Shown: one piece after another, positions 1 to 64,000 of the stretch
Layout of the letters: every line of letters begins with the position of its first letter
Numbering within the stretch: the first letter of the stretch is position 1
Assembly: GCF_004345245.1 (NCBI RefSeq)
Contig: NZ_SLUQ01000013.1
Location: forward strand, 62,001-126,000
Length of the DNA: 64,000 nucleotides
Source: Rhizobium sp. BK251
GTDB lineage: Bacteria > Pseudomonadota > Alphaproteobacteria > Rhizobiales > Rhizobiaceae
Direction: 5' to 3'
Notes under the pieces: model-generated
Database searches by the model: none
What the model was told of the DNA's origin: nothing
Seen by the model: only the letters and a program-made list of their open reading frames with translations
Translations under genes and position numbers: made by a program

Positions 1-1
1 G

Positions 2-544
2 GCGGGCAAGCTGCTCAAGGATTTCGAGGCGGGCCTCTGGCGCGAAGCAGGCAAGGACGCGGCGCCTGTCGACACTTCCGCACCGCTGCGCCTCATCGAG
101 ACGAAGGTCAGCCCGGCCTGGGTCGACTACAATGGCCATATGACCGAACACCGCTACCTGCAGGTCTTTGGCGATACGTCCGACGCGCTGCTGCGCCTCA
201 TCGGCGTCGACCTCGCCTATGTGGAGGCGGGCAACAGCTACTACACAGTCGAAACGCATATTCGAAATCTCGGTGAGGCAAAGCTCGGCCAGGCGATCCA
301 TTCGACCTGCCAGGTCCTGTCGCTGGACGAGAAGCGGCTGCATGTCTTCCACACGATCCACGACACGGCGAGCGGTGAGACGATCGCGACGGCCGAGCAT
401 ATGCTGCTGCACGTAGACACGAAGGCCGGCAAGGCCGTGCCCGCACCGGAGGAGGTACTGGGTAAGGGGAGAAAGATTGCCGAGGCCCACGCAAGACTGG
501 CCCAGCCCGAGGGGATCGGCAGACATGTGGGGCAGAAACGATAG
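2..544 (+). CDS. L-carnitine dehydrogenase C-terminal thioesterase domain (partial, 5' end outside window)
   Basis: The reading frame is open from base 2, so only the C-terminal 180 residues are present. After a linker they read VDYNGHMTEHRYLQVF, the hot-dog thioesterase (4HBT) entry motif, followed by the rest of a single hot-dog fold. In rhizobia, L-carnitine 3-dehydrogenase (3-hydroxyacyl-CoA dehydrogenase fold) carries such a fused thioesterase, thought to act on betainyl-CoA. The CaiD-like gene three places downstream fits this reading. An internal ATG at 140 lies inside the domain motif and is not the start. A stand-alone thioesterase cannot be formally excluded because the N-terminus is missing. 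The next gene follows after 9 bases, so this is the first visible gene of the operon. Confidence 0.72.
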   Translation, partial: AGKLLKDFEAGLWREAGKDAAPVDTSAPLRLIETKVSPAWVDYNGHMTEHRYLQVFGDTSDALLRLIGVDLAYVEAGNSYYTVETHIRNLGEAKLGQAIHSTCQVLSLDEKRLHVFHTIHDTASGETIATAEHMLLHVDTKAGKAVPAPEEVLGKGRKIAEAHARLAQPEGIGRHVGQKR

Positions 545-553
545 GAGGGGGCA

Positions 554-1714
554 ATGAATTTCGGTCTGACCGAAGAGCAGGAAATGATCGTCAAGACGGT
601 GCGGGACTTCGTCGAGACGGAGATCTACCCGCATGAGGCCGAAGTCGAGAAGACCGGCATCGTGCCGCGTGAACTCGGCCAGGAGATCGCGCGCAAGTGC
701 GTCGATCTCGGCTTCTACGCCTGCGGCTTCCCCGAAGAGGTCGGCGGCGCCGGCCTCGATCACCTGACCTTCACGCTTGTCGAGCGTGAGCTTGGCCGCG
801 GGTCGATGGGGCTCACTGTCTTCTTCGGCCGGCCCTCCGGAATCCTGATGGCCTGCGAGGGCGAGCAGCGCGAGCGATATCTCCTGCCGGCCGTGCGTGG
901 CGAGAAGATCGATGCGCTGGCAATCACGGAACCGGACGCCGGTTCCGACATGCGCGGCATGAAATGCGCCGCTCGGCCGGACGGCCCCGACTGGATCCTC
1001 AACGGCACCAAGCACTTTATCTCTCACGCAGATGTGGCTGACTTCGTTATCGTTTTCGCCGCAACCGGCGAAGAGGAAACGCCGAAGGGCCTCAAGAAGA
1101 AGATCACCGCCTTTCTTGTCGATCGCGGCACACCCGGCTTCGAGATCAACAGGGGCTACGAGTCAGTCTCGCACCGCGGCTATCACAACTGCATCCTGAA
1201 CTTCTCCGATTGCCGCCTGCCCGCGGCTCAGGTGTTGGGTGAGGTCCACGGCGGCTTCGACATCGCAAATCAGTGGCTGTACGGCACGAGGCTGACGGTC
1301 GCCGCCACCTGTGTCGGCCGGGCGCGCCGCGCCTTCGACCTTGCCCTGCCCTATGCTGCCGAGCGCAAGCAGTTCGGCAAACCGATCGGCACCAACCAGG
1401 GCGTCTCCTTCAAGCTCGCCGACATGGTGACCGAGATCGACGCTGCCGACTGGCTGACGCTGGCCGCCGCCTGGCGCCTCGACCAGGGCCTGCCCGCAAA
1501 TCGCGAGATCGCTTCCGCCAAGCTCTATGCCTCCGAGATGCTGGCCCGCGTCACCGACGAGGCGATCCAGATCTTCGGCGGCATGGGCCTGATGGACGAC
1601 CTGCCGCTCGCACGCCTCTGGCGCGACGCCCGCGTCGAGCGCATCTGGGACGGAACCTCGGAGATCCAGCGCCACATCATCAGCCGCGACCTGCTGCGGC
1701 CGTTCGGAGCGTAA
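554..1714 (+). CDS. Acyl-CoA dehydrogenase (CaiA-like, carnitine/betaine-CoA operon)
   Basis: A 386-residue FAD-dependent acyl-CoA dehydrogenase of normal family length. It has the N-terminal helical domain (from LTEEQEMIV), the central beta domain with AITEPDAGSD near residue 122, and the C-terminal signature WDGTSEIQR at 365-373. In many members the catalytic base is the Glu of YEGT in that motif; here the position is Asp366. The family oxidises or reduces the alpha-beta bond of acyl-CoAs. Next to CaiD and a CoA ligase it probably works on a trimethylammonium-butyryl/crotonobetainyl-CoA, but substrate is inferred from neighbours only. AGGAGGGGG sits just upstream of the ATG. The downstream gene starts 4 bases after the stop. 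Confidence 0.88.
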   Translation: MNFGLTEEQEMIVKTVRDFVETEIYPHEAEVEKTGIVPRELGQEIARKCVDLGFYACGFPEEVGGAGLDHLTFTLVERELGRGSMGLTVFFGRPSGILMACEGEQRERYLLPAVRGEKIDALAITEPDAGSDMRGMKCAARPDGPDWILNGTKHFISHADVADFVIVFAATGEEETPKGLKKKITAFLVDRGTPGFEINRGYESVSHRGYHNCILNFSDCRLPAAQVLGEVHGGFDIANQWLYGTRLTVAATCVGRARRAFDLALPYAAERKQFGKPIGTNQGVSFKLADMVTEIDAADWLTLAAAWRLDQGLPANREIASAKLYASEMLARVTDEAIQIFGGMGLMDDLPLARLWRDARVERIWDGTSEIQRHIISRDLLRPFGA

Positions 1715-1718
1715 ACTT

Positions 1719-3776
1719 ATGCCGACGCACTCGCTCGATCGCCTGATAAGACCGAAATCGATCGCCGTCTTCGGCGGCAAGGAGGCGCGGCGCGTCATCG
1801 AGCAATGTGACCGGATGGGATTTGCAGGCGAGATATGGCCGGTTCATCCGAAACTTGAAGAAGTGCTTGGAAGGCGGTGCTATCGCTCGGTCGCCGATTT
1901 GCCGGCCGCGCCGGATGCCGCCTTTGTCGGCGTCAACCGCACGCTCACGATCGACATCGTCCAAGAACTTGCCGCACGCGGCGCCGGCGGCGCAGTCTGC
2001 TATGCCTCCGGCTTTCGCGAGGCCGTCGCGGAACTTGCCGACGGAAGCGACCTGCAGGAGGCCCTGGTCTCGGCGGCCGGCGACATGCCAATCATCGGGC
2101 CGAACTGCTACGGCCTCATCAACGCGCTGGACGGCGCGCTCCTCTGGCCGGACCAGCACGGCATGCAGCGCGCCGAGGGTGGCGTCGCCATCCTCACCCA
2201 GTCGTCGAACATCGCGATCAACCTCTCCATGCAGACCCGCGGCCTGCCGCTCGCCTATCTCATGACGGCGGGCAACCAGGCGCAGACGGGGCTTTCCGAT
2301 CTTGCCTGCGCCGTGCTGGAGGATCCTCGCGTCACCGCGGTCGGCCTCCACATCGAGGGCTTCGACAGCCTTGCGGCACTCCAGCGCCTCGCAGCCCGCG
2401 CCCGGGAACTCCGCAAGCCGGTAGTGGCGCTCAAGGTCGGCAAGTCGGAGGCCGCCCAAAAGGCAACGGTTTCGCACACCGCCTCGCTCGCGGGCAGCAA
2501 CGCGGTTTCCATAGCGATCCTCGACCGCCTCGGTATCGGCCGCGTCGAGACGCTGCCGGAAATGATCGAGACGCTGAAGCTGCTCCACACGCACGGGCCG
2601 CTGAAAAGCTTCGACATCTCCTCGATGAGCTGCTCCGGCGGCGAGGCATCACTGATCTCGGATGCCGCCGTCGGACGCCGGGTAAACTTCCGCACACTGC
2701 TGCCGGAACAGCTGCCGCCGCTGCGCGAAACGCTCGGCGCGATGGTCACGCTTTCGAACCCGCTCGACTACCACACCTTCGTCTGGGGCGACCTCGTTCG
2801 CCAGACGGAGGCTTTTTCGGCCATGTTCGCAGGTGGCTACGCCCTCAATCTGCTCATTCTCGATTTCCCCCGTGCCGACCGCTGCAACGGAGCGGACTGG
2901 GTTACAACAATGGACGCGGTGACGGCAGCCGCAAAGGCGACCGGCGCCGCGGCGGGCATCGTCGCAACGCTCGGCGAGAACATGCCTGAACAGGTCGCCT
3001 TGCGCCTGCTCGCGGCAGGCGTCGTTCCCTTCTGCGGCATCAGCGAAGCGCTCGCCGCAGCCGAGGTGGCAGCCACGATCGGCGCGGCCTGGGAACGCGC
3101 ACCACCTGCCCCGCTTCTCGATGCCGCGCTGGAAGCGGGCGAAAGCACGATCCTCAGCGAGGCGAGCTCCAAGGGCGAACTGGCTGCCTTTGACATCCCG
3201 GTTCCGCTGGGCCGCAGCGCACCGACGCCTGAAGAAGCCATGCGTGTTGCCGCCGACATCGGCTTCCCCGTCGCGCTCAAGGGTACGGGCGTTGCCCACA
3301 AGACCGAGGCGGGCGCCGTCAGGCTCAATCTCCGATCCGGGGAGGACGTCATGGAGGCCGCGGTTGCCATGCGCGGTGTCGCCGATGGCTATCTTGTGGA
3401 GCGCATGGTCGAGAGGCCGGTGGCGGAGTTCATCGTCGGCGCGGTACGCGATCCGGTGGCCGGGCTGGTGCTGACGATCGGCGCCGGCGGCGTCTTGGTT
3501 GAGCTCCTCGACGACTCTGCAATTCTAATGCTTCCCACCACGAAGAATGATATTTTAAGAGCTGTTTCCAGCCTCAAGGCAAGGAAGCTGATCGAGGGGT
3601 ATCGTGGTGCGCCGAAGGGGGATCTGAAGGCGTTGGTCGAAGCCATTGCAGCGGTCGCGAATTATGTCGTCGCAAATGCCTCGAGGCTGGAGGAACTCGA
3701 CGTCAATCCGTTGATGGTCCTGCCCGAAGGCAAGGGCGTCGTCGCGGCGGATGCGCTTGTCAAGCGAAGGAGATAG
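1719..3776 (+). CDS. Acetate--CoA ligase family protein (NDP-forming acyl-CoA synthetase)
   Basis: A 685-residue protein with the fused architecture of NDP-forming acyl-CoA synthetases: CoA-binding Rossmann domain (about 1-130), succinyl-CoA-ligase-like domains (about 145-450) and a C-terminal ATP-grasp domain (about 470-685, with VALKGTGVAHKTEAGAV). The phosphohistidine region SHTASLAG near residue 253 is intact. It would activate a carboxylate with CoA using ATP. In this operon it takes the place of CaiC, presumably charging carnitine, crotonobetaine or butyrobetaine, but the substrate is inferred. It is tightly packed between the dehydrogenase and the hydratase, so co-transcription is likely. 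Confidence 0.85.
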   Translation: MPTHSLDRLIRPKSIAVFGGKEARRVIEQCDRMGFAGEIWPVHPKLEEVLGRRCYRSVADLPAAPDAAFVGVNRTLTIDIVQELAARGAGGAVCYASGFREAVAELADGSDLQEALVSAAGDMPIIGPNCYGLINALDGALLWPDQHGMQRAEGGVAILTQSSNIAINLSMQTRGLPLAYLMTAGNQAQTGLSDLACAVLEDPRVTAVGLHIEGFDSLAALQRLAARARELRKPVVALKVGKSEAAQKATVSHTASLAGSNAVSIAILDRLGIGRVETLPEMIETLKLLHTHGPLKSFDISSMSCSGGEASLISDAAVGRRVNFRTLLPEQLPPLRETLGAMVTLSNPLDYHTFVWGDLVRQTEAFSAMFAGGYALNLLILDFPRADRCNGADWVTTMDAVTAAAKATGAAAGIVATLGENMPEQVALRLLAAGVVPFCGISEALAAAEVAATIGAAWERAPPAPLLDAALEAGESTILSEASSKGELAAFDIPVPLGRSAPTPEEAMRVAADIGFPVALKGTGVAHKTEAGAVRLNLRSGEDVMEAAVAMRGVADGYLVERMVERPVAEFIVGAVRDPVAGLVLTIGAGGVLVELLDDSAILMLPTTKNDILRAVSSLKARKLIEGYRGAPKGDLKALVEAIAAVANYVVANASRLEELDVNPLMVLPEGKGVVAADALVKRRR

Positions 3777-3782
3777 CAGGAG

Positions 3783-4565
3783 TTGAGCGGCCCCATCTGT
3801 ACCAGACGCGTCGGCGGCATTTTCGAGGTCACCATCGACCGCCCCAAGGCAAATGCCATAGATCTCGAGACAAGCCGCCTCATGGGCGATATCTTCCGCG
3901 ATTTCCGTGACGACCCCGATTTGCGCGTGGCGATCATCACAGGCGCAGGCGAAAAATTCTTCTCGGCAGGGTGGGACCTGAAAGCCGCCGCAGCGGGCGA
4001 TGCTGTCGACGGCGACTATGGCATCGGCGGCTTTGGGGGCCTGCAGGAACTGCGTGACCTCAACAAGCCGGTGATTGCCGCCGTCAACGGCATCTGCTGC
4101 GGAGGCGGGCTCGAGATCGCACTCTCCGCCGATCTCATCCTCGCCGCCAACCACGCGACCTTCGCCCTGCCGGAAATCCGCTCGGGCACGGTTGCCGACG
4201 CCGCCTCGATCAAGCTGCCGAAACGCATCCCCTATCACATCGCCATGGACATGCTCCTGACCGGCCGCTGGCTCGATGCCGAAGAGGCAAGCCGCTGGGG
4301 CTTCGTCAACGAACTGCACCCGGCAGAACGGCTGATGCCCCGCGCCTGGGAGCTCGCGCATCTTCTGGAGAACGGTCCACCGCTCGTCTACGCCGCCATC
4401 AAGGAGATCGTGCGCGAGGCGGAGGCCATGAACTTCCAGACGGCGCTGAACAAGATCACCAAGCGGCAATTCGCGACCGTGGACGTGCTCTATTCGAGCG
4501 AGGACCAGCTCGAGGGCGCTCGTGCCTTCGCCGAGAAGCGCGACCCGGTCTGGAAGGGCAAATGA
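3783..4565 (+). CDS. caiD: Carnitinyl-CoA dehydratase / crotonobetainyl-CoA hydratase
   Basis: A 260-residue crotonase-fold protein. The oxyanion-hole segments FSAGWDLKAA (about residues 60-69) and GICCGGGLEIAL (about 102-113) are present, and the C-terminus AFAEKRDPVWKGK is very close to that of enterobacterial CaiD. It would interconvert carnitinyl-CoA and crotonobetainyl-CoA. The chosen start is a TTG at 3783, with AAGGAG at 3766-3771 upstream and only 6 bases after the preceding stop; no in-frame ATG fits the conserved N-terminus. It is the last gene of the operon and faces the ACT-domain gene tail to tail. Confidence 0.85.
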   Translation: MSGPICTRRVGGIFEVTIDRPKANAIDLETSRLMGDIFRDFRDDPDLRVAIITGAGEKFFSAGWDLKAAAAGDAVDGDYGIGGFGGLQELRDLNKPVIAAVNGICCGGGLEIALSADLILAANHATFALPEIRSGTVADAASIKLPKRIPYHIAMDMLLTGRWLDAEEASRWGFVNELHPAERLMPRAWELAHLLENGPPLVYAAIKEIVREAEAMNFQTALNKITKRQFATVDVLYSSEDQLEGARAFAEKRDPVWKGK

Positions 4566-4586
4566 GCGCAGGCTGCGGGAGTACGA

Positions 4587-4604
4587 CCTCCTCTCAGTGA
4601 GAGG
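4587..4604. terminator. Short hairpin between convergent caiD and ACT-domain genes
   Basis: CCTCTC-AGT-GAGAGG forms a perfect 6-bp stem (4590-4604) in the 28-base gap between two convergent genes, overlapping the last codons of the minus-strand gene. No clear T-run follows on either strand, so terminator function is only suggested by position. Confidence 0.3.
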
Positions 4605-4998
4605 CCGAAAGCGACCTCAACGCTGCCACGGCCCTTTCGGCATCCGCCGTGGGGACAAAGATGTGATCGTGATAGTAACCCGCAACGACGTTGGCGCTGA
4701 TGCCCTCCTTCGTCAGCGCGGCAGATACCGCAGCCGTCAGCCCGACGGCCTCCAGTGAAGAATGCACGTTCAGCGTGATGCAGCGCATCGCAATCCCGGC
4801 GCCGAGGCCCGCATTGCCGGCTGCCTCTATCGGTAGGATGAGCGTCACCCCCTCGACCTCATGGAAGATACCGATTGGCTGGAGTTGCAGATATTGATCC
4901 AGGCTGCCCGCCGGCACCGTGCAATAGACGAATTCGCCCTCAACGAGGCTCGGCTCCATGCTGGCGAGCAGCACCGAAAGGTCGGTAATCCCGGTCAT
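4594..4998 (-). CDS. ACT domain-containing protein
   Basis: A 134-residue protein starting MTGITDLSVLLASM, made of two ACT-like halves (about 1-65 and 66-134, the latter with SLEAVGLTAAVSAALTKEGIS and VPTADAERAVAAL). Stand-alone tandem ACT proteins of this type bind small ligands such as amino acids; no catalytic residues are apparent. The start was set at 4998 because the ATG overlaps the upstream esterase stop in an ATGA arrangement, implying translational coupling. A longer upstream frame would only read the esterase gene in the wrong frame. Partner and ligand are unknown. Confidence 0.8.
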   Translation of the reverse strand: MTGITDLSVLLASMEPSLVEGEFVYCTVPAGSLDQYLQLQPIGIFHEVEGVTLILPIEAAGNAGLGAGIAMRCITLNVHSSLEAVGLTAAVSAALTKEGISANVVAGYYHDHIFVPTADAERAVAALRSLSASH

Positions 4999-5930
4999 CG
5001 CGCTTCGCTGCCTGCCATCCGGCTCACTGCAGCGCAGAGCGCCCCAAAGCCTTCCCGGGCGCCGTCGCTCATGTGGCGGGCACGCAGCCATGCATGCACC
5101 ATCTGGGGCTCCTCGCGGAACGAGACCTGGACACCGGCCTCGGCAAGGCGCGCGGCATAGGCCCTGCCATCATCGCGCAGCGGGTCGAAATGCGCGACAC
5201 TGACGTAAGTCGGCGGCAGGTCGGAGAAGGACTTGGAAAGAAGCGGATGGGCGACCGGCTCGTCTGAGGGTGCCCGAAGGATCGCCTTGTAATAGCAGAC
5301 GTCGGCGGTCGTCAGCCCCGGGGCATCGGCCATCTCCACGTAGGATCCGGAGACGAGATCGCCGCCGAGGACGGGGTAAACGAGCGCCTGCCCCGCAATG
5401 CCGTGCAGGCCTTCGTCGCGTACCCGCAATGCCAGTCCAGCGGCGAGATTACCCCCTGCGCTGTCGCCGATGAGCACGACCTTCTTCCCATCTCCCAGGA
5501 GCAGCTTCAGCACGGTGAAGCAATCATCGCTCTGGGCCGGCCAGACATGCTCGGGCGCCAGGCGATAATCGACTGATATCAACTGGGCGCCGGCATGGTC
5601 TGCAATCTCTGCGCAGATCGCGTGATGGCTTTGCAACGAACCGACTACATAGCCCCCACCATGCAGGTAGAGGAGCCGCGTTCCGGTGCGCAGTTCCTTC
5701 GGCTGATAGCGACGTGTCGGGATCGTGCCGATGGTTTCGTCGACCACCGCCATTCCTTCCGGCGGCGGGCGGTCGAACCGGGCGCAGAGCGCGTCATACC
5801 ATTGCCGCTGCTGCTCGATCGATGCGCTCACAGCATCGGGCGGATAAAAGGATTCACAGACTGCGAGGAATTCCAGGATTCCGCCTTCGTCCGGCATAGG
5901 CCCTGCTGGGGTGTCAATCGCTGCGGACAT
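4995..5930 (-). CDS. Alpha/beta hydrolase (hormone-sensitive lipase-type esterase)
   Basis: A 311-residue alpha/beta hydrolase of the HSL family. It has the oxyanion-hole motif HGGGYVVGS near residue 90, the nucleophile elbow GDSAGGNLA near 160, an acid in HFDPLRDD and a histidine in MVHAW near the C-terminus, so the catalytic triad looks complete. It should hydrolyse short-chain carboxyl esters or lactones; the substrate is unknown. The start at 5930 follows GAGGGAG; in-frame codons further upstream lack such a site. It is coupled to the ACT gene by a 4-base overlap and is divergent from nasT. Confidence 0.87.
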   Translation of the reverse strand: MSAAIDTPAGPMPDEGGILEFLAVCESFYPPDAVSASIEQQRQWYDALCARFDRPPPEGMAVVDETIGTIPTRRYQPKELRTGTRLLYLHGGGYVVGSLQSHHAICAEIADHAGAQLISVDYRLAPEHVWPAQSDDCFTVLKLLLGDGKKVVLIGDSAGGNLAAGLALRVRDEGLHGIAGQALVYPVLGGDLVSGSYVEMADAPGLTTADVCYYKAILRAPSDEPVAHPLLSKSFSDLPPTYVSVAHFDPLRDDGRAYAARLAEAGVQVSFREEPQMVHAWLRARHMSDGAREGFGALCAAVSRMAGSEAR

Positions 5931-6100
5931 GGCTCCCTCCTCGGCTTCATGCCGGTCGTCAATCCGCCGATTCACGAACCGCGGTCGACTCACCTTATAT
6001 TCCGACAGTCCGGAAGAAAACGCCCAGCTAGGTCTTGCGGGCCGACACCTCGCGAATTGCTGCATTGCAAACCCTGCCATGCTGCTGCAAGAATGCGTCT

Positions 6101-6688
6101 ATGCCGCACCGTGACCTGACCATTCTTGTCATCGATGAGAACGCGATCCGTGCCTCGATCATCGAGGAGGGTCTGCGCGAGGCCGGCCACGGCAACGTCA
6201 CTGTTATCCACGAGGTCCATGGCGTCGCGCGCATCATCGACACACTGCGCCCCGACGTCATCGTCATCGATATCGAAAACCCGAACCGCGACATGATGGA
6301 GCATCTGTTCCAGCTGACGCGGACGGTCGGGCGGCCGATCGCCATGTTCGTCGACCGCTCCGATACGGCCTCGATCGAGGCCGCTGTAGAAGCGGGCGTC
6401 TCGGCCTATATCGTCGACGGACTGAAGAAGGAGCGGGTGAAGCCGATCCTCGACATGGCCGTCAGCCGCTTCAACGCTTTCAGCCGCCTTCAGCGCGAAC
6501 TCGCCGACGCCAAGTCGGCGCTGGAGGAGAGAAAGGTGATCGAGCGCGCCAAAGGCATCTTGATGAAGTTGCGCGGCCTTTCCGAAGAGGAAGCCTTCGC
6601 GCTGCTTCGCCAGACCGCGATGAACGAGAAGAAGAAGATGTCCGACATCGCGCAGAGCGTCGTAACAGCAGCAGGGCTGCTGATGTGA
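6101..6688 (+). CDS. nasT: NasT: ANTAR-domain antiterminator of nitrate/nitrite assimilation
   Basis: A 195-residue two-domain protein. Residues 1-125 form a receiver-like domain (TILVIDEN at the start; Asp57 in VIVIDIEN at the phosphoacceptor position) and about 133-190 form an ANTAR RNA-binding domain (VIERAKGILMKLRGLSEEEAF...MSDIA). In the NasST family, NasS holds NasT inactive until nitrate or nitrite binds, then NasT binds a two-hairpin leader RNA and prevents termination. The nasS-like gene follows directly and a candidate target leader lies before nrtA. Start chosen at 6101, the first ATG giving the conserved N-terminus; its ribosome site is weak. Divergent from the esterase. Confidence 0.9.
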   Translation: MPHRDLTILVIDENAIRASIIEEGLREAGHGNVTVIHEVHGVARIIDTLRPDVIVIDIENPNRDMMEHLFQLTRTVGRPIAMFVDRSDTASIEAAVEAGVSAYIVDGLKKERVKPILDMAVSRFNAFSRLQRELADAKSALEERKVIERAKGILMKLRGLSEEEAFALLRQTAMNEKKKMSDIAQSVVTAAGLLM

Positions 6689-6728
6689 TGCGGGAACATG
6701 CGGCAACGACGATCCGGAGGAAACCGGA

Positions 6729-8012
6729 GTGGATATGACGATGAGCAGCAGCACCTCAGGAAGCAACCTCGCCTCCTCGTCCCGTCTTGCGGGAGAGGGA
6801 TCGAAGGTACTGCGCGCCGGCTTCATTCCCCTTGTCGATGCCTCGGTGCTGATCGCCGCTGCAGAATTCGGCTTTGCCCGTAAGGAAGGATTGACGCTCG
6901 ATCTCGTCAAGGACGTCTCCTGGGCCAATGTCCGCGACCGGCTCGCCTTCCGCCAGTTCGACATCGCTCACATGCTCTCGCCGATGCCGGTCGCCTCGAT
7001 GCTCGGCCTCGGCTCCAACCCCTCGCCGACCATCACACCCTTCTCGCTCGGGCGTGGCGGCAATGCCATCACGCTCTCGACACGGCTTTATGCCCGGATG
7101 CAGGAGGAAGGCAAACTGGCCGAAACGGCGAGCGCAATGGAAAGTGCCCGCGCCCTTGCCAAAGTCGCGCGCAGCATGCGCCAGCACGGCGAGCCTTTGC
7201 TTACGCTCGGCATGACCTACCCCTTCTCGTCCCACAACTACGAATTCCGCTACTGGCTCGCTGCCGGCGGCATCGATCCGGACGGGGACGTCAAGCTCGT
7301 GGTCGTCCCTCCGCCCTTGACCTCGGACGCGCTCGCGGCAGGTGCGATAGACGGTTTCTGCGTCGGCGCGCCGTGGAACATGGTCGCCTCCGAGCGCGGC
7401 GTCGGCCGCATCGTCGCTACCAAGCAGGATATCTGGCCCTCCGCACCGGAGAAGGTGATCGGCATGCGGCCCGAATGGGCGGAAGCCAATGCGGAGACCG
7501 TCTCGCGCCTGATCGTCGCGCTCGATGCCGCCGCCCGCTGGTGCGATCGCCCGGACAACCATGATGCTCTCGCTGAGGTGCTTGCCGAGGCAAGGTATAT
7601 TTCCGCGCCAGTCGAGATCATTCGTCGCGTCCTGGCGGGAGAGTTCAGCCTCGACGCCAAGGGTAACCGTCGCATCATCGACAACTACTTCACCTTCCAT
7701 TCCGGCTTTGCGAACTATCCGCGGCCGAGCCAGGCGCTCTGGATCTACAGCCAGATGATCCGCTGGGGGCAGAGCACTTTCTCCCCGGCGTCCATGCAGG
7801 CCGCCGCATCTGCGTTTCGTCCCGACCTCTACCGCGCTGCGCTTGGCGCCGATGCCGCGCCCTCGGATGATGACGTCCGCATCGAAGGTGCGGCCGATGG
7901 CGACCATTTCATGGACGGCCACGTCTTCGTTCCGTCGCAGATGCAGGGCTATGTCGAGGGTTTCGAGGTCAGAACCCGCGAGCGGACATCCTCCCCAGGC
8001 GACGATTTCTAG
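6729..8012 (+). CDS. nasS: NasS: cytoplasmic nitrate/nitrite sensor (NrtA/CmpA-like)
   Basis: A 427-residue periplasmic-binding-protein-fold protein of the NrtA/CmpA family (VLRAGFIPLVDASVLIAAAEFG; FDIAHMLSPMPVAS; FRYWLAAGGIDPDGD). Unlike the paralogue at 8380 it has no signal peptide or twin-arginine motif, only a Ser-rich N-terminus, which points to a cytoplasmic sensor and not a transport protein. Its position directly after nasT supports the NasS assignment. GTG at 6729 is preceded by GGAGG at 6716-6720; ATG codons at 6735 and 6741 are alternatives. It probably sequesters NasT when nitrate is absent. Confidence 0.87.
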   Translation: MDMTMSSSTSGSNLASSSRLAGEGSKVLRAGFIPLVDASVLIAAAEFGFARKEGLTLDLVKDVSWANVRDRLAFRQFDIAHMLSPMPVASMLGLGSNPSPTITPFSLGRGGNAITLSTRLYARMQEEGKLAETASAMESARALAKVARSMRQHGEPLLTLGMTYPFSSHNYEFRYWLAAGGIDPDGDVKLVVVPPPLTSDALAAGAIDGFCVGAPWNMVASERGVGRIVATKQDIWPSAPEKVIGMRPEWAEANAETVSRLIVALDAAARWCDRPDNHDALAEVLAEARYISAPVEIIRRVLAGEFSLDAKGNRRIIDNYFTFHSGFANYPRPSQALWIYSQMIRWGQSTFSPASMQAAASAFRPDLYRAALGADAAPSDDDVRIEGAADGDHFMDGHVFVPSQMQGYVEGFEVRTRERTSSPGDDF

Positions 8013-8180
8013 CCTCGTTGCAGGCAGGCCGCTGCTCAGATTTCACGCATCGCAATTTGCTGCGCCGCAAGCAAAAGCACAAAATATCACCACACAGGCC
8101 AATTGCCCTGAATATGTGCACCCTCACATTTCATCTGTTTTTCCGATAAATTTCAATTACCTAAATAAACGAATGCAATC
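8013..8180. other. Intergenic region upstream of the sigma-54 promoter
   Basis: AT-richer non-coding stretch between nasS and the sigma-54 core promoter. It would have to hold the NtrC-type enhancer. I see one TGTGCACC at 8115-8122, resembling half of an NtrC site and about 90 bases before the predicted transcription start, and an imperfect inverted repeat TTGC/GCAA near 8056-8071. No full NtrC palindrome is obvious by eye. Confidence 0.3.
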
Positions 8181-8196
8181 TGGCACGCCGCTTGCG
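8181..8196 (+). promoter_or_regulatory. Sigma-54 (RpoN) promoter of the nrt-nir-nas operon
   Basis: TGGCACGCCGCTTGCG matches the -24/-12 consensus TGGCACG-N4-TTGC, with GG (8182-8183) and GC (8194-8195) separated by exactly 10 bases as sigma-54 requires. Predicted transcription start is about 8207. Sigma-54/NtrC control ties nitrate assimilation to nitrogen limitation, as known for Klebsiella nas genes. It lies 184 bases upstream of the nrtA start. Confidence 0.85.
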
Positions 8197-8206
8197 TGGC
8201 TATTTG

Positions 8207-8340
8207 CGCTGCGGTCAACGGCGACCGGGGCGAAGCCGAACGCGCGATAAGCGTTCGCAAGAGACATCGACGTCGCAAGGTTTTTGCTGTCCGGGATTCC
8301 TCCTTATCCCGCAGACGCAAATCCCGAGCGGCGTTTTTTT
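8207..8340 (+). promoter_or_regulatory. Candidate NasT (ANTAR) antitermination leader
   Basis: The predicted untranslated leader begins with hairpin P1: stem CGGTC (8212-8216) / GACCG (8223-8227) and hexaloop AACGGC with A at position 1 and G at position 4, the ANTAR recognition rule. A second hexaloop ATCGAC (8266-8271), also A1/G4, is closed by GAC/GTC (8263-8265/8272-8274), with a further G-C pair beyond a mismatch. Between them lies a 7-bp hairpin CGAACGC/GCGTTCG (8237-8257). The intrinsic terminator at 8286-8340 follows. P1 is convincing; P2 is short and does not visibly overlap the terminator arm, so the exact switch is uncertain. Confidence 0.65.
8286..8340 (+). terminator. Intrinsic terminator in the nrtA leader
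   Basis: Left arm GCTGT-C-CGGGATT (8286-8298) pairs with AATCCCG-A-GCGGC (8320-8332), giving about 12 pairs with one internal mismatch and two G-U pairs, followed by seven T residues at 8334-8340. An alternative stem CGGGAT/ATCCCG (8292-8311 region) would disrupt it. It ends 39 bases before the nrtA start codon, the placement expected of a regulated leader terminator. Confidence 0.75.
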
Positions 8341-8379
8341 ATGTCCAGAATTTCGAGCACCAGCAGAGGGAACCTGCGC

Positions 8380-9678
8380 ATGAACAAGATTTCGACGAGC
8401 GGCATCACCCGTCGCGGCATGCTGAAGACGACCGCCACAGCCGCTCTGATCGGTGCCATCCGCACCGCATTCCCCTCCGGCGCCTTCGCTGCCTCGGCCG
8501 GTCCCGAAGTCACCGGTGCCAAGCTCGGTTTCATCGCCCTGACGGATGCCGCGCCGCTTGTCGTCGCGAAGGAGAAGGGCCTCTTCGAAAAGCATGGCCT
8601 GCCGGAGGTCGAAGTGCTGAAGCAGGCCTCCTGGGGTGCAACGCGCGACAACCTGGTCCTCGGCGGCGCATCGAACGGCATTGACGGCGCCCATATCCTC
8701 TCGCCCCTGCCCTATCTGATGGAGACGGGCAAGGTCACCCAGAACAACCAGCCGGTGCCGATGGCAATCCTCGCCCGCCTGAACTACGACAGCCAGGGCA
8801 TCTCGGTCGCCAAGGAATACGCCGACACCGGCGTCGAGCTCGATTCCTCCAAGCTTAAGGCCGCCTTCGAGAAGAAGAAGGCGGACGGCAAGGAGGTGAA
8901 GGCCGCCATGACCTTCCCGGGCGGCACCCATGATCTCTGGATCCGCTACTGGCTCGCCGCCGGCGGCATCGACCCTGACAAGGACGTTTCGACCATCGTC
9001 GTGCCACCGCCGCAGATGGTCGCGAACATGAAGGTCGGCAACATGGACGTCTTCTGTGTCGGCGAACCCTGGAACGAGCAGCTCGTCAACCAAGGCATCG
9101 GCTTCACTGCGGCGACAACAGGCGAGCTCTGGAAGGGCCATCCCGAAAAGGCGCTCGGCATGCGGGCCGACTGGATCGAGAAGAACCCGAACGCCGCCAA
9201 GGCGCTCCTGATGGCCGTGATGGAAGCCCAGCAATGGTGCGAGAGCATGGACAACAAGGAGGAGATGTCGGCCATTCTCGGCAAGCGTCAGTGGTTCAAC
9301 GTGCCGCCGAAGGACGTGCTCGGCCGCCTGAAGGGCGACATCAACTACGGCAACGGCCGAGAGGCAAAGGGCACCGACCTCTACATGAAGTTCTGGGCCG
9401 GAGGTGTCTCCTACCCCTTCAAGAGCCACGACACCTGGTTCATCGCCGAGAACATCCGTTGGGGCAAGTTCGCGCCCGATACCGACATCAAGTCGCTGGT
9501 CGACAAGGTCAACCGCGAGGATATCTGGCGCGAGGCCGCCAAGGAACTCGGCGTTGCAGCGGCCGATATCCCGGCATCGTCCTCCCGCGGCAAGGAGACC
9601 TTCTTCGACGGCAAGGTCTTCGATCCGGAAAATCCTTCCGCCTATCTCGATAGCCTCGCGATCAAGGCCGCATCCTGA
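8380..9678 (+). CDS. nrtA: Nitrate ABC transporter substrate-binding protein NrtA
   Basis: A 432-residue NrtA/CmpA-family binding protein, paralogous to the NasS gene upstream. The N-terminus MNKISTSGITRRGMLKTT has a twin-arginine motif followed by a hydrophobic stretch to about residue 38, so it should be exported by Tat and bind nitrate/nitrite in the periplasm. Conserved blocks include FIALTDAAPLVVAKEKGLF and RYWLAAGGIDPDKD. Start at 8380 is supported by AGAGGGAA; an in-frame ATG at 8341 abuts the terminator T-run and would spoil the signal peptide. A terminator-like hairpin separates it from nrtB. Confidence 0.9.
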   Translation: MNKISTSGITRRGMLKTTATAALIGAIRTAFPSGAFAASAGPEVTGAKLGFIALTDAAPLVVAKEKGLFEKHGLPEVEVLKQASWGATRDNLVLGGASNGIDGAHILSPLPYLMETGKVTQNNQPVPMAILARLNYDSQGISVAKEYADTGVELDSSKLKAAFEKKKADGKEVKAAMTFPGGTHDLWIRYWLAAGGIDPDKDVSTIVVPPPQMVANMKVGNMDVFCVGEPWNEQLVNQGIGFTAATTGELWKGHPEKALGMRADWIEKNPNAAKALLMAVMEAQQWCESMDNKEEMSAILGKRQWFNVPPKDVLGRLKGDINYGNGREAKGTDLYMKFWAGGVSYPFKSHDTWFIAENIRWGKFAPDTDIKSLVDKVNREDIWREAAKELGVAAADIPASSSRGKETFFDGKVFDPENPSAYLDSLAIKAAS

Positions 9679-9687
9679 TCCCCACCT

Positions 9688-9716
9688 CCGGCGCGCGTCA
9701 GGCGTGCCGGCTTTTT
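9688..9716 (+). terminator. Intercistronic terminator/attenuator between nrtA and nrtB
   Basis: CCGGCGCGC (9688-9696), loop GTCAG, and GCGTGCCGG (9702-9710) form a 9-bp stem with one G-U pair, followed by CTTTTT. A partial terminator here would give more binding protein than membrane components, a common design in ABC operons. Confidence 0.7.
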
Positions 9717-9737
9717 ATTCAACACGAGGAGCGCCTC

Positions 9738-10628
9738 ATGTCCGCCCTGGCCAAGAATAAAACCCTACCGGCGAAGATTGCGCCGAAAGCCGCAAACGTC
9801 GTCCGCCTTGCAAGACAGCCGGCGCGCCGGATCGATGTCCACAACCTTGCCATGTCCGCTGCACGCAACGTCGTTCCGCCGCTGGTGGTCCTCGCGATCC
9901 TTCTTGCAGTCTGGCAGGTGCTCTGTTCGTCGCCCACGGCCTCCCTGCCCTCGCCGCATCAGGTCTGGCAGGAGAGTTATGATCTGATCGCCTATCCCTT
10001 CTTCAACTATGGCTCGCAGGATATCGGCCTCGGCTGGCGCGTGCTGGTGTCGCTGCAGCGCGTCGCCTACGGCTTCGGTCTTGCCGCAGTCGCGGGCATC
10101 GTGATCGGCGCGGTCATCGGCCAATCGGTCTGGGCCATGCGCGGCCTCGACCCGATCTTCCAGGTGTTGCGCACAGTGCCGCCGCTCGCCTGGCTGCCGC
10201 TGTCGCTTGCCGCCTTCCAGGACTCGAATCCCTCGGCGATCTTCGTGATCTTCATCACCTCGGTCTGGCCGGTCATCATCAACACCGCCGTCGGCGTCCG
10301 GAATATCCCGCAGGACTACCGCAACGTCGCCCAGGTGCTGCGTCTCAACCAGATCGAATTCTTCTTCAAGATCATGCTGCCCTCGGCAGCCCCTTACATC
10401 TTCACCGGTCTTCGCATCGGCGTCGGCCTCTCCTGGCTCGCGATCGTTGCCGCCGAGATGCTGACGGGCGGCGTCGGCATCGGCTTCTTCATCTGGGATG
10501 CGTGGAACTCGTCGCGCCTGCCCGACATCATCGTGGCCCTTGCCTATATCGGCGTCGTCGGTTTCGCCCTCGACAAGCTGGTGGCGGCCATCGGCAAGCT
10601 CGTCACCCGCGGCGCTTCGGCCAATTGA
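9738..10628 (+). CDS. nrtB: Nitrate ABC transporter permease NrtB
   Basis: A 296-residue inner-membrane permease of the BPD_transp_1 family. A long basic cytoplasmic N-terminus (about 1-45) is followed by hydrophobic segments starting VVPPLVVLAILLAVWQVL, and the loop EFFFKIMLPSAAPYIFTGLRIGVG (about 205-230) contains the EAA-type contact with the ATPase. It would form the nitrate channel with NrtC. GAGGAG precedes the ATG and nrtC begins 11 bases after the stop, in one operon with nrtA. Confidence 0.9.
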   Translation: MSALAKNKTLPAKIAPKAANVVRLARQPARRIDVHNLAMSAARNVVPPLVVLAILLAVWQVLCSSPTASLPSPHQVWQESYDLIAYPFFNYGSQDIGLGWRVLVSLQRVAYGFGLAAVAGIVIGAVIGQSVWAMRGLDPIFQVLRTVPPLAWLPLSLAAFQDSNPSAIFVIFITSVWPVIINTAVGVRNIPQDYRNVAQVLRLNQIEFFFKIMLPSAAPYIFTGLRIGVGLSWLAIVAAEMLTGGVGIGFFIWDAWNSSRLPDIIVALAYIGVVGFALDKLVAAIGKLVTRGASAN

Positions 10629-10639
10629 GGGGATCCATC

Positions 10640-11437
10640 ATGACCGCCTATCTGAAACTCGACCATATCGACAAATACTTCGACCGGGCAGGAACGCGCG
10701 CCGAGGTGCTGAAAGGCATCAGCCTGACGATCGACAAGGGCGAATTCGTCTCGATCATCGGCCATTCCGGCTGCGGCAAGTCCACCCTGCTGAACCTGAT
10801 CGCCGGCCTGACGCCGGTCTCGGCTGGAGCCGTCCTGCTGGAAAACCGGGAGGTCAACGCACCAGGCCCCGAACGCGCCGTCGTTTTCCAGAACCACAGC
10901 CTGCTGCCGTGGCTGACAGTCTATGAAAACGTCAATCTCGCCGTATCCAAGGTCTTCAGCGGCTCCAAGACGAAGTCCGAACGCCACGATTGGGTCATGA
11001 CTAATCTCGATCTCGTCCAGATGGCGCACGCCAAGGACAAGCGCCCTGCCGAAATCTCCGGCGGCATGAAGCAGCGCGTCGGCATCGCCCGTGCGCTGTC
11101 GATGGAGCCGAAGATCCTGCTGCTCGACGAACCTTTTGGCGCGCTCGACGCCCTCACCCGCGCCCACCTGCAGGATGCCGTGATGGAGATCCACGCCCGC
11201 CTCGGCAACACGATGGTGATGATCACCCACGATGTCGACGAGGCCGTGCTGCTCTCCGATCGCATCGTGATGATGACCAACGGCCCGGCCGCGAAGATCG
11301 GCGAGGTCCTCGATGTGCCGATCGCAAGGCCGCGCAATCGCATCGAGCTCGCCTCCGACCGCACCTACCTCAAATGCCGCGAGGCCGTGTTGAAGTTCCT
11401 CTACGAACGCCACCGCTTCGTCGAAGCCGCGGAGTAA
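10640..11437 (+). CDS. nrtC: Nitrate ABC transporter ATP-binding protein NrtC
   Basis: A 265-residue ATPase with Walker A GHSGCGKST near residue 45, signature ISGGMKQRVGIARAL, Walker B LLLDEPFGALDALTR and the switch histidine in MITHDVDEAV. It is of NrtD/SsuB length and lacks the C-terminal binding-protein domain that cyanobacterial NrtC carries. It energises NrtB for nitrate uptake. The ATG at 10640 follows GAGGGGATC. nirB starts four bases after its stop. Confidence 0.9.
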   Translation: MTAYLKLDHIDKYFDRAGTRAEVLKGISLTIDKGEFVSIIGHSGCGKSTLLNLIAGLTPVSAGAVLLENREVNAPGPERAVVFQNHSLLPWLTVYENVNLAVSKVFSGSKTKSERHDWVMTNLDLVQMAHAKDKRPAEISGGMKQRVGIARALSMEPKILLLDEPFGALDALTRAHLQDAVMEIHARLGNTMVMITHDVDEAVLLSDRIVMMTNGPAAKIGEVLDVPIARPRNRIELASDRTYLKCREAVLKFLYERHRFVEAAE

Positions 11438-11441
11438 GACC

Positions 11442-13892
11442 ATGACCGAAAAACTCGTCATCATCGGCAATGGCATGGCGCCGGGGCGCATGCTGGAACA
11501 CCTCTTCGAGAAGGCGCCCGGCCAGTACCAGGTCACGATCTTCAACGCTGAGCCGCGCGTCAACTACGACCGCATCATGCTTTCGCCGGTTCTGTCAGGC
11601 GAAAAGACCTACGAGCAGATCGTCATCCACGGCGACGGCTGGTACATCGATAACGGCATCACGCTCTACAAGGGCCACAAGATCGTCGCGATCGACCGGC
11701 ACGCGAAGACCGTGACATCGGATCACGGCGTCACCGAAAGCTACGACAAGCTCGTGATCGCCACCGGCTCCGTGCCCTTCATCATTCCGGTTCCCGGCAA
11801 GGACCTGCCCGGCGTCATCACCTACCGCGACCTTGACGACGTCCAGGCCATGCTGCTGGCCGCCCAGTCGCGCGAAAAGGCGATTGTCATCGGCGGCGGC
11901 CTGCTCGGCCTCGAAGCCGCGGCCGGCCTTGCCCAACGTGGCATGGACGTGACCGTGCTGCATGTCATGCCGACGCTGATGGAGCGACAGCTCGATCCGG
12001 CTGCCGGCTATCTGCTGCAGAAGGCGGTCGAAGAGCGTGGCATCAAGGTCATCACCAAGGCCAATACCAAGGCGATCGTCGGCAATGGCAAGGTCGAGGG
12101 CATCGAGCTCGATGATGGCCGCATGATCCCGGCGACGCTTGTCGTCATGGCCGTCGGCATCCGCCCCAATGTCGGACTCGCCAAGGAAGCCGGCATCGCC
12201 GTCAACCGCGGCATCGTCGTCGATGCGGGCATGCAGACCTCGGACGGCAGCATCATGGCTCTCGGCGAATGCGCCGAAGTAGGCGGACAGGTCTATGGCC
12301 TTGTAGCGCCGCTCTATGAAATGGCCCGCGTTGCCGCCTCGCATCTCTCCGGCGAGGCATCCGCCGCCTTCGTCCATTCGGACACGCCGACCAAGCTGAA
12401 GGTCACGGGCATCGAGCTCTACTCGCTCGGCGATTTCGCCGATGGCGACGACCGCGAGGAGATCGTGCTTCGCGATGCGACAGCCGGCGTCTACAAGCGC
12501 CTCGTGCTCAAGGACAACCGGATCATCGGCACCGTGCTCTACGGCGAGACGGCCGATGGCGCCTGGTTCAACGATCTCAAGAAGAAGGCGACCGATATCT
12601 CACAGATGCGCGAGACGCTGATCTTCGGACAGGCCTACCAGGGAGGGTCTCCGCTGGACCCTATGGCGGCCGTTGCAGCCTTGCCGGATGATGCGGAAAT
12701 CTGCGGCTGCAACGGCGTCTGCAAGGGCAAGATCACCTCGACGATTTCGGGCAAGGGCCTGACGTCGCTGGACGACGTGCGCGCCCACACCAAGGCATCC
12801 GCCTCCTGCGGCTCCTGCACCGGCCTCGTCGAACAGCTGATGGCGCTGACGCTCGGCGATACCTATAACCCCAAGGCCGTGCAGCCGATGTGCAACTGCA
12901 GCGAGCTCGGCCATGACGACGTGCGCCGCCTGATCAAGGCCAAAGGTCTGAAGACCATCCCCGCGGTCATGCAGGAACTCGAGTGGAAGACCTCCTGCGG
13001 CTGCGCCAAATGTCGCCCGGCACTGAACTATTACCTCGTCTGCGACTGGCCGGACGAATATGCCGACGACTACCAGTCGCGCTTCATCAACGAGCGTGTC
13101 CACGCCAACATCCAGAAGGACGGCACCTATTCGGTCGTGCCGCGCATGTGGGGCGGCGTCACCAACTCCAGCGAACTGCGCGCCATCGCCGATGTCGTCG
13201 ACAAGTTCGAAATCCCTATGGTGAAGGTGACGGGCGGACAGCGCATCGACCTCCTCGGCATCGAGAAGGAAGACCTGCCGGCCGTCTGGGCCGATCTCGG
13301 CAAGGCGGGCTTCGTCTCCGGCCAGGCCTATGCCAAGGGCCTGCGTACCGTAAAGACCTGCGTCGGCTCCGACTGGTGCCGCTTCGGCACACAGGATTCG
13401 ACCGGCCTCGGCATCCGCATCGAAAAGTTCATGTGGGGTTCCTGGACGCCGGCGAAGCTGAAGATGGCGGTGTCGGGTTGTCCGCGAAACTGCGCCGAAG
13501 CCACCTGCAAGGACATCGGCGTCATATGTGTGGACTCAGGCTTCGAGATCCATTTCGCGGGTGCCGCGGGCCTCGATATCAAGGGCACTGAAGTGCTCGG
13601 CCTCGTGAAGACCGAAGACGAGGCGCTCGAGCATATCGTGGCGCTGACCCAGATGTATCGCGAACAGGGGCGCTATCTCGAGCGCATCTACAAATGGGCC
13701 AAACGCATCGGCCTCGACGAAATCCGCCGGCAGATCATGGAGGATACGGAAAAGCGCCAAGCCTACTACGAGCGTTTCGTCTTCTCCCAGAAATTCGCCC
13801 AGGTCGATCCCTGGTCGGAGCGCGTCTCCGGCAAAGACAAGCATGAGTTCAAGCCGATGGCGACCGTCGGTTACCCGCAGGCCGCTGAGTAA
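11442..13892 (+). CDS. nirB: NADH-dependent assimilatory nitrite reductase large subunit
   Basis: An 816-residue cytoplasmic flavoprotein with domains in the NirB order. It has an FAD/NAD(P) oxidoreductase (about 1-400; IIGNGMAPGRMLEHL, VIGGGLLGLEAAAGLA), BFD-type [2Fe-2S] cysteine clusters (CGCNGVC...CGSC and CNCSELG...CGCAKC, about 420-530) and the sulfite/nitrite reductase core. The siroheme-[4Fe-4S] ligands are in CVGSDWC and GCPRNCAEATC. It reduces nitrite to ammonium with NADH. It sits between nrtC and nirD, and the operon also supplies cysG for siroheme synthesis. Confidence 0.95.
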   Translation: MTEKLVIIGNGMAPGRMLEHLFEKAPGQYQVTIFNAEPRVNYDRIMLSPVLSGEKTYEQIVIHGDGWYIDNGITLYKGHKIVAIDRHAKTVTSDHGVTESYDKLVIATGSVPFIIPVPGKDLPGVITYRDLDDVQAMLLAAQSREKAIVIGGGLLGLEAAAGLAQRGMDVTVLHVMPTLMERQLDPAAGYLLQKAVEERGIKVITKANTKAIVGNGKVEGIELDDGRMIPATLVVMAVGIRPNVGLAKEAGIAVNRGIVVDAGMQTSDGSIMALGECAEVGGQVYGLVAPLYEMARVAASHLSGEASAAFVHSDTPTKLKVTGIELYSLGDFADGDDREEIVLRDATAGVYKRLVLKDNRIIGTVLYGETADGAWFNDLKKKATDISQMRETLIFGQAYQGGSPLDPMAAVAALPDDAEICGCNGVCKGKITSTISGKGLTSLDDVRAHTKASASCGSCTGLVEQLMALTLGDTYNPKAVQPMCNCSELGHDDVRRLIKAKGLKTIPAVMQELEWKTSCGCAKCRPALNYYLVCDWPDEYADDYQSRFINERVHANIQKDGTYSVVPRMWGGVTNSSELRAIADVVDKFEIPMVKVTGGQRIDLLGIEKEDLPAVWADLGKAGFVSGQAYAKGLRTVKTCVGSDWCRFGTQDSTGLGIRIEKFMWGSWTPAKLKMAVSGCPRNCAEATCKDIGVICVDSGFEIHFAGAAGLDIKGTEVLGLVKTEDEALEHIVALTQMYREQGRYLERIYKWAKRIGLDEIRRQIMEDTEKRQAYYERFVFSQKFAQVDPWSERVSGKDKHEFKPMATVGYPQAAE

Positions 13893-13902
13893 GGAGATGG
13901 AT

Positions 13903-14235
13903 ATGAACTGGCATCCGATCGGCAACATCTCTGATATCCCGCTGCGCGGCGCACGCTGCGTGAAGACGCCCCAGGGCAAGATCGCCGTCTTCCGCACGGC
14001 CGAAAACGAAGTCTTCGCCATCGAGGATCACTGCCCGCACAAGGGCGGCCCGCTCAGCCAGGGTATCGTCCACGCCAAGGCCGTCACCTGCCCGCTGCAC
14101 AACTGGGTGATCTCGCTCGAAACCGGAAAGGCGCTCGGCGCCGATGAGGGCGAGGTGCGCACCATCCCGCTGAAGAACGAGGACGGCGCGTTGTTCATCG
14201 CGTTGGAAAGCCTGATGTTGGCGGCAGCGGAATAG
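13903..14235 (+). CDS. nirD: Nitrite reductase (NADH) small subunit
   Basis: A 110-residue Rieske-like protein. The motifs CPHKGGPLSQG and CPLHNWVISLETG keep both Cys-x-His pairs of a Rieske [2Fe-2S] site, so unlike the degenerate enterobacterial NirD this copy could bind a cluster. It associates with NirB. Two in-frame ATGs exist (13897 and 13903); 13903 is chosen because AAGGAG ends at 13896. The stop is directly followed by the nasA ATG. Confidence 0.92.
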   Translation: MNWHPIGNISDIPLRGARCVKTPQGKIAVFRTAENEVFAIEDHCPHKGGPLSQGIVHAKAVTCPLHNWVISLETGKALGADEGEVRTIPLKNEDGALFIALESLMLAAAE

Positions 14236-16890
14236 ATGGGGAGCGAGGTCAAGACAACCTGCCCCTATTGCGGCGTCGGCTGCGGCATCATCGCCAAGGT
14301 AGCTGACGATGGAGCTGTCAGCGTCAGGGGAGACCCGGAGCATCCGGCCAATTTCGGCCGGCTCTGTTCAAAGGGTTCTGCGCTCGCCGAAACCATCGAT
14401 CTGGACGGCCGGCTGATCCACCCGGAAATCGGCGGCCGGCGCGCCGGCTGGGACGAAGCGCTCGATCTCGTGGCGCGGAAATTTTCGGAGACAATCGCAG
14501 AGCACGGTCCGGATTCGGTCGCCTTCTATGTTTCAGGACAGCTCCTGACCGAGGACTACTATGTCGCCAACAAGCTGATGAAGGGCTTCATCGGCTCGGC
14601 CAATATCGACACCAATTCGCGGCTCTGCATGTCATCCTCCGTCGCCGGCCATCGCCGCGCCTTCGGCTCCGACACGGTGCCCGGTACCTACGAGGATATC
14701 GAGCTTGCCGATCTCGTCATCCTCACCGGGTCGAACCTCGCCTGGTGCCATCCGGTGATCTACCAGCGTCTTGCGGCCGCAAAGGCAGCAAGGCCGGATA
14801 TGAAGATCGTCGTCATCGATCCGCGCCGGACGATGACATGCGATATCGCCGACCTGCATCTGGCGATCCGTCCGGATGGAGACGTCGCCCTGTTCATGGG
14901 TCTTCTGGCCCATCTCGCAACCAGTAACGCTATCGAACAGAACTTCGTTGCCCGGCACACGAACGGCTTCGCCGAGGCCTTCCTTGCAGCGTCCTCGCTC
15001 AGTGCCGGCGACCTCCTCGAGCAGACAGGCGTTCCGGTCGCGCAACTGCGGGAGTTCTACCGCCTGTTCGAGACCACGGAAAAGGTCGTGACCTGCTACA
15101 GCCAGGGCGTCAACCAGTCCTCCTCCGGTACCGACAAGGTCAACGCCATCATCAACTGCCACCTGGCAACCGGGCGCCTCGGCCGCCCCGGCATGGGGCC
15201 TTTCTCGCTGACCGGCCAGCCGAACGCCATGGGCGGCCGTGAGGTCGGCGGGCTTGCCAACATGCTCGCCGCCCATATGGCGATCGAAAATCCTGAAGAT
15301 CGCAACCGCGTGCAGCGCTTCTGGGCCTCACCCGGGATCACGCCGAAGCCGGGGCTGAAGGCGGTGGACATGTTCCGCGCCGTTGCCGACGGGCGCATCA
15401 AGGCGCTCTGGATCATGGCCACCAATCCCGTCGTCTCTATGCCCGATGCGAATGCTGTCGAGGCGGCGATTGCCGCCTGTCCCTTCGTCGTCGTCTCCGA
15501 TGTTCTCAAGGAAACCGACACGGCCCGCCACGCCCATGTTCTCCTCCCCTCGCTCGGCTGGGGCGAGAAGGACGGCACGGTCACCAATTCCGAGCGGCGC
15601 ATCTCCCGCCAGCGCCCGTTTCTTGGCCCACCCGGCGAAGCGAGGGCCGATTGGTGGCAGCTTGCCCAGGTCGCACGGCGAATGGGCTTTACCGGCTTCG
15701 ACTACCGCAACGCGGCAGACATCTTCGCCGAACACGCCGCGCTTTCGGCCTTCGAGAACAGCGGCAGCCGCGATTTTGACATCGGCGCACACGCTGAGGT
15801 CGACGGCGACGCCTACGACGCGATGAAACCTTTCCAATGGCCGCAGCCGGCAGGCACCGGGCCTCGCCTGACCCGCTTCTTTGCTGAAGGCCGTTTCTAT
15901 CACGCTGATCGCAGGGCGCGCTTCATCCCCGTCCAGGCCGCCGCCACGGATCGCACCAGCTCCGCCTACCCATTCACGCTGAACACCGGCCGTATCCGCG
16001 ACCACTGGCACACCATGACCCGGACCGGAAAGAGCGCCCGCCTCTCCGGCCATATCGCCGAACCCTTTGCCGAAATCCACCCGCGCGACGCCATGGAGCT
16101 TGGCATTCGAGGCGCAAGCCTCGTGGAACTCGAAAGTCCGCATGGCACCGCTGTCGTGCGGGCGCTTGTCACCGAGCGGCAGATGCCGGGCAACATCTTC
16201 GTGCCGATGCACTGGAACGACCAGTTCGCGGCGCAGGCCCGCATCGACGCACTCGTCGCGCCCGTTACCGATCCATTCTCGGGCCAGCCCGCTTCCAAGA
16301 ATGTCGCGGTCGCCGCCCGCAGACTTGAAGTTTCGCTTTATGGCTTTGCCGTCTCGTCTCAAAAACCCGTCGCAACAGATTCTACTTATTGGGCTCTTGC
16401 CCGCGCCGAAGGCGGCTGGCGGGTCGAGCTGGCCTTCAAGGAACCAGTCGAAGATTGGACGGACTGGTGCCGCGAAACCTTCTCAATCCCGCCGACGATC
16501 GAGCCCTTAGGCTATGCCGATCACCAGTCCGGCGACCTGCGGCTTGCCTTCTTCGACGGCGAAAAATTGCTCGCAGTACTTTTTCTCGCACGCGAGCCGG
16601 TGGCCGTTGCCCGCAACTGGGCAATCGGCCAACTCACCGCCGAACATTCCGACCTGCGCAAGCGCTTCGCGATCGTTGCCGGCAGGCCAGGTGCCGACAA
16701 GCCGGATCCGGGCGCCACCGTCTGCTCCTGCTACGGCGTCGGTTCAAACCAGATCCTTGCCGCCGTGCGCAATGGCTGCCGCAGCGTCGAAGCCGTCGGC
16801 AGGGAAACCAGTGCCGGCACCAATTGCGGCTCCTGCCGTGCCGAGATCAGGGGGATCATCGATGGATGTCTTGCTGCAGCCGCGGAATGA
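14236..16890 (+). CDS. nasA: Assimilatory nitrate reductase catalytic subunit
   Basis: An 884-residue molybdopterin (bis-MGD) oxidoreductase. The N-terminal [4Fe-4S] motif CPYCGVGCG...C lies at residues 9-45, followed by the Mo-pterin domains (VSGQLLTEDYYVANKLMKGFIGS; LCMSSSVAGH) and a C-terminal molydopterin-dinucleotide-binding region with LNTGRIRDHWHTMTRTGKS. The last about 60 residues carry a BFD-like [2Fe-2S] segment (CSCYGVG...NCGSCRAEI), as in Klebsiella NasA. No signal peptide, so cytoplasmic: nitrate to nitrite for NirBD. The ATG follows the nirD stop without a gap and has little of a ribosome site, suggesting coupling. Confidence 0.93.
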   Translation: MGSEVKTTCPYCGVGCGIIAKVADDGAVSVRGDPEHPANFGRLCSKGSALAETIDLDGRLIHPEIGGRRAGWDEALDLVARKFSETIAEHGPDSVAFYVSGQLLTEDYYVANKLMKGFIGSANIDTNSRLCMSSSVAGHRRAFGSDTVPGTYEDIELADLVILTGSNLAWCHPVIYQRLAAAKAARPDMKIVVIDPRRTMTCDIADLHLAIRPDGDVALFMGLLAHLATSNAIEQNFVARHTNGFAEAFLAASSLSAGDLLEQTGVPVAQLREFYRLFETTEKVVTCYSQGVNQSSSGTDKVNAIINCHLATGRLGRPGMGPFSLTGQPNAMGGREVGGLANMLAAHMAIENPEDRNRVQRFWASPGITPKPGLKAVDMFRAVADGRIKALWIMATNPVVSMPDANAVEAAIAACPFVVVSDVLKETDTARHAHVLLPSLGWGEKDGTVTNSERRISRQRPFLGPPGEARADWWQLAQVARRMGFTGFDYRNAADIFAEHAALSAFENSGSRDFDIGAHAEVDGDAYDAMKPFQWPQPAGTGPRLTRFFAEGRFYHADRRARFIPVQAAATDRTSSAYPFTLNTGRIRDHWHTMTRTGKSARLSGHIAEPFAEIHPRDAMELGIRGASLVELESPHGTAVVRALVTERQMPGNIFVPMHWNDQFAAQARIDALVAPVTDPFSGQPASKNVAVAARRLEVSLYGFAVSSQKPVATDSTYWALARAEGGWRVELAFKEPVEDWTDWCRETFSIPPTIEPLGYADHQSGDLRLAFFDGEKLLAVLFLAREPVAVARNWAIGQLTAEHSDLRKRFAIVAGRPGADKPDPGATVCSCYGVGSNQILAAVRNGCRSVEAVGRETSAGTNCGSCRAEIRGIIDGCLAAAAE

Positions 16891-18349
16891 AGCGCCCGCC
16901 CGCATGGCGCCGCTCGCCAAGCTTCCCGTCTTCTGGGCGCTCGAAGGCAAGCGCGTGGTTGTCGTCGGCGGCTCGGATGCCTCCGCCTGGAAAGCCGAGC
17001 TCCTGGCCGCCTGCGGCGCCGAGGTGCACGTCTATGCGGAAGAGCTCTCCGATACCTTCGAAAAGCGCATCATGCGGGGCGCCGAGCATCCGCAAGGCAG
17101 GTTCACTCATCATCCTGAGAACTGGAGCCCTGCCCTCCTTTGCGGCGCCACACTGGCCATCGCGGATTGCGAGGAAGAGGAGGAGGCAAAAGCCTTCTTC
17201 GATGCGGCGCGGGCGGCAGGCGTACCGGTCAACGTCATCGACAAGCCCGCCTTCTGCCAGTTCCAGTTCGGTTCGATCGTCAATCGCTCGCCCGTGGTTG
17301 TCTCGATCTCGACGGACGGCGCCGCCCCGATCCTTGCCCAGGCGATCCGCAGGCGCATCGAGACCCTGTTGCCGCAATCGCTGAAGGCCTGGGCGGAGCT
17401 TGCCCAGTCTCTGCGGGAGAAGATCAACGCACGTCTTGCCCCCGGCCCGCTGCGGCGCGCCTTCTGGGAGCGTTTCGTCGATCATGCCTTTGCCGCTTCC
17501 CATACGCCGGAGGAGGGCGCCGGCGGGTCGCTTCTGGATGAAGCCGAAAGGCTCCTGGAAGCGCCCGCCAACTCTTCTGGACATGGCCGCGTCACCCTGG
17601 TCGGCGCCGGCCCCGGCGATGCGGAATTCCTGACACTGAAGGCGGTCCGCGCGCTTCAGGCGGCAGATGTGATCCTCTTCGACGATCTTGTATCGGATGA
17701 AGTGCTGGAGCTCGCCCGTCGTGAGGCAAAGCGCATGCTCGTCGGCAAGCGTGGCGGGCGCGAAAGCTGCCGGCAGGAAGACATCAACGATATGATGGTC
17801 ACCTTCGCGCGAGCGGGAAAACGCGTCGTCCGGCTGAAATCCGGCGACCCGATGATCTTCGGCCGTGCAGGGGAAGAAATCGCCAGGCTGGAGCAGGAAG
17901 GCATACCCGTCGATGTCGTGCCCGGCATCACGACCGCAAGCGCCATGGCAGCGCGCCTCGGCGTCTCCCTCACCCATCGGGACCATTCCCAGTCCGTCCG
18001 CTTCGTCACCGGCCATTCGCGGCACGGCACCCTGCCCGCGGATATCGACTGGCCGGCACTCGCAGACAGGCGGACGACGACAATCTTCTACATGGGCGGC
18101 CGGACGGCACCGGCGATCGCCCGTCGGCTGATCGCGGAGGGCATGCCGGAAACCACTCCGGTCGCTATCTGCGCCAATGTCAGCCGGGAGAACGAGCGGC
18201 GCTGGTTCGGCACGCTTGCCCGGCTGCAGGAAGGCATCGCCGAGATTGGCTACCACGACCCTGTCATCATCGGCATCGGCGCGGTCTTCAGCAGAAAAGA
18301 AGCCGTCATGCAGGACGCGCCGCAAATGCCACGGAAGCGGTCGGCGTGA
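16862..18349 (+). CDS. cysG: Siroheme synthase (precorrin-2 dehydrogenase/ferrochelatase fused to uroporphyrinogen-III methyltransferase)
   Basis: A 495-residue CysG-type fusion. The N-terminal part (about 15-225) has the NAD-binding KRVVVVGGSDASAWKAELL and the SISTDGAAPILAQAIR region of precorrin-2 oxidase/ferrochelatase. The C-terminal part (about 240-485) is the SUMT methyltransferase with VTLVGAGPGDAEFLTLKA, RLKSGDPMIFGRAGEE and VVPGITTAS. It makes siroheme, the NirB cofactor, which explains its place at the operon end. The ATG at 16862 overlaps the nasA end by 29 bases and follows AGGGGGA; an ATG at 16904 is an alternative. Confidence 0.92.
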   Translation: MDVLLQPRNEAPARMAPLAKLPVFWALEGKRVVVVGGSDASAWKAELLAACGAEVHVYAEELSDTFEKRIMRGAEHPQGRFTHHPENWSPALLCGATLAIADCEEEEEAKAFFDAARAAGVPVNVIDKPAFCQFQFGSIVNRSPVVVSISTDGAAPILAQAIRRRIETLLPQSLKAWAELAQSLREKINARLAPGPLRRAFWERFVDHAFAASHTPEEGAGGSLLDEAERLLEAPANSSGHGRVTLVGAGPGDAEFLTLKAVRALQAADVILFDDLVSDEVLELARREAKRMLVGKRGGRESCRQEDINDMMVTFARAGKRVVRLKSGDPMIFGRAGEEIARLEQEGIPVDVVPGITTASAMAARLGVSLTHRDHSQSVRFVTGHSRHGTLPADIDWPALADRRTTTIFYMGGRTAPAIARRLIAEGMPETTPVAICANVSRENERRWFGTLARLQEGIAEIGYHDPVIIGIGAVFSRKEAVMQDAPQMPRKRSA

Positions 18350-18362
18350 TCGGCCGCTTCCG
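18332..18362. terminator. Hairpin between convergent cysG and osmC genes
   Basis: CGGAAGCGG (18332-18340) and CCGCTTCCG (18354-18362) form a perfect 9-bp stem with a 13-base loop across the end of cysG and the 15-base gap to the convergent OsmC gene. No T-run follows, so it may act as a two-way stop or as a 3'-end stabiliser. Confidence 0.45.
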
Positions 18363-18364
18363 CC

Positions 18365-18793
18365 TCAGCCCGATATCGTCGTAACGAATTCGGGATTGCC
18401 GCGGATCGTGTTGCTGACCGTGCAGATTTCGTCCTCGGCCGCCCTGACGATCGCCTCGCGGGTTTCTTCGTCGAGATCGCCCTTGACCGTGAAGGCGATG
18501 TTGAACTTGACCACGCGGGAGAGCCCCTCGGCCGCCTTTTCGCCGGTCACCTGGGCCGTCACCTCGGTCAGCCTGTCGAGCACGCCCATCTGGCTTGCCG
18601 CCATGCGCGCGCTCAGCACCAGACATGCCGACAGTGAGCAGTAAAGCAGGTCGAGCGGATTGAAGCCCGGCTGAGAGGCGCCGGTAACGATGTCGATCTC
18701 GCCCCCTGTCGCGGACGTCACATGCGGAAAGCCCGTGCGCCCCAAGACCGCCGTCGCTCCCACGGGGCGCAACTTCACCTTCAACTCCACCAT
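18365..18793 (-). CDS. OsmC family peroxide-resistance protein
   Basis: A 142-residue OsmC/Ohr-fold protein. The two conserved redox cysteines are in PLDLLYCSLSACLVL (about residues 50-62) and DEICTVSNTIRGNP (about 121-134). Family members reduce organic or inorganic peroxides. The nearest same-strand neighbour is the flavin monooxygenase, whose uncoupled turnover would yield peroxide, so a protective role is plausible but inferred. It converges with cysG. Confidence 0.85.
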   Translation of the reverse strand: MVELKVKLRPVGATAVLGRTGFPHVTSATGGEIDIVTGASQPGFNPLDLLYCSLSACLVLSARMAASQMGVLDRLTEVTAQVTGEKAAEGLSRVVKFNIAFTVKGDLDEETREAIVRAAEDEICTVSNTIRGNPEFVTTISG

Positions 18794-18863
18794 CTCGAAC
18801 CTCGCAATCCTGTTGTCCGAAGGACATTTTCATTCACATAGGCATTTCCCGCCCCGTGCGCAA

Positions 18864-20222
18864 TCACGCGCGGAAGGCAGCCGCCGGATGCGTCGCGGGC
18901 AACCGGCCATCCCTCCCGCCGAAGAGTTTCCGGCGCAGCGGCCCCTCCTCATATTCCGTTTTGAACAGCCCCCGCTCCTGCAGCACCGGAATGACGAGAT
19001 CGACGAAGTCCCGAAGGCTCTCGGGTGCTACCGTCCGGGCCAGGTTGAAGCCGTCGACGCCTCCCTTTTCCACCCACTCCTGCATATGGTCGGCAACCTG
19101 CTCGGGCGAGCCGACAACCGGTTTCATCCGGCTTCCGAGCACCATCTGGTCGATGATCTCGCGTGGGGTGACCGGCTTTGCCGCCTGCTTGGTGATCGCC
19201 GCGAGCGCAGACTGGTTGGCGTTGGTGGAGGTCTGCAGGATCGGTTCATCGAGCCCATACCTGGAGAGATCGATGCCTATCGAGCTGGAGTAGTGCGCAA
19301 GCGATGCCTCGACGCTGGCATGGCGGCGATACTCCTCCAGCTTGTCGCGGGCTTCCTTCTCCGTGCGGCCGACGACAACCGTCATGAGGTTCAGGATTCG
19401 AAGGGCATCCGCACCGCGGCCGAATTCCGCCGCCCTTGCACGCAGACCCCCGACGATCGGCTGCGCCGCCTGAGGCGCAGCACTTGCAATGAAGACGCAT
19501 TCGGCATGCCGTGCGGCAAAGTCCTGCCCGCGCGCCGAGGCTCCGGCCTGGAAAAGCAGAGGCGTGCGCTGCGGGGAAGGCTCGCTGAGATGGATGCCCT
19601 CCATGCGGTAGTGCCGCCCTCCGTGGCGCACCGCGCGCACCTTCGAAGGATCGGCGAATATCCCACGCTCTTTGTCTTTCAGGACAGCGTCGTCGTCCCA
19701 GCTGCCCTCCCAGAGCTTGTAGAGGATCTCCATGTATTCCTCGGCGGCATCGTAGCGCGCATCGTGCTCAGGCAAGCGTTCAAAGCCCATGGAGCGCGCC
19801 GCGCTGTCAAGATAGCCGGTGACAATGTTCCAGCCGATCCGCCCTCTCGTCAGATGGTCGAGCGTCGACATCCGCCGTGCGAGCAGGAAGGGCGGTTCGT
19901 AGGTCGTGTTCACCGTCACGCCGAAGCCGAGGTGCTTCGTCACATAGGCCATGGCCGAGATCGGGATGACGGGGTCGTTGACCGGTATCTGCGCTGCGGT
20001 CTCGATCGTCGTTGCCGGACTGCCCTTGTAGACGTCGTAAACCCCGACGATGTCAGCCAGGAATATGCCGTCGAGCATGCCGCGTTCGGCGGTGCGCGCA
20101 AGATCGGTCCAATAGTCGAGGTCGGTATAGCGGAGCGAAGCGTCGCGCGGGTGCGTCCACATGCCGTGGTTGATATGGCCGACGCAATTCATGTCGAACG
20201 CATAGATCTGCATCTTGGTCAT
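18864..20222 (-). CDS. LLM-class flavin-dependent monooxygenase (NtaA/SnaA/DszA family)
   Basis: A 452-residue FMN-dependent monooxygenase of the NtaA/SnaA/DszA(SoxA) group. It has the family start (MQIYAFDMNCVGHINHGMW), GRIGWNIVTGYLDSAARS (about 138-155), QAGASARGQDFAARHAE and the GSPEQVADHMQEWVEKGGVDGF segment. Such enzymes take reduced FMN from a separate reductase and oxidise nitrilotriacetate, dibenzothiophene sulfone, riminophenazine-like or similar compounds. The reductase is probably the gene at 21898. The start is ATG at 20222 with AAGGAT upstream; an adjacent TTG codon is disfavoured. The exact substrate cannot be read from the sequence. Confidence 0.88.
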   Translation of the reverse strand: MTKMQIYAFDMNCVGHINHGMWTHPRDASLRYTDLDYWTDLARTAERGMLDGIFLADIVGVYDVYKGSPATTIETAAQIPVNDPVIPISAMAYVTKHLGFGVTVNTTYEPPFLLARRMSTLDHLTRGRIGWNIVTGYLDSAARSMGFERLPEHDARYDAAEEYMEILYKLWEGSWDDDAVLKDKERGIFADPSKVRAVRHGGRHYRMEGIHLSEPSPQRTPLLFQAGASARGQDFAARHAECVFIASAAPQAAQPIVGGLRARAAEFGRGADALRILNLMTVVVGRTEKEARDKLEEYRRHASVEASLAHYSSSIGIDLSRYGLDEPILQTSTNANQSALAAITKQAAKPVTPREIIDQMVLGSRMKPVVGSPEQVADHMQEWVEKGGVDGFNLARTVAPESLRDFVDLVIPVLQERGLFKTEYEEGPLRRKLFGGRDGRLPATHPAAAFRA

Positions 20223-20301
20223 CAAATATCCTTCGACTGCTTCAATCTGGCGAGCAGCCCCACCCGCTCGATCGCGTCATTCAATTGCTAGAACCATTCC
20301 G

Positions 20302-21717
20302 TCAAGCCTTGGTCGTGGCCCCGCGAACATGGGCAAGAACCTGTTCGGCCACGAAGACCGCATGTTCGGTTACCTGGGGCAGCCCCATCAGCTCGCCGAA
20401 CGTGCCCCTCGCCAGCGGCCCGGAGATAAAGAGCGATGGCGAAACCTGCCCCGCGGCGCCGAGCGCGCGTGACTCGCGATCGCAGGAAAAGCCGAGGCCG
20501 GCCGCATCGAGCGCCAGATAGCCCTCGTCGGCAAGCCTCGCGATCCATTTCTGGCTGACCAATATGCCACGATGGCCCGGCCCGGTGGTGATGACCACCG
20601 CGTCATAGAGCCGTTCCAATAGCCCGCCCCTGCCCCGTGTCCGCAGAATGCACCTGATCCGCTCTCCTTCAATGGAGGTATCCACCACGGAGGCGGCCAG
20701 CAGCTCCAGGCGGCCCTCGGCGAGCGCCTCGTCTAGGACCTCCTCGACCTGTGGCGCGACGCGAAAACGGTGTACGTCCCAATAGGGCCGCAGATGCCGG
20801 ACGATGCGGCGCCGCTCCGCGAGCGGCAAGCCGGCCCAGATATCCTGGCCTTGTCCCCGCACCTGGTCGATGACCGGGTGCCACGTCAATCCCGCTGCCT
20901 CCGCCTCACGGATGGCGCGCCTCACCCTTCCCAGAAGCTTCACCGCGCTTTTCGCGGGCGGATCGAGAAAGTCGCTATAAGGCTCCTGCGGAAACGGAGC
21001 ATGGCCCCGCGAACGCAGGCCACGGCGGGAAATCGCCGTTATCCTCCCCTTATGTCCGCGCGCCGTGAGCGAGGCGATCACATCGGCCGAAGTCAGCCCG
21101 TTGCCGACGACGAGAACGCTGTCGTCCGCGCGAACCCTGTCCAGCGCCTTCAGCGTCGTCGGGTCGGCCACGAAGCGCGGATGATCCCTAAGCACGGAGG
21201 CAAGCGGTTCCGGCGCGGTGGGCGGCGGATGGCTCGTCGCGATCACCACGATATCGGCCTCCAGAACCGCGCCGCTGTCCGAGGCGAGGCGCCAGCGCCC
21301 GCCATGCCGGCTGACATCCGTCACTATTGATCTGACATGGCGAATACGCCCGCTTCTCACGAGCGGCTGCAGCTTGGAATCGACGTATTCGCCGAAGACA
21401 CGCCGGCGCGGGAAAAGCTGGCCATCCGGCCTGCGCGCTTTCGGATCGTCGTCGATCGCGTGATGATCGGCAATCCACCGTTCGAACTGTTCGGGTTCGG
21501 CAGGAACCAGGCTCATGCGCGCGGCCGGCACGTTTATGCGATGCGCAAGATCGGCCGTGTCGTAGGCGAGGCCCGCCCCTAGCTTTTCTCTAGGCTCGAA
21601 GACGATGATCTGCCCGATGCAAGGATCGGCCGCCCGTGCCAGATTGAAGGCAACACCGGCCCCGGAGACCCCGCCGCCGATGATCGCAATAACGGGTCTG
21701 CCGTCTCTGTCACTCAT
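20302..21717 (-). CDS. FAD/NAD(P)-binding oxidoreductase (COG4529-like)
   Basis: A 471-residue flavoprotein. An N-terminal dinucleotide fold (VIAIIGGGVSGAGVAFNLAR) is followed by the LGAGLAYDTADLAHRINVPAARMSL block typical of the FAD_NAD_binding_9 family and a second nucleotide site (VLVVGNGLTSADVIASL, about 200-216). Relatives are predicted hydroxylases or dehydrogenases of unknown substrate. It is 79 bases upstream of the monooxygenase on the same strand and divergent from the flavin reductase, so all three probably serve one oxidative pathway. Confidence 0.8.
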   Translation of the reverse strand: MSDRDGRPVIAIIGGGVSGAGVAFNLARAADPCIGQIIVFEPREKLGAGLAYDTADLAHRINVPAARMSLVPAEPEQFERWIADHHAIDDDPKARRPDGQLFPRRRVFGEYVDSKLQPLVRSGRIRHVRSIVTDVSRHGGRWRLASDSGAVLEADIVVIATSHPPPTAPEPLASVLRDHPRFVADPTTLKALDRVRADDSVLVVGNGLTSADVIASLTARGHKGRITAISRRGLRSRGHAPFPQEPYSDFLDPPAKSAVKLLGRVRRAIREAEAAGLTWHPVIDQVRGQGQDIWAGLPLAERRRIVRHLRPYWDVHRFRVAPQVEEVLDEALAEGRLELLAASVVDTSIEGERIRCILRTRGRGGLLERLYDAVVITTGPGHRGILVSQKWIARLADEGYLALDAAGLGFSCDRESRALGAAGQVSPSLFISGPLARGTFGELMGLPQVTEHAVFVAEQVLAHVRGATTKA

Positions 21718-21731
21718 GCCTGCATTCCTGA

Positions 21732-21750
21732 TGCTGATGAAATATCAGCA
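21732..21750. promoter_or_regulatory. Palindromic candidate operator in the divergent promoter region
   Basis: TGCTGAT-GAAAT-ATCAGCA is a perfect 7+7 inverted repeat with a 5-base spacer, 15-33 bases upstream of the FAD protein start and in the 180-base gap shared with the divergent flavin reductase gene. Its symmetry and position suggest a repressor site, but it could also act as an RNA hairpin over the ribosome-binding region. No regulator gene is adjacent. Confidence 0.4.
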
Positions 21751-21897
21751 ATTTCCTGATCAATCTTCGGCAAATCCGCCCGCGCATCATTATAGTCTAC
21801 AATTTTTATTGACAATAGCGATGCAGCCCCCCACTTTTGCGCGACACGCCGAACGAACTCCGGGCCGTGCCGCCCATGAGACATCACGGAGCCGCCA

Positions 21898-22440
21898 ATG
21901 TCGATTGCCAGAGCCGTCACCGGCTTTGAAAAAGTGACTGATGATGCCGCTTTCGCCGCCAGTGCCGCCGAGGTGAAGGCTGCTATGCGGAACATGGCCG
22001 GAGGCATTTCGGTGATCACCGCCGGCGAAGGCGACGAGCGTACGGGCGCGACCGTAACGTCGGCGACTGCGCTCTCGATGGACCCGCCGACGATGATCGT
22101 CAACATCAACCGCAATTCCTCGTCCTGGCCGATCATCAGCCGCTACCGGCACTTCTGCGTCAACATACTCTCCGCCGAGCAGCATCTCGTGGCCCGCCGT
22201 TTCTCCGGCGCGGATGGGCTCAAGGGACCGCATCGCTACCAGGGCGCTTCGTGGACCACGCTTGCGAGCGGCGCGCCTGCCCTCAAGGATGCGCTTGCGG
22301 TCATCGATTGCGAGGTCGAGGAGCTCATCGAGCGATACAGCCATGGCATCATCCTCGGCCGTGTCGTGTCTGTCGTGACGGGCGGCGGCGAGCCGCTCAC
22401 CTACGCGAACGGCAAATACGGCACGTTCACTGAGCTTTGA
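21898..22440 (+). CDS. Flavin reductase family protein (NAD(P)H:FMN reductase)
   Basis: A 180-residue flavin-reductase-fold protein with VKAAMRNMAGGISVITA, GATVTSATALSMDPPTMIVNIN (FMN site) and FCVNILSAEQHLVARRFSG. It should use NAD(P)H to supply reduced FMN to the monooxygenase at 18864. It is transcribed divergently from the oxidoreductase gene. Length matches the small component of two-component monooxygenases such as NtaB/HpaC. Confidence 0.87.
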   Translation: MSIARAVTGFEKVTDDAAFAASAAEVKAAMRNMAGGISVITAGEGDERTGATVTSATALSMDPPTMIVNINRNSSSWPIISRYRHFCVNILSAEQHLVARRFSGADGLKGPHRYQGASWTTLASGAPALKDALAVIDCEVEELIERYSHGIILGRVVSVVTGGGEPLTYANGKYGTFTEL

Positions 22441-22527
22441 TGTCAGGCGACGGTCTGCGGCGGCGTCGCAGTCTTTAACGCCTTCAGCACGGCCCTATCT
22501 GGTTTCTCCACAAGAGGAGAAACTGTC

Positions 22528-22827
22528 ATGACCAAGCTTGCGCTCTATGTGGAACTGAAGGCCAAGCCCGGCAAGGAAGCCGAAGTCGCGGAATTTCTCG
22601 CGGGCGCCCGCAGCCTCGTAAAGCAGGAGGCGGAAACGGTGGCCTGGTTCGCAGTCCGCTTCGACAGCCGCACCTTCGCGATCTTCGACGCCTTCGACAC
22701 CGACGGCGGGCGTCAGGCGCACCTGAACGGCAAGGTCGCGGCCGCCCTGATGGCGCGCGCCGCCGAACTGTTCGAGACGCCGCCCGAGATCAAGAAGCCC
22801 GAGGTGCTTGCGGACGTCCTGCCCTGA
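22528..22827 (+). CDS. Antibiotic biosynthesis monooxygenase (ABM) domain protein
   Basis: A 99-residue protein forming a single ABM ferredoxin-like fold (LYVELKAKPGKEAEVAEFLAGA; WFAVRFDSRTFAIFDAFDTDGGRQAHLNG). Such small dimeric proteins include putative quinol monooxygenases and haem-degrading enzymes; no haem-binding signature is obvious. AGAGGAGAAA lies before the ATG. It is a stand-alone gene that converges with the ABC ATPase after 13 bases. Confidence 0.8.
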   Translation: MTKLALYVELKAKPGKEAEVAEFLAGARSLVKQEAETVAWFAVRFDSRTFAIFDAFDTDGGRQAHLNGKVAAALMARAAELFETPPEIKKPEVLADVLP

Positions 22828-22840
22828 GCGATGTCGCTCT

Positions 22841-23914
22841 TTAGAGAGCGAGACCTGTGCCACGGTCGAAGACATGGACCTGGTCGATGCTGACGCTCGC
22901 CTCGAAGCGGGCGCCGTATCGCGCCGGAAATTCGCCGTCGACGACGGCCGTCACCGGCTGTCCGGCAAGGTCAAAGACGACATGCGTCTGCGCACCCGTC
23001 GGCTCCACCAGCAGGGTCTGCCCTGCAAGCGCGGTGCCGCCGTTGCCCGCCGGATTGAAGTGCTCCGGCCTGAGACCGACGGTGATCGCCTGCCCCGGCC
23101 GCACCTTGCGATCAGGCGCGATGCGGATCGCCGTGCCGTCGCTGAGGCGTGCGGCCGGCTGGCCCTGTTCTCCGTCGATGATGCCCTCGAGCAGGTTCAT
23201 GGCGGGCGATCCGATGAAAGCGGCGACGAAGAGATTGGCTGGCTTCTTGTAGAGCTCGATCGGCGTGCCCTCCTGTTCGACCTTGCCCTGGTTCAGGACG
23301 ACGATGCGGTCGGCGAGCGTCATCGCCTCGATCTGGTCGTGCGTGACATAGATCGACGTCGTTCCCACCTTCTGGTGCAGCGTCTTGATCTCGGAGCGCA
23401 TCTGCACGCGCAGCTTTGCGTCGAGATTGGAAAGCGGCTCGTCGAAGAGGAAAACGGCTGGGTTCCGCACGACGGCCCGCCCCATGGCGACGCGCTGGCG
23501 CTGGCCGCCGGAAAGCTGCGACGGCTTGCGATCGAGAAGTGCCGTCAGGTCGAGCATGCGGGCCGCTTCCGCCACACGCGCGGCGATCGCCGGTTTGGTC
23601 TCGCCGGCGAGCTTCAGGTTGAAGCCCATGTTCTCCGCGACGGTCATGTGCGGATAGAGCGCATAGGACTGGAACACCATCGCGATGTTGCGCTCGCGCG
23701 GCGTCATGCCGTTGACGACGATCCCGCCGATCGCGATTTCGCCCTCGGTAATCTCTTCCAGGCCGGCGATCATCCGCAGCAAGGTCGATTTCCCGCAGCC
23801 GGAAGGACCGACCAACGCGATGAACTCGCCGTCCGGAACGGAAAGGGACACCCCGTGGATGACGCCATGCGCCCCGTAGGACTTGCGGATGTTTCTGAGT
23901 TCGACGGATGCCAT
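22841..23914 (-). CDS. Sugar ABC transporter ATP-binding protein (UgpC/MalK type)
   Basis: A 357-residue ATPase with Walker [10 protein letters not shown] (about residue 37), Q-loop [12 protein letters not shown], signature [14 protein letters not shown], Walker [16 protein letters not shown] and H-loop [12 protein letters not shown]-terminal OB/TOBE domain (about 240-357) is typical of MalK-like proteins. It powers the two permeases encoded just upstream in the same minus-strand operon (gene order binding protein, permease, permease, ATPase). Confidence 0.92.
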
Positions 23915-23938
23915 GATTGCAACTCCGATATTGCGGCG

Positions 23939-24787
23939 TCAGGACTTCACCGCACCGGCCGTCAGGCCCGCGATGATGTGTTTCTGCGCCAGGAAGAAAA
24001 CGATGACGGTGGGCAGGATGGTGAGCGTGATGAACGCGAGCACCAGCTGCCACTCGGTTCCGAATTCGCCGCGATAGACCATGATGCCGAGCGGCCAGGG
24101 ATACTTCGATTCCGAGTTCAGCATGATCAGCGGCAGGATGTAACTGTTCCAACTACCGACGAAGGAGATGATGCTGACGGTCGCCACGATCGGCCGCGAA
24201 AGCGGCAGGGATATGTGCCAGAAGAAGCGCATGTAGCCGCAGCCGTCGACGAAGGCGGCCTGGAACAACTCCTCCGGCAGGTTGCGGAAATAGTTGCGGA
24301 AGAGAAGGATGCTCATGCCGAGGCCGAAGGCGACCTGAGGCAGCACGACGCCCCAATAGGTGTCGAGCAGGCCGAGATCGCGGATACGGATAAAGAGCGG
24401 CAGGATCGCCGTTGCCGCCGGGAACATCAGCCCCAGCAGGAAGTAGTTCAGCAGGAAGGACGAGCCGAAAAACCTCACATGCGCAAAGGTGAAGGCCGCC
24501 ATCGAGGAGACGATGAGCGTCAGGAACACCGTCAGCACCGCGATGATCAGCGAATTGGCGATCTGCAGCCAATAGCGCTCGCCGAACAGGATGTCGGTGT
24601 AGTTCGACCACTGCCATACGGAAGGCAGGCCGAACGGATTGGTCCTGAGATCGCCGAGCGTCTTGAACCCGCCGAGCGCGGTGGTGATGAGCGGCACGAG
24701 GACGATCGCGGCGATGAGCCCGAGCGACACGTAGAGATAGACCCGTGTCTGCACGTTCATGCGGATGGAGGAGGTCGTGTCAGTCAT
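23939..24787 (-). CDS. Sugar ABC transporter permease (MalG type)
   Basis: A 282-residue inner-membrane permease with about six hydrophobic segments (first VYLYVSLGLIAAIVLVPLIT). The EAA loop is PEELFQAAFVDGCGYMRFFWHISLPLSRP (about 185-212). It pairs with the MalF-type permease; the two genes overlap by 8 bases. The substrate is likely a sugar or glycoside given the binding protein family. Confidence 0.9.
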   Translation of the reverse strand: MTDTTSSIRMNVQTRVYLYVSLGLIAAIVLVPLITTALGGFKTLGDLRTNPFGLPSVWQWSNYTDILFGERYWLQIANSLIIAVLTVFLTLIVSSMAAFTFAHVRFFGSSFLLNYFLLGLMFPAATAILPLFIRIRDLGLLDTYWGVVLPQVAFGLGMSILLFRNYFRNLPEELFQAAFVDGCGYMRFFWHISLPLSRPIVATVSIISFVGSWNSYILPLIMLNSESKYPWPLGIMVYRGEFGTEWQLVLAFITLTILPTVIVFFLAQKHIIAGLTAGAVKS

Positions 24788-25718
24788 TGCGCATGAATAT
24801 CCTTTTGTAGCCGAAGGCGAGCGTCACGCAGATGACGAACAGCACCACGCCGACGGCGCTGCCGAGACCGACCTGCATGCGCATCACGCCGTAGGTGTAG
24901 AGGAAGGTCACCATCGTCTGGGTCGAGTTCGACGGCCCTCCCCCGGTGAGCGGCATGATCATGTCGAAGAGCTGCAGCGAGCCGATGACCGCGAAGAAGA
25001 TGGAAAGCCTGAGCGTGGAGCCGAGCAAGGGAAGCGTCACGTAGCGAAACTTCTGCCAGCCGGTGGCGCCGTCGATCTCGGCGGCCTCGAGCACGCTCTT
25101 GTCGACGGCCTGGAGGCCCGCGATGAAGAGCATCATGTGGAAGCCGAAATACTTCCACACAATGACGCCGAGAACGGCGTAGATCGCGACGTCCTTGTCC
25201 GCCAGCACGTAAGGATTGGCGAAGCCGAAGAAGTTCGAGATCGCCGCGAAGAGGCCGTAGTCGCCGTCATAGACGAAGCGCCAGATGAGGCCGGCCGCAA
25301 CGTCGGCGAGCACATAGGGCAGGAAGAAGATCAGCCGGAAGGCGACGACGCCGGGAATGCGGTGTGCAAGCATCGTCGAGAGCCAGATCGCCAGCGGGAC
25401 CTGTATGCCGATCGAGATCAGGATGATGAGGCCGTTATTGACCAGCGCCTGCGTGAAGGCACCGTTGCGGAACAGGACCTCGAAGTTGCGAAAGCCGATG
25501 AATTCGGTCGGCGTGCCGTAGCCGTTCCACTTGTAAAGGCTGTACCAGGCTGCCTCGCCCATCGGCAGAATGACGAAGAGCGTGAAGAGGACGAGCGCGG
25601 GCGGAAGGAAGAGCAGCAGCACGGCACCGCGATCGTGCGCGATCGAGCTCCGCTTCCGGGCGGATCGTGCGCTTGGGCGCGTCGTGCCGAGCGAAGTGGG
25701 TACGGAGATATTCGTCAT
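24780..25718 (-). CDS. Sugar ABC transporter permease (MalF type)
   Basis: A 312-residue permease. A basic cytoplasmic N-terminus (about 1-30) precedes the first membrane segment GAVLLLFLPPALVLFTLFVILP. The EAA loop reads DKSVLEAAEIDGATGWQKFRYVTLPLL (about 208-235). Forms the translocation pore with the MalG-type partner and overlaps its gene by 8 bases. Confidence 0.9.
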   Translation of the reverse strand: MTNISVPTSLGTTRPSARSARKRSSIAHDRGAVLLLFLPPALVLFTLFVILPMGEAAWYSLYKWNGYGTPTEFIGFRNFEVLFRNGAFTQALVNNGLIILISIGIQVPLAIWLSTMLAHRIPGVVAFRLIFFLPYVLADVAAGLIWRFVYDGDYGLFAAISNFFGFANPYVLADKDVAIYAVLGVIVWKYFGFHMMLFIAGLQAVDKSVLEAAEIDGATGWQKFRYVTLPLLGSTLRLSIFFAVIGSLQLFDMIMPLTGGGPSNSTQTMVTFLYTYGVMRMQVGLGSAVGVVLFVICVTLAFGYKRIFMRND

Positions 25719-25797
25719 CTAGTCCTGACCTTTGGATTCAGGGCGGTAAGCCCCGGCGAGGTCGAGCCGTTGCGCCGGGGCCGCGGATGCGATGCGA

Positions 25798-27105
25798 CTA
25801 TTGCTCCAGCTCGAAGGCATCCTGGATCTGCTGGGCGCCATCCTGCGAGGTCATCTGCCCCGAGACGATCTCCACGGCGACGTCATTGACGACGCGACCG
25901 ACGGCTGCCCCGAGATCCTGGTCGAAATAGTTCTGGTGCCAGGTCGAGGCTGCAAGCTGCTTGGCGGATTCGGCAAGCAGCGGGTTCGTCACGCCGTCGG
26001 AGGCGCCGACCGCGACCGGAAGGATCATTCCGGCCTTTGCCATCTCGCGCTCGTTGTCCGCATTGGTTAGGAAGGCGAGGAAATCGATCGCTTCCTTGGA
26101 GGCGTTCTTGGTCACGGCCCAACCGTTGAGGCCGCCGAGCGTATCGGTCGCCTTGCCCGCGCCGCCCTCGACGACCGGGAACGCGAAGCGGCCGATATTC
26201 GCCGGATCGAGCCCCTTGCCGTCGCCGGCGTTCTTGCGCTGGTTGGCTTCCGTATTCTCGAAACCGAGGATCATGGCAGCCTTGCCGTCGCCGAAGACGC
26301 CGAGCGCCTGTGGCCAGGTCGTGGCGAGATAACCGGGCTGGAACGGCTCCAGCTTGCCGAGTTCGATAAGGTCGTCACCGGCCTTGATGATGGTGGGGTC
26401 GAGGAAGCCCTCTCCCTTGCCGTTCTTGGCCGCATCGAACACCTTCTGGCCGCCCTCGCGCATCACGAGATAGCTCCAGTAGAAGTGGATCGGCCACTTC
26501 TCACCGCCGCCGCCGGCGATTGGCACGATCCCTGCTGCCTTGAGCTTGCCGACCGCATCGAGCAAATTCGGCCATGTCTTGATGTCTTCAGCCTTTACGC
26601 CGGCCTTGGCGAAGAGGTCCTTGTTGTAGAAGAAGCTGACGAGGCTCACCTTGTAGGGCATGGCCCAGACCTTGCCGTCGAAGGTAAGGCCGGTCACCGC
26701 AGCCGGGTTGTAGGCATTGCGCAGCTTGCCGCTATCGGCGTCGAGCGCTTCTGTGACGTCCTGCAGCGCGCCGGTTTCCGACTGCTGCTTCAGGACGCCG
26801 CCACCCCAGCTGTAGAAGAAGTCGGGCACGTCGTTCGACTGCAGAAGCGTCGGAAGCTTGGCCTTGAAGGCTTCGTTTTCGAGAAATTGAAGCTGGACGT
26901 CCACGTCCGGATGCTGGGCCTCGTATTTCTTGGCGATGTCCTCCCAGACAGCCACGAACTTCGGGTCGAGCTCCAGATGCATCCACTTCACCACGGTGGT
27001 CGCCGAAGCGGCACCTGCACCCGTCAACATGGAAAGTCCTGCCGCCGCGGCAAATACGGCAGCGCGCTTGCCACGAAGGGCCGAGCCCTTGTGCACATCA
27101 GTCAT
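25798..27105 (-). CDS. Extracellular sugar-binding protein of ABC transporter
   Basis: A 435-residue solute-binding protein of the family that includes maltose- and xylobiose-binding proteins. An N-terminal signal of about 35 residues (basic start, then AAVFAAAAGLSMLTGAGAASA) directs export. The mature part has KYEAQHPDVDVQLQFLENE and GKVWAMPYKVSLVSFFYNKDLFAKAGV. It is the first gene of the minus-strand operon and faces a ROK regulator across a 212-base gap. Neighbouring Gfo/Idh and ThuA genes suggest a glycoside ligand. Confidence 0.9.
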   Translation of the reverse strand: MTDVHKGSALRGKRAAVFAAAAGLSMLTGAGAASATTVVKWMHLELDPKFVAVWEDIAKKYEAQHPDVDVQLQFLENEAFKAKLPTLLQSNDVPDFFYSWGGGVLKQQSETGALQDVTEALDADSGKLRNAYNPAAVTGLTFDGKVWAMPYKVSLVSFFYNKDLFAKAGVKAEDIKTWPNLLDAVGKLKAAGIVPIAGGGGEKWPIHFYWSYLVMREGGQKVFDAAKNGKGEGFLDPTIIKAGDDLIELGKLEPFQPGYLATTWPQALGVFGDGKAAMILGFENTEANQRKNAGDGKGLDPANIGRFAFPVVEGGAGKATDTLGGLNGWAVTKNASKEAIDFLAFLTNADNEREMAKAGMILPVAVGASDGVTNPLLAESAKQLAASTWHQNYFDQDLGAAVGRVVNDVAVEIVSGQMTSQDGAQQIQDAFELEQ

Positions 27106-27217
27106 GACTATCTCCTCCCAGGGGCAATTTCCTCACCAATTTTTCCCCTATGCGGATTAATTCAACGAAGCTTCCGCCGAATGTCAACCTCATTCGATAT
27201 ATTTTTCGCCAAGTTCC

Positions 27218-27245
27218 TTGACATGGCCGTCGAACATCTTGTTAT
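27218..27245 (+). promoter_or_regulatory. Candidate sigma-70 promoter of the ROK regulator operon
   Basis: TTGACA (27218-27223) and TGTTAT (27240-27245) are 16 bases apart in the gap between the divergent sugar-binding protein and the ROK gene. The -35 matches the consensus fully, the -10 is partial. Confidence 0.35.
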
Positions 27246-27317
27246 TTAATTCGCATCCCGTCAAAAATATTCCGATCCTAGCCCTGGATACGATAGGCGA
27301 CCGTCGGCTGGAACCTC

Positions 27318-28517
27318 ATGAAGACCGCAGATCCTGAACTGATGCGAGCGATCAATCGCTTCAACGTGCTGGACACCATCCGGCGGCATGGCCCCATTGC
27401 CAGGGTGGAAATCAGCGAGCGGACGGAGCTTTCGACGACGACCGTCTCGGCGATCACGGCCTCCCTGCTTGACGATGGCCTGATCCTGCCGCGCCATGAA
27501 GGCGACCTGCGCAACGAGGCCTCCAGAGGGCGCCCGCGCGTCATGCTGGAGATCAATCCGGATGCTGCCCGGGTCGTCGGTGCCAAGATCGCGGCAAGCC
27601 GCATGGTCTTCGTCGTCACGAATTTCCGCGGCGACATGCTTTCGAAGCTCACCCTGCCCATCCGCGTCGACCGCCAGCCGATTGCCGTCATCGCCGATCT
27701 CATCGAGGATGGTGTGCGCCGCTGCGTCGTCGATGCCGGCCTGTCGCTCGAGGACGTGGATTCGGTCTGCCTCGGCCTTCCCGGCGTCATCGAGCACCGC
27801 ACCGGCCGCGTAAGAAGCAGCCCGATCTTCCGCGAGCAGAATGTTGATTTCGCTAGAGAAATGTCTGATCGCCTCGGCGTGCGCGCCATCGTCGAAAGCG
27901 ATGCCGAGGCCGTCACCCTCGCCCATCACTGGTTCGGCAAGGCGCGAGACCTGCAGGACATGGTGCTGATTTCGCTGGAGCAGACCATCGGTCTCGGCGT
28001 GCTGCACGGCAATCAACTCTTTCGCGGTGCTGGCGGGCTCAGCCACAATCTCGGCGATCTCGTGTTGGGCGTTACGCCGCAGGGCATGGTGCGACTGTCG
28101 AGCCTCGCAGGCGAAAGCGCCATCCTGGCCAACCAGCCGCCCGATGGACGCTTCGCGGAGGCGATAAGGCTCGGCCGCGGCATGGCCCACGCACAGGCGC
28201 TCATCGAGGCCGAGGACAACACGCTCCTGAGCGCAGCAACACGCGCTGGCGAGGCGGTCGGCCTTGCCCTTGCCAATATCGTGACCCTCTTCGCGCCGCC
28301 GCGCGTCATCATTGTCGGCTCCAGCCTGGCGCTCGGGGAACCCTTCCTCAACAGCCTGCGCGATGCCTATGAAGCGGCCATCCCGCCATCGATCAAGGGC
28401 GTCGCCGAGCTCGTCTTCGACCAGTCGACCGACGAGATCTGGGCCCAGGGTGCCGCTGCCGTCGCCTTATGGGAGCTCTACGAGTCGCCGTGGAGCACGA
28501 CGGGCCCCGCGCTTTAG
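27318..28517 (+). CDS. ROK family transcriptional regulator
   Basis: A 399-residue NagC/XylR-type ROK protein with an N-terminal winged helix-turn-helix (about 10-70; ARVEISERTELSTTTVSAITASLLDDG) and a C-terminal sugar-kinase-like domain. The zinc motif usual in ROK proteins (CxCGxxGCxE) is not present: the region GGLSHNLGDLVLGVTPQGMVRLSSLAGESA has no cysteine. It is divergent from the sugar ABC operon and leads an operon with Gfo/Idh and ThuA genes, so it is probably the local sugar-responsive repressor. Confidence 0.88.
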   Translation: MKTADPELMRAINRFNVLDTIRRHGPIARVEISERTELSTTTVSAITASLLDDGLILPRHEGDLRNEASRGRPRVMLEINPDAARVVGAKIAASRMVFVVTNFRGDMLSKLTLPIRVDRQPIAVIADLIEDGVRRCVVDAGLSLEDVDSVCLGLPGVIEHRTGRVRSSPIFREQNVDFAREMSDRLGVRAIVESDAEAVTLAHHWFGKARDLQDMVLISLEQTIGLGVLHGNQLFRGAGGLSHNLGDLVLGVTPQGMVRLSSLAGESAILANQPPDGRFAEAIRLGRGMAHAQALIEAEDNTLLSAATRAGEAVGLALANIVTLFAPPRVIIVGSSLALGEPFLNSLRDAYEAAIPPSIKGVAELVFDQSTDEIWAQGAAAVALWELYESPWSTTGPAL

Positions 28518-28552
28518 CAACAAACGGCACAAAATCCATTTGGGAGGAATGA

Positions 28553-29653
28553 ATGGACAAAGTTGGCATTGGCATAATCGGCTGCGGCAACATCTCGGGC
28601 GCCTATCTCACCGCGATGGCGTCCTTCCCGGTTCTCGATATCCGCGGCGTTGCCGACCTCAACAGTGATCTCGCCAGGGCGAAGGCCTCCGAGTTCAACG
28701 TCCCCTTCGCGACCGTCGAGCAGCTTCTGGCCGATCCAAAGGTCGAGATCATCGTCAACCTCACGATCCCCAAGGCCCACGTGGCCGTCGGCCTGCAGGC
28801 GCTCGAGGCCGGCAAGCACGCCTATTCGGAAAAGCCGCTCGGCATCAACTTCACCGAGGGCAAGAAGCTCGCGGAGGCCGCAAAGGGGAAGGGGCTAAGG
28901 ATCGGCGCAGCACCTGACACCTTCCTTGGCGGCGGCCACCAGACGGCGCGAGCACTCATCGACACGGGCGCCATCGGCCAGCCGGTCGGCGGCACCGCGA
29001 CCTTCATGTGCCCCGGCCATGAGCGCTGGCATCCTAATCCGGCCTTCTACTACGAGGTCGGCGGTGGTCCGATGCTCGACATGGGCCCCTATTACATCAC
29101 CGACCTCGTGAACCTGCTGGGCCCGGTCGCGCAGGTCGCGGGCTTTGCCGTCACCCCCCGCAAGGAGCGCGTCATCACCAGCGAGCCGCGCAACGGCGAA
29201 CGCATCCCCGTCCACGTGCCGACCCATGTCGCCGGCGTCATGGCCTTCGCGAATGGCGCCGTCGTTCAGATCGGCATGAGCTTCGACGTCGCCGGGCACA
29301 AGCATGTGCCGATCGAGGTTTACGGGACAGAAGGCACGCTTGTTGTGCCCGACCCGAACCGTTTCGGCGGGCCGGTGGAATATCTGAAGAAGGGCGGCCA
29401 GTTCGAGGAGCGCGAGGTGACCGCGCCCTATGCCGACGGCAACTACCGGTCGCTCGGGGTGGCCGACCTCGCCCACGCGATCCGTTCCAACCGGCCGCAT
29501 CGGGCGAACGGCAGCCTGGCGCTGCACGTCCTCGAGGTGATGGAGGCGTTCCAGACGGCCTCGGATACCGGCAGGACGGTGACAATCACCACCGCGACGG
29601 AGCGCCCTGCCCCGCTCTCGGAATCCATCGTCGACGGACGATTGGCCAGATAA
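28553..29653 (+). CDS. Gfo/Idh/MocA family oxidoreductase
   Basis: A 366-residue protein with an N-terminal NAD(P)-binding Rossmann fold (GIGIIGCGNISGAYLTAMA), the EKPL motif near residue 93 and the C-terminal alpha/beta substrate domain (GGGPMLDMGPYYITDLVNLLG). Relatives include ThuB-type dehydrogenases that oxidise C3 of sugars. GGGAGGA lies before the ATG. It is 35 bases after the ROK gene and 20 before a ThuA gene, which supports a ThuAB-like oxidation of an imported glycoside. Confidence 0.9.
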   Translation: MDKVGIGIIGCGNISGAYLTAMASFPVLDIRGVADLNSDLARAKASEFNVPFATVEQLLADPKVEIIVNLTIPKAHVAVGLQALEAGKHAYSEKPLGINFTEGKKLAEAAKGKGLRIGAAPDTFLGGGHQTARALIDTGAIGQPVGGTATFMCPGHERWHPNPAFYYEVGGGPMLDMGPYYITDLVNLLGPVAQVAGFAVTPRKERVITSEPRNGERIPVHVPTHVAGVMAFANGAVVQIGMSFDVAGHKHVPIEVYGTEGTLVVPDPNRFGGPVEYLKKGGQFEEREVTAPYADGNYRSLGVADLAHAIRSNRPHRANGSLALHVLEVMEAFQTASDTGRTVTITTATERPAPLSESIVDGRLAR

Positions 29654-29673
29654 AGCAATAAGGAGGAGTATTC

Positions 29674-30315
29674 ATGCGCGAAGCACTGATCGTCTGGGGC
29701 GGATGGAGCGGCCACGAGCCGCAGGAATGCGCCGTCATCATCAAGGACATGCTGGAGGAAGACGGCTTCAAGGTCTATGTCGAGCACAGCACGGAGGCCT
29801 TCGCCGACCCCTCGGTCCATGACCTCAGCCTCGTCGTGCCCATCATGACCATGTCGAAGATCGAGAAGGAAGAGGTGAAGAACCTCGCCGAAGCGGTCCA
29901 GAACGGGGTCGGCATTGCCGGATACCATGGCGGCGCGGGCGACGCCTTCCGCGAATCCGTCGAGTATCAGTTCATCATCGGCGGGCAATGGGTTGCCCAT
30001 CCCGGCAACATCATCGACTACAAGGTGAACATCACCCGCTCGGATGACCCGGTCATGGAAGGCATCACGGATTTTCCCTATACCTCCGAGCAGTATTACA
30101 TGCATGTCGACCCCTCAAACGAGGTGCTGGCGACGACGACCTTCAACGGCGACCATGCCTACTGGATCGATGGCGTCGTCATGCCCGTCGTCTGGAAGCG
30201 CAAGCATGGCAAGGGCCGCGTCTTCTATTCCGCGCTCGGCCACCAGGCGAAGGAATTCGACGTTCCGCAGATGAAGACGATCTTCCGCCGCGGCGCCAAC
30301 TGGGCCGCCCGCTGA
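29674..30315 (+). CDS. ThuA domain-containing protein
   Basis: A 213-residue protein that is one ThuA (class-I-amidotransferase-like) domain: EALIVWGGWSGHEPQECA at the start, GIAGYHGGAGDAF and GHQAKEFDVPQMKTIFRRGANWA at the end. ThuA with ThuB is needed for trehalose use in Sinorhizobium, where 3-keto derivatives are intermediates. Adjacent to a Gfo/Idh dehydrogenase, it may process the 3-keto sugar. Substrate identity is inferred from context only. A strong AAGGAGGAG precedes the ATG. Confidence 0.85.
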   Translation: MREALIVWGGWSGHEPQECAVIIKDMLEEDGFKVYVEHSTEAFADPSVHDLSLVVPIMTMSKIEKEEVKNLAEAVQNGVGIAGYHGGAGDAFRESVEYQFIIGGQWVAHPGNIIDYKVNITRSDDPVMEGITDFPYTSEQYYMHVDPSNEVLATTTFNGDHAYWIDGVVMPVVWKRKHGKGRVFYSALGHQAKEFDVPQMKTIFRRGANWAAR

Positions 30316-30330
30316 CGAAAAGATACGGAG

Positions 30331-30352
30331 TGGCGGGCTTTGTCGCCCGCTG
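30331..30352 (+). terminator. Hairpin downstream of the ThuA gene
   Basis: GCGGGC (30333-30338) and GCCCGC (30345-30350), extended by two weaker pairs, form a GC-rich stem with loop TTTGTC, 16 bases after the ThuA stop. No T-run follows, so it may be a Rho-independent-like stop of modest strength or a 3'-end stabiliser. Confidence 0.4.
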
Positions 30353-30492
30353 CTCCCTACCCGGCCGACGCCTCATCGCCTCGCCAGCTCTCATTCCCGA
30401 CTTCTTCCTAAACAATCCCCCGACTTGCAGAGAATGCCGCAATGCCGTGCGCACGCGGGCTTTTCGTTGTGCGCCGCAACAACGAATGACAC
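30353..30492. other. Non-coding spacer before the second sugar ABC operon
   Basis: Part of a 315-base gap between the ThuA gene and the next binding-protein gene. No ORF with coding character is visible. The control signals that I can support start at 30493. Confidence 0.4.
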
Positions 30493-30521
30493 TTGCATTG
30501 TTTAGCATTGTCGGATTTACT
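30493..30521 (+). promoter_or_regulatory. Candidate sigma-70 promoter of the ABC-dha operon
   Basis: TTGCAT (30493-30498) and TTTACT (30516-30521) with a 17-base spacer; each hexamer matches four of six consensus positions. The promoter is embedded in the repeats at 30499-30538, as expected if a repressor acts there. Confidence 0.4.
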
Positions 30522-30538
30522 AAACATAATGCTAAACA
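30499..30538. promoter_or_regulatory. Repeated TAAACA operator-like elements upstream of the ABC-dha operon
   Basis: TGTTTAGCAT (30499-30508) and ATGCTAAACA (30529-30538) are a perfect 10-bp inverted repeat. A third copy, ACTAAACAT (30519-30527), lies 12 bases before GCTAAACAT (30531-30539) as a direct repeat. Together they overlap the predicted promoter. This is the pattern of a cooperative repressor or activator site. The cognate regulator is unknown. Confidence 0.5.
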
Positions 30539-30630
30539 TGACAGGAGTGAGGTCGTGGGGAGCATTTCCGGGAGTGGAAGATTTTGCACGGCTGGCCTTC
30601 GGGCCGGCTTTCGGTTCTGGGGAGGAACGC

Positions 30631-31956
30631 ATGCAAATGAAGACGAAGACCCTGCTTGGCATAGCCTCGGCGCTTCTGCTGTCGACGGCGGCACCCAATC
30701 TCGCAAAAGCCGATGAACTGACCCTTTGCTGGGCCGCCTGGGACCCGGCGAACGCGCTCGTCGAGCTGTCGAAGGATTTCACGGCCAAGACCGGCACGCA
30801 GATGAAGTTCGAGTTTGTGCCCTGGCCGAATTTTGCCGACCGCATTCTCAACGAGCTCAATTCCGGCGGCAAGCTTTGCGACCTGCTGATCGGCGACAGC
30901 CAGTGGATCGGCGGCTCCGCCGAGAACGGCTACTACATCAAGCTCAATGATTTCTTCGACAAGGAAGGAATCAAGATGACCGACTTCGCGGACGCGGCGG
31001 TCTATGCCTATTCGACCTGGCCGAAGGGCACGCCGAACTACTGGGCGCTGCCGGCCATGGGCGATGCCAATGCCTGGTTCTATCGCAAGGACTGGTTTGC
31101 AAAGCCCGAACTCCAGGCCGAGTTCAAGGAGAAATACGGCCGTGACCTGACCGTGCCCGCGACCTGGGACGAACTGCTCGAGACCGCGAAATTCTTCAAC
31201 GGCAAGGAGATCGACGGCAAGAAGGTCTACGGTGCCGCGATCTTCACCGAGCGCGCCTCTGAAGGCATCACCATGGGCGCGACGCAGGCGCTGTACCCGT
31301 ACGGCTTCAAGTACGAGAAGACGCCCGGAAAATACGACATGGACGGGGCCGTGAACTCGCCAGGCGCCGTAAAGGGGCTCGAGGCCTACAAAGAGCTCTA
31401 CAAGTGCTGCACCCCGCCCGGCTATACCGACGCCTACATGACGGAGTCACTCGACGCCTTCAAATCCGGCCAGGCGGCGATGGCGATGAACTGGTTCGCC
31501 TTCTTCCCGGGCCTCGTGAAGGATGAGAACGTCGGCGGCGATAAGATCGGCTTCTTCGTCAATCCGAAGGAAACGACTGCTGCCTCCACCCTTGGCGGAC
31601 AGGGGATTTCAGTCGTCGCCAACACCGACAACATGGACGGCGCCCTTGCCTACATCAAATGGTTCGCCGATCCCGAGGTCCAGAAGAAGTGGTGGTCGCT
31701 CGGCGGCTATTCTGTCCACAATGCGGTTCTGAATGATCCGAGCTTCAAGGACAGCCAGCCCTTTGCGGCCGACTTCCTCGTGGCCATGAACCAGGTGCAG
31801 GACTTCTGGCAGGAACCATCCTACGCCATCCTGTTGCAGGCCATGCAGAAGCGGCTCCACGACTACGTGGTCGCCGACCAGGGCACTGCCCAGGAGGCAT
31901 TGGATAACCTCGTCAAGGACTGGACAGGCGTCTTCGAAGACGACGGGAAACTGTAA
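30631..31956 (+). CDS. Extracellular solute-binding protein (sugar/polyol ABC transporter)
   Basis: A 441-residue binding protein. The start at 30631 (MQMKTKTLLGIASALLLS) gives a clean signal peptide to about residue 27 and follows GGGGAGGAA. The mature domain has LVELSKDFTAKTGTQMKFEFVPWPNFADRIL and later EALDNLVKDWTGVFED. It heads an operon of two permeases, a small membrane protein, two ATPases and dihydroxyacetone-kinase genes. That context suggests a three- or four-carbon polyol or ketose, or a sugar degraded to dihydroxyacetone. Confidence 0.9.
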   Translation: MQMKTKTLLGIASALLLSTAAPNLAKADELTLCWAAWDPANALVELSKDFTAKTGTQMKFEFVPWPNFADRILNELNSGGKLCDLLIGDSQWIGGSAENGYYIKLNDFFDKEGIKMTDFADAAVYAYSTWPKGTPNYWALPAMGDANAWFYRKDWFAKPELQAEFKEKYGRDLTVPATWDELLETAKFFNGKEIDGKKVYGAAIFTERASEGITMGATQALYPYGFKYEKTPGKYDMDGAVNSPGAVKGLEAYKELYKCCTPPGYTDAYMTESLDAFKSGQAAMAMNWFAFFPGLVKDENVGGDKIGFFVNPKETTAASTLGGQGISVVANTDNMDGALAYIKWFADPEVQKKWWSLGGYSVHNAVLNDPSFKDSQPFAADFLVAMNQVQDFWQEPSYAILLQAMQKRLHDYVVADQGTAQEALDNLVKDWTGVFEDDGKL

Positions 31957-32045
31957 GGGCAACCGCCCCGGGAACCAGTTCCCGTGATGACGGCCCGGCA
32001 TGGAAGAGTGCCGGGCTGCTCAGCCGAAAAACCAGTCGTTCTCGT

Positions 32046-33029
32046 ATGCGGGTGATGCCAGTGACAGATACGAATTCTTCTTTGGTGGAAAGGGCGCTCA
32101 AGACGGCCGCCCACGCCACGCCGGAGCCGGTTGCCATGCGCATAAGGGGCCTTTCAGATCGCTCGATCGCATGGCTCTTCATCGCTCCGACGATCGTTCT
32201 CCTTCTGGCAATCAACATCTTTCCGCTTATCTGGGCAATCTACCTTTCCTTCACGAATTACCGTGCCAACCGGCCAAACGCGGTGGTCGAGAGCGTGGGC
32301 ACGCGGAATTACGAGCGTGTCCTGACCGACGTCGACATATGGCAGGCGATGCAGACGACCGCGCATTTCGTCTTCTGGACGATCCTGCTGCAGACGCTGA
32401 TCGGCTTTACTCTGGCCTATCTCATCGACCGGAAGTTCCGCGGCCATGCCTTCTGGACGACGGTGATCCTCATCCCGATGATGCTCTCGCCGGCCGTCGT
32501 CGGAAACTTCTGGCGCTTCCTCTACCAGCCGCAGATCGGCCTCTTCAACTACATCGTCTCCTTCTTCACCGGCATACCACCCTCCTCATTCGAGATGCTG
32601 GGCAGCGTGCCGCTGGCACCCTGGGCGATCATCATCGTCGATACCTGGATGTGGACGCCCTATGTGATGCTGATCTGCCTTGCGGGTCTCAGGTCGATCC
32701 CGGACTACATCTACGAGGCCGCGGAAGTCGACCGCGCCTCGGGCTGGCGGCAGTTCTGGTCGATCACCATTCCGATGGCGCTACCTTTCATAATGCTGGC
32801 CGTGCTCTTCCGCGGCATCGAGAACTTCAAGATGTTCGACATGGTGATGCTGCTTACCGGCGGCGGTCCCGGCTCGACCACCGAGGTCGCCTCGATCACG
32901 CTCAAGCGCCAGGCCTTCGAAAGCTGGCTGACGGGGCGCTCGTCGGCCTTCGCCATCGTCCTCTTCGTCGCGGTGTTCGGCCTCGCCAACATCTACGTCA
33001 AGACGCTCAACAGGGTGAAACAACGATGA
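32046..33029 (+). CDS. ABC transporter permease (MalF type)
   Basis: A 327-residue permease with a cytoplasmic N-terminus (about 1-40) and hydrophobic segments starting IAWLFIAPTIVLLLAINIFPL. The EAA loop is IPDYIYEAAEVDRASGWRQFWSITIPMALP (about 219-246). The start could also be ATG at 32055 or 32136; none has a strong ribosome site. Its stop overlaps the next start in an ATGA. Confidence 0.9.
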   Translation: MRVMPVTDTNSSLVERALKTAAHATPEPVAMRIRGLSDRSIAWLFIAPTIVLLLAINIFPLIWAIYLSFTNYRANRPNAVVESVGTRNYERVLTDVDIWQAMQTTAHFVFWTILLQTLIGFTLAYLIDRKFRGHAFWTTVILIPMMLSPAVVGNFWRFLYQPQIGLFNYIVSFFTGIPPSSFEMLGSVPLAPWAIIIVDTWMWTPYVMLICLAGLRSIPDYIYEAAEVDRASGWRQFWSITIPMALPFIMLAVLFRGIENFKMFDMVMLLTGGGPGSTTEVASITLKRQAFESWLTGRSSAFAIVLFVAVFGLANIYVKTLNRVKQR

Positions 33030-33979
33030 GCTCCGCCAACGCCGCCCATTCCGTCGTCGAGCCCAGCCTCACCAGCAAGCGCATTGCCGGCGCGATCGTC
33101 ATTCTCTACGCGCTGGTCACGATGATCCCGCTCGGCTGGATCTTTCTCACGAGCTTCAAGTCGCCGCCGGATTCGATCAGCTATCCGCCGAAGCTCGTCT
33201 TCTCGCCGACGCTTGAGGGCTACTGCAACCTCTTCACCACCCGCACGCGCCAGACACCTGATTATATCGCCTCGCTGGGCGAACCGACGACGACTTGCGA
33301 CGCAATCACCCGCAAGCGCAACATGGTCATCGCCGGTCCGTCGAACTACTGGCCGCGTTTCCAGAATTCCCTGGTGATCGCCTTCGGCTCGACCTTCCTC
33401 GCGGTTCTGCTCGGCACGCTCGCCGCCTATGGCTTCTCGCGCTTCCGGGTGCCGCTTGCGGACGACCTGCTCTTCTTCATCCTGTCCACGCGCATGATGC
33501 CGCCGATTGCCGTAGCGATCCCGATCTACCTGATGTACCGGCAGCTCGGCCTCTCCGACACGGCGATGGGCATGATCCTGCTCTACACGGCCGTGAACGT
33601 GTCGCTCGCGGTCTGGCTGCTCAAGGGCTTCATCGACGAGATCCCGCGCGAATACGAGGAGGCGGCGATGATCGACGGCTATACCCGCCTACAGGCCTTC
33701 TGGCGGGTGGTCCTGCCGCAAGCGACGACGGGCATCGCCGCGACTGCGATCTTCTGCCTGATCTTCGCCTGGAACGAATATGCCTTCGCGGTGCTCCTCA
33801 CCTCCGGCGAGGCGCAGACCGCACCCTCCTTCATCCCGACGATCATCGGCGAAGGCGGACAGGACTGGCCGGCGGTCGCCGCAGGAACGACGATCTTCCT
33901 GATCCCGATCCTCGTCTTCACCATCCTGTTGCGCAAGCAGCTGCTGCGCGGCATCACCTTCGGAGCGGTGCGCAAATGA
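33026..33979 (+). CDS. ABC transporter permease (MalG type)
   Basis: A 317-residue permease. After RIAGAIVILYALVTMIPLGWIFL (first membrane segment) comes a periplasmic insertion with two cysteines (about 65-105; GYCNLFTTRTRQTPD and TTCDAI), longer than in usual MalG proteins. The EAA loop is IPREYEEAAMIDGYTRLQAFWRVVLPQ (about 206-232). It starts at ATG 33026, overlapping the upstream stop by 4 bases, and ends in a similar ATGA with the next small gene. Confidence 0.9.
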   Translation: MSSANAAHSVVEPSLTSKRIAGAIVILYALVTMIPLGWIFLTSFKSPPDSISYPPKLVFSPTLEGYCNLFTTRTRQTPDYIASLGEPTTTCDAITRKRNMVIAGPSNYWPRFQNSLVIAFGSTFLAVLLGTLAAYGFSRFRVPLADDLLFFILSTRMMPPIAVAIPIYLMYRQLGLSDTAMGMILLYTAVNVSLAVWLLKGFIDEIPREYEEAAMIDGYTRLQAFWRVVLPQATTGIAATAIFCLIFAWNEYAFAVLLTSGEAQTAPSFIPTIIGEGGQDWPAVAAGTTIFLIPILVFTILLRKQLLRGITFGAVRK

Positions 33980-34185
33980 CGAACCTTCTCGACACACCTC
34001 CGGCGCGGCCAAAGCGACCCTTCTTCCTGCGGCGCGGACCGATGGAAAACATTGCCACGGCCATCATCGCGGCCGGCTTCCTGATGCTGTTCCAGCCCTT
34101 CCTGCTGGTGCTCTACACCTATTCGCTGGCGACGCTGCTGGCGGGAACGGCCATGTACATCATCGTCTCGAAATTTCCGGAGTGA
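33976..34185 (+). CDS. Small two-helix membrane protein in the ABC operon
   Basis: A 69-residue protein: a basic, Pro-rich N-terminus (about 1-25), then two hydrophobic stretches (IATAIIAAGFLMLFQPFLLVL and LATLLAGTAMYIIV). Both ends are locked into the operon: its ATG overlaps the permease stop and the ATPase GTG is 3 bases after its stop. This position is like the small GlpU-type protein of rhizobial glycerol ABC operons. Function unknown; an accessory transporter subunit is the simplest guess. Confidence 0.75.
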   Translation: MTNLLDTPPARPKRPFFLRRGPMENIATAIIAAGFLMLFQPFLLVLYTYSLATLLAGTAMYIIVSKFPE

Positions 34186-34188
34186 GCC

Positions 34189-35286
34189 GTGGCCGAGATC
34201 AGGATCGAAAACCTGCGCAAGCAATTCGGCGATTTCGCCGCGGTCGAGAATTCGACATTCGTCACGCATGACGGCGAGTTCCTTGCCCTGCTCGGTCCCT
34301 CCGGCTGCGGCAAGACGACGACGCTGCGGATGATCGCCGGCCTCGAGCTGCCGACGAGCGGCAAGATCTACCTCGACGGCGAGGATGTCACCTTCAACCG
34401 TGCGAGCGCTCGCGACATCGCCTTCGTGTTCCAGCTGTTCGCGCTCTACCCCCACATGAACGTCCGCAAGAACATCGGCTTCCCGCTGCTTTCCCAAGGG
34501 GTGCCGAAGGCCGAAATCCGCGAGCGCGTCGAGGAGACGGCGAGACTGCTGCAGATCAACCATATTCTCGACCGGTCGGTGTCCGGGCTTGCAGGCGGCG
34601 ATCGCCAGCGCGTCGCGCTCGGCCGTGCCATCGTCCGGCGACCGAAATGCTTCCTGATGGACGAGCCGCTCGGCACGCTGGACGCGGAATTCCGCGAGGT
34701 CATGGTGCATGAGCTGCGCGAACTGCACAACCGTATCCACGCTACCACGGTCTACGTCACCCACGACCAGCACGAGGCCATGGCGATGGCCGACAAGATC
34801 GCGGTGATGAACCACGGCATCATCGAGCAGTTCGGCACGCCGCAGGAAATCTACAGCCGCCCGGCAACCATGTATGTCGCCGATTTCATCGGCTCGCCGC
34901 CAATGAACTTCCTGCGCTTCACCTCCGGCCTTCAGAAAGGCGCGCATTCCGTCTCGCTCGGAGATGTCGAGGTCGGCGTACCGGAAGTGCGCGAGGACAT
35001 GGCCGTCGGCGAACTGGCGCTGGGCGTGCGCCCCGAACATATCCGCTTCAGCGATGCTTCGGCGCTGCGTGGCTCGGTCTATGGCAGCGAGTATCTCGGC
35101 ACCAACCAGATCGTAGCGGTCGAGACGGCCAACGGCCTCATCAAGGCGCGGCTGCCGGCCAACAGGAACTTCCGCATCGGCGAGACGGTGGGCCTTGAAT
35201 TCAATCAGGCGAAGCTCGCACTGTTCGATTGCAAGTCGGGCCGGGCCGTTCCCTCCTCGCTCTACTCGGAGGCCCTCCATGGCTGA
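34189..35286 (+). CDS. ABC transporter ATP-binding protein with degenerate signature motif
   Basis: A 365-residue MalK-like ATPase. Walker A GPSGCGKTTT, Q-loop FQLFALYPHM, Walker B FLMDEPLGTLDAEFR and H-loop YVTHDQHEAM are intact, but the signature is LAGGDRQR in place of LSGGQ. A TOBE domain follows (about 240-365). With the second ATPase directly downstream, a heterodimeric motor is likely, in which one ATP site would be altered. GTG start at 34189. Its 3' end overlaps the next gene by 8 bases. Confidence 0.9.
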   Translation: MAEIRIENLRKQFGDFAAVENSTFVTHDGEFLALLGPSGCGKTTTLRMIAGLELPTSGKIYLDGEDVTFNRASARDIAFVFQLFALYPHMNVRKNIGFPLLSQGVPKAEIRERVEETARLLQINHILDRSVSGLAGGDRQRVALGRAIVRRPKCFLMDEPLGTLDAEFREVMVHELRELHNRIHATTVYVTHDQHEAMAMADKIAVMNHGIIEQFGTPQEIYSRPATMYVADFIGSPPMNFLRFTSGLQKGAHSVSLGDVEVGVPEVREDMAVGELALGVRPEHIRFSDASALRGSVYGSEYLGTNQIVAVETANGLIKARLPANRNFRIGETVGLEFNQAKLALFDCKSGRAVPSSLYSEALHG

Positions 35287-36286
35287 TATCGTCCTCCATC
35301 GGCTAAACAAGGCGTTCGGCGAGACGCAGGCGATCCGCGATCTCGACCTTGCCATCCGCGACGGAGAATTCATCGTGCTTCTCGGCCCGACGGGCGCAGG
35401 AAAGACGACGACGCTGCGGCTGATCGCGGGGCTCGAGCGGCCCGACAGCGGGCATGTCACGATTGGTGGCCGCAATGTCGCCGGCGAGGCCCCGGCCGAA
35501 CGAGACGTTGCCTTCGTCTTCCAGCAATATTCGCTCTACCCGCACATGACGGTCTACGAAAACCTCGCCTTTCCCCTGAAGGCGCCAGTGCGCAAGCTCA
35601 GCGCCGAGGAGATCGACCGACGCGTCCGCGAGGTCGCCAAGATGGTCCGCATCGACCACAAGCTGGAGAACCGGTCGACGCGCCTCTCGGGCGGGGAGAT
35701 GCAGCGCGTGGCGATCGGGCGTGCGCTGGTGCGCCGACCGGCGATCTATCTGATGGACGAGCCGCTCTCTTCGCTAGACGCAAAGCTGCGCGCCGAACTC
35801 CGGCTCGAACTGAAGCGCATCCAGAAGGAACTTGGCTCGACCTTGCTCTACGTCACCCATGACCAGATCGAGGCGATGACCATGGCGGACCGTATCGGAA
35901 TTCTCGCCGAAGGCCGGCTGGTACAAATCGGAACGCCAAAGGAAATCTACGCAAATCCCGCCAACCTCCACGTCGCCGCCCGCCTCGGCCAGCCGCATAT
36001 CAACCTCATTCCGGAGGGCCTGCTGCCCGGCGGGAACATGCCTGCCGGCGCGCAGACGATCGGCGCCCGTACCGAACATCTCGAAATCGCTCTTGGCGGC
36101 GAGACCAATGCCGAAATAGACTGGATCGAACACCTCGGAGACCAGAACCATCTGCATATCCGCGTCCGCGACCACAAGCTCGTCACGCTTGCCGACCCGT
36201 ACCTGACCGTCAAGCCCGGCGATCGCATCAGTCTTACCTTGAAGGATCCACTCTATTTCAACGCCGATGGCCGGCGGATGGGCTGA
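35279..36286 (+). CDS. ABC transporter ATP-binding protein (second ATPase)
   Basis: A 335-residue MalK-like ATPase with Walker A GPTGAGKTTT, signature LSGGEMQRVAIGRA, Walker B YLMDEPLSSLDAKLR and H-loop [10 protein letters not shown], then a TOBE-like C-terminus (about 235-335). The start ATG at 35279 overlaps the upstream ATPase by 8 bases. Paired with the preceding protein, as in GlpS/GlpT-like heterodimers. The dhaK-dhaL fusion starts 52 bases downstream. Confidence 0.9.
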   Translation: MADIVLHRLNKAFGETQAIRDLDLAIRDGEFIVLLGPTGAGKTTTLRLIAGLERPDSGHVTIGGRNVAGEAPAERDVAFVFQQYSLYPHMTVYENLAFPLKAPVRKLSAEEIDRRVREVAKMVRIDHKLENRSTRLSGGEMQRVAIGRALVRRPAIYLMDEPLSSLDAKLRAELRLELKRIQKELGSTLLYVTHDQIEAMTMADRIGILAEGRLVQIGTPKEIYANPANLHVAARLGQPHINLIPEGLLPGGNMPAGAQTIGARTEHLEIALGGETNAEIDWIEHLGDQNHLHIRVRDHKLVTLADPYLTVKPGDRISLTLKDPLYFNADGRRMG

Positions 36287-36338
36287 GGTTTCGGCAGCAA
36301 ATCGGCCAGCGGACAATGCAACCAACTGGAATCGATCG

Positions 36339-37979
36339 ATGAAACACTTCTTCAACCGCAGGGAAAACATCGTCACCGAAGCGCTGGACGGCTTGTTACA
36401 GACAAGCCCGGCGGGATCGCTTGCCCGGCTGGACACCTATCCCGACATCAAGGTGATCCTGCGGGCGGACTGGGACAAGTCGAAGGTTGCGGTAATCTCG
36501 GGCGGCGGCGCCGGCCACGAGCCTTCCCACGCGGGCTTCGTCGGCAAGGGCATGCTGACTGCGGCCGTATCGGGCGAAATCTTCGCCTCGCCGAGCGTCG
36601 ATGCCGTCCTGACGGCGATCCGCGCGGTGGCCGGGCCCAAGGGCTGCCTGCTCATCGTCAAGAACTATACGGGGGACCGCCTGAACTTCGGCCTCGCCGC
36701 CGAGAAGGCAAGGGCCGAGGGCTTCGCCGTCGAGATGGTTATCGTCGCTGACGACATCGCCCTGCCCGAGATCACCCAGCCGCGCGGCGTTGCCGGTACG
36801 CTCTTCGTGCACAAGATCGCCGGGCATTTCGCCGAAGCCGGCGAAGATCTCAAGACAGTCGCTTTCCATGCGGCTGCCGCGGCCAGGGAGATCGTCTCGC
36901 TCGGCGTCTCGCTTTCTTCCGTCTCCATTCCAGGCCAGGCTTTCGAGGACCGGCTCGGCAGCAATGAAGGCGAGCTTGGCCTCGGAATCCACGGCGAGCC
37001 CGGCGCGGAGCGGATCGCCATCCAGGAGGTGGGCGCCATCATCGACAAGATGGCCGAAAGATTGGCCCCTGCCCTGACGGCATCGGCCGATCACGCTCTC
37101 CTCATCAACAATCTCGGCGCCGTGCCGCCGCTCGAGATGGGAGTGATCGCCAATGCCGTGCTTGCCTCGTCGCTCTCGAAACGAGTGAAACTCATCGTCG
37201 GCCCGGCGCCGATGATGACGGCGCTCAACATGAACGGCTTTTCGCTATCGCTGATCCGCCTCGACCCAGTGCGGGAGGCGGCTCTCTCCTCGGTGGTTGC
37301 AGTCCATGCATGGGTGCCGCCCGTCACGCGTCACAAGCCTGAGATTGTCGCCGCACCCGCCGCGCCGGCGGCTTCGAGAGAGACAGCGCGCGCGAGCCAT
37401 GATCGCCAGGTGGATGCGCTGCTGCGCGCCGTCTGCGAGCGCCTCGTTTCACTCGAAGAGGAGTTGAACCGCCTCGACGCACGAGTGGGCGACGGCGATA
37501 CCGGCTCGACGGTCGCAACCGGCGCACGCAGCATCCTCTCGCGAATTGACACGTTGCCGCTTGCCGACCCCGCCGCCACGATGGCGGCCATCGGCGACAT
37601 CCTGAGCACGAGCATGGGTGGATCGAGCGGCGTCCTGCTGTCGATCTTCTTCACCTCGACGGGCAAGGCCATGAGCGAGGGGCAAGATGTGCGAAAGGCC
37701 CTGCTCGCCGGCCTCGATCGGATGACGTTCTACGGCGGGGCCAAGGTCGGCGACCGCACCATGGTCGATGCGCTCGCCCCTGCCCTGAACTCGCTGGCCT
37801 CCGCCGGCCCGACGGCTGCCGCCGCTGCGGCCGGTGCAGGTGCGGAATCGACGAAATCCATGAGGAAGGCGCGGGCCGGGCGTGCCTCCTACGTCGGCGA
37901 AAGCAATCTTGACGGCGTAGCAGACCCCGGCGCAGTCGCAGTCGCAAATGTGTTCCAGGTCGTGGCAGGCCTTGCCTGA
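36339..37979 (+). CDS. ATP-dependent dihydroxyacetone kinase (DhaK-DhaL fusion)
   Basis: A 546-residue single-chain kinase. The DhaK domain (about 1-330) has GGGAGHEPSHAGFVGKG and GIHGEPG with His218, the residue that binds dihydroxyacetone covalently in DhaK proteins. A linker leads to the DhaL nucleotide domain (about 350-546) with RVGDGDTGSTVATGA and GGSSGVLLSIFF. This is the architecture of ATP-using kinases such as Citrobacter and yeast Dak. It phosphorylates dihydroxyacetone, glyceraldehyde or related ketoses such as erythrulose. It lies directly after the ABC genes and before a complete PEP-type system. Confidence 0.88.
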   Translation: MKHFFNRRENIVTEALDGLLQTSPAGSLARLDTYPDIKVILRADWDKSKVAVISGGGAGHEPSHAGFVGKGMLTAAVSGEIFASPSVDAVLTAIRAVAGPKGCLLIVKNYTGDRLNFGLAAEKARAEGFAVEMVIVADDIALPEITQPRGVAGTLFVHKIAGHFAEAGEDLKTVAFHAAAAAREIVSLGVSLSSVSIPGQAFEDRLGSNEGELGLGIHGEPGAERIAIQEVGAIIDKMAERLAPALTASADHALLINNLGAVPPLEMGVIANAVLASSLSKRVKLIVGPAPMMTALNMNGFSLSLIRLDPVREAALSSVVAVHAWVPPVTRHKPEIVAAPAAPAASRETARASHDRQVDALLRAVCERLVSLEEELNRLDARVGDGDTGSTVATGARSILSRIDTLPLADPAATMAAIGDILSTSMGGSSGVLLSIFFTSTGKAMSEGQDVRKALLAGLDRMTFYGGAKVGDRTMVDALAPALNSLASAGPTAAAAAAGAGAESTKSMRKARAGRASYVGESNLDGVADPGAVAVANVFQVVAGLA

Positions 37980-38006
37980 ACAGAGCGGGGTCGGGAGGGA
38001 GATGCA

Positions 38007-38621
38007 GTGCAGTCGGATCAGGCGCTCATTGCCGGGCTGATTGAAGCGTGCCGCGAGGCGATCGCGCAGAACGCCGAGCACCTGTGCGAGCTCGACAGCG
38101 CGATCGGTGACGGCGACCACGGCACCAACATGCGGCGCGGCTGCGACGCCGTCTGCGCCGAGCGCCAGAACCTCTCGGGCCTGTCCTTTCCGGAGGCCGT
38201 CGAAAAGATCGGCATCACGCTCGTCATGAACATCGGCGGCGCCGCCGGACCGCTCTATGGCACCCTGCTGATGGAAATCGGCAGGGAGTTGCGCGATCGG
38301 GACAAGACCTCGGATTTCGCGACCGCCTTCGAGCGCGCCGTCGATGCCGTCGCCCGCCGCGGACGCTCGCGTTCGGGCGACAAGACGCTTCTCGACGTGC
38401 TCTATCCGATCCATGCCGAACTCACCCGGCGTGCCGCACTTGCCGATATTGCCGAAAGGGCGCGCCTGTCGGCGGATCGCACCGCGCCCATGAGGGCGAT
38501 GCGCGGGCGAGCCGCCTATCTCGGCGACCGGTCGATCGGTCATGTTGATCCGGGCGCGTCGAGCTGCGCTTTGCTGACGGCCGCAATCTGCCGGTATCTG
38601 GGGGAGCATCGCGCCGCATGA
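38007..38621 (+). CDS. dhaL: Dihydroxyacetone kinase ADP-binding subunit DhaL
   Basis: A 204-residue DhaL subunit. CELDSAIGDGDHGTNMRRG holds Asp30, Asp35 and Asp37, which match the Mg-ADP ligands of DhaL from PEP-dependent kinases. Glycine-rich GGAAGPLYGTLL and the SGDKTLLDVL segment complete the fold. In this system ADP stays bound and is re-phosphorylated by DhaM. The GTG start at 38007 follows GGGAGGGAG. The stop overlaps the dhaM start (ATGA). Confidence 0.92.
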   Translation: MQSDQALIAGLIEACREAIAQNAEHLCELDSAIGDGDHGTNMRRGCDAVCAERQNLSGLSFPEAVEKIGITLVMNIGGAAGPLYGTLLMEIGRELRDRDKTSDFATAFERAVDAVARRGRSRSGDKTLLDVLYPIHAELTRRAALADIAERARLSADRTAPMRAMRGRAAYLGDRSIGHVDPGASSCALLTAAICRYLGEHRAA

Positions 38622-39016
38622 ACGGGAAGGCTGCCAATGTGGGTATCGTAGTCGTGTCGCATTCGCCGCTGGTGGCGCGCGGCATCGCGGACATGGTGCG
38701 CCAGATGGTGGGGGACTGCGTGCCGCTTTCCTGGTCCGGCGGAAATGCGGACGGCGGCCTTGGCACCCATCCGGCCGGCATCATGGCTGCAATCGAGGCG
38801 GCCTGGTCCAACGCCGGCGTCGCCGTCTTCGTTGATCTCGGCGGCGCTGAGACCAACAGCGAGATGGCGATCGAGATGCTGGGGCCGCCACGCTCCGGGC
38901 TCGTTTCCATCTGCAATGCGCCGCTTGTCGAAGGGGCGGTCATCGCGGCGGCGGAGGCTTCGGGAGGTGCTTCGCTCGCCCGGGTGGTCGCTACCGCCGA
39001 GGAACTTTCGCCCTGA
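38618..39016 (+). CDS. dhaM: PTS-dependent dihydroxyacetone kinase phosphotransferase subunit DhaM (EIIA-Man domain)
   Basis: A 132-residue EIIA-mannose-type domain. The phospho-accepting His15 is in IVVVSHSPLVARGIADMV. Unlike E. coli DhaM, the HPr and enzyme-I parts are not fused; they are the next two genes. It passes phosphate from HPr to the ADP on DhaL. Its ATG overlaps the dhaL stop and its own stop overlaps the HPr start by one base. Confidence 0.9.
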   Translation: MNGKAANVGIVVVSHSPLVARGIADMVRQMVGDCVPLSWSGGNADGGLGTHPAGIMAAIEAAWSNAGVAVFVDLGGAETNSEMAIEMLGPPRSGLVSICNAPLVEGAVIAAAEASGGASLARVVATAEELSP

Positions 39017-39360
39017 TGAGCGACAAGCCGCTACCAGGAGCACAGGAGGCATCCGACGTGCATGCGCACTGCCAGACCGAGATCGAAGTCACGCACGGCA
39101 TCGGGCTGCATGCCCGCCCGTCGGTCGTCTTCACGCGCCTTGCCAAAACCTTTCCATGCACGATCGAGATCGAGGTGAACGGCAGCGACGTCTGGCTGAA
39201 CGGCAAGAGCATCATCAAGATCATGGGCGCCCGCATCCGTCGCGGATCCATCCTGAGGATCAGGGCCGAGGGGTTCCGCGCGGAGGAGGCGATCGTCGCG
39301 CTCAAGGAACTGGTGGAGCGCAACTTTGATGAGGAAAAGCGGCATGGCCGGAGCGCATGA
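39016..39360 (+). CDS. HPr family phosphocarrier protein
   Basis: A 114-residue HPr protein with about 18 extra residues at the N-terminus before the fold. The active-site His32 is in HGIGLHARPSVVF, and a KSI serine occupies the regulatory position. It would shuttle phosphate from the enzyme I encoded next to DhaM. A dedicated HPr is notable because rhizobia usually use only the nitrogen-related NPr. Its ATG shares a base with the dhaM stop. Confidence 0.9.
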   Translation: MSDKPLPGAQEASDVHAHCQTEIEVTHGIGLHARPSVVFTRLAKTFPCTIEIEVNGSDVWLNGKSIIKIMGARIRRGSILRIRAEGFRAEEAIVALKELVERNFDEEKRHGRSA

Positions 39361-40954
39361 GGTGCGAGGCACGGCTGCCTCGCCAGGCATTGCCATCGGG
39401 CCTGCGCATCTGGCTGGCGAGATCGAGGAATGCCCGTGGCCGCGAGGAGACACGGGTGCCGAACGGCGCGAGCTTGCCGAGGCGATCCGCACCTCGATCG
39501 ACACCCTCACCGAATTGATCGGGCGGTCGGACCATGACAGCGCGGCGATCCTCGAGTTTCAGATCGAGATGCTCTCCGATCCGGCGCTGACGGATATGGT
39601 GACCGAGCAAATCGAAGCCGGAGAGGCCGCCGCCTTCGCCTGGCGCAGCACGCTCGACAGCTATATTCGCGACATGGAGGATGCCGACGACGAGCAGGTG
39701 CGCGCGCGGGCGGTCGACGTCGCCGACATCAGGAACCGCGTTCTCGGCGCCATCGCCGGCAATCCGGTAGAGGATTTTCCCGCGGGCTCCGTCTTCGTGG
39801 GGCGCGAACTCGAGCCGAGCAGGTTTCTCGCACATGACTGGTCTTCGGGCGGCGGGATAGCGCTCTTCAGCGGCAGCACGGCGAGCCACGTCACCATGCT
39901 TGCACAGGCGAAGTCGGTACCGATGGTGGTCGGTACGGGCTCCTTTTCGGTAGCGGAGCTCGCCTCCGTTCTGGTCGACGGCGATGCCGGAACGGTCCTC
40001 CTGCAGCCGGATCGGGAAGATGTTGCGAGGGCGCGCGCGGCGATCGACCGTCGGCCGGGACCCACCGAAAGGCTTTCGAAGACCGGCCGGCCACTGACCG
40101 CCGACGGTGTGCCGATCGGCGTCTCCATCAACGTCAACGACCTGGCCGAGGCGGCCTATGCCAGCCTCGGGGCCGTCGAAGGCATTGGCCTTGTCCGCTC
40201 GGAATTCGTGCTGCCCTCGCCAGCCGATGCCGCGAATGAGGATCGGCAATTCGTGGTCTACCGCGGCATCCTCGAACACGCCGGCAAAAAGCCTGTCATC
40301 ATCCGCATGCTCGACCTCGGAGGCGATAAACCGCTCCCCGGTCTTGCGCAGGAGACGCGCAATCCCTTCCTCGGCATGCGCGGCATCCGGCTCCTGCTTG
40401 CTCGGACCGAGCTTGCCCGGCCTCAGGCGCGCGCGCTCCTGCGGGCCGCGGCCCAAGGCGACATCAGGGTCCTGCTGCCCATGGTGACGCTGGCTTCCGA
40501 AGTCGAGGAGATGGTAGCGATCTTCCGCCAGGAGGCCCTGGACCTAGCTGGAAAGGGCGTTGCACATCGGTTTCCGCCGATCGGCATCATGGTCGAGGTC
40601 CCCGCCACCGCCCTGATGCTGGACAGTTTCGGCGAGGCCGACTTCTTCTCCATCGGGACGAACGACCTTGCCCAGTATGTCACCGCCGCCGCCCGCGACA
40701 ACCCGCTGGTCGCTCCGATCTATGTGCAGGCCCGACCGGCCCTGCTCCGCCTGATCCGCATTGCGGTGGACCACGCAACGGCAATGGGCAAGGCGGTCAG
40801 CATCTGCGGAGACATGGCAGCCGATCCGCGTTGCCTCCCCGATCTGCTCGCGACAGGGCTCCGGCACATTTCGGTGCCGCCTGCGCGGCTCGAAGCGACG
40901 CTGGACGGGATTGCAGCCCTGAGAGCCGATGGCGACCCGGTGGCGGGAGAATAG
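39344..40954 (+). CDS. ptsI: Phosphoenolpyruvate--protein phosphotransferase (enzyme I)
   Basis: A 536-residue enzyme I. It has the N-terminal HPr-binding domain, the phosphohistidine loop SGSTASHVTMLAQA (His182), and the PEP-binding barrel with DLGGDKPLPG, SIGTNDLAQYV and the catalytic Cys488 in VSICGDMAADP. No GAF domain, so it is not the PtsP/EI-Ntr form. It should feed phosphate to the adjacent HPr and DhaM. The ATG at 39344 follows GAGGAAAAG and overlaps HPr by 17 bases; upstream TTG/ATG codons are less likely. Confidence 0.9.
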   Translation: MAGAHEVRGTAASPGIAIGPAHLAGEIEECPWPRGDTGAERRELAEAIRTSIDTLTELIGRSDHDSAAILEFQIEMLSDPALTDMVTEQIEAGEAAAFAWRSTLDSYIRDMEDADDEQVRARAVDVADIRNRVLGAIAGNPVEDFPAGSVFVGRELEPSRFLAHDWSSGGGIALFSGSTASHVTMLAQAKSVPMVVGTGSFSVAELASVLVDGDAGTVLLQPDREDVARARAAIDRRPGPTERLSKTGRPLTADGVPIGVSINVNDLAEAAYASLGAVEGIGLVRSEFVLPSPADAANEDRQFVVYRGILEHAGKKPVIIRMLDLGGDKPLPGLAQETRNPFLGMRGIRLLLARTELARPQARALLRAAAQGDIRVLLPMVTLASEVEEMVAIFRQEALDLAGKGVAHRFPPIGIMVEVPATALMLDSFGEADFFSIGTNDLAQYVTAAARDNPLVAPIYVQARPALLRLIRIAVDHATAMGKAVSICGDMAADPRCLPDLLATGLRHISVPPARLEATLDGIAALRADGDPVAGE

Positions 40955-40955
40955 G

Positions 40956-41366
40956 ATGGCGCGCGAAACCACCGAGGATGCTATCATCGCCTACAAGTCG
41001 ATCCTGGCACAGATCATCGACAACCGTCCCTCCGGCACGCGCCAGCGCCTTGCGACCGCACTGGGCAAGCATCGCAGTTTTGTCACCCAGGTTACGAGCC
41101 CCGCCTATTCGACCCCGCTTCCCGCGCGCCACCTTGCGGCGATCTTCAGGGTCTGCCACTTCAGCCCGGCCGAACAGGAACGTTTCCTCGAAGCCTACCA
41201 GGCCGCCCACCCCGGAAAGCTCCCCGACCTCGGCAATTCCGAGAAGCTGCGGCAGCTCTCGCTGATGGTGCCGGATTTCGGCGACGAGAAGAAAAACCGT
41301 CTTCTGGAGGAGGCGATCGCCGATCTGGTCGTAAAGATCGTCGCGATTTCGGGAGATGGCGAGTGA
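40956..41366 (+). CDS. Small HTH-like protein downstream of enzyme I (function unknown)
   Basis: A 136-residue protein starting MARETTEDAIIAYKSILAQ. The segment RQRLATALGKHRSFVTQVTS (about 30-50) resembles a Cro/XRE-type helix-turn-helix, followed by LPARHLAAIFRVCHFSPAEQERFLEAY and a helical C-terminus. I do not recognise a named family. It starts one base after the enzyme I stop, so it is co-transcribed with the phosphotransferase genes. Possible roles are a regulator of the dha cluster or a partner of its phosphocarriers. Neither is shown by the sequence. Confidence 0.65.
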   Translation: MARETTEDAIIAYKSILAQIIDNRPSGTRQRLATALGKHRSFVTQVTSPAYSTPLPARHLAAIFRVCHFSPAEQERFLEAYQAAHPGKLPDLGNSEKLRQLSLMVPDFGDEKKNRLLEEAIADLVVKIVAISGDGE

Positions 41367-41463
41367 TGCCCCGGCAAGGCCTGTCGCCGCATTCCGCGCA
41401 CTCGGGGAACGCACTGGCAAACGATCGCCGTCTTAAATAGGATCGCTGCCTGGGAGGGGCACG

Positions 41464-42459
41464 ATGAAGAAATTCATGAACACGGCTGAATCGATGGTCG
41501 CCGAAAGCCTGGATGGTTTCGTGCGCGCCCATGAGGAATTGGTCGTGTTCAGCGCCGAGCGCAAATGCGTGCGCCGGAAAGACCTCGCCCGCGGCAAGGT
41601 TGCCGTCATTTCGGGCGGCGGAGCCGGGCATGAGCCCATGCACGTCGGCTTCGTCGGCCGCGGCATGCTCGATGCCGCCTGCACTGGACATGTCTTCACC
41701 TCGCCAACTCCCGACCAGATCGTCAATGCGATCGAGGAGACCGATACAGGCGCGGGCTGTCTTCTGATCGTCAAGAACTACGACGGCGACGTGATGAACT
41801 TCGAGATGGCGGCCGAAATGGCCGCCGGCACGCACCGGATCGAAACCATCATCGTCCGCGACGATATCGATACGGACGGCGCGACCCGCAGTCACGGCCG
41901 CCGCGGCGTTTCGGGCACGGTCGTCATCGAGAAACTGCTGGGCGCGGCAGCCGAAAGCGGAATGGGTCTCGGCGAACTGAAGCTGCTCGGCGAGGCCCTG
42001 AGCCCACGAATCCGCACGATGGGCGTGGCTCTTCGCGGCGTTACCGTGCCAGATACGCAGCGCATCACCTTCTCGCTGGCCGACGGCGAGATGGAACTGG
42101 GTGTCGGCATCCATGGCGAGCCCGGCCATATGCGCGAGGCTTTCACCCCGGCGGACGATATTGTCGCGCGCCTGTGCGAGAACGTCATTGCTGACCTGCC
42201 GTCGCAGGGCCGTCAGAATGCCCTCCTCTTCGTCAACGGCCTCGGGGGAACGCCACCGGCCGAGCTCTACCTTGCCTACGGCATCGCACGGCGCCTGTGC
42301 GAAGCGGCGGATTTCCGGATCGCCCGCTCGCTTGTCGGCACCTATGTCACCTCGCTTGACATGGCGGGCCTCTCGGTGACGCTTGCACTTCTCGACGAGC
42401 GGGAACTCAAGCTATGGGACGATCCCGTGGCTACCGCGGCGCTCCGCTGGGGAGCGTAG
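41464..42459 (+). CDS. dhaK: Dihydroxyacetone kinase substrate-binding subunit DhaK
   Basis: A 331-residue stand-alone DhaK. GGGAGHEPMHVGFVGRGMLDAA matches the substrate-binding region, and His217 in GVGIHGEPG corresponds to the covalent dihydroxyacetone ligand. It lacks a DhaL domain, so it needs the separate DhaL and DhaM at 38007-39016. That completes a PEP-dependent DhaKLM kinase. GGGAGGGG precedes the ATG. It is about 100 bases after the HTH-like gene and may have its own promoter or be part of the long operon. Confidence 0.92.
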   Translation: MKKFMNTAESMVAESLDGFVRAHEELVVFSAERKCVRRKDLARGKVAVISGGGAGHEPMHVGFVGRGMLDAACTGHVFTSPTPDQIVNAIEETDTGAGCLLIVKNYDGDVMNFEMAAEMAAGTHRIETIIVRDDIDTDGATRSHGRRGVSGTVVIEKLLGAAAESGMGLGELKLLGEALSPRIRTMGVALRGVTVPDTQRITFSLADGEMELGVGIHGEPGHMREAFTPADDIVARLCENVIADLPSQGRQNALLFVNGLGGTPPAELYLAYGIARRLCEAADFRIARSLVGTYVTSLDMAGLSVTLALLDERELKLWDDPVATAALRWGA

Positions 42460-42654
42460 CTTCGCCATTGGGCCAATTCCAACGCGATATCTCGCGCTTT
42501 ACGCGACTTTTGACGGCTTTGATGCGCGGTCCATTCACAATATGCCTTGTTTTCCGGAACTGAGCGCCTGTTACGGAGTTAAAACCCGAGAGGCCCGGTT
42601 GCAAATTCCCGATCACGACCGGCGCTGCCCAATCCACCCTGCGGAGGCGCGCGA

Positions 42655-43437
42655 ATGGATTTGTCCGGCAAAGTCGCTCTTGTCACCGGTGCAGGCTCCG
42701 GTATCGGAAAGGCATCGGCGCTTCAATTGGCGGCCAACGGTGCCGCGGTCGCCGTGCTGAGCCGCACCGCTGACGAGGTCGATCGCACCCGGGACGAAAT
42801 CGAAGCTGCCGGGGGCCAGGCAATTTCACTGACGGCCGACGTCTCCGAGGAGAGCGACATGCGAAGCGCCGTCGCCGCGCTGATCCACCGCTTTTCACGA
42901 CTGGATATCGTAGTCGTCAATGCCGGGATCAACGGCGTCTGGGCGCCGGTAGACGACCTGTTGCCCGAGGAGTGGGACAACACGATCGCCGTCAACTTGC
43001 GGGGTACCTATCTGACCCTGCATCTGACCGTTCCGCACCTGAAGGCGGCGGGCGGTGGCTCGGTGATCGTGATCTCCTCCATCAACGGCACGCGGACCTT
43101 CACCACGCCCGGCGCCACCGCCTATGCGGCTACGAAGGCCGGGCAGGTCGCCATGGTCCAGCAGCTTGCGTTGGAACTCGGACGGCATCGCGTTCGCGTC
43201 AACGCCGTCTGCCCAGGGTTCATCGAAACCGAAATCGCTGACAGCACCGTCAAGAGAAAGGAGGAGATAGCAGGTATCCCCGTCATCTGGCCGGAAGGTG
43301 ACATCCCCATCACCGGCGGAAAGGGTGGCAAGAGCGAGGACGTGGCAGCCCTCGTCGCCTTCCTTGCCTCCGACCGGTCGCGGCACATAACCGGCAGTCC
43401 GATCTGGATCGATGGTGGCCAGAGCCTGCTACGCTAA
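42655..43437 (+). CDS. SDR family oxidoreductase
   Basis: A 260-residue classical short-chain dehydrogenase. VALVTGAGSGIGKASALQLA is the NAD(P) site, NAG in VVVNAGINGVW is present, and the catalytic Ser/Tyr/Lys are seen in ISSINGTRT and YAATK. The C-terminus ITGSPIWIDGGQSLLR is typical. It may oxidise the polyol or sugar alcohol whose ketose is phosphorylated by the Dha kinases, but this is inferred from proximity. TGCGGAGG precedes the ATG. Confidence 0.88.
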   Translation: MDLSGKVALVTGAGSGIGKASALQLAANGAAVAVLSRTADEVDRTRDEIEAAGGQAISLTADVSEESDMRSAVAALIHRFSRLDIVVVNAGINGVWAPVDDLLPEEWDNTIAVNLRGTYLTLHLTVPHLKAAGGGSVIVISSINGTRTFTTPGATAYAATKAGQVAMVQQLALELGRHRVRVNAVCPGFIETEIADSTVKRKEEIAGIPVIWPEGDIPITGGKGGKSEDVAALVAFLASDRSRHITGSPIWIDGGQSLLR

Positions 43438-43506
43438 CCCGTCAACCCCGCTCGTCGCCGCAACCTCTGCCGTAGTAGCACGGCGCAGTACCAAAGAGGC
43501 TACAGG

Positions 43507-43558
43507 TTGCTATCTTCAACCATACGTATGTGTTTGCTATACTCACACGCAGATAGCA
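43507..43558. promoter_or_regulatory. Palindromic region upstream of the LacI-type regulator gene
   Basis: TGCTATCT (43508-43515) and AGATAGCA (43551-43558) are a perfect 8-bp inverted repeat enclosing CATACGTATG (43521-43530), a 10-bp palindrome with a central CG as in many LacI-family operators. A second TTGCTAT lies at 43534-43540. The cluster sits 87 bases or more upstream of the regulator start, so autoregulation and control of the neighbouring SDR are possible. Confidence 0.45.
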
Positions 43559-43644
43559 GAGAGACATTCGCAGATCCCGCCCGTCGCATGGAAAGAGCGA
43601 TTGCAGGCGATCCGGACGAGTTCTCCTGAGAAAGCGCGAAATTG

Positions 43645-44676
43645 ATGGCCCGAACGAAGGTCACGATCCAGGATATTGCCGATAAACTTGGTCTTTCTAA
43701 ATTCTCGGTATCGCGCGCCCTTTCCGGCCAGAGGGGTGTCGGAGAGGCGACCCGCAACCTCGTCCTGTGCACCGCCCAGGCCATGGGCTATCCGCTCACC
43801 CAGGACGCGAGCGCGGCGACGAGCCAGGTCCTCTTCATCCGCGACGAGATCGACACCGCCAGCAACGAGGTCTGGCTGAACGTCATGCATGGAGCGGAGC
43901 GGGAGGGCGAGAAACTGGGGCTCGCTATCGTTCCTCGGCAAGCCCGCTACCTCCAGGACACGGACCACATCGAAGACTCCGTCGTCGGCCTGATCCTTGC
44001 CGTTCCCCACCCCTCGGACTGGGCAACGCTCGCGATGGGCACCGGCCTGCCCGTGGTCTGCGCCGGCCACGTCAGCCCGATGCAGTCCATTGACCAGGTC
44101 GTCGGCGCCGATTGGGAATCCGGTTATGCGGTGGCGGGAATGCTTGCCGAACTCGGCCACGTCGACATGGCATATGTTCATCGCGACATCACCCCGCTTC
44201 GCCGATCCGAGCGCTTTCGTGGCTTTCGCGATGGCGCGCTGGCGATGACCGGGGCCATGATCGACGACGTGGCGATGGATGCCAGGGATGGGTTCCGCGA
44301 CGCGTTCTTCACCTACCTTCGCTCGGGACGGGCGCCGACCGCCCTCTTCTGCGCCCATGACGGGCTCGCCGCATCGGTGATCTTCGAGCTTGTCGGCCTC
44401 GGCATCCGCATTCCCGAAGACATATCCGTCGTCGGCTTCAATGACTTCGCCCTGGCTTCCGAAATGTCGCCGCCGCTCACGACCGTCCGTACACCGCAGG
44501 TTGAGATGGGAGCCGAGATGGTTCGCCGCATCGCCGATCGGCTGTTCGACGCCGAGGCCAGGGAACGGCCACCCTTGCGCGTGGCACTCCTCTCCGAAAT
44601 CGTAAAGCGGGAATCCATCGGACCCGCGGCGGAAAAGGGCTGGCTTTCACGAACTTTGAAGCTGGCAGAGCAATAA
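43645..44676 (+). CDS. LacI family transcriptional regulator
   Basis: A 343-residue LacI/GalR protein. The N-terminal helix-turn-helix is VTIQDIADKLGLSKFSVSRALSGQRGV (about 6-32), followed by a hinge and a periplasmic-binding-protein-like sensor domain with VVGADWESGYAVAGMLAELGH and the typical IRIPEDISVVGFNDFALASEMSPPLTTV. Starts at ATG 43645; the preceding TTG is in frame. It likely controls a sugar/polyol gene set nearby, perhaps the SDR and dha genes. Ligand unknown. Confidence 0.9.
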   Translation: MARTKVTIQDIADKLGLSKFSVSRALSGQRGVGEATRNLVLCTAQAMGYPLTQDASAATSQVLFIRDEIDTASNEVWLNVMHGAEREGEKLGLAIVPRQARYLQDTDHIEDSVVGLILAVPHPSDWATLAMGTGLPVVCAGHVSPMQSIDQVVGADWESGYAVAGMLAELGHVDMAYVHRDITPLRRSERFRGFRDGALAMTGAMIDDVAMDARDGFRDAFFTYLRSGRAPTALFCAHDGLAASVIFELVGLGIRIPEDISVVGFNDFALASEMSPPLTTVRTPQVEMGAEMVRRIADRLFDAEARERPPLRVALLSEIVKRESIGPAAEKGWLSRTLKLAEQ

Positions 44677-44825
44677 TTTCCCAGCGTCCCGGCCCCGCTT
44701 CACGGCCGTTGCGCCCGGCGCGGAAAGGTCGGTGGACGACGTCGTCGCACCGTCTAGTATTTCTGAATCAACTAATATATTTTCGCCTTTGGGACGAGGA
44801 ATAAGATGACAGCCCCGTGGGCCGA

Positions 44826-44850
44826 CGCCACCTCTGGAAGGAGGTGAGCG
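44826..44850 (+). repeat. Stem-loop carrying a perfect Shine-Dalgarno sequence without a start codon
   Basis: CACCTC-TGGAAG-GAGGTG (44829-44846), extended by CGC/GCG with a bulged A, lies in the 212-base gap before the cytochrome c gene. Its right side contains AAGGAGGTGA (44838-44847), fully complementary to the 16S rRNA tail, yet no ATG, GTG or TTG sits 5-12 bases downstream. Its role is unknown; it may be a 5' leader structure of the cytochrome transcript. Confidence 0.35.
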
Positions 44851-44888
44851 GCTACTGGTAGGCCATCTTGCAAAAATGGGGAGGAACC

Positions 44889-45275
44889 ATGCTTTACCGT
44901 GTCCCTTTGACTGCCGCGGCTTTTGCCCTGCTTTGCGCATCCGGAGCTTCCGCACAGGAGGGGGATGTTGCCGCAGGTGGAACCGTCTTCAAGAAATGCG
45001 CACTCTGTCATATCGCCGACTCGGACAAGAACAAGGTGGGGCCATCGCTCAACCACGTCTTCGGCCGAACGGCGGGGACTCACCCTGACTTCAAATATTC
45101 GAACGCGATGGTCGATGCCGGTAAGAACGGCCTTGTCTGGGACGATACGACGCTGCGCGACTACCTGCATGATCCCAAGGCCAAGGTTAAGGGAACCAAG
45201 ATGGCATTCGCCGGCCTCAAGGAAGATACCGACATTACCAACCTCATCGCCTACCTGAAGCAGTATTCCCAATAG
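44889..45275 (+). CDS. Class I cytochrome c (c2/c550 type)
   Basis: A 128-residue periplasmic cytochrome. A signal peptide (about 1-22, LTAAAFALLCASGASA) precedes the haem motif CALCH near residue 37 and a C-terminal Met ligand candidate in GTKMAFAGLK. It is about 200 bases upstream of the oxidase operon, so a likely role is electron donor to that oxidase. The ATG at 44889 follows GGGGAGGAA. Confidence 0.9.
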   Translation: MLYRVPLTAAAFALLCASGASAQEGDVAAGGTVFKKCALCHIADSDKNKVGPSLNHVFGRTAGTHPDFKYSNAMVDAGKNGLVWDDTTLRDYLHDPKAKVKGTKMAFAGLKEDTDITNLIAYLKQYSQ

Positions 45276-45384
45276 GAACCCTCGCAGTGCCTCGCCTTAC
45301 GGCAGCATGGCAGGGGTCCGTCCGCAGAAGATGAGGAGCATCGCTTTGTCCGATTGGATGCTTCTAGTTCACAGACCGGGCTAA

Positions 45385-45413
45385 TTGCTTGTTTTTATTG
45401 TTGGTGCGATAAT
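45385..45413 (+). promoter_or_regulatory. Weak candidate promoter of the oxidase operon
   Basis: GATAAT at 45408-45413 is a good -10 element. TTGCTT at 45385-45390, 17 bases upstream, is a poor -35. It lies in the 203-base gap between cytochrome c and the subunit II gene. Confidence 0.3.
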
Positions 45414-45478
45414 AAGAAGCAGATTTCGACGCATGCGGGTTCATGTCCACAGCCGATCGCGGCAGGGAGGGGCAGGAA

Positions 45479-46294
45479 ATGGCGGTAGCGGTGATTCTCG
45501 TTCTGCTGGCGGTGGGCTCCGTGCTGTTCCACCTGTTCAGCCCGTGGTGGTGGACACCGATAGCGTCGAACTGGAGCTATATCGACAATACCCTGATCAT
45601 CACGTTCTGGATCACCGGTGTCGTCTTTGTCGCGGTCGTGGTCTTCATGGCCTACTGCGTTCTTCGCTTTCGGCATCGGCCCGGCAATCGGGCTGCCTAC
45701 GAGCCTGAGAACCGGCGACTGGAGTGGTGGCTCGCGATCGTCACGGCCGTCGGCGTCGTCGCGATGCTCACACCGGGCCTCTTCGTATGGCACCAGTTCG
45801 TCACCGTCCCGAAGGAGGCGACCGAAGTCGAGGTCGTCGGCCAGCAGTGGCTCTGGAGCTTCCGCCTGCCCGGCGCCAACGGCAAGCTCGGCACGTCCGA
45901 GACGCGTGATGTCGATCCCGACAATCCGCTCGGCCTCAACAAGAACGATCCCAACAATCTCGACGACGTGATCGTCGAAGGCGGGGAATTACATCTTCCG
46001 GTTGGTAAGCCCGTCAAGATGCTGCTTCGTTCCATCGACGTACTGCATGATTTCTACGTGCCGGAATTCCGCGCCAAGATGGACATGGTTCCGGGCATGG
46101 TGACCTATTTCTGGTTCACCCCGACGCGCACCGGCACTTTCGAGATCCTTTGCGCCGAACTCTGCGGCGTCGGCCACCCGCAGATGCGCGGCACCGTCGT
46201 CGTCGACAGCGAACAGGACTACCAGGCCTGGCTGGAGCAGCAGCAGACCTTTGCCCAATTGCTGGAGTCAGGAAAGGCCGTGGCAGCAAAATGA
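45479..46294 (+). CDS. coxM: Cytochrome c oxidase subunit II (CoxM-like)
   Basis: A 271-residue subunit II. Two N-terminal membrane helices (about 1-85) are followed by the periplasmic cupredoxin domain with the CuA ligands in CAELCGVGHPQM (about 225-236) and an upstream His. No fused cytochrome c domain is present. The start at 45479 is chosen because AGGGAGGGGCAGGAA directly precedes it; an ATG at 45443 would add 12 residues. It begins a II-I-III-III-IV operon like coxMNOP of Bradyrhizobium. Confidence 0.9.
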   Translation: MAVAVILVLLAVGSVLFHLFSPWWWTPIASNWSYIDNTLIITFWITGVVFVAVVVFMAYCVLRFRHRPGNRAAYEPENRRLEWWLAIVTAVGVVAMLTPGLFVWHQFVTVPKEATEVEVVGQQWLWSFRLPGANGKLGTSETRDVDPDNPLGLNKNDPNNLDDVIVEGGELHLPVGKPVKMLLRSIDVLHDFYVPEFRAKMDMVPGMVTYFWFTPTRTGTFEILCAELCGVGHPQMRGTVVVDSEQDYQAWLEQQQTFAQLLESGKAVAAK

Positions 46295-46348
46295 CCTGAT
46301 GCTTCTTTGAGGAGGGAAGCATCGCCGAACCATGTGGGAGGAAGAACC

Positions 46349-48133
46349 ATGGTCGATATCGGAACAGGCAGGGGTATTGGCGTCCCTGTCCCACCAGCCG
46401 AGGTGGAGGATGTTGACCTCTACCATCCGAGAAGCTGGTGGACGAAATACGTCTTCAGCCAGGATGCCAAGGTCATTGCGATCCAATACTCCATGACCGC
46501 GATCGCGATCGGCATGGTCGCACTCGTGCTCTCCTGGATGATACGGCTGCAGCTCGGCTTTCCGGGGTATTTCGATTTCATAGACGCCGACCGCTACTAC
46601 CAGTTCATCACCATGCACGGCATGATCATGGTGATCTACCTTCTGACCGCCCTCTTCCTCGGCGGCTTCGGCAACTATCTGATCCCACTGATGGTTGGCG
46701 CTCGCGACATGGTCTTTCCCTATGCCAACATGCTGAGTTACTGGCTCTATCTGGTGGCCGTCCTCGTCCTCGTCGCCGGTTTCTTCGCGCCCGGCGGCCC
46801 GACCGGCGCCGGGTGGACGCTCTACCCGCCACAGGCCGTGCTTTCTGGCACGCCCGGCGGAAGCGAATGGGGCATCCTGCTGATGCTGTCGTCGCTCATC
46901 CTGTTCATCATCGGCTTCACGATGGGTGGATTGAACTATGTCGTGACGGTGCTGCAGGGTCGCACCCGCGGCATGACGCTGATGCGCCTGCCCTTGACCG
47001 TTTGGGGCATCTTCACCGCGACGGTGATGGCGCTTCTCGCCTTCCCCGCCCTCTTCGTCGCCTGTGTCATGATGCTTTTCGACCGGGTGCTCGGGACCAG
47101 CTTCTTCATGCCGGCGATCGTCGAGATGGGCGAGCAACTCCAGCACAGTGGCGGCAGCCCGATCCTCTTCCAGCACCTCTTCTGGTTCTTCGGCCATCCG
47201 GAGGTCTATATCGTCGCGCTGCCCGCCTTCGGTATCGTCTCCGACCTCATCAGCACGCACGCCCGCAAGAACATCTTCGGCTATCGCATGATGGTCTGGG
47301 CGATCGTCATCATCGGCGCACTGAGCTTCGTCGTCTGGGCGCACCACATGTATGTCAGCGGCATGAACCCGGCCTTCGGGTTCTTCTTTGCGACCACGAC
47401 GCTGATCATCGCAGTGCCGACCGCGATCAAGGTCTACAACTGGGTCCTGACGCTCTGGCGCGGCGACATTCACCTGACGCTGCCGATGCTTTTCGCTCTC
47501 GGCTTCATCGTCACCTTCGTCAATGGCGGGCTGACCGGACTCTTCCTCGGCAATGTCGTCGTCGACGTGCCGCTGTCAGATACCATGTTCGTCGTCGCGC
47601 ATTTCCACATGGTCATGGGCGTTGCCCCGATCATGGTGATCTTCGGAGCAATCTATCACTGGTATCCGAAGGTGACAGGCCGGCTGCTCAACGAAACCAT
47701 GGGCAAGATACACTTCTGGGTCACCTTCCTCGGCGCCTACCTGATCTTCTTCCCGATGCACTATGTCGGGCTGATCGGCGTGCCCCGCCGCTATTTCGAG
47801 CTTGGCGACACGGCCTTCGTCCCGCCATCGGCACATACGCTGAACGAGTTCATCACCGTCATGGCGCTTATCGTCGGCGCCGCACAGGTGCTCTTCCTCT
47901 TCAATCTCGCCTGGAGCCTGACGAAGGGCAAGCTCGCCGGCGGCAACCCATGGCGGGCCACGACGCTGGAGTGGCAGACGCCGCAGACGCCGCCGGCGCA
48001 CGGCAACTGGGGCAAGGAACTGCCCATCGTCTATCGCTGGGCCTATGACTACAGCGTGCCCGGCGCGCCCGAGGACTTCATTCCGCAGAACCAGCCGGGC
48101 ATCGCCGGACGCTCCGGGGAGGCAGTGGCGTGA
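46349..48133 (+). CDS. coxN: Cytochrome c oxidase subunit I (CoxN-like)
   Basis: A 594-residue haem-copper oxidase subunit I with twelve or so membrane segments. Haem and CuB ligands are in ITMHGMIMVIY, FGHPEVY, WAHHMYVSG and VAHFHMVMG. The GHPEVY motif, with the cross-linking Tyr and the proton-channel Glu, marks an A1-type oxidase. ATG at 46349 follows GAGGAAGAA. It overlaps the following subunit III-like gene by 4 bases. Confidence 0.93.
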   Translation: MVDIGTGRGIGVPVPPAEVEDVDLYHPRSWWTKYVFSQDAKVIAIQYSMTAIAIGMVALVLSWMIRLQLGFPGYFDFIDADRYYQFITMHGMIMVIYLLTALFLGGFGNYLIPLMVGARDMVFPYANMLSYWLYLVAVLVLVAGFFAPGGPTGAGWTLYPPQAVLSGTPGGSEWGILLMLSSLILFIIGFTMGGLNYVVTVLQGRTRGMTLMRLPLTVWGIFTATVMALLAFPALFVACVMMLFDRVLGTSFFMPAIVEMGEQLQHSGGSPILFQHLFWFFGHPEVYIVALPAFGIVSDLISTHARKNIFGYRMMVWAIVIIGALSFVVWAHHMYVSGMNPAFGFFFATTTLIIAVPTAIKVYNWVLTLWRGDIHLTLPMLFALGFIVTFVNGGLTGLFLGNVVVDVPLSDTMFVVAHFHMVMGVAPIMVIFGAIYHWYPKVTGRLLNETMGKIHFWVTFLGAYLIFFPMHYVGLIGVPRRYFELGDTAFVPPSAHTLNEFITVMALIVGAAQVLFLFNLAWSLTKGKLAGGNPWRATTLEWQTPQTPPAHGNWGKELPIVYRWAYDYSVPGAPEDFIPQNQPGIAGRSGEAVA

Positions 48134-48834
48134 GTGTCATCCTGGTCTTCATGGCTGCCCTTGCCGCGATCATCATCTGGTGGATGGCGAAGCAGCGGCT
48201 GCTCTCCAAGCCCTGGCTCGAGGTCGGAACGGCAGCCGACACCTCCTTCGCGAACCGTTCCCCGGCGCCGACGGCAAAGATCGGGCTTGGCGTCTTCCTG
48301 GCGGTCGTAGGCGCGCTGTTCTCGCTGTTCATCAGCGCCTATTTCATGCGCATGCAGGGCTCGGACTGGTGGTCGCTTCCGATGCCGCGCCTGCTCTGGG
48401 TCAATACCGGCGTGCTGGCGGCAAGCAGCGCGGCGCTGCATTGGGCGAGCGTCGATGCCAAGCGCGGCCGGGACGACCTCATGCGGATCAGCCTCCTTGC
48501 CGCATTCACCTTAGGCATCGTCTTTCTGGTAGGACAGATCCTCGCGTGGCGGCAGCTCGTCTCCGAAGGCTATGTGCTTGCCGACAACCCGGCAAACAGC
48601 TTTTTCTACCTCATCACGGGAATGCATGGCCTGCATATTCTCGGCGGCCTGTTCGCCCTCGGGCGCACGATTCGTCGGAGCATCGGCGGAACGAGCGCTG
48701 CGAAGACCCACCTCGGGGTGGAGCTCTGCGCCATCTACTGGCACTTCATGCTGCTTGTCTGGCTCGTGCTGTTCGCCTTCTTTGGCGGCTGGGCCAACAA
48801 TCTCATCGACATCTGCCGTCAACTGCTGACCTAA
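48130..48834 (+). CDS. coxO: Cytochrome c oxidase subunit III-like protein (CoxO-like)
   Basis: A 234-residue membrane protein of the subunit III family, with segments at about 1-18, 50-75, 90-110, 125-150, 165-185 and 205-225. Family blocks are FISAYFMRMQGSDW, NSFFYLITGMHGLHILGG and LCAIYWHFMLLVWLVLFAF. It starts at a GTG that overlaps the subunit I stop. It is one of two III-type subunits in the operon. Confidence 0.85.
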   Translation: MSVILVFMAALAAIIIWWMAKQRLLSKPWLEVGTAADTSFANRSPAPTAKIGLGVFLAVVGALFSLFISAYFMRMQGSDWWSLPMPRLLWVNTGVLAASSAALHWASVDAKRGRDDLMRISLLAAFTLGIVFLVGQILAWRQLVSEGYVLADNPANSFFYLITGMHGLHILGGLFALGRTIRRSIGGTSAAKTHLGVELCAIYWHFMLLVWLVLFAFFGGWANNLIDICRQLLT

Positions 48835-48846
48835 GGGAAACCGAAG

Positions 48847-49575
48847 ATGCATCAGAGCACCCAGACGCAGACGCAGATTTCCGAACCGTTGCCGCTCAAG
48901 CCCGGCATGAGCGGCTTTGCCGCCGACTGGGCATCCGATCAGCGGGCGTTCAAGAACGTCTCCTGGGGCAAGGCGATGATGTGGATATTCCTCCTCAGCG
49001 ACACCTTCGTCTTCGGGTGCTTCCTGCTTGCCTACATGACGGCGCGCATGTCGACGACAGTACCCTGGCCGAACCCCAGCGAGGTCTTTGCCCTCACCAT
49101 AGCGGGCCACCACATTCCCCTGATCCTGATCGCGATCATGACCTTCGTGCTGATATCGAGCAGCGGCACGATGGCGATGGCCGTCAACTACGGATACCGG
49201 CGCGACCGCCGCATGACCGCCATCCTGATGCTGGTGACGGCCTTCTTCGGCGCGACATTCGTCGGGATGCAGGCATTTGAATGGAGCAAGCTCATCTCCG
49301 AGGGCGTGCGGCCCTGGGGCAATCCATGGGGCGCCGCGCAGTTCGGCTCGAGCTTCTTCATGATCACCGGCTTTCACGGGACTCACGTCACGATCGGCGT
49401 GATCTTCCTGCTGATCATTGCCCGCAAGGTATGGCGTGGGGATTTCGACCAGGAGCGACGAGGCTTCTTCACCAGCAGGAAGGGTCGCTACGAAATCGTC
49501 GAGATCACCGGCCTCTACTGGCACTTCGTCGACCTGGTCTGGGTCTTCATCTTCGCGTTCTTCTATCTGTGGTGA
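48847..49575 (+). CDS. coxP: Cytochrome c oxidase subunit III (CoxP-like)
   Basis: A 242-residue second subunit III-type protein. MWIFLLSDTFVFGCFLLAYM, GVRPWGNPWGAAQFGSSFFMITGFHGTHV and ITGLYWHFVDLVWVFIFAFFYL are family blocks. It starts 12 bases after CoxO. Subunit III stabilises the catalytic subunit and its proton uptake; having two paralogues side by side matches the coxOP arrangement of Bradyrhizobium. Confidence 0.88.
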   Translation: MHQSTQTQTQISEPLPLKPGMSGFAADWASDQRAFKNVSWGKAMMWIFLLSDTFVFGCFLLAYMTARMSTTVPWPNPSEVFALTIAGHHIPLILIAIMTFVLISSSGTMAMAVNYGYRRDRRMTAILMLVTAFFGATFVGMQAFEWSKLISEGVRPWGNPWGAAQFGSSFFMITGFHGTHVTIGVIFLLIIARKVWRGDFDQERRGFFTSRKGRYEIVEITGLYWHFVDLVWVFIFAFFYLW

Positions 49576-49584
49576 GGTCATCCC

Positions 49585-49914
49585 ATGGCACAAGCGGCTT
49601 CGCATACCCAGCAGCACCCGATCAAACTCTACCTGGTGATATGGGCCCTGCTCTTCGTTCTCAGCGCGTGCTCCTATCTCGTCGACTATGTGGGCCTGCA
49701 GGGATACCTACGATGGTCGCTGATCCTCATCTTCATGGTCCTGAAGGCCGGGCTGATCGTTGCGATCTTCATGCACATGGCCTGGGAGAGACTGGCGCTT
49801 GTCTACGCCATGCTGCTGCCACCGATCCTCGTCCTCGTCTTCGTCGCGATGATGGTTTCGGAATCGAACTATACGCTGTTCACCCGCCTCGTCTTCTTCG
49901 GCACGGGGCCCTGA
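49585..49914 (+). CDS. Cytochrome c oxidase subunit IV (caa3-type small subunit)
   Basis: A 109-residue protein with three hydrophobic segments (LYLVIWALLFVLSACSYLV, WSLILIFMVLKAGLIVAIFMHM, LVYAMLLPPILVLVFVAMMV), the pattern of prokaryotic subunit IV (Cyt_c_ox_IV/CtaF). The FMHMAWERL motif is typical. It is the last gene of the oxidase operon, 9 bases after CoxP. Confidence 0.88.
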   Translation: MAQAASHTQQHPIKLYLVIWALLFVLSACSYLVDYVGLQGYLRWSLILIFMVLKAGLIVAIFMHMAWERLALVYAMLLPPILVLVFVAMMVSESNYTLFTRLVFFGTGP

Positions 49915-50105
49915 GCGAGCGCATTCCGGCGATGTGATCGTCGTTTGCCGCGGTGCACACACGGATCGCGGCGCAGCAACAATCGCGTGACCGGCCATTG
50001 AGTTCGGGCTGCGGGAAGGCAATATAGAGTATTCCTCACTATTGTCGTCATGGCATCAGCCACTTCGCATAACCGATCTCCATAGCCCAGCACGGACAAG
50101 CGCTC

Positions 50106-51218
50106 ATGAGCAGCCTCTTTTCCCCTTTTACCCTGCGCAATCTCAATCTCCCCAATCGCATCGTCGTTTCGCCGATGTGTCAGTATGTCGCCGACAACGG
50201 CAAGGCGACGCCTTGGCACGTCGTCCACCTCGGCAATCTCGCTCTTTCAGGCGCAAGCATGGTTTTCATCGAGGCGACGGCGGTCGAGCCAAGCGGCCGG
50301 ATCACGCCCGGTGATCTCGGCCTCTACAACGACGAGACCGAAGCGGCGCTTCGTCCTGTGCTGGAGGCGGTGCACACCGTCTCCAAGGCGGCCGTCGTCA
50401 TGCAGCTTGCCCATGCCGGCCGCAAGGCATCGAGCCATGTCCCCTGGGAGACGGGCCAACTCATCCCCTTCGGCGAAGGCGGCTGGGAAACCTATGCGCC
50501 CTCCGCCGTGCCGCAGAAGGAAGGCGAGCGCGCACCCAAGGCGCTGGACAGCGCTGGTCTTGCCCGCGTCCGGGACGCCTTTGTGGCGACGGCGCACCGC
50601 GCAGCCCGGCTCGGGGTCGACGGCGTCGAGATCCACGCCGCCCATGGCTATCTGCTGCACGAGTTTCTCTCGCCGATCTCCAATCATCGCACCGATGAAT
50701 ATGGCGGCTCGCTGGAAAACCGGATGCGTTTCCCGCTCGAGGTTTTCGATGCCGTTCGTGCCGCCTTCCCGGCCGACAAGCCGGTCGGCGTCAGGGTCTC
50801 CGCGAGTGACTGGATGGAAGGCGGGTGGGATATCGCCCAGACCCTCATCTTCGTAAAGGAACTGCAGAAGCGCGGCGTCGACTGGATCGATGCCTCCTCG
50901 GGCGGCATCTCGCCGCTTCAGAAGATAGCGGTCGGCCCGGGCTATCAGGTGCCTTTCGCCGAGGCGATCAGGAAGGAAACCGGCGTGACGACGATTTCGG
51001 TCGGCCTCATCACCGAACCGCGCCAGGCGGAAGACATCATCGCCACGGGCAAGGCCGACTTCATCGCGCTGGCTCGCGCGATCCTCTACGACCCGCGCTG
51101 GCCCTGGCACGCCGCGGCGCTGCTGGGCGCAGCCGTCGACGCGCCTCCCTCCTACTGGCGTGCGCTTCCCCGCGAGCATGGCGATCTCTTCCGCAATGCA
51201 AGCTTCGGCGGACGCTGA
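50106..51218 (+). CDS. NADH:flavin oxidoreductase, old yellow enzyme family (YqjM-like)
   Basis: A 370-residue FMN ene-reductase. It has SPMCQY with the Cys of thermostable/YqjM-type OYEs, the AHAGRKASS active-site block (about 98-106), and the IHAAHGYLLHEFLSPISNHRTDEYGG signature. It reduces activated C=C bonds with NAD(P)H; physiological substrate unknown. It is a single gene upstream of an SDR, which may act on related compounds. Confidence 0.92.
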   Translation: MSSLFSPFTLRNLNLPNRIVVSPMCQYVADNGKATPWHVVHLGNLALSGASMVFIEATAVEPSGRITPGDLGLYNDETEAALRPVLEAVHTVSKAAVVMQLAHAGRKASSHVPWETGQLIPFGEGGWETYAPSAVPQKEGERAPKALDSAGLARVRDAFVATAHRAARLGVDGVEIHAAHGYLLHEFLSPISNHRTDEYGGSLENRMRFPLEVFDAVRAAFPADKPVGVRVSASDWMEGGWDIAQTLIFVKELQKRGVDWIDASSGGISPLQKIAVGPGYQVPFAEAIRKETGVTTISVGLITEPRQAEDIIATGKADFIALARAILYDPRWPWHAAALLGAAVDAPPSYWRALPREHGDLFRNASFGGR

Positions 51219-51342
51219 GCTTCCCCGCCCGTCTGAACCGCAACACACCATCGCGCAATCGAGGAAACTGCGATATGTCGTCAATGAAGCATTGGCGACA
51301 TATCGTAGGCGGCCCTTATCGATGACGACGGAAAGAAAGACC

Positions 51343-52110
51343 ATGACATCCTCTCTCTTCGACCTGACCGGCAGGCGGGCGCTGGTGACCGGATCGAGCC
51401 AGGGCATCGGCCTTGCGATTGCGCAGGGACTGGCCGAGCACGGGGCGGAAGTCGTGATGAACGGGCGCGACGAGGGGAAGCTTGTCGCCGCCGCACAGCA
51501 GCTCCTAGACCAGGGCTACCGCGTATCGACCGCAGCCTTCGATGTCACCGAGGTCGAAAAGGTTCGAGAGGGGGTAGATCTCATCGAGCGGAGAGATGGC
51601 CCGATCGACATCCTCATCAACAATGCAGGCATGCAGTTCAGGACGCCGCTCGAGGATTTCCCTCCGGAAAAGTGGCAGCAGTTGCTGTCGACCAACGTCT
51701 CCAGCGTTTTCTATGTGGGACAGGCGGTTGCCCGCCACATGATCGCCCGCGGTCGCGGCAAGATCGTCAACATCGCCTCTGTGCAGAGCGAACTCGCCCG
51801 CCCCGGCATCGCCCCCTACACGGCGACCAAGGGCGCCGTCCGGAACCTCACCCGCGGCATGTGCACCGATTGGGCGGGACACGGCCTGCAGATCAACGCG
51901 GTGGCGCCGGGCTATTTCAAGACGCCACTCAACCAGGCCCTCGTCGACAATCCGGAATTCTCCGCCTGGCTCGAAAAACGCACGCCCGCCGGTCGCTGGG
52001 GCAACGTCGGCGAACTCATCGGCGCCGTCGTCTTCCTTTCGAGCGAAGCCTCATCCTTCGTCAACGGCCACACGCTCTATGTCGACGGCGGCATAACCGC
52101 CTCCCTTTGA
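51343..52110 (+). CDS. SDR family oxidoreductase (gluconate 5-dehydrogenase-like)
   Basis: A 255-residue short-chain dehydrogenase with RRALVTGSSQGIGLAIAQGLA, NNAGMQFRTPLEDFP, catalytic Ser in NIASVQSELA and YTATK. The INAVAPGYFKTPLNQALVDNPEFSAWLEKRTPAGRWG segment is typical of gluconate 5-dehydrogenases (Gno/IdnO). The start at 51343 follows GGAAAGAAAG; ATG at 51322 would add 7 residues. The cofactor and sugar acid are inferred from family resemblance. Confidence 0.85.
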   Translation: MTSSLFDLTGRRALVTGSSQGIGLAIAQGLAEHGAEVVMNGRDEGKLVAAAQQLLDQGYRVSTAAFDVTEVEKVREGVDLIERRDGPIDILINNAGMQFRTPLEDFPPEKWQQLLSTNVSSVFYVGQAVARHMIARGRGKIVNIASVQSELARPGIAPYTATKGAVRNLTRGMCTDWAGHGLQINAVAPGYFKTPLNQALVDNPEFSAWLEKRTPAGRWGNVGELIGAVVFLSSEASSFVNGHTLYVDGGITASL

Positions 52111-52132
52111 AGCATTTCCGGACCATCCCTTC

Positions 52133-52158
52133 TCGCCTCGAAGCCATGTCCGAGGCGA
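52133..52158. terminator. Hairpin between convergent SDR and cyclase genes
   Basis: TCGCCTCG (52133-52140), a 10-base loop and CGAGGCGA (52151-52158) form a perfect 8-bp stem in the 53-base gap between two convergent genes. No T-run on either side. Position suggests a two-way terminator. Confidence 0.45.
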
Positions 52159-52163
52159 AATGC

Positions 52164-53387
52164 CTAGTCGAGCAGCGCGAAGACTTCGACGGGTTCGCCG
52201 ATCCCGCGGATCGGAAATGAGCCGAGGCTCTCGAGCTCGGTTTCGCAGCGCGCCATCTCGACGAACGCGCGCGACAGAAGCACCGGACGCTTGATCTCCT
52301 TGGTCAGGGTTTCGAGGCGCGAGGCGAGATTGACGGCCGGGCCGATGACGGTGAAGTCGAGCCGCTTGCGCGAACCGATATTGCCGTACATCACGTCTCC
52401 AACGTGGACGCCTATGCCGTAGCGCAGCTCCTCCCGCCCCTTGCGGATGCTTTCCTCGTTGAGCGCGGCCAGCGCCGACTGCGCGCCCCGGATTGCCTTC
52501 AGGAGGTTGTCGCAGGCCATCGGATCGCTGAGCGGAAAGATTGCGAGAAGCCCGTCGCCCATGAACTTGAGGATTTCGCCGCCGTGCCGCTCGATGGGGT
52601 CGGACAGGGCGTCGAAATAGGCGTTGAGGAGGTCAATGACGTCGTCGCGCGGCCAGAGATCGGAGATCGCGGTGAAATTGCGCATGTCGCAGATCAGGAT
52701 TGCCGCGCCGACGGTCGCGCCGCTGCCACGTGTGGTGGCGCCGGCAAGAATCTGCTCGCTTGCATGCGGCCCGACATAGGTCTGCAGCAGCGTTCGGGCC
52801 ATGATGTTTTTCAGCCTGATCTCCGTGACCATCGTCAGGGCCGGCAGCAGGTCCTTGAGGAAATTGATATCCTCGTCGCTGAAGCCGCCGCGTCGGTCGC
52901 TGGCGAAGGTGACGATGTGCCGCTTGCCGAGCGTGTGGTACATCGGCCAGGCGACGTAATCGGTAAGGCCATCGTTGCGCAGCTCCTCATAAAGCGAATA
53001 TGGCTCGGCGCCCTCGACAACGGTGGCGAGATTCTTCCGGACCTCGATCGCCCCATTATAGATCTCGTTCGCGGGACTGTTGAGAAACTGCGGCGTAGAT
53101 TCGACGCCATAGGCGAAGGTACTGATCTTCGCCTCCGTCATGCCGACACGCCACAATATGCGGGCGCCCATCCACTGCGGATGGTGCACCCTGAAATGCA
53201 GCGTCCCGCGGGCGAGCGGCACGCCCGCCTCCCTCAGGCGAGCGCACATCTCCACGAAGATGACGTCGATGAAGCGTTCGTCGCGGGTATCATTGACCAG
53301 CCAGTCGAGGATCTTCCTCCTTCGCAACGGCCAGACGCCGTCGTCTTCGTCAGGCCGGCTGGAAACTGAATTCGACAAGGATTGCAT
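52164..53387 (-). CDS. Adenylate/guanylate cyclase domain-containing protein
   Basis: A 407-residue protein. The C-terminal half (about 210-405) is a class III cyclase catalytic domain: metal-binding Asp in ICDMRNFTAISD and FMGDGLLAIFP, and VHVGDVMYGNIGSRKRLDFTVIGPAVNLASRLE for nucleotide binding and catalysis. The N-terminal half (about 30-200) has no membrane segment and may be a GAF-like sensor; I cannot name it. Rhizobia carry many such soluble cyclases. The ATG at 53387 is favoured over a TTG four codons upstream; the ribosome site is weak. Confidence 0.87.
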   Translation of the reverse strand: MQSLSNSVSSRPDEDDGVWPLRRRKILDWLVNDTRDERFIDVIFVEMCARLREAGVPLARGTLHFRVHHPQWMGARILWRVGMTEAKISTFAYGVESTPQFLNSPANEIYNGAIEVRKNLATVVEGAEPYSLYEELRNDGLTDYVAWPMYHTLGKRHIVTFASDRRGGFSDEDINFLKDLLPALTMVTEIRLKNIMARTLLQTYVGPHASEQILAGATTRGSGATVGAAILICDMRNFTAISDLWPRDDVIDLLNAYFDALSDPIERHGGEILKFMGDGLLAIFPLSDPMACDNLLKAIRGAQSALAALNEESIRKGREELRYGIGVHVGDVMYGNIGSRKRLDFTVIGPAVNLASRLETLTKEIKRPVLLSRAFVEMARCETELESLGSFPIRGIGEPVEVFALLD

Positions 53388-53651
53388 TGCAGCACCCAAA
53401 AATGACCGTTTCGGTCTCTAGCACAAAAATCAAAGGCTCACTTGCTTTGCCTTGAAGTGAGCAGTCGACCGCAGCACGTCAAGGCGCGGCAGCCGAATTT
53501 TCGATCATTTTGCTGGAGGATTGCGCGCGCGGCTGCCGCCCGACAGGCCAGAAGCCGCAGCTCTGCCGCCGCGGCGACGAGCCAAACGCCGCGATTTAGC
53601 GCTATGTGGCGCGTGATCGCGGAGCTTCGGTCCGGGCCTATTCCGGCGCGG

Positions 53652-54650
53652 TCATTCGCTCTGCCGGAGATTGCGGATCCGGTCGAAGAGGACTGCGAAT
53701 ACGATCGCCCCGCCGATGAAGGTTCCCTGCCAGAAGGCATTGATGCCGAGCAGGCCGAGGCTGTTTCGGATCACCTCGATCAGGGCTGCACCGATAAGCG
53801 CGCCAAAGGCGGTACCGACACCGCCGGCGAGGTTTGCTCCCCCGATAACCGCCGCCGCGATGACCTGGAGCTCCATCCCCGCCCCGATATTGGTCGTGAC
53901 AGCGCCGAGCCAGCCGGTCTGGATGATGCCGGCGACACCGGCCGAGAGCGCAGAGATCATGTACACGGCAACCTTGATCGTCCGTACGGGCACGCCCGTC
54001 AGGGTAGCGGCATGTTCGTTGCCGCCGATGGCAAAGACGTAGCGGCCGAACCGCGTCCAGCGCAGCACGAAGCCGGTCAGCAGCGCCAGCACGATCATGT
54101 AGATCACGGGATTGGCAATCCCGAAGAGCCAGGCGCCGCCGCCAAGTGCAAGCAACTTGTCGTGGTCGGGGCCGAACTGGAAGACGACGGTATTGTTGGA
54201 CGCGACCATGGCAAGGCTTCGCGCGATGGACAGCATGCCGAGCGTGACGACAAAGGGCGGGAAATTCAGATAGGCGATCAAGATGCCGTTGAACGCCCCG
54301 ACGATGAGGGCAGTTCCGATCGAGGCAGCGATCCCGACCTCGATGCTGTAGCCCGCGTGCATCACGACCGCCAGTATCATGCTGCAGAGGCAAAGCACCG
54401 AGCCCACCGACAGGTCGATGCCTCCGGTGATGATGACCAGCGTCATGCCGAGCGCGATGATCGCGACGAAGGTGACGTTGCGGGTGATGTTGTAGAGGTT
54501 CTTTGCCGTCGCGAAGGAGTCCGTCGCGAAGGAAAGGAAGATACAGGCGAGGATCACGGCTACAAGCACCCAGAAAGTCTGGCTGCCGAGCACCACCGAG
54601 ACTACGCTGTGCTGCTTGTGTTCGATCGTGCGGTCAAGAGTAATTGCCAT
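53652..54650 (-). CDS. Monosaccharide ABC transporter permease (RbsC/FrcC type)
   Basis: A 332-residue permease of the BPD_transp_2 family with about eight to ten hydrophobic segments and the conserved VTFVAIIALGMTLVIITGGIDLSVGSV block (about 60-86). It works with the ATPase encoded 40 bases upstream and the binding protein of the divergent operon at 56712. The N-terminal 25 residues are cytoplasmic and charged. Confidence 0.9.
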   Translation of the reverse strand: MAITLDRTIEHKQHSVVSVVLGSQTFWVLVAVILACIFLSFATDSFATAKNLYNITRNVTFVAIIALGMTLVIITGGIDLSVGSVLCLCSMILAVVMHAGYSIEVGIAASIGTALIVGAFNGILIAYLNFPPFVVTLGMLSIARSLAMVASNNTVVFQFGPDHDKLLALGGGAWLFGIANPVIYMIVLALLTGFVLRWTRFGRYVFAIGGNEHAATLTGVPVRTIKVAVYMISALSAGVAGIIQTGWLGAVTTNIGAGMELQVIAAAVIGGANLAGGVGTAFGALIGAALIEVIRNSLGLLGINAFWQGTFIGGAIVFAVLFDRIRNLRQSE

Positions 54651-54690
54651 TTTCGACCTTCGTTTCCTTAATGTCGGCCGAACGCCTCGA

Positions 54691-55431
54691 TCAGACCTGT
54701 TCGATCGCGCCGGTAATGAGACCCGTCACTTCCTCCGGCGAACTCGCCGCGATCTGCTTGTCGGCCACCTTCCTGCCGCGCCGCATGACGATCACCCGGT
54801 CGGCGACGGAAAAGACGTCGGGCATGCGGTGGCTGATCAGGACGACGGCAATGCCCCGGTCGCGCAAGTGCCGGATATGATTCAGCACCTCCGCCACCTG
54901 CCGCACGGAGATGGCCGCTGTCGGCTCGTCCATCAGCACGAGCTTCGCCTCGGAAAGCATGGTGCGCGCGATCGCCACGGCCTGCCGCTGGCCGCCCGAC
55001 ATCTGCTTCACGAGATCGCGCGCCCGCGTCTCCGACTTCAGGTCCTTGAAGAGTTCGCCCGCCCGCCGGTACATGGTCTTGTAGTCCAGCAGCTTGACCG
55101 GACCGACGCCGCGGCGCAGTTCACGCCCCAGGAACACGTTCGCTGCCGCTGAAAGATTGTTGCAGAGGGCAAGGTCCTGATGGACGATCTCGATACCGTG
55201 CTGGCGCGCCTCGATGGGCCGGTGCAGCACGATCTCCTTTCCGTCGAGGCGCATCGCGCCCTCGCTCGGTCGAAAGTTGCCGGCGATCATCTTCACCAGC
55301 GTCGACTTGCCCGCTCCGTTGTCGCCCATCAGCCCCACGACCTGGCCGGGCTCGAGCGAAAACGACACGTCGTTGACCGCCTGTATGGCGCCGAAATGCT
55401 TCGAAATATTGGTGAGTTCGAGAACTGCCAC
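54691..55431 (-). CDS. Monosaccharide ABC transporter ATP-binding protein, single domain (FrcA type)
   Basis: A 246-residue ATPase with Walker A GDNGAGKST, signature MSGGQRQAVAIARTM, Walker B LVLMDEPTAAISVRQ and the H-loop VLISHRMPD. It has one nucleotide-binding domain, in contrast to the double-length RbsA, and so resembles FrcA of Sinorhizobium. Start is a GTG at 55431, or the adjacent TTG at 55434, after GGGAGGAT. Same-strand operon with the permease. Confidence 0.9.
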   Translation of the reverse strand: MAVLELTNISKHFGAIQAVNDVSFSLEPGQVVGLMGDNGAGKSTLVKMIAGNFRPSEGAMRLDGKEIVLHRPIEARQHGIEIVHQDLALCNNLSAAANVFLGRELRRGVGPVKLLDYKTMYRRAGELFKDLKSETRARDLVKQMSGGQRQAVAIARTMLSEAKLVLMDEPTAAISVRQVAEVLNHIRHLRDRGIAVVLISHRMPDVFSVADRVIVMRRGRKVADKQIAASSPEEVTGLITGAIEQV

Positions 55432-55616
55432 CAACCCTGTATCCTCCCATATGAAGGCAAGCACAGGAGGTCGCGGTTTTGCGGCGACGGCCCAACTGCT
55501 GCCCCGCCCTTCGGTCTCCTCCCGGAAAGGCGTTATTCATCATTTATGCAAATGCCTGCCGAAGCGTCAATGACACCCGCGGCCAAATCACCCCGGAAAT
55601 GCAATCAAAAATCCGT

Positions 55617-55629
55617 TTTGTAGGACAAA
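55617..55629. promoter_or_regulatory. Candidate GntR/FadR-type operator in the divergent promoter region
   Basis: TTTGT-AGG-ACAAA is a perfect palindrome that fits the TNGTNNNACNA consensus of FadR-subfamily GntR regulators. It lies in the 251-base gap between the ATPase/permease operon and the epimerase/binding-protein operon, next to TTGACG (55636-55641), a likely -35 element. The GntR/FadR gene at 57961 is the obvious candidate ligand. Confidence 0.55.
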
Positions 55630-55682
55630 TATTCGTTGACGACAGGGTCGGCTGAATATTAGCTATCCGTGGGAGGAGTAGC

Positions 55683-56663
55683 ATGCTGATCCTTGTCACC
55701 GGTGCAACGGGCAAGGTCGGGCAGCGCTTTATTGCGGGGCTGCTTGACGATCCGCGGTTTGCCAAGGCGCGTATTCGCGCGCTTTGCCATAACCGCGTGT
55801 GTGACCCGTCGGAGCGTGTCGAGGTCATGCGCGGATCGATCGCCGATCGCGCAGTCGCGGAAGCCGCTGTAGACGGCACCACCCACGTCGTTCATCTCGC
55901 AACCTGCAAGGAAACGCCCGACGACGTCATGGACGTGACGGTCAAGGGCCTGTTCTGGCTGCTCGAGGCTTTCCGGCAGAGCGCGTCGGCCCGACAATTC
56001 CTCATGGTCGGCGGCGATGCGGGGATCGGCCATTTCTTTTATCGTCACGACGGGCCGATCACGGAGAACACGCCGCACCAGGCCTATCCCGGCTGCTACG
56101 CGCTGTCGAAGGTCCTCGAAGAGGTGATGGTTCAACAGTTTGGCATCCAGTACGACATCGACTGGACCTGCCTGCGCGCGCCCTGGATCATGGAAAAGGA
56201 TGACTTCAGGTACACGCTTTCCTTTGGAGATGACGTCTTCGGCGGCCCCGACTGGAAGACGCTGGTCCCGGAGGACGACGCAAAGCGCTACGCCCGCGAC
56301 GGCACCATCCCGCTGCTGCGCGATGCCGACGGGAACCCGTTGAAGCGCAATTTCGTGCATGTGGATGATCTGGTCGCTGCCATCCTGGCCGCAATCGATA
56401 ATCCGCGCGCGCGCCAGCAACTCTTCAATATCTCGTTGGATCGTCCGGTGGATTACGGTGAGGTCGCGGCCTATCTCGCCCGCACGCGCGGGCTGGACAG
56501 CATCGACATACCGAGCCAGTTCCACTCGAACTGGATGGACAACGCCAAGGCCAGGTATCTGTTGGACTGGCACCCCCAATACGATTTGAAAAGGCTTATC
56601 GACTCGGCCTGGCAGTACGAGCGTCCGTCGGATGACCCTCGCATTGTCTGGTATCCGGGTTGA
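55683..56663 (+). CDS. NAD-dependent epimerase/dehydratase family protein
   Basis: A 326-residue extended SDR. LILVTGATGKVGQRFIAGLL is the dinucleotide-binding loop, YALSK (Tyr and Lys about 140-144) the catalytic pair and FVHVDDLVAAILAAID a family block. It probably acts on the sugar, sugar lactone or sugar nucleotide related to the transported substrate. GGGAGGAG precedes the ATG. It heads an operon with the binding protein. Confidence 0.85.
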   Translation: MLILVTGATGKVGQRFIAGLLDDPRFAKARIRALCHNRVCDPSERVEVMRGSIADRAVAEAAVDGTTHVVHLATCKETPDDVMDVTVKGLFWLLEAFRQSASARQFLMVGGDAGIGHFFYRHDGPITENTPHQAYPGCYALSKVLEEVMVQQFGIQYDIDWTCLRAPWIMEKDDFRYTLSFGDDVFGGPDWKTLVPEDDAKRYARDGTIPLLRDADGNPLKRNFVHVDDLVAAILAAIDNPRARQQLFNISLDRPVDYGEVAAYLARTRGLDSIDIPSQFHSNWMDNAKARYLLDWHPQYDLKRLIDSAWQYERPSDDPRIVWYPG

Positions 56664-56711
56664 TTGGAGGGGCGGGCACGCGGTGTCCGCTGGTTTTAGA
56701 GGGAGGAAGAA

Positions 56712-57704
56712 ATGAAGAAGGCATTAATGCTTGCAGTCGCGGCTCTGGCGGTCATGGCCAGCCAGGCCGGGGCCCAGGAGAAGAAACAGGTCGTCATCGT
56801 GGTGAAGGGGCTCGACAATCCGTTCTTCGAGGCGATCAACCAGGGTTGCCAGAAATGGAACAAGGAAAATGCCAGCGCCGAGTATGAATGCTTCTATACC
56901 GGCCCGGCATCGACCTCTGATGAGGCCGGAGAAGCGCAGATCGTCCAGGATATGCTCGGCAAGGCGAGCACGGCAGCCATTGCCATTTCGCCTTCGAATG
57001 CCAAGCTGATCGCCCAGACGATCAAGTCGGCCAACCCGAGCATCCCGGTAATGACGCTGGACGCCGACCTTGCAGCCGAGGACTCGGCGCTGAGAAAGAC
57101 CTATCTCGGCACCGACAACTACCTGATGGGCTTCAAGATTGGTGAATACATCAAGAAGGGCAAGCCGAACGGCGGCAAGATCTGCACGATCGAGGGCAAT
57201 CCCGGCGCCGACAACATCCTGCGTCGCGCTCAGGGGATGCGTGACGCCCTCAGCGGCCAGAAGGGCCTGACGGCGCTTGCCGGCGAAGGCGGCTGGACCG
57301 AGGTTGCCGGTTGCCCGGTCTTCACCAACGACGATGGCGCCAAGGGCGTGCAGGCGATGACCGACATCCTCGCCGCAAACCCGGATCTCGACGCCTTCGG
57401 CATCATGGGCGGCTGGCCGCTGTTCGGCGCCCCGCAGCCCTATCGTGACCTGTTCAAGCCTCTGGCAGACAAGATCGCCAGCAACGACTTTGTCATCGGC
57501 GCAGCAGACACGATCGGCGACGAAGTCGCAATCGCCAAGGAAGGCCTCGTCACAGCTCTCGTCGGCCAGCGGCCGTTCGAAATGGGCTACAAGGCACCGA
57601 CGGTCATGATCAGCCTGATCAAGGGCGAGAAGGTCGACGACCCGGTATTCACCGGCCTTGACGAATGCACCAAGGATACGGTCGACACCTGCATCCAGAA
57701 GTAA
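56712..57704 (+). CDS. Monosaccharide ABC transporter substrate-binding protein (RbsB/FrcB type)
   Basis: A 330-residue periplasmic-binding protein, type 1 fold. The signal peptide covers about 1-21 (MLAVAALAVMASQAGA). The mature N-terminus KKQVVIVVKGLDNPFFEAINQGC and the DNYLMGFKIGEYIKKGKPNGGKICTIEGNPGADN region are typical of ribose/fructose-binding proteins. A strong GGGAGGAAGAA precedes the ATG. It works with the permease and ATPase of the divergent operon. Confidence 0.9.
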   Translation: MKKALMLAVAALAVMASQAGAQEKKQVVIVVKGLDNPFFEAINQGCQKWNKENASAEYECFYTGPASTSDEAGEAQIVQDMLGKASTAAIAISPSNAKLIAQTIKSANPSIPVMTLDADLAAEDSALRKTYLGTDNYLMGFKIGEYIKKGKPNGGKICTIEGNPGADNILRRAQGMRDALSGQKGLTALAGEGGWTEVAGCPVFTNDDGAKGVQAMTDILAANPDLDAFGIMGGWPLFGAPQPYRDLFKPLADKIASNDFVIGAADTIGDEVAIAKEGLVTALVGQRPFEMGYKAPTVMISLIKGEKVDDPVFTGLDECTKDTVDTCIQK

Positions 57705-57710
57705 GACGCC

Positions 57711-57742
57711 TCGGGGCGGGCAAGTCACCTTGCCCGCCCCGA
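57711..57742 (+). terminator. Strong GC-rich hairpin after the binding-protein gene
   Basis: The arms 57711-57724 and 57729-57742 form a perfect 14-bp stem with a 4-base loop (TCAC), starting 6 bases after the stop codon. No T-run follows. It is likely to stop transcription or protect the mRNA end, keeping the binding protein transcript more stable than downstream RNA. Confidence 0.6.
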
Positions 57743-57960
57743 CGGACGCCGACAGACGTCAGGACATTGCGAAGATCGGACAATCGTGCCGGCGCGGCCG
57801 CCTAAGCCGGGCCTGCGGGACGTTGCTTGCTGCCATCTGATGCGACATGCCCCATTGATTGCCCTCTCCCTGATCCCAGGCATCGCCGGCGCGGCCGATC
57901 CGATAGCTTCCTGGCTGGCCGGCTCGCGGTCGGCCGGAATTTGCCGAGGCGAGGAAGACG

Positions 57961-58749
57961 ATGCCGAACGGGAAGTCCAAGGGACCCTCACCGGGCGTTG
58001 CGAAAGCCGCTGATCACGGCCCCACGATAAAGCGCCGCCGAAGCGCCGTCCGTATGGGCGGGCCGAATGTTCATATCTCGCTGGCAAGCGAGATCGGCCT
58101 CAGGATCGTGCGCGGCGAATATCCGCCCGGCACCATATTGCCGAACGAGGCACAATGGTCGAAGGCCTTCGAGGTGAGCCGGTCCGCTGTGCGGGAGGCG
58201 ATCAAGATGCTGATGGCCAAGAGCCTGCTGGCGTCGCGCCCGAGGGTCGGAAGCCGGGTTGAACCCAGGGAGCGCTGGAACCTGCTCGACCGCGACGTGC
58301 TGCGCTGGTACGCCGACTCGCCCGACCGCGAGTCCTTCCTGAAGACCGTCCAGGAATTCCGCCACATCATCGAGCCGGAGGCCGCTGCCTTCGCCGCCGA
58401 GAGGCGCACCCCGGAACAGATGCAGGATATAAGCCTGGCGCTTGGCGACATGGCCAGCGCCTCCTCGTTGCCGGAGCGAATAGATGCCGACACGCGGTTT
58501 CACCTGGCTATCCTGCAGGCCTCCGGCAACGAACTTCTGGTACCGCTCGGTACGCTGATCGAATCCGCCCTCAGCCATCTCTTCCAGCATGTCACTGGGC
58601 GAGACGCCAGTCTCCATCACACCAGGAGGCTGCACGAGGACGTCGAGAAGTCCATTCGGCTGCAGCAACCCAAGGCGGCGCGCAACGCCGTGCGGCGACT
58701 GCTCGAAAGCACCGACGAGATCATCGCAAGCGCCTCGCGAAAAGGCTGA
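57961..58749 (+). CDS. GntR family regulator, FadR subfamily (FCD domain)
   Basis: A 262-residue regulator. A winged helix-turn-helix (about 42-105; LASEIGLRIVRGEYPPGTILPNEAQWSKAFEVSRSAVREAIKML) is followed by an all-helical FCD ligand domain (about 115-255) with DTRFHLAILQASGNELL. An N-terminal extension of about 35 basic residues is unusual. Probably controls the flanking sugar ABC operons via the palindrome at 55617. GAGGAAG precedes the ATG. Confidence 0.9.
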   Translation: MPNGKSKGPSPGVAKAADHGPTIKRRRSAVRMGGPNVHISLASEIGLRIVRGEYPPGTILPNEAQWSKAFEVSRSAVREAIKMLMAKSLLASRPRVGSRVEPRERWNLLDRDVLRWYADSPDRESFLKTVQEFRHIIEPEAAAFAAERRTPEQMQDISLALGDMASASSLPERIDADTRFHLAILQASGNELLVPLGTLIESALSHLFQHVTGRDASLHHTRRLHEDVEKSIRLQQPKAARNAVRRLLESTDEIIASASRKG

Positions 58750-58889
58750 AGCGACGCGCCCAGGCGATGGAAGTCAGCATGGATGCATAACAGCACGCCG
58801 ACCACGATGTCGGGCCCGGCGCGCCGTTCTTAGCCATGCAATCGAGGGAGCCGCCGCGAGCACGCCGCGGCGGTGACCCGGTCAGCCGC

Positions 58890-59549
58890 TCAGTTCAGTG
58901 GCTGCTTGGTCTTCCGCAGATACGGCAGGACCGTGTCGAACGAACCGAAACGGGCGATCGCGTCCTCGTTGGAAACAGCGGCCGTGATGATCACGTCCTC
59001 GCCCTGGTTCCAGTTCGCCGGCGTTGCGACCTGATGCTTCGCGGTCAACTGAATGGAGTCGATCGCCCGCAGGATCTCGTTGAAGTTCCGACCCGTGGTC
59101 ATCGGATAAGTGAGGATCAGCTTGATCTTCTTGTCAGGACCGACGACGAAGACGGAGCGCACCGTCGCGTTGTCCGCGGGCGTGCGTCCCTCGGAGGACT
59201 CCCCCGCGCCGGCCGGCAGCATGTCATAGAGTTTGGCCACCTTGAGATCGCGGTCGCCGATCAACGGATACTCCACGTCGAAGCCGGTCGCGACCTTTAT
59301 GTCGCTCTTCCACTTGCCATGGCTTTCGACCGGGTCGACCGAGATGCCGATGATCTTGACCCCACGCTTGGCAAACTCCTTTTCGAGGCCCGCCATGGTG
59401 CCGAGCTCCGTTGTGCAGACCGGCGTGAAGTTCTTCGGATGAGAGAAAAGGACGGCCCAATTGTCACCGATCCATTCGTGAAATTGTATCGTTCCCCGCG
59501 TCGTGTCGGCCGCGAAATCGGGAGCGATGTCGTTGATGCGTAGGCTCAT
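58890..59549 (-). CDS. 1-Cys peroxiredoxin (PRDX6 type)
   Basis: A 219-residue peroxiredoxin with the active-site motif PVCTTELG (Cys45) after HPKNFT. No second cysteine is present in the protein, so it is of the 1-Cys Prx6 group, with the long C-terminal extension that class has (PANWNQGEDVI...YLRKTKQPLN). It reduces peroxides using an external reductant. GGAGGGAA precedes the ATG. It is a single gene with no partner reductase adjacent. Confidence 0.93.
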   Translation of the reverse strand: MSLRINDIAPDFAADTTRGTIQFHEWIGDNWAVLFSHPKNFTPVCTTELGTMAGLEKEFAKRGVKIIGISVDPVESHGKWKSDIKVATGFDVEYPLIGDRDLKVAKLYDMLPAGAGESSEGRTPADNATVRSVFVVGPDKKIKLILTYPMTTGRNFNEILRAIDSIQLTAKHQVATPANWNQGEDVIITAAVSNEDAIARFGSFDTVLPYLRKTKQPLN

Positions 59550-59989
59550 GGTTGTTCCCTCCAGGTAACATGATCAGCGAAAAGGCTTGCGGCGCCCCGC
59601 CGCACGCCGGCGAAAGAGATGTGAATCTTCAACGAAAAGAAAAGTACTCGCCCACCTGCAAGGCTTCGCTTGCTAGGGCAGGCTCTTTACTGCGTTCATA
59701 CCTTGAACTGGCAATCTCGACGTTTGGCAACATCTGCAGGGCCGAAGACAGTATCTTTCCTCTCACTCAATTTTCCACCAAATCTTGTCCATAAATCAAG
59801 CAGATTAAAGAGACGGTGATCTCTCCTTCAGGCAGCGCGGGAAAAATCCATTCTGCGGTGTGCAAGCGCCGGCTGGCCCAAGCGAGTTCACCAGCCAGGA
59901 TGGCTGAGCGGCCCTTGCTGGGCGACGTGCAAGCCGCCCGCCGCCGAACCTCGAGTCGCCGACAGCTCGGCAAGGCATTTTGCGCCTCT
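59550..59989. other. Non-coding gap between peroxiredoxin and SDR genes
   Basis: A 440-base stretch of lower GC content than its neighbours. Open frames here are short and lack coding character. It must contain the peroxiredoxin promoter on the minus strand, but I see no convincing -35/-10 pair, operator or structured RNA. Confidence 0.4.
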
Positions 59990-60799
59990 TCAGCGCGCGT
60001 TCACATGAATGCCGCCGTCGACCATGATCTTTGCACCATTGATATAGGATGCGCGGTCGGAGGCAAGAAAGACGATCACGTCGGCGACCTCTTCCGCCTG
60101 TGCCCAGCGGCCGGAAATGATGCCCTTCTCCCGGCAGAATTTCTCCAGAAACGCCTCGCGTGATATTCCGGCGTTGCTGCCGGCGTTGTCCGCCCAATAT
60201 TGCCGCCACTCTGTGGCAATCAGGCCGGGGATCACCGCATTGACGGTGATCTTCTCGGCGGCGAGATCCTGGGCCAGATAGCCGGTACCGTGATTGAGTG
60301 CTGCGTTGTTGAGGCCATGGGTCAAGGCCGGCGACCAGGTGGAGATGCCTGCCGCGCCGGTGACATTGACGATCCGGCCGCTGCCGTCACGCGGCATGAG
60401 CGGCAGGAAGTCCCGGATGACGCGCAGATAGCCGATCATCTTGATCTCGAGGTCGGCCCGCCAGTCGTCGTCCTCCCACAGAAGCTGGCGATCTTGCCGG
60501 CGAATGGCGCTGCCGGCATTGTTCACCAGAACATGGACCCTGCCGAAATCCGGGTGGTTTCGAACAGTATCGACGGCCTGCCTGACGGCACCCGCCTCGG
60601 TGATGTCGGTCGCGATCGGCAGGACGCGCACGTCATGTTCGGCGGCAACCTTCCGCGCTACGGCTTCGAGATCGGATGCGGTGCGCGCCAGAAGCACCAG
60701 ATGGGCGCCTTCCCTGGCGAATGAGATCGCCGTCGCCTTGCCGATGCCCTTGCTGGCGCCGGTGACGAGGGCCACCCTGCCCTTCAGTCCGAGTTCCAT
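59990..60799 (-). CDS. SDR family oxidoreductase
   Basis: A 269-residue short-chain dehydrogenase with VALVTGASKGIGKATAISFA, NNAGSAIRRQD and the C-terminal NGAKIMVDGGIHVNAR. At the usual catalytic Tyr-x3-Lys position I read LTHGLNNAALNHGTGYLAQDLA, where the Tyr and Lys of the standard motif are not obvious, so activity may be altered. It starts 12 bases after the livF stop, so it is the last gene of the Liv operon and may act on the transported compound. GAGGAGG precedes the ATG. Confidence 0.8.
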   Translation of the reverse strand: MELGLKGRVALVTGASKGIGKATAISFAREGAHLVLLARTASDLEAVARKVAAEHDVRVLPIATDITEAGAVRQAVDTVRNHPDFGRVHVLVNNAGSAIRRQDRQLLWEDDDWRADLEIKMIGYLRVIRDFLPLMPRDGSGRIVNVTGAAGISTWSPALTHGLNNAALNHGTGYLAQDLAAEKITVNAVIPGLIATEWRQYWADNAGSNAGISREAFLEKFCREKGIISGRWAQAEEVADVIVFLASDRASYINGAKIMVDGGIHVNAR

Positions 60800-60811
60800 G
60801 GGCGTGCCTCC

Positions 60812-61535
60812 TCAGTGTACTCCCAGCATTGCCTGGCGGATCTCGTCATGGGCGATCGCGCCCTTCGACCGTCTGAATTCGCGGTGGATGCTGCCATGCG
60901 CCAGCACATAGGCGCGCGACGCGACATCGATCGCCTGGAAGAAGCTCTGCTCCGCCATCAGGATCGTCATGTTGCTCTTCTCGCGAAGCTGGGTGATGGC
61001 GTTCAGCACGTCGCGCACGACGATCGGCGCAAGGCCGACCGAAGGCTCGTCGATCACCATGATCTTGGGAGACGTCATCAGCGAGCGGGCGATCGCCAGC
61101 AGCTGCTGCTGGCCGCCGCTCATGGTCGAGGCGATCTGGTGGCGGCGTTCCTGCAGCAGCGGAAAGGTCTCGAAGCAATAGGCGAGGTTTTCGCGCATCC
61201 GGCCGCTGACGAGCGGATTGCTGCCCGCGAGCTTCAGATTGTCCTCGACCGAGATGTTCGGCACCAGCCGCCGCCCCTCGGGCACGATCGAAAGGCCGAG
61301 CCGGACGATCTCGTGCGGCGCGAGCCTGGTCAGGTCCGTGCTTTTGCCATCCCATTGCAGAATGATTTTGCCGGCGCTGGCGCGCACGAAGCCCAGAACG
61401 CAGTTGAGCAACGTGCTCTTGCCGTTGCCGTTCATGCCGAGCAGCGCAACCATCTCGCTTTCGTTGAGCTCCAGAGACACGTTCCTGAGGACAGAAACCG
61501 CGCCGTAGCCCGCAGACAGATTTTCAATGATCAGC

Positions 61536-61543
<8 letters not shown>
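60812..61543 (-). CDS. livF: Branched-chain-type ABC transporter ATP-binding protein LivF
   Basis: A 243-residue ATPase with Walker A GMNGNGKST, signature MSGGQQQLLAIARSL, Walker B IMVIDEPSVGLAP and the H-loop MAEQSFFQA, which has Gln where most ABC ATPases have His. Its start overlaps livG by 8 bases. With LivG, LivM and LivH it makes a HAAT-family transporter for amino acids or aromatic/amide compounds. Confidence 0.9.
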
Positions 61544-62245
<702 letters not shown>

Positions 62246-62249
<4 letters not shown>

Positions 62250-63196
62250 GGGGTCACCCTCCCCTGCCTGCGGGTGAAGAGATCCGCGATGCCGCCCGGC
62301 GCAAAGGCCACGAAGGCAATAAGGACCAGCCCGACGAACAGGATGTTGAGCTCCGACGAGATGGTGACGGTGGCGATCTGCTGCGCGGAGGCAAGCAGGA
62401 GCGCACCGATCACCGGACCGGCCCAACTGCGCGTGCCGCCGATCAGCGGCATGGCGATCGCGTTGAGCCCGATGATCAGGCTGAAGGCGGTCACGGGTTC
62501 GACGAAGGAGGTGTAGTACGGATATGGCGCACCGGCTGCAGCGAGCACGGCGCCGCTGAGCGCGCAGGCAAACAGCTTCAGGCGGAGCGTGGGAACGCCT
62601 GAGCATTCCGCCGCATCCTCGCTCGCCCGAACGGCCCGCAGTCCGCGGCCAACCCAGGAGATTTCCACCCAGCGCGCCAGTGAAACGCTGGCAACCGCGA
62701 TCAGCAGCATGACCGTGAAGATATATTGCGAGGGCCCAGGGCTCCAGGCGGGCGGCGGCGGCCCATAGACGACCATGCCGCTTGCCCCGCCGAGAGCCGG
62801 GATGTTGTGGACGATGGTTTCGAGTACGACGACGAGGCCGAGCGTGGCGATGGCGAAATAGACACCCTGGATGCGAAGCGTCAGGTATCCCATCAGCACG
62901 CCGAGAACCGCGCCGAGGAGGGCCGCCGCGAGGATGCAGAGCGGCAGCGGCAGCCCGAAGGCGGTGAAGAGGAAGGCCGAGAGATAGACCCCCGCCCCGA
63001 AGAAGCCGGCCGCGCCGAAATTAATATAGCCGGCATAGCCGCCGAGAATGTTCCAGCCGGCGGCGATCGTCACATATTGCAGGATGACATAGCCGGCAAA
63101 GAAATAGAACGGGTTCCGGATGAGCCATGGGGCGAGCAGGCCAAACGCGACGACGGCCACGGCCCCGACCAGAAACAGAAGGGAATTCTTCCTCAT
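62246..63196 (-). CDS. livM: Branched-chain-type ABC transporter permease LivM
   Basis: A 316-residue permease beginning MRKNSLLFLVGAVAVVAFGLLAPWLI, with about nine hydrophobic segments. The GYAGYINFGAAGFFGAGVYLSAFL block (about 50-73) and RGLRAVRASEDAAECSGVPTLRLKL (about 198-222) are family signatures. Its start at 63196 overlaps the livH stop by 4 bases; longer upstream readings run into livH in another frame. Confidence 0.9.
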
Positions 63197-64000
63197 CGCG
63201 CAGCTCCGAACAGGCCCTGGGGACGACCGGCGAGCCCGAGGAGGAGGATCGCGAACGCAACGCCCGGCGACCACGAGGGGTTGAGGTAGGTTGATACCAG
63301 CGCCTCCGCGACGCCGATGATGATCGCGATCGCGAGGCTGCCGGGGATGGAGCCCATGCCGGCAAGCACCACGATCGCGAAGACGCGGCCGATCTGATAG
63401 CGCCCAGCGAAAGGCTCGACCGGACCAACCATGATGAGCGCGGCACCCGCCACGACAGCAGTCGCGGTCGCAATCCCGAAGGCATGCCGCTTCACCGAAG
63501 CCGGATTCAGGCCCGCGATCGAGAGCGCCCGTTCCTCATGGGCGACCGCCCGGATTGCGGTGCCGGAATTCGTGCGGCTCAGATAGAGCCAGACGGCCGC
63601 GATCATCACCGGCCCGAGCAGCGCGGGGATCAGCAGGCGGTAGGGAATGGTGAGCAAGCCGAGCCTCAGGCTCGAACCGATATAGGGGACGTTGATCGAC
63701 TTCAGTTCCGAACCGAAAGTGAGCGAAAGCAGGATTTCGATGACCAGCGAAAGGCCGAAGAACAATGTAAGGCTCTGCAGGACATTGGCGCCGCCCCTTC
63801 GCTCGAAGACACGCGCATAGAAGGCATAGAGCGCAACACCGAGGAGATAGAAGGGGATCAACCCGATGATCGCAGCGGCAATCGGATCCAGCCCGAACTG
63901 TGCAAGGCTATAGACGAAGAAGGCGCCGGCGACGACGAGCGTCGGATGCGCGATGTTCGGTATGTGGAGGATACCGAATGTGATCGCGAGCCCGAGGGCA
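63193..64000 (-). CDS. livH: Branched-chain-type ABC transporter permease LivH (partial, start outside window)
   Basis: The frame stays open to the window edge, giving at least 269 residues of a LivH permease. The visible N-terminal part reads LAITFGILHIPNIAHPTLVVAG, matching the LALTFG...NFAHG family region, so only a short N-terminal piece is missing. The later block SGTAIRAVAHEERALSIAGLN contacts the ATPase. It overlaps livM by 4 bases. The substrate-binding protein is not in the window and may lie beyond 64000. Confidence 0.88.
   Translation of the reverse strand, partial: ALGLAITFGILHIPNIAHPTLVVAGAFFVYSLAQFGLDPIAAAIIGLIPFYLLGVALYAFYARVFERRGGANVLQSLTLFFGLSLVIEILLSLTFGSELKSINVPYIGSSLRLGLLTIPYRLLIPALLGPVMIAAVWLYLSRTNSGTAIRAVAHEERALSIAGLNPASVKRHAFGIATATAVVAGAALIMVGPVEPFAGRYQIGRVFAIVVLAGMGSIPGSLAIAIIIGVAEALVSTYLNPSWSPGVAFAILLLGLAGRPQGLFGAAR

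Follow-up and report, generated by a model that had tools for sequence, protein, structure and literature searches.

A conserved third hairpin between the two recognition hairpins of a probable NasT-responsive leader in Rhizobium sp. BK251

How an ANTAR dimer makes use of two hexaloops is unsettled: in the EutV structure one loop is bound at a time, yet the length of the linker between the hairpins is critical. A natural leader family with loops 45-54 nt apart that are bridged by a conserved hairpin would allow a direct test of this question. Such a leader lies in front of nrtA in the stretch of Rhizobium sp. BK251 that was analysed (64,000 nucleotides, in the following called the window). An original prediction had described a sigma-54 promoter, an ANTAR-type leader and a terminator at this site, and had left a 7-bp hairpin between the two recognition hairpins unexplained. 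What is this hairpin, and how could a switch operate across it?

The nitrate locus and its promoter

The locus contains the genes nasT, nasS, nrtA, nrtB, nrtC and nirB and the genes for a molybdopterin enzyme and a siroheme synthase, in this order, and a gap of 367 bases separates nasS from nrtA. The annotated genes are:

6101..6688, + strand: nasT, response-regulator receiver domain and ANTAR RNA-binding domain (Pfam ANTAR, E 3.1e-22; Response_reg, E 1.5e-9)
6729..8012, + strand: nasS, CmpA/NrtA-like (Pfam NMT1_2, E 1.4e-72)
8380..9678, + strand: nrtA, nitrate-binding protein (Pfam NMT1_2, E 6.1e-108)
9738..10628, + strand: nrtB, nitrate ABC transporter permease (TIGR01183, 308.8 bits, cut-off 209)
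10640..11437, + strand: nrtC, nitrate ABC transporter ATPase (TIGR01184, 340 bits, cut-off 292; start chosen by the analyst)
11442..13892, + strand: nirB, nitrite reductase large subunit (TIGR02374, 889.9 bits, cut-off 578)
14236..16890, + strand: molybdopterin enzyme (Fdh-alpha, 490.6 bits, cut-off 666; NasC NF047855, 440.9 bits, cut-off 1100)

As predicted, a pair of nasT and nasS is situated just upstream of the transporter genes; the two genes adjoin each other beside the nitrate genes, one encoding a receiver-ANTAR protein and the other an NrtA-like protein. Homology and gene position suggest that the product of nasS is the nitrate sensor. All family matches of the molybdopterin enzyme stayed below their cut-offs, and it is regarded as the assimilatory nitrate reductase because of its genomic place. 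The nearest named relatives of nrtA, among the best 80 of 549 relatives, were from Rhizobium. All promoter and leader elements lie within the gap between nasS and nrtA, and positions 8181-8340 probably regulate the operon that comprises nrtABC, nirB and the nitrate reductase gene. The source genome had two ANTAR matches. The second ANTAR protein (L121, G000:C9:299046-299204) has, by eye, an AmiC-AmiR-like arrangement, with a periplasmic-binding-protein-like gene and permease-like genes as neighbours.

The following elements belong to the putative initiation region:

8033..8049, + strand: possible NtrC-like dyad TGCTCAGATTTCACGCA, degenerate in the window, under the block TGCaCAaa......GC that is conserved in relatives
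8076..8092, + strand: possible second NtrC-like site AGCACAAAATATCACCA, under the conserved block GC.cAAa
8181..8195, + strand: sigma-54 type -24/-12 promoter TGGCACGCCGCTTGC, GG-N10-GC with TGGCAC and TTGC

The promoter TGGCACG-N4-TTGC of the original prediction is present with the exact GG-N10-GC spacing. It was matched in all 80 loci compared (the best 80 of the 549 nrtA relatives), in each case 184-322 bases 5′ of the matched nrtA start, and the transcription start is expected near 8206-8208. One rpoN gene of the source genome scored above the curated cut-off, and so did one ntrC gene among 84 receiver or NtrC-like matches. In relatives, two conserved blocks that resemble NtrC sites are found about 150 and about 100 bases 5′ of the promoter. 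Three NtrC patterns were tried on 75 upstream regions and were found in 43, 13 and none of them, the last being the pattern of PMC5424462. Since the window copies of both blocks are poor and the published pattern was found in 0/75 regions, we only infer that NtrC controls the operon.

The hexaloop hairpins and the terminator

Downstream of the promoter the following RNA elements were recognized:

8212..8227, + strand: hairpin H1 (P1), stem CGGTC/GACCG, hexaloop AACGGC with A1 and G4
8237..8257, + strand: hairpin H2, stem CGAACGC/GCGTTCG of 7 bp, 7-nt loop GCGATAA, no A1/G4 hexaloop
8263..8274, + strand: hairpin H3 (P2), the antiterminator hairpin, stem GAC/GTC, hexaloop ATCGAC with A1 and G4
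8269..8340, + strand: intrinsic terminator, 5′ arm 8269-8276 overlapping P2, 3′ arm 8328-8335, T tract 8334-8340

Both predicted hexaloop hairpins were thus recovered, and their conservation was analyzed in 74 loci, i.e., the best 80 of the 549 nrtA relatives minus six from Mesorhizobium. The P2 hexaloop with A1, G4 and a stem of at least 3 bp was present in all 74 loci and the P1 hexaloop with A1 and G4 in all except L038 (73 loci). In 73/73 loci that have P1, its loop starts 20-22 bases past the -12 GC, and the loop-to-loop distance between P1 and P2 is 45-54 nt. An alignment of 45 Rhizobiaceae-type leaders with pairwise identities below 90% (A1) showed compensatory changes in six of the nine P1 pairs, with a mean pair probability of 0.96. 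The predicted fold lengthens P1 by pairing of 8207-8210 with 8229-8232.

For P2, 3-4 bp had been predicted; it has 3 bp in the window, and a fourth pair exists in 10 of the 45 rows (nine C-G, one U-G). Covariation, by which the original prediction was to be checked, was thus evident for P1 and missing in this alignment for P2, where three pairs are invariant and none of the four showed compensatory changes. Since its bases are also needed for the terminator, P2 is constrained in its variation, and due to its invariance the alignment is uninformative on P2. Between families the P2 pairs do change in step (gac/gtc, ggc/gcc, agc/gct). In a shuffle control of the hairpin pairing none of 500 shuffles reached any of five measures, and slid structures scored far lower. 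When RNAalifold was applied to A1 with no structure supplied, it drew P1, H2 and the terminator, and P2 was absent. Twenty-four further matches aligned with model R1 had compensatory changes in six of nine P1 pairs and six of seven H2 pairs, whereby the alignment was fitted to the model and three of the 24 rows are also contained in A1.

The predicted terminator ends with seven Ts at 8334-8340, directly after GCGGCG. Its base helix is 99.5% paired in the 45 leaders and contains two pairs in which both partners changed; the inner helix has eight such pairs, and 79% of its cells are paired. In the respective control 1/500 shuffles reached one measure and 0/500 the other four. In L073 a change in the P2 loop and terminator 5′ arm is matched by a change in the 3′ arm. 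A simple terminator scan restricted to loops of 3-8 found none on the + strand. The fold of the window leader was better than all but one of 200 shuffles (z -3.3). When folding of the growing transcript was simulated, P1 and H2 formed first. P2 was part of the minimum-energy fold at 8277, 8284 and 8320 and absent at 8300, and by 8332 the terminator had displaced it. Terminator and P2 therefore overlap and exclude one another. To impose P2 on the complete leader requires 6.9 kcal/mol, and thus P2 needs help to form.

The published dual-hexaloop motif consists of a pair of hairpins, each with a stem of 3 bp or longer and a hexaloop that has A1 and G4, connected by a variable linker (PMC3369931), and the window leader has two such stems and loops. 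It resembles in this respect the eut leaders of EutV, the nasF leader of NasR and the amiE leader of AmiR, in which the second of two such hairpins is exclusive with an intrinsic terminator (PMC3369931, PMC8934654). Taken together, the region 8181-8340 very probably contains an ANTAR-type leader that acts by antitermination. Conservation and covariation bear out the predicted combination of sigma-54 promoter, leader and terminator beside nasT-nasS.

The promoter motif alone occurs in the window at the expected frequency (11 matches with at most two mismatches, 10.3 expected; not significant), which would fit a leader pattern that arose by chance at an ordinary terminator downstream of nasS. 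Rules were defined that required a P2 hexaloop overlapped by a terminator arm and another hexaloop with a stem of at least 5 bp. They were satisfied in 33 of 70 first stretches, in contrast to one of 70 reversed and none of 70 shuffled controls. Register, loops and pairing are kept across many genera, and the conservation of the promoter, the covariation of the hairpins and the pairing of the terminator already contradict a chance origin, which is exceedingly improbable.

The conservation of H1 also bears on the question whether NasT needs the H3 hexaloop only, so that H1 and H2 would be stability or mRNA-protection elements. The EutV dimer has indeed been reported to contact a single hexaloop at a time (PMC8934654). 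However, the A1/G4 hexaloop of H1 is kept in all but one of the 74 loci on a covarying stem, and in Paracoccus the first hairpin was required, mutation of this hairpin (HI) severely lowering nasA expression (PMC5424462). A use of H3 alone is thus very unlikely.

The NasT of the window matched Rv1626 (1s8n, 1.5e-22), EutV (6wsh, 9.6e-20) and NasR (4akk, 1.4e-11). According to the analyst's mapping from the alignment, the residues that face R142, K149, E160 and M172 of EutV are identical, and the residue facing Y164, which in EutV stacks on G4 (PMC8934654), is a Phe in the window and in the Rhizobium-type NasT compared. It is a Tyr in the other 11 NasT proteins compared (three from Mesorhizobium, L153-L158, L162 and L163). 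The residue is not strictly linked to the layout of the leader, Leisingera having hexaloops far apart and yet a Tyr. In Brucella cytisi (L009) the three-hairpin leader is kept, although nasT contains stops and has lost its frame and the nasS row diverges strongly.

The middle hairpin and the length of the linker

H2 was found to be under selection, because six of its seven pairs showed compensatory changes in the 45 leaders. Its mean pair probability is 0.85 and exceeds 0.5 in 41 of the 45 rows. A stem of at least 5 bp was present in 78 of 84 distinct leaders, compared with 20% of shuffles; L046 and L048 have 3 bp by the rule and, by eye, a 5-bp stem with a longer loop. H2 is therefore no oddity; it is a real and conserved third element that defines a distinct leader layout. 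It was rejected as an ANTAR hairpin of its own, as its usual loop has 7 nt (GNNATAA type) and is not an A1/G4 hexaloop, an ATAGGC reading being possible in some leaders only.

Between the P1 core and P2 there are 35 nt in the window. Over the 84 distinct leaders this distance ranges from 31 to 40 nt, and 72 of them fall within 32-34 nt. The leaders of Enterococcus faecalis eut have linkers of 5-12 nt (PMC3369931), a short length that lies outside the published motif definition, in contrast to the 31-40 nt with a covarying hairpin in the Rhizobium-type leaders. Due to its long linker with the interposed H2, the window leader is a variant and not the canonical form, as the original prediction had suspected. 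Eut linkers of 3 or 14 nt were reported by Ramesh et al. to lower induction drastically (PMC3369931), and 20 extra nucleotides abolished EutV antitermination in vitro according to Walshe et al. (PMC8934654). From these results an unfolded linker of about 33 nt would be expected not to work, and read literally the EutV limit would forbid this leader.

Because longer linkers lower or abolish antitermination by EutV, H2 is proposed to be a folded spacer between H1 and H3, a reading that we favor with some caution. In the window H2 uses about 21 of the 35 linker nucleotides and leaves an open path of 14 nt between H1 and H3, or 9 nt if the outer P1 pairs form. Over all 84 leaders the open linker with H2 folded is 10-23 nt (median 12) and at most 14 nt in 62 of them, and fewer nucleotides are open where the outer P1 pairs form. 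Folding of H2 would thus bring the open path near to the range of the Enterococcus eut linkers. The remaining 22 leaders retain 15-23 open nucleotides even with H2 folded, which argues against transferring a strict spacer rule from EutV. The near-constant total length counts against a free spacer, as that would not need such constancy.

The position of H2 between both recognition hairpins and the near-constant total length would also be compatible with a role in transcriptional pausing, in which H2 would stall RNA polymerase and give NasT time to occupy H1 ahead of the synthesis of P2 and the terminator. However, by eye no conserved U tract follows H2 on its 3′ side in alignment A1, and leaders with a short layout manage without a hairpin between their hexaloops. 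A role in pausing is therefore improbable. The spacer reading predicts that the switch would be lost when H2 is unfolded but would survive its removal.

Several features of the proposed switch have precedents. Antitermination by NasST is reportedly combined with general nitrogen control in Azotobacter. In Paracoccus, NasT binds the nasA leader RNA and is sequestered by NasS until released by nitrate or nitrite (PMC3795266), and a combination with NtrBC control has been described (PMC3795266, PMC5424462). This combination is thus already known and not itself new. The locus of Paracoccus denitrificans resembles that of the window in having nasTS just 5′ of the operon, a non-coding leader region of about 200 bp and antitermination; the binding of NasT to the leader and the NtrBC control described there are transferred to the window by analogy. 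Unlike the window leader, that of P. denitrificans has two hairpins, HI and HII, and the accounts of it, as far as available, mention no interposed hairpin; they report an NtrC site at nasT and identify none at nasA (PMC5424462, PMC3795266).

Based on the known NasT and ANTAR systems, the following course of events can be proposed. When nitrogen is limiting, NtrC would activate the sigma-54 RNA polymerase, which would start near 8207. Without nitrate, NasS would hold NasT and the transcript would stop at the terminator (8269-8340). Nitrate or nitrite would free NasT, which would load on H1 as it emerges from the polymerase. NasT would then hold the weak 3-bp H3, the 3′ strand of which is part of the terminator 5′ arm, so that the terminator would be blocked and the operon read through. 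This overall reading, i.e., initiation by NtrC and sigma-54, nitrate-responsive NasST antitermination and H2 as a folded spacer, is probable. Many species of Rhizobium, Agrobacterium and Neorhizobium are likely to control nitrate assimilation by a common NasT switch of this kind.

Leader layouts in related bacteria

The Mesorhizobium-type leaders (L055, L067, L068, L070, L080, L081) share with the window the kind of promoter, nrtA downstream and a terminator that overlaps P2. Unlike in the window, their hexaloop hairpins are only 3 nt apart, with a loop-to-loop distance of 19 nt. For Bradyrhizobium diazoefficiens, another rhizobial relative with NasT antitermination, nosR is cited as shown and hairpins are predicted for nirA and coxS, and the account of them, as far as consulted, describes no three-hairpin layout (PMC6759348). 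The only curated Rfam family nearby is narK (RF03032), to which the window scored 21.5 bits, below the gathering score of 43.2. Its consensus shares with the window the GGCAC...TTGC block, an AACGG-loop hairpin and CGAC-AAAGAC-GTCG, and differs by a short linker without H2. As the consensus opens with GGCAC...TTGC, the model appears to include a sigma-54 promoter, which would lie outside the transcript. Searches based on short linkers seem to miss real leaders, as the narK model does here at its gathering score. Among 14 weak narK matches in the source genome, the best-scoring one, L112, was rejected because it is contained in a long open frame (5′-nucleotidase-like by eye) and because the control was positive in 13 of 14 genomes. 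A match to the P11 sRNA (10.2 bits, gathering score 70) was due to chance.

In the openly accessible papers and passages covered, neither an interposed hairpin nor a study of this Rhizobium leader was found. This speaks weakly for the novelty of the layout with the interposed H2, whereas NasST antitermination is known. The layout is unforeseen by current models of ANTAR switches.

NasS was searched in 297 genomes of the order (142 matched at E 1e-60) and 385 genomes of the class (63 at 1e-50). The rules given above were applied to 112 stretches, i.e., 99 behind nasS (L164-L262, including the window) and 13 others, and a leader was found in 51. With a classifier that considered hexaloops at 15-30 and 38-58 nt only, 34 of the 51 leaders had a near hexaloop only (loop-to-loop 18-29 nt), 11, including the window, a far hexaloop only (41-54 nt), and six had both, i.e., hexaloops on three hairpins. 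The linker between hexaloop hairpins is 0-8 nt in most of the alphaproteobacterial leaders found, compared with 31-40 nt in the Rhizobium type. An earlier gap-free scan had revealed no linker of 11-26 nt among the at most two candidates shown per locus. The leaders L208, L211, L223, L180, L184 and L225 carry A1/G4 hexaloops on three successive hairpins and might be triple-hexaloop ANTAR targets.

These layouts raise the possibility that H2 is a relic. It would once have been a canonical P1, would have lost the A1/G4 loop when recognition passed to the upstream hairpin, and would have retained its stem only to prevent misfolding with the terminator. H2 is indeed placed as the canonical first hairpin is elsewhere (loop-to-loop 18-23 nt in most short-layout leaders, 22 nt here), and H1 as the further hexaloop hairpin of the six triple leaders (45-52 nt). 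Against it stand the compensatory changes in the H2 stem, and a mere relic is rather unlikely. It is compatible with the spacer reading, as H2 could be a relic in origin and a spacer in use.

Outside the Rhizobium group the far layout was found in L200, L218, L232, L235, L240, L246 and L162 (Leisingera). In these seven leaders the middle hairpin is weak (shuffle share 0.05-0.26) and in L246 there is none; H2 is therefore well proved only in the Rhizobium group. In a tree of 39 NasS rows one group (100/100) united the Rhizobium-type rows with f184 and f213, except for L009, which was placed outside on a very long branch. The other far-layout rows were located elsewhere, and well-supported branches force at least three layout changes, the positions of the long-branched L009, L162 and L246 being unsure. 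L165 and L166 fall within the Rhizobium NasS group and have a short-layout P1-P2 behind a Rhizobium-type first half, which suggests that a single NasS lineage can have either layout. It is tempting to speculate that alphaproteobacterial NasT leaders share a three-hairpin frame with hexaloops on hairpins 2 and 3 with a short linker, on 1 and 3 as in the window, where hairpin 2 would be the folded spacer, or on all three, that the ANTAR protein reads the geometry through space rather than the length of the linker, and that the layout was switched within the same NasST lineage. The first-position plain hairpins of short-layout leaders are rarely significant singly (shuffle share 0.00-0.84), and therefore the common frame is kept as a tentative reading.

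With strict filters model R1 detected the leader in 34 of the 199 family genomes and in 19 of 109 genera, once per genome except for one genome with two; in the source genome the locus at 8181-8340 was the single copy. A class-wide search for the promoter plus CAAYGG matched in 115 of 385 genomes; the matches were mostly chance-like and were left uncounted. Behind nasTS of Sinorhizobium meliloti, Paracoccus versutus, Novosphingobium, Niveispirillum, Azospirillum and Caballeronia nothing passed the leader rules, the classifier having been run on the Paracoccus and Novosphingobium stretches only. In S. meliloti 1021 (pSymB, L152) neither a leader nor nrt genes follow nasTS, and the targets of its NasT must therefore lie elsewhere; the regulation of nitrate assimilation in this species is reported as unknown (PMC6616083).

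Several leaders looked rearranged. In a Sinorhizobium fredii plasmid (L160, 5611-5746) the leader is kept in front of an apparent 3′ part of nrtC, and nrtA and nrtB seem by eye to be absent. L165 and L166, from the same genus, appear composite, with a Rhizobium-type P1 and an H2-like stretch in the first approximately 130 bases past the promoter and then P1, P2 and terminator of the Mesorhizobium type; in L166 the next gene is, by eye, MFS-type transporter-like. In L167 an apparently shortened nrtA is followed by a remnant resembling a second NasT leader and by a transporter-like gene, an arrangement that looks by eye as if nrt had been replaced.
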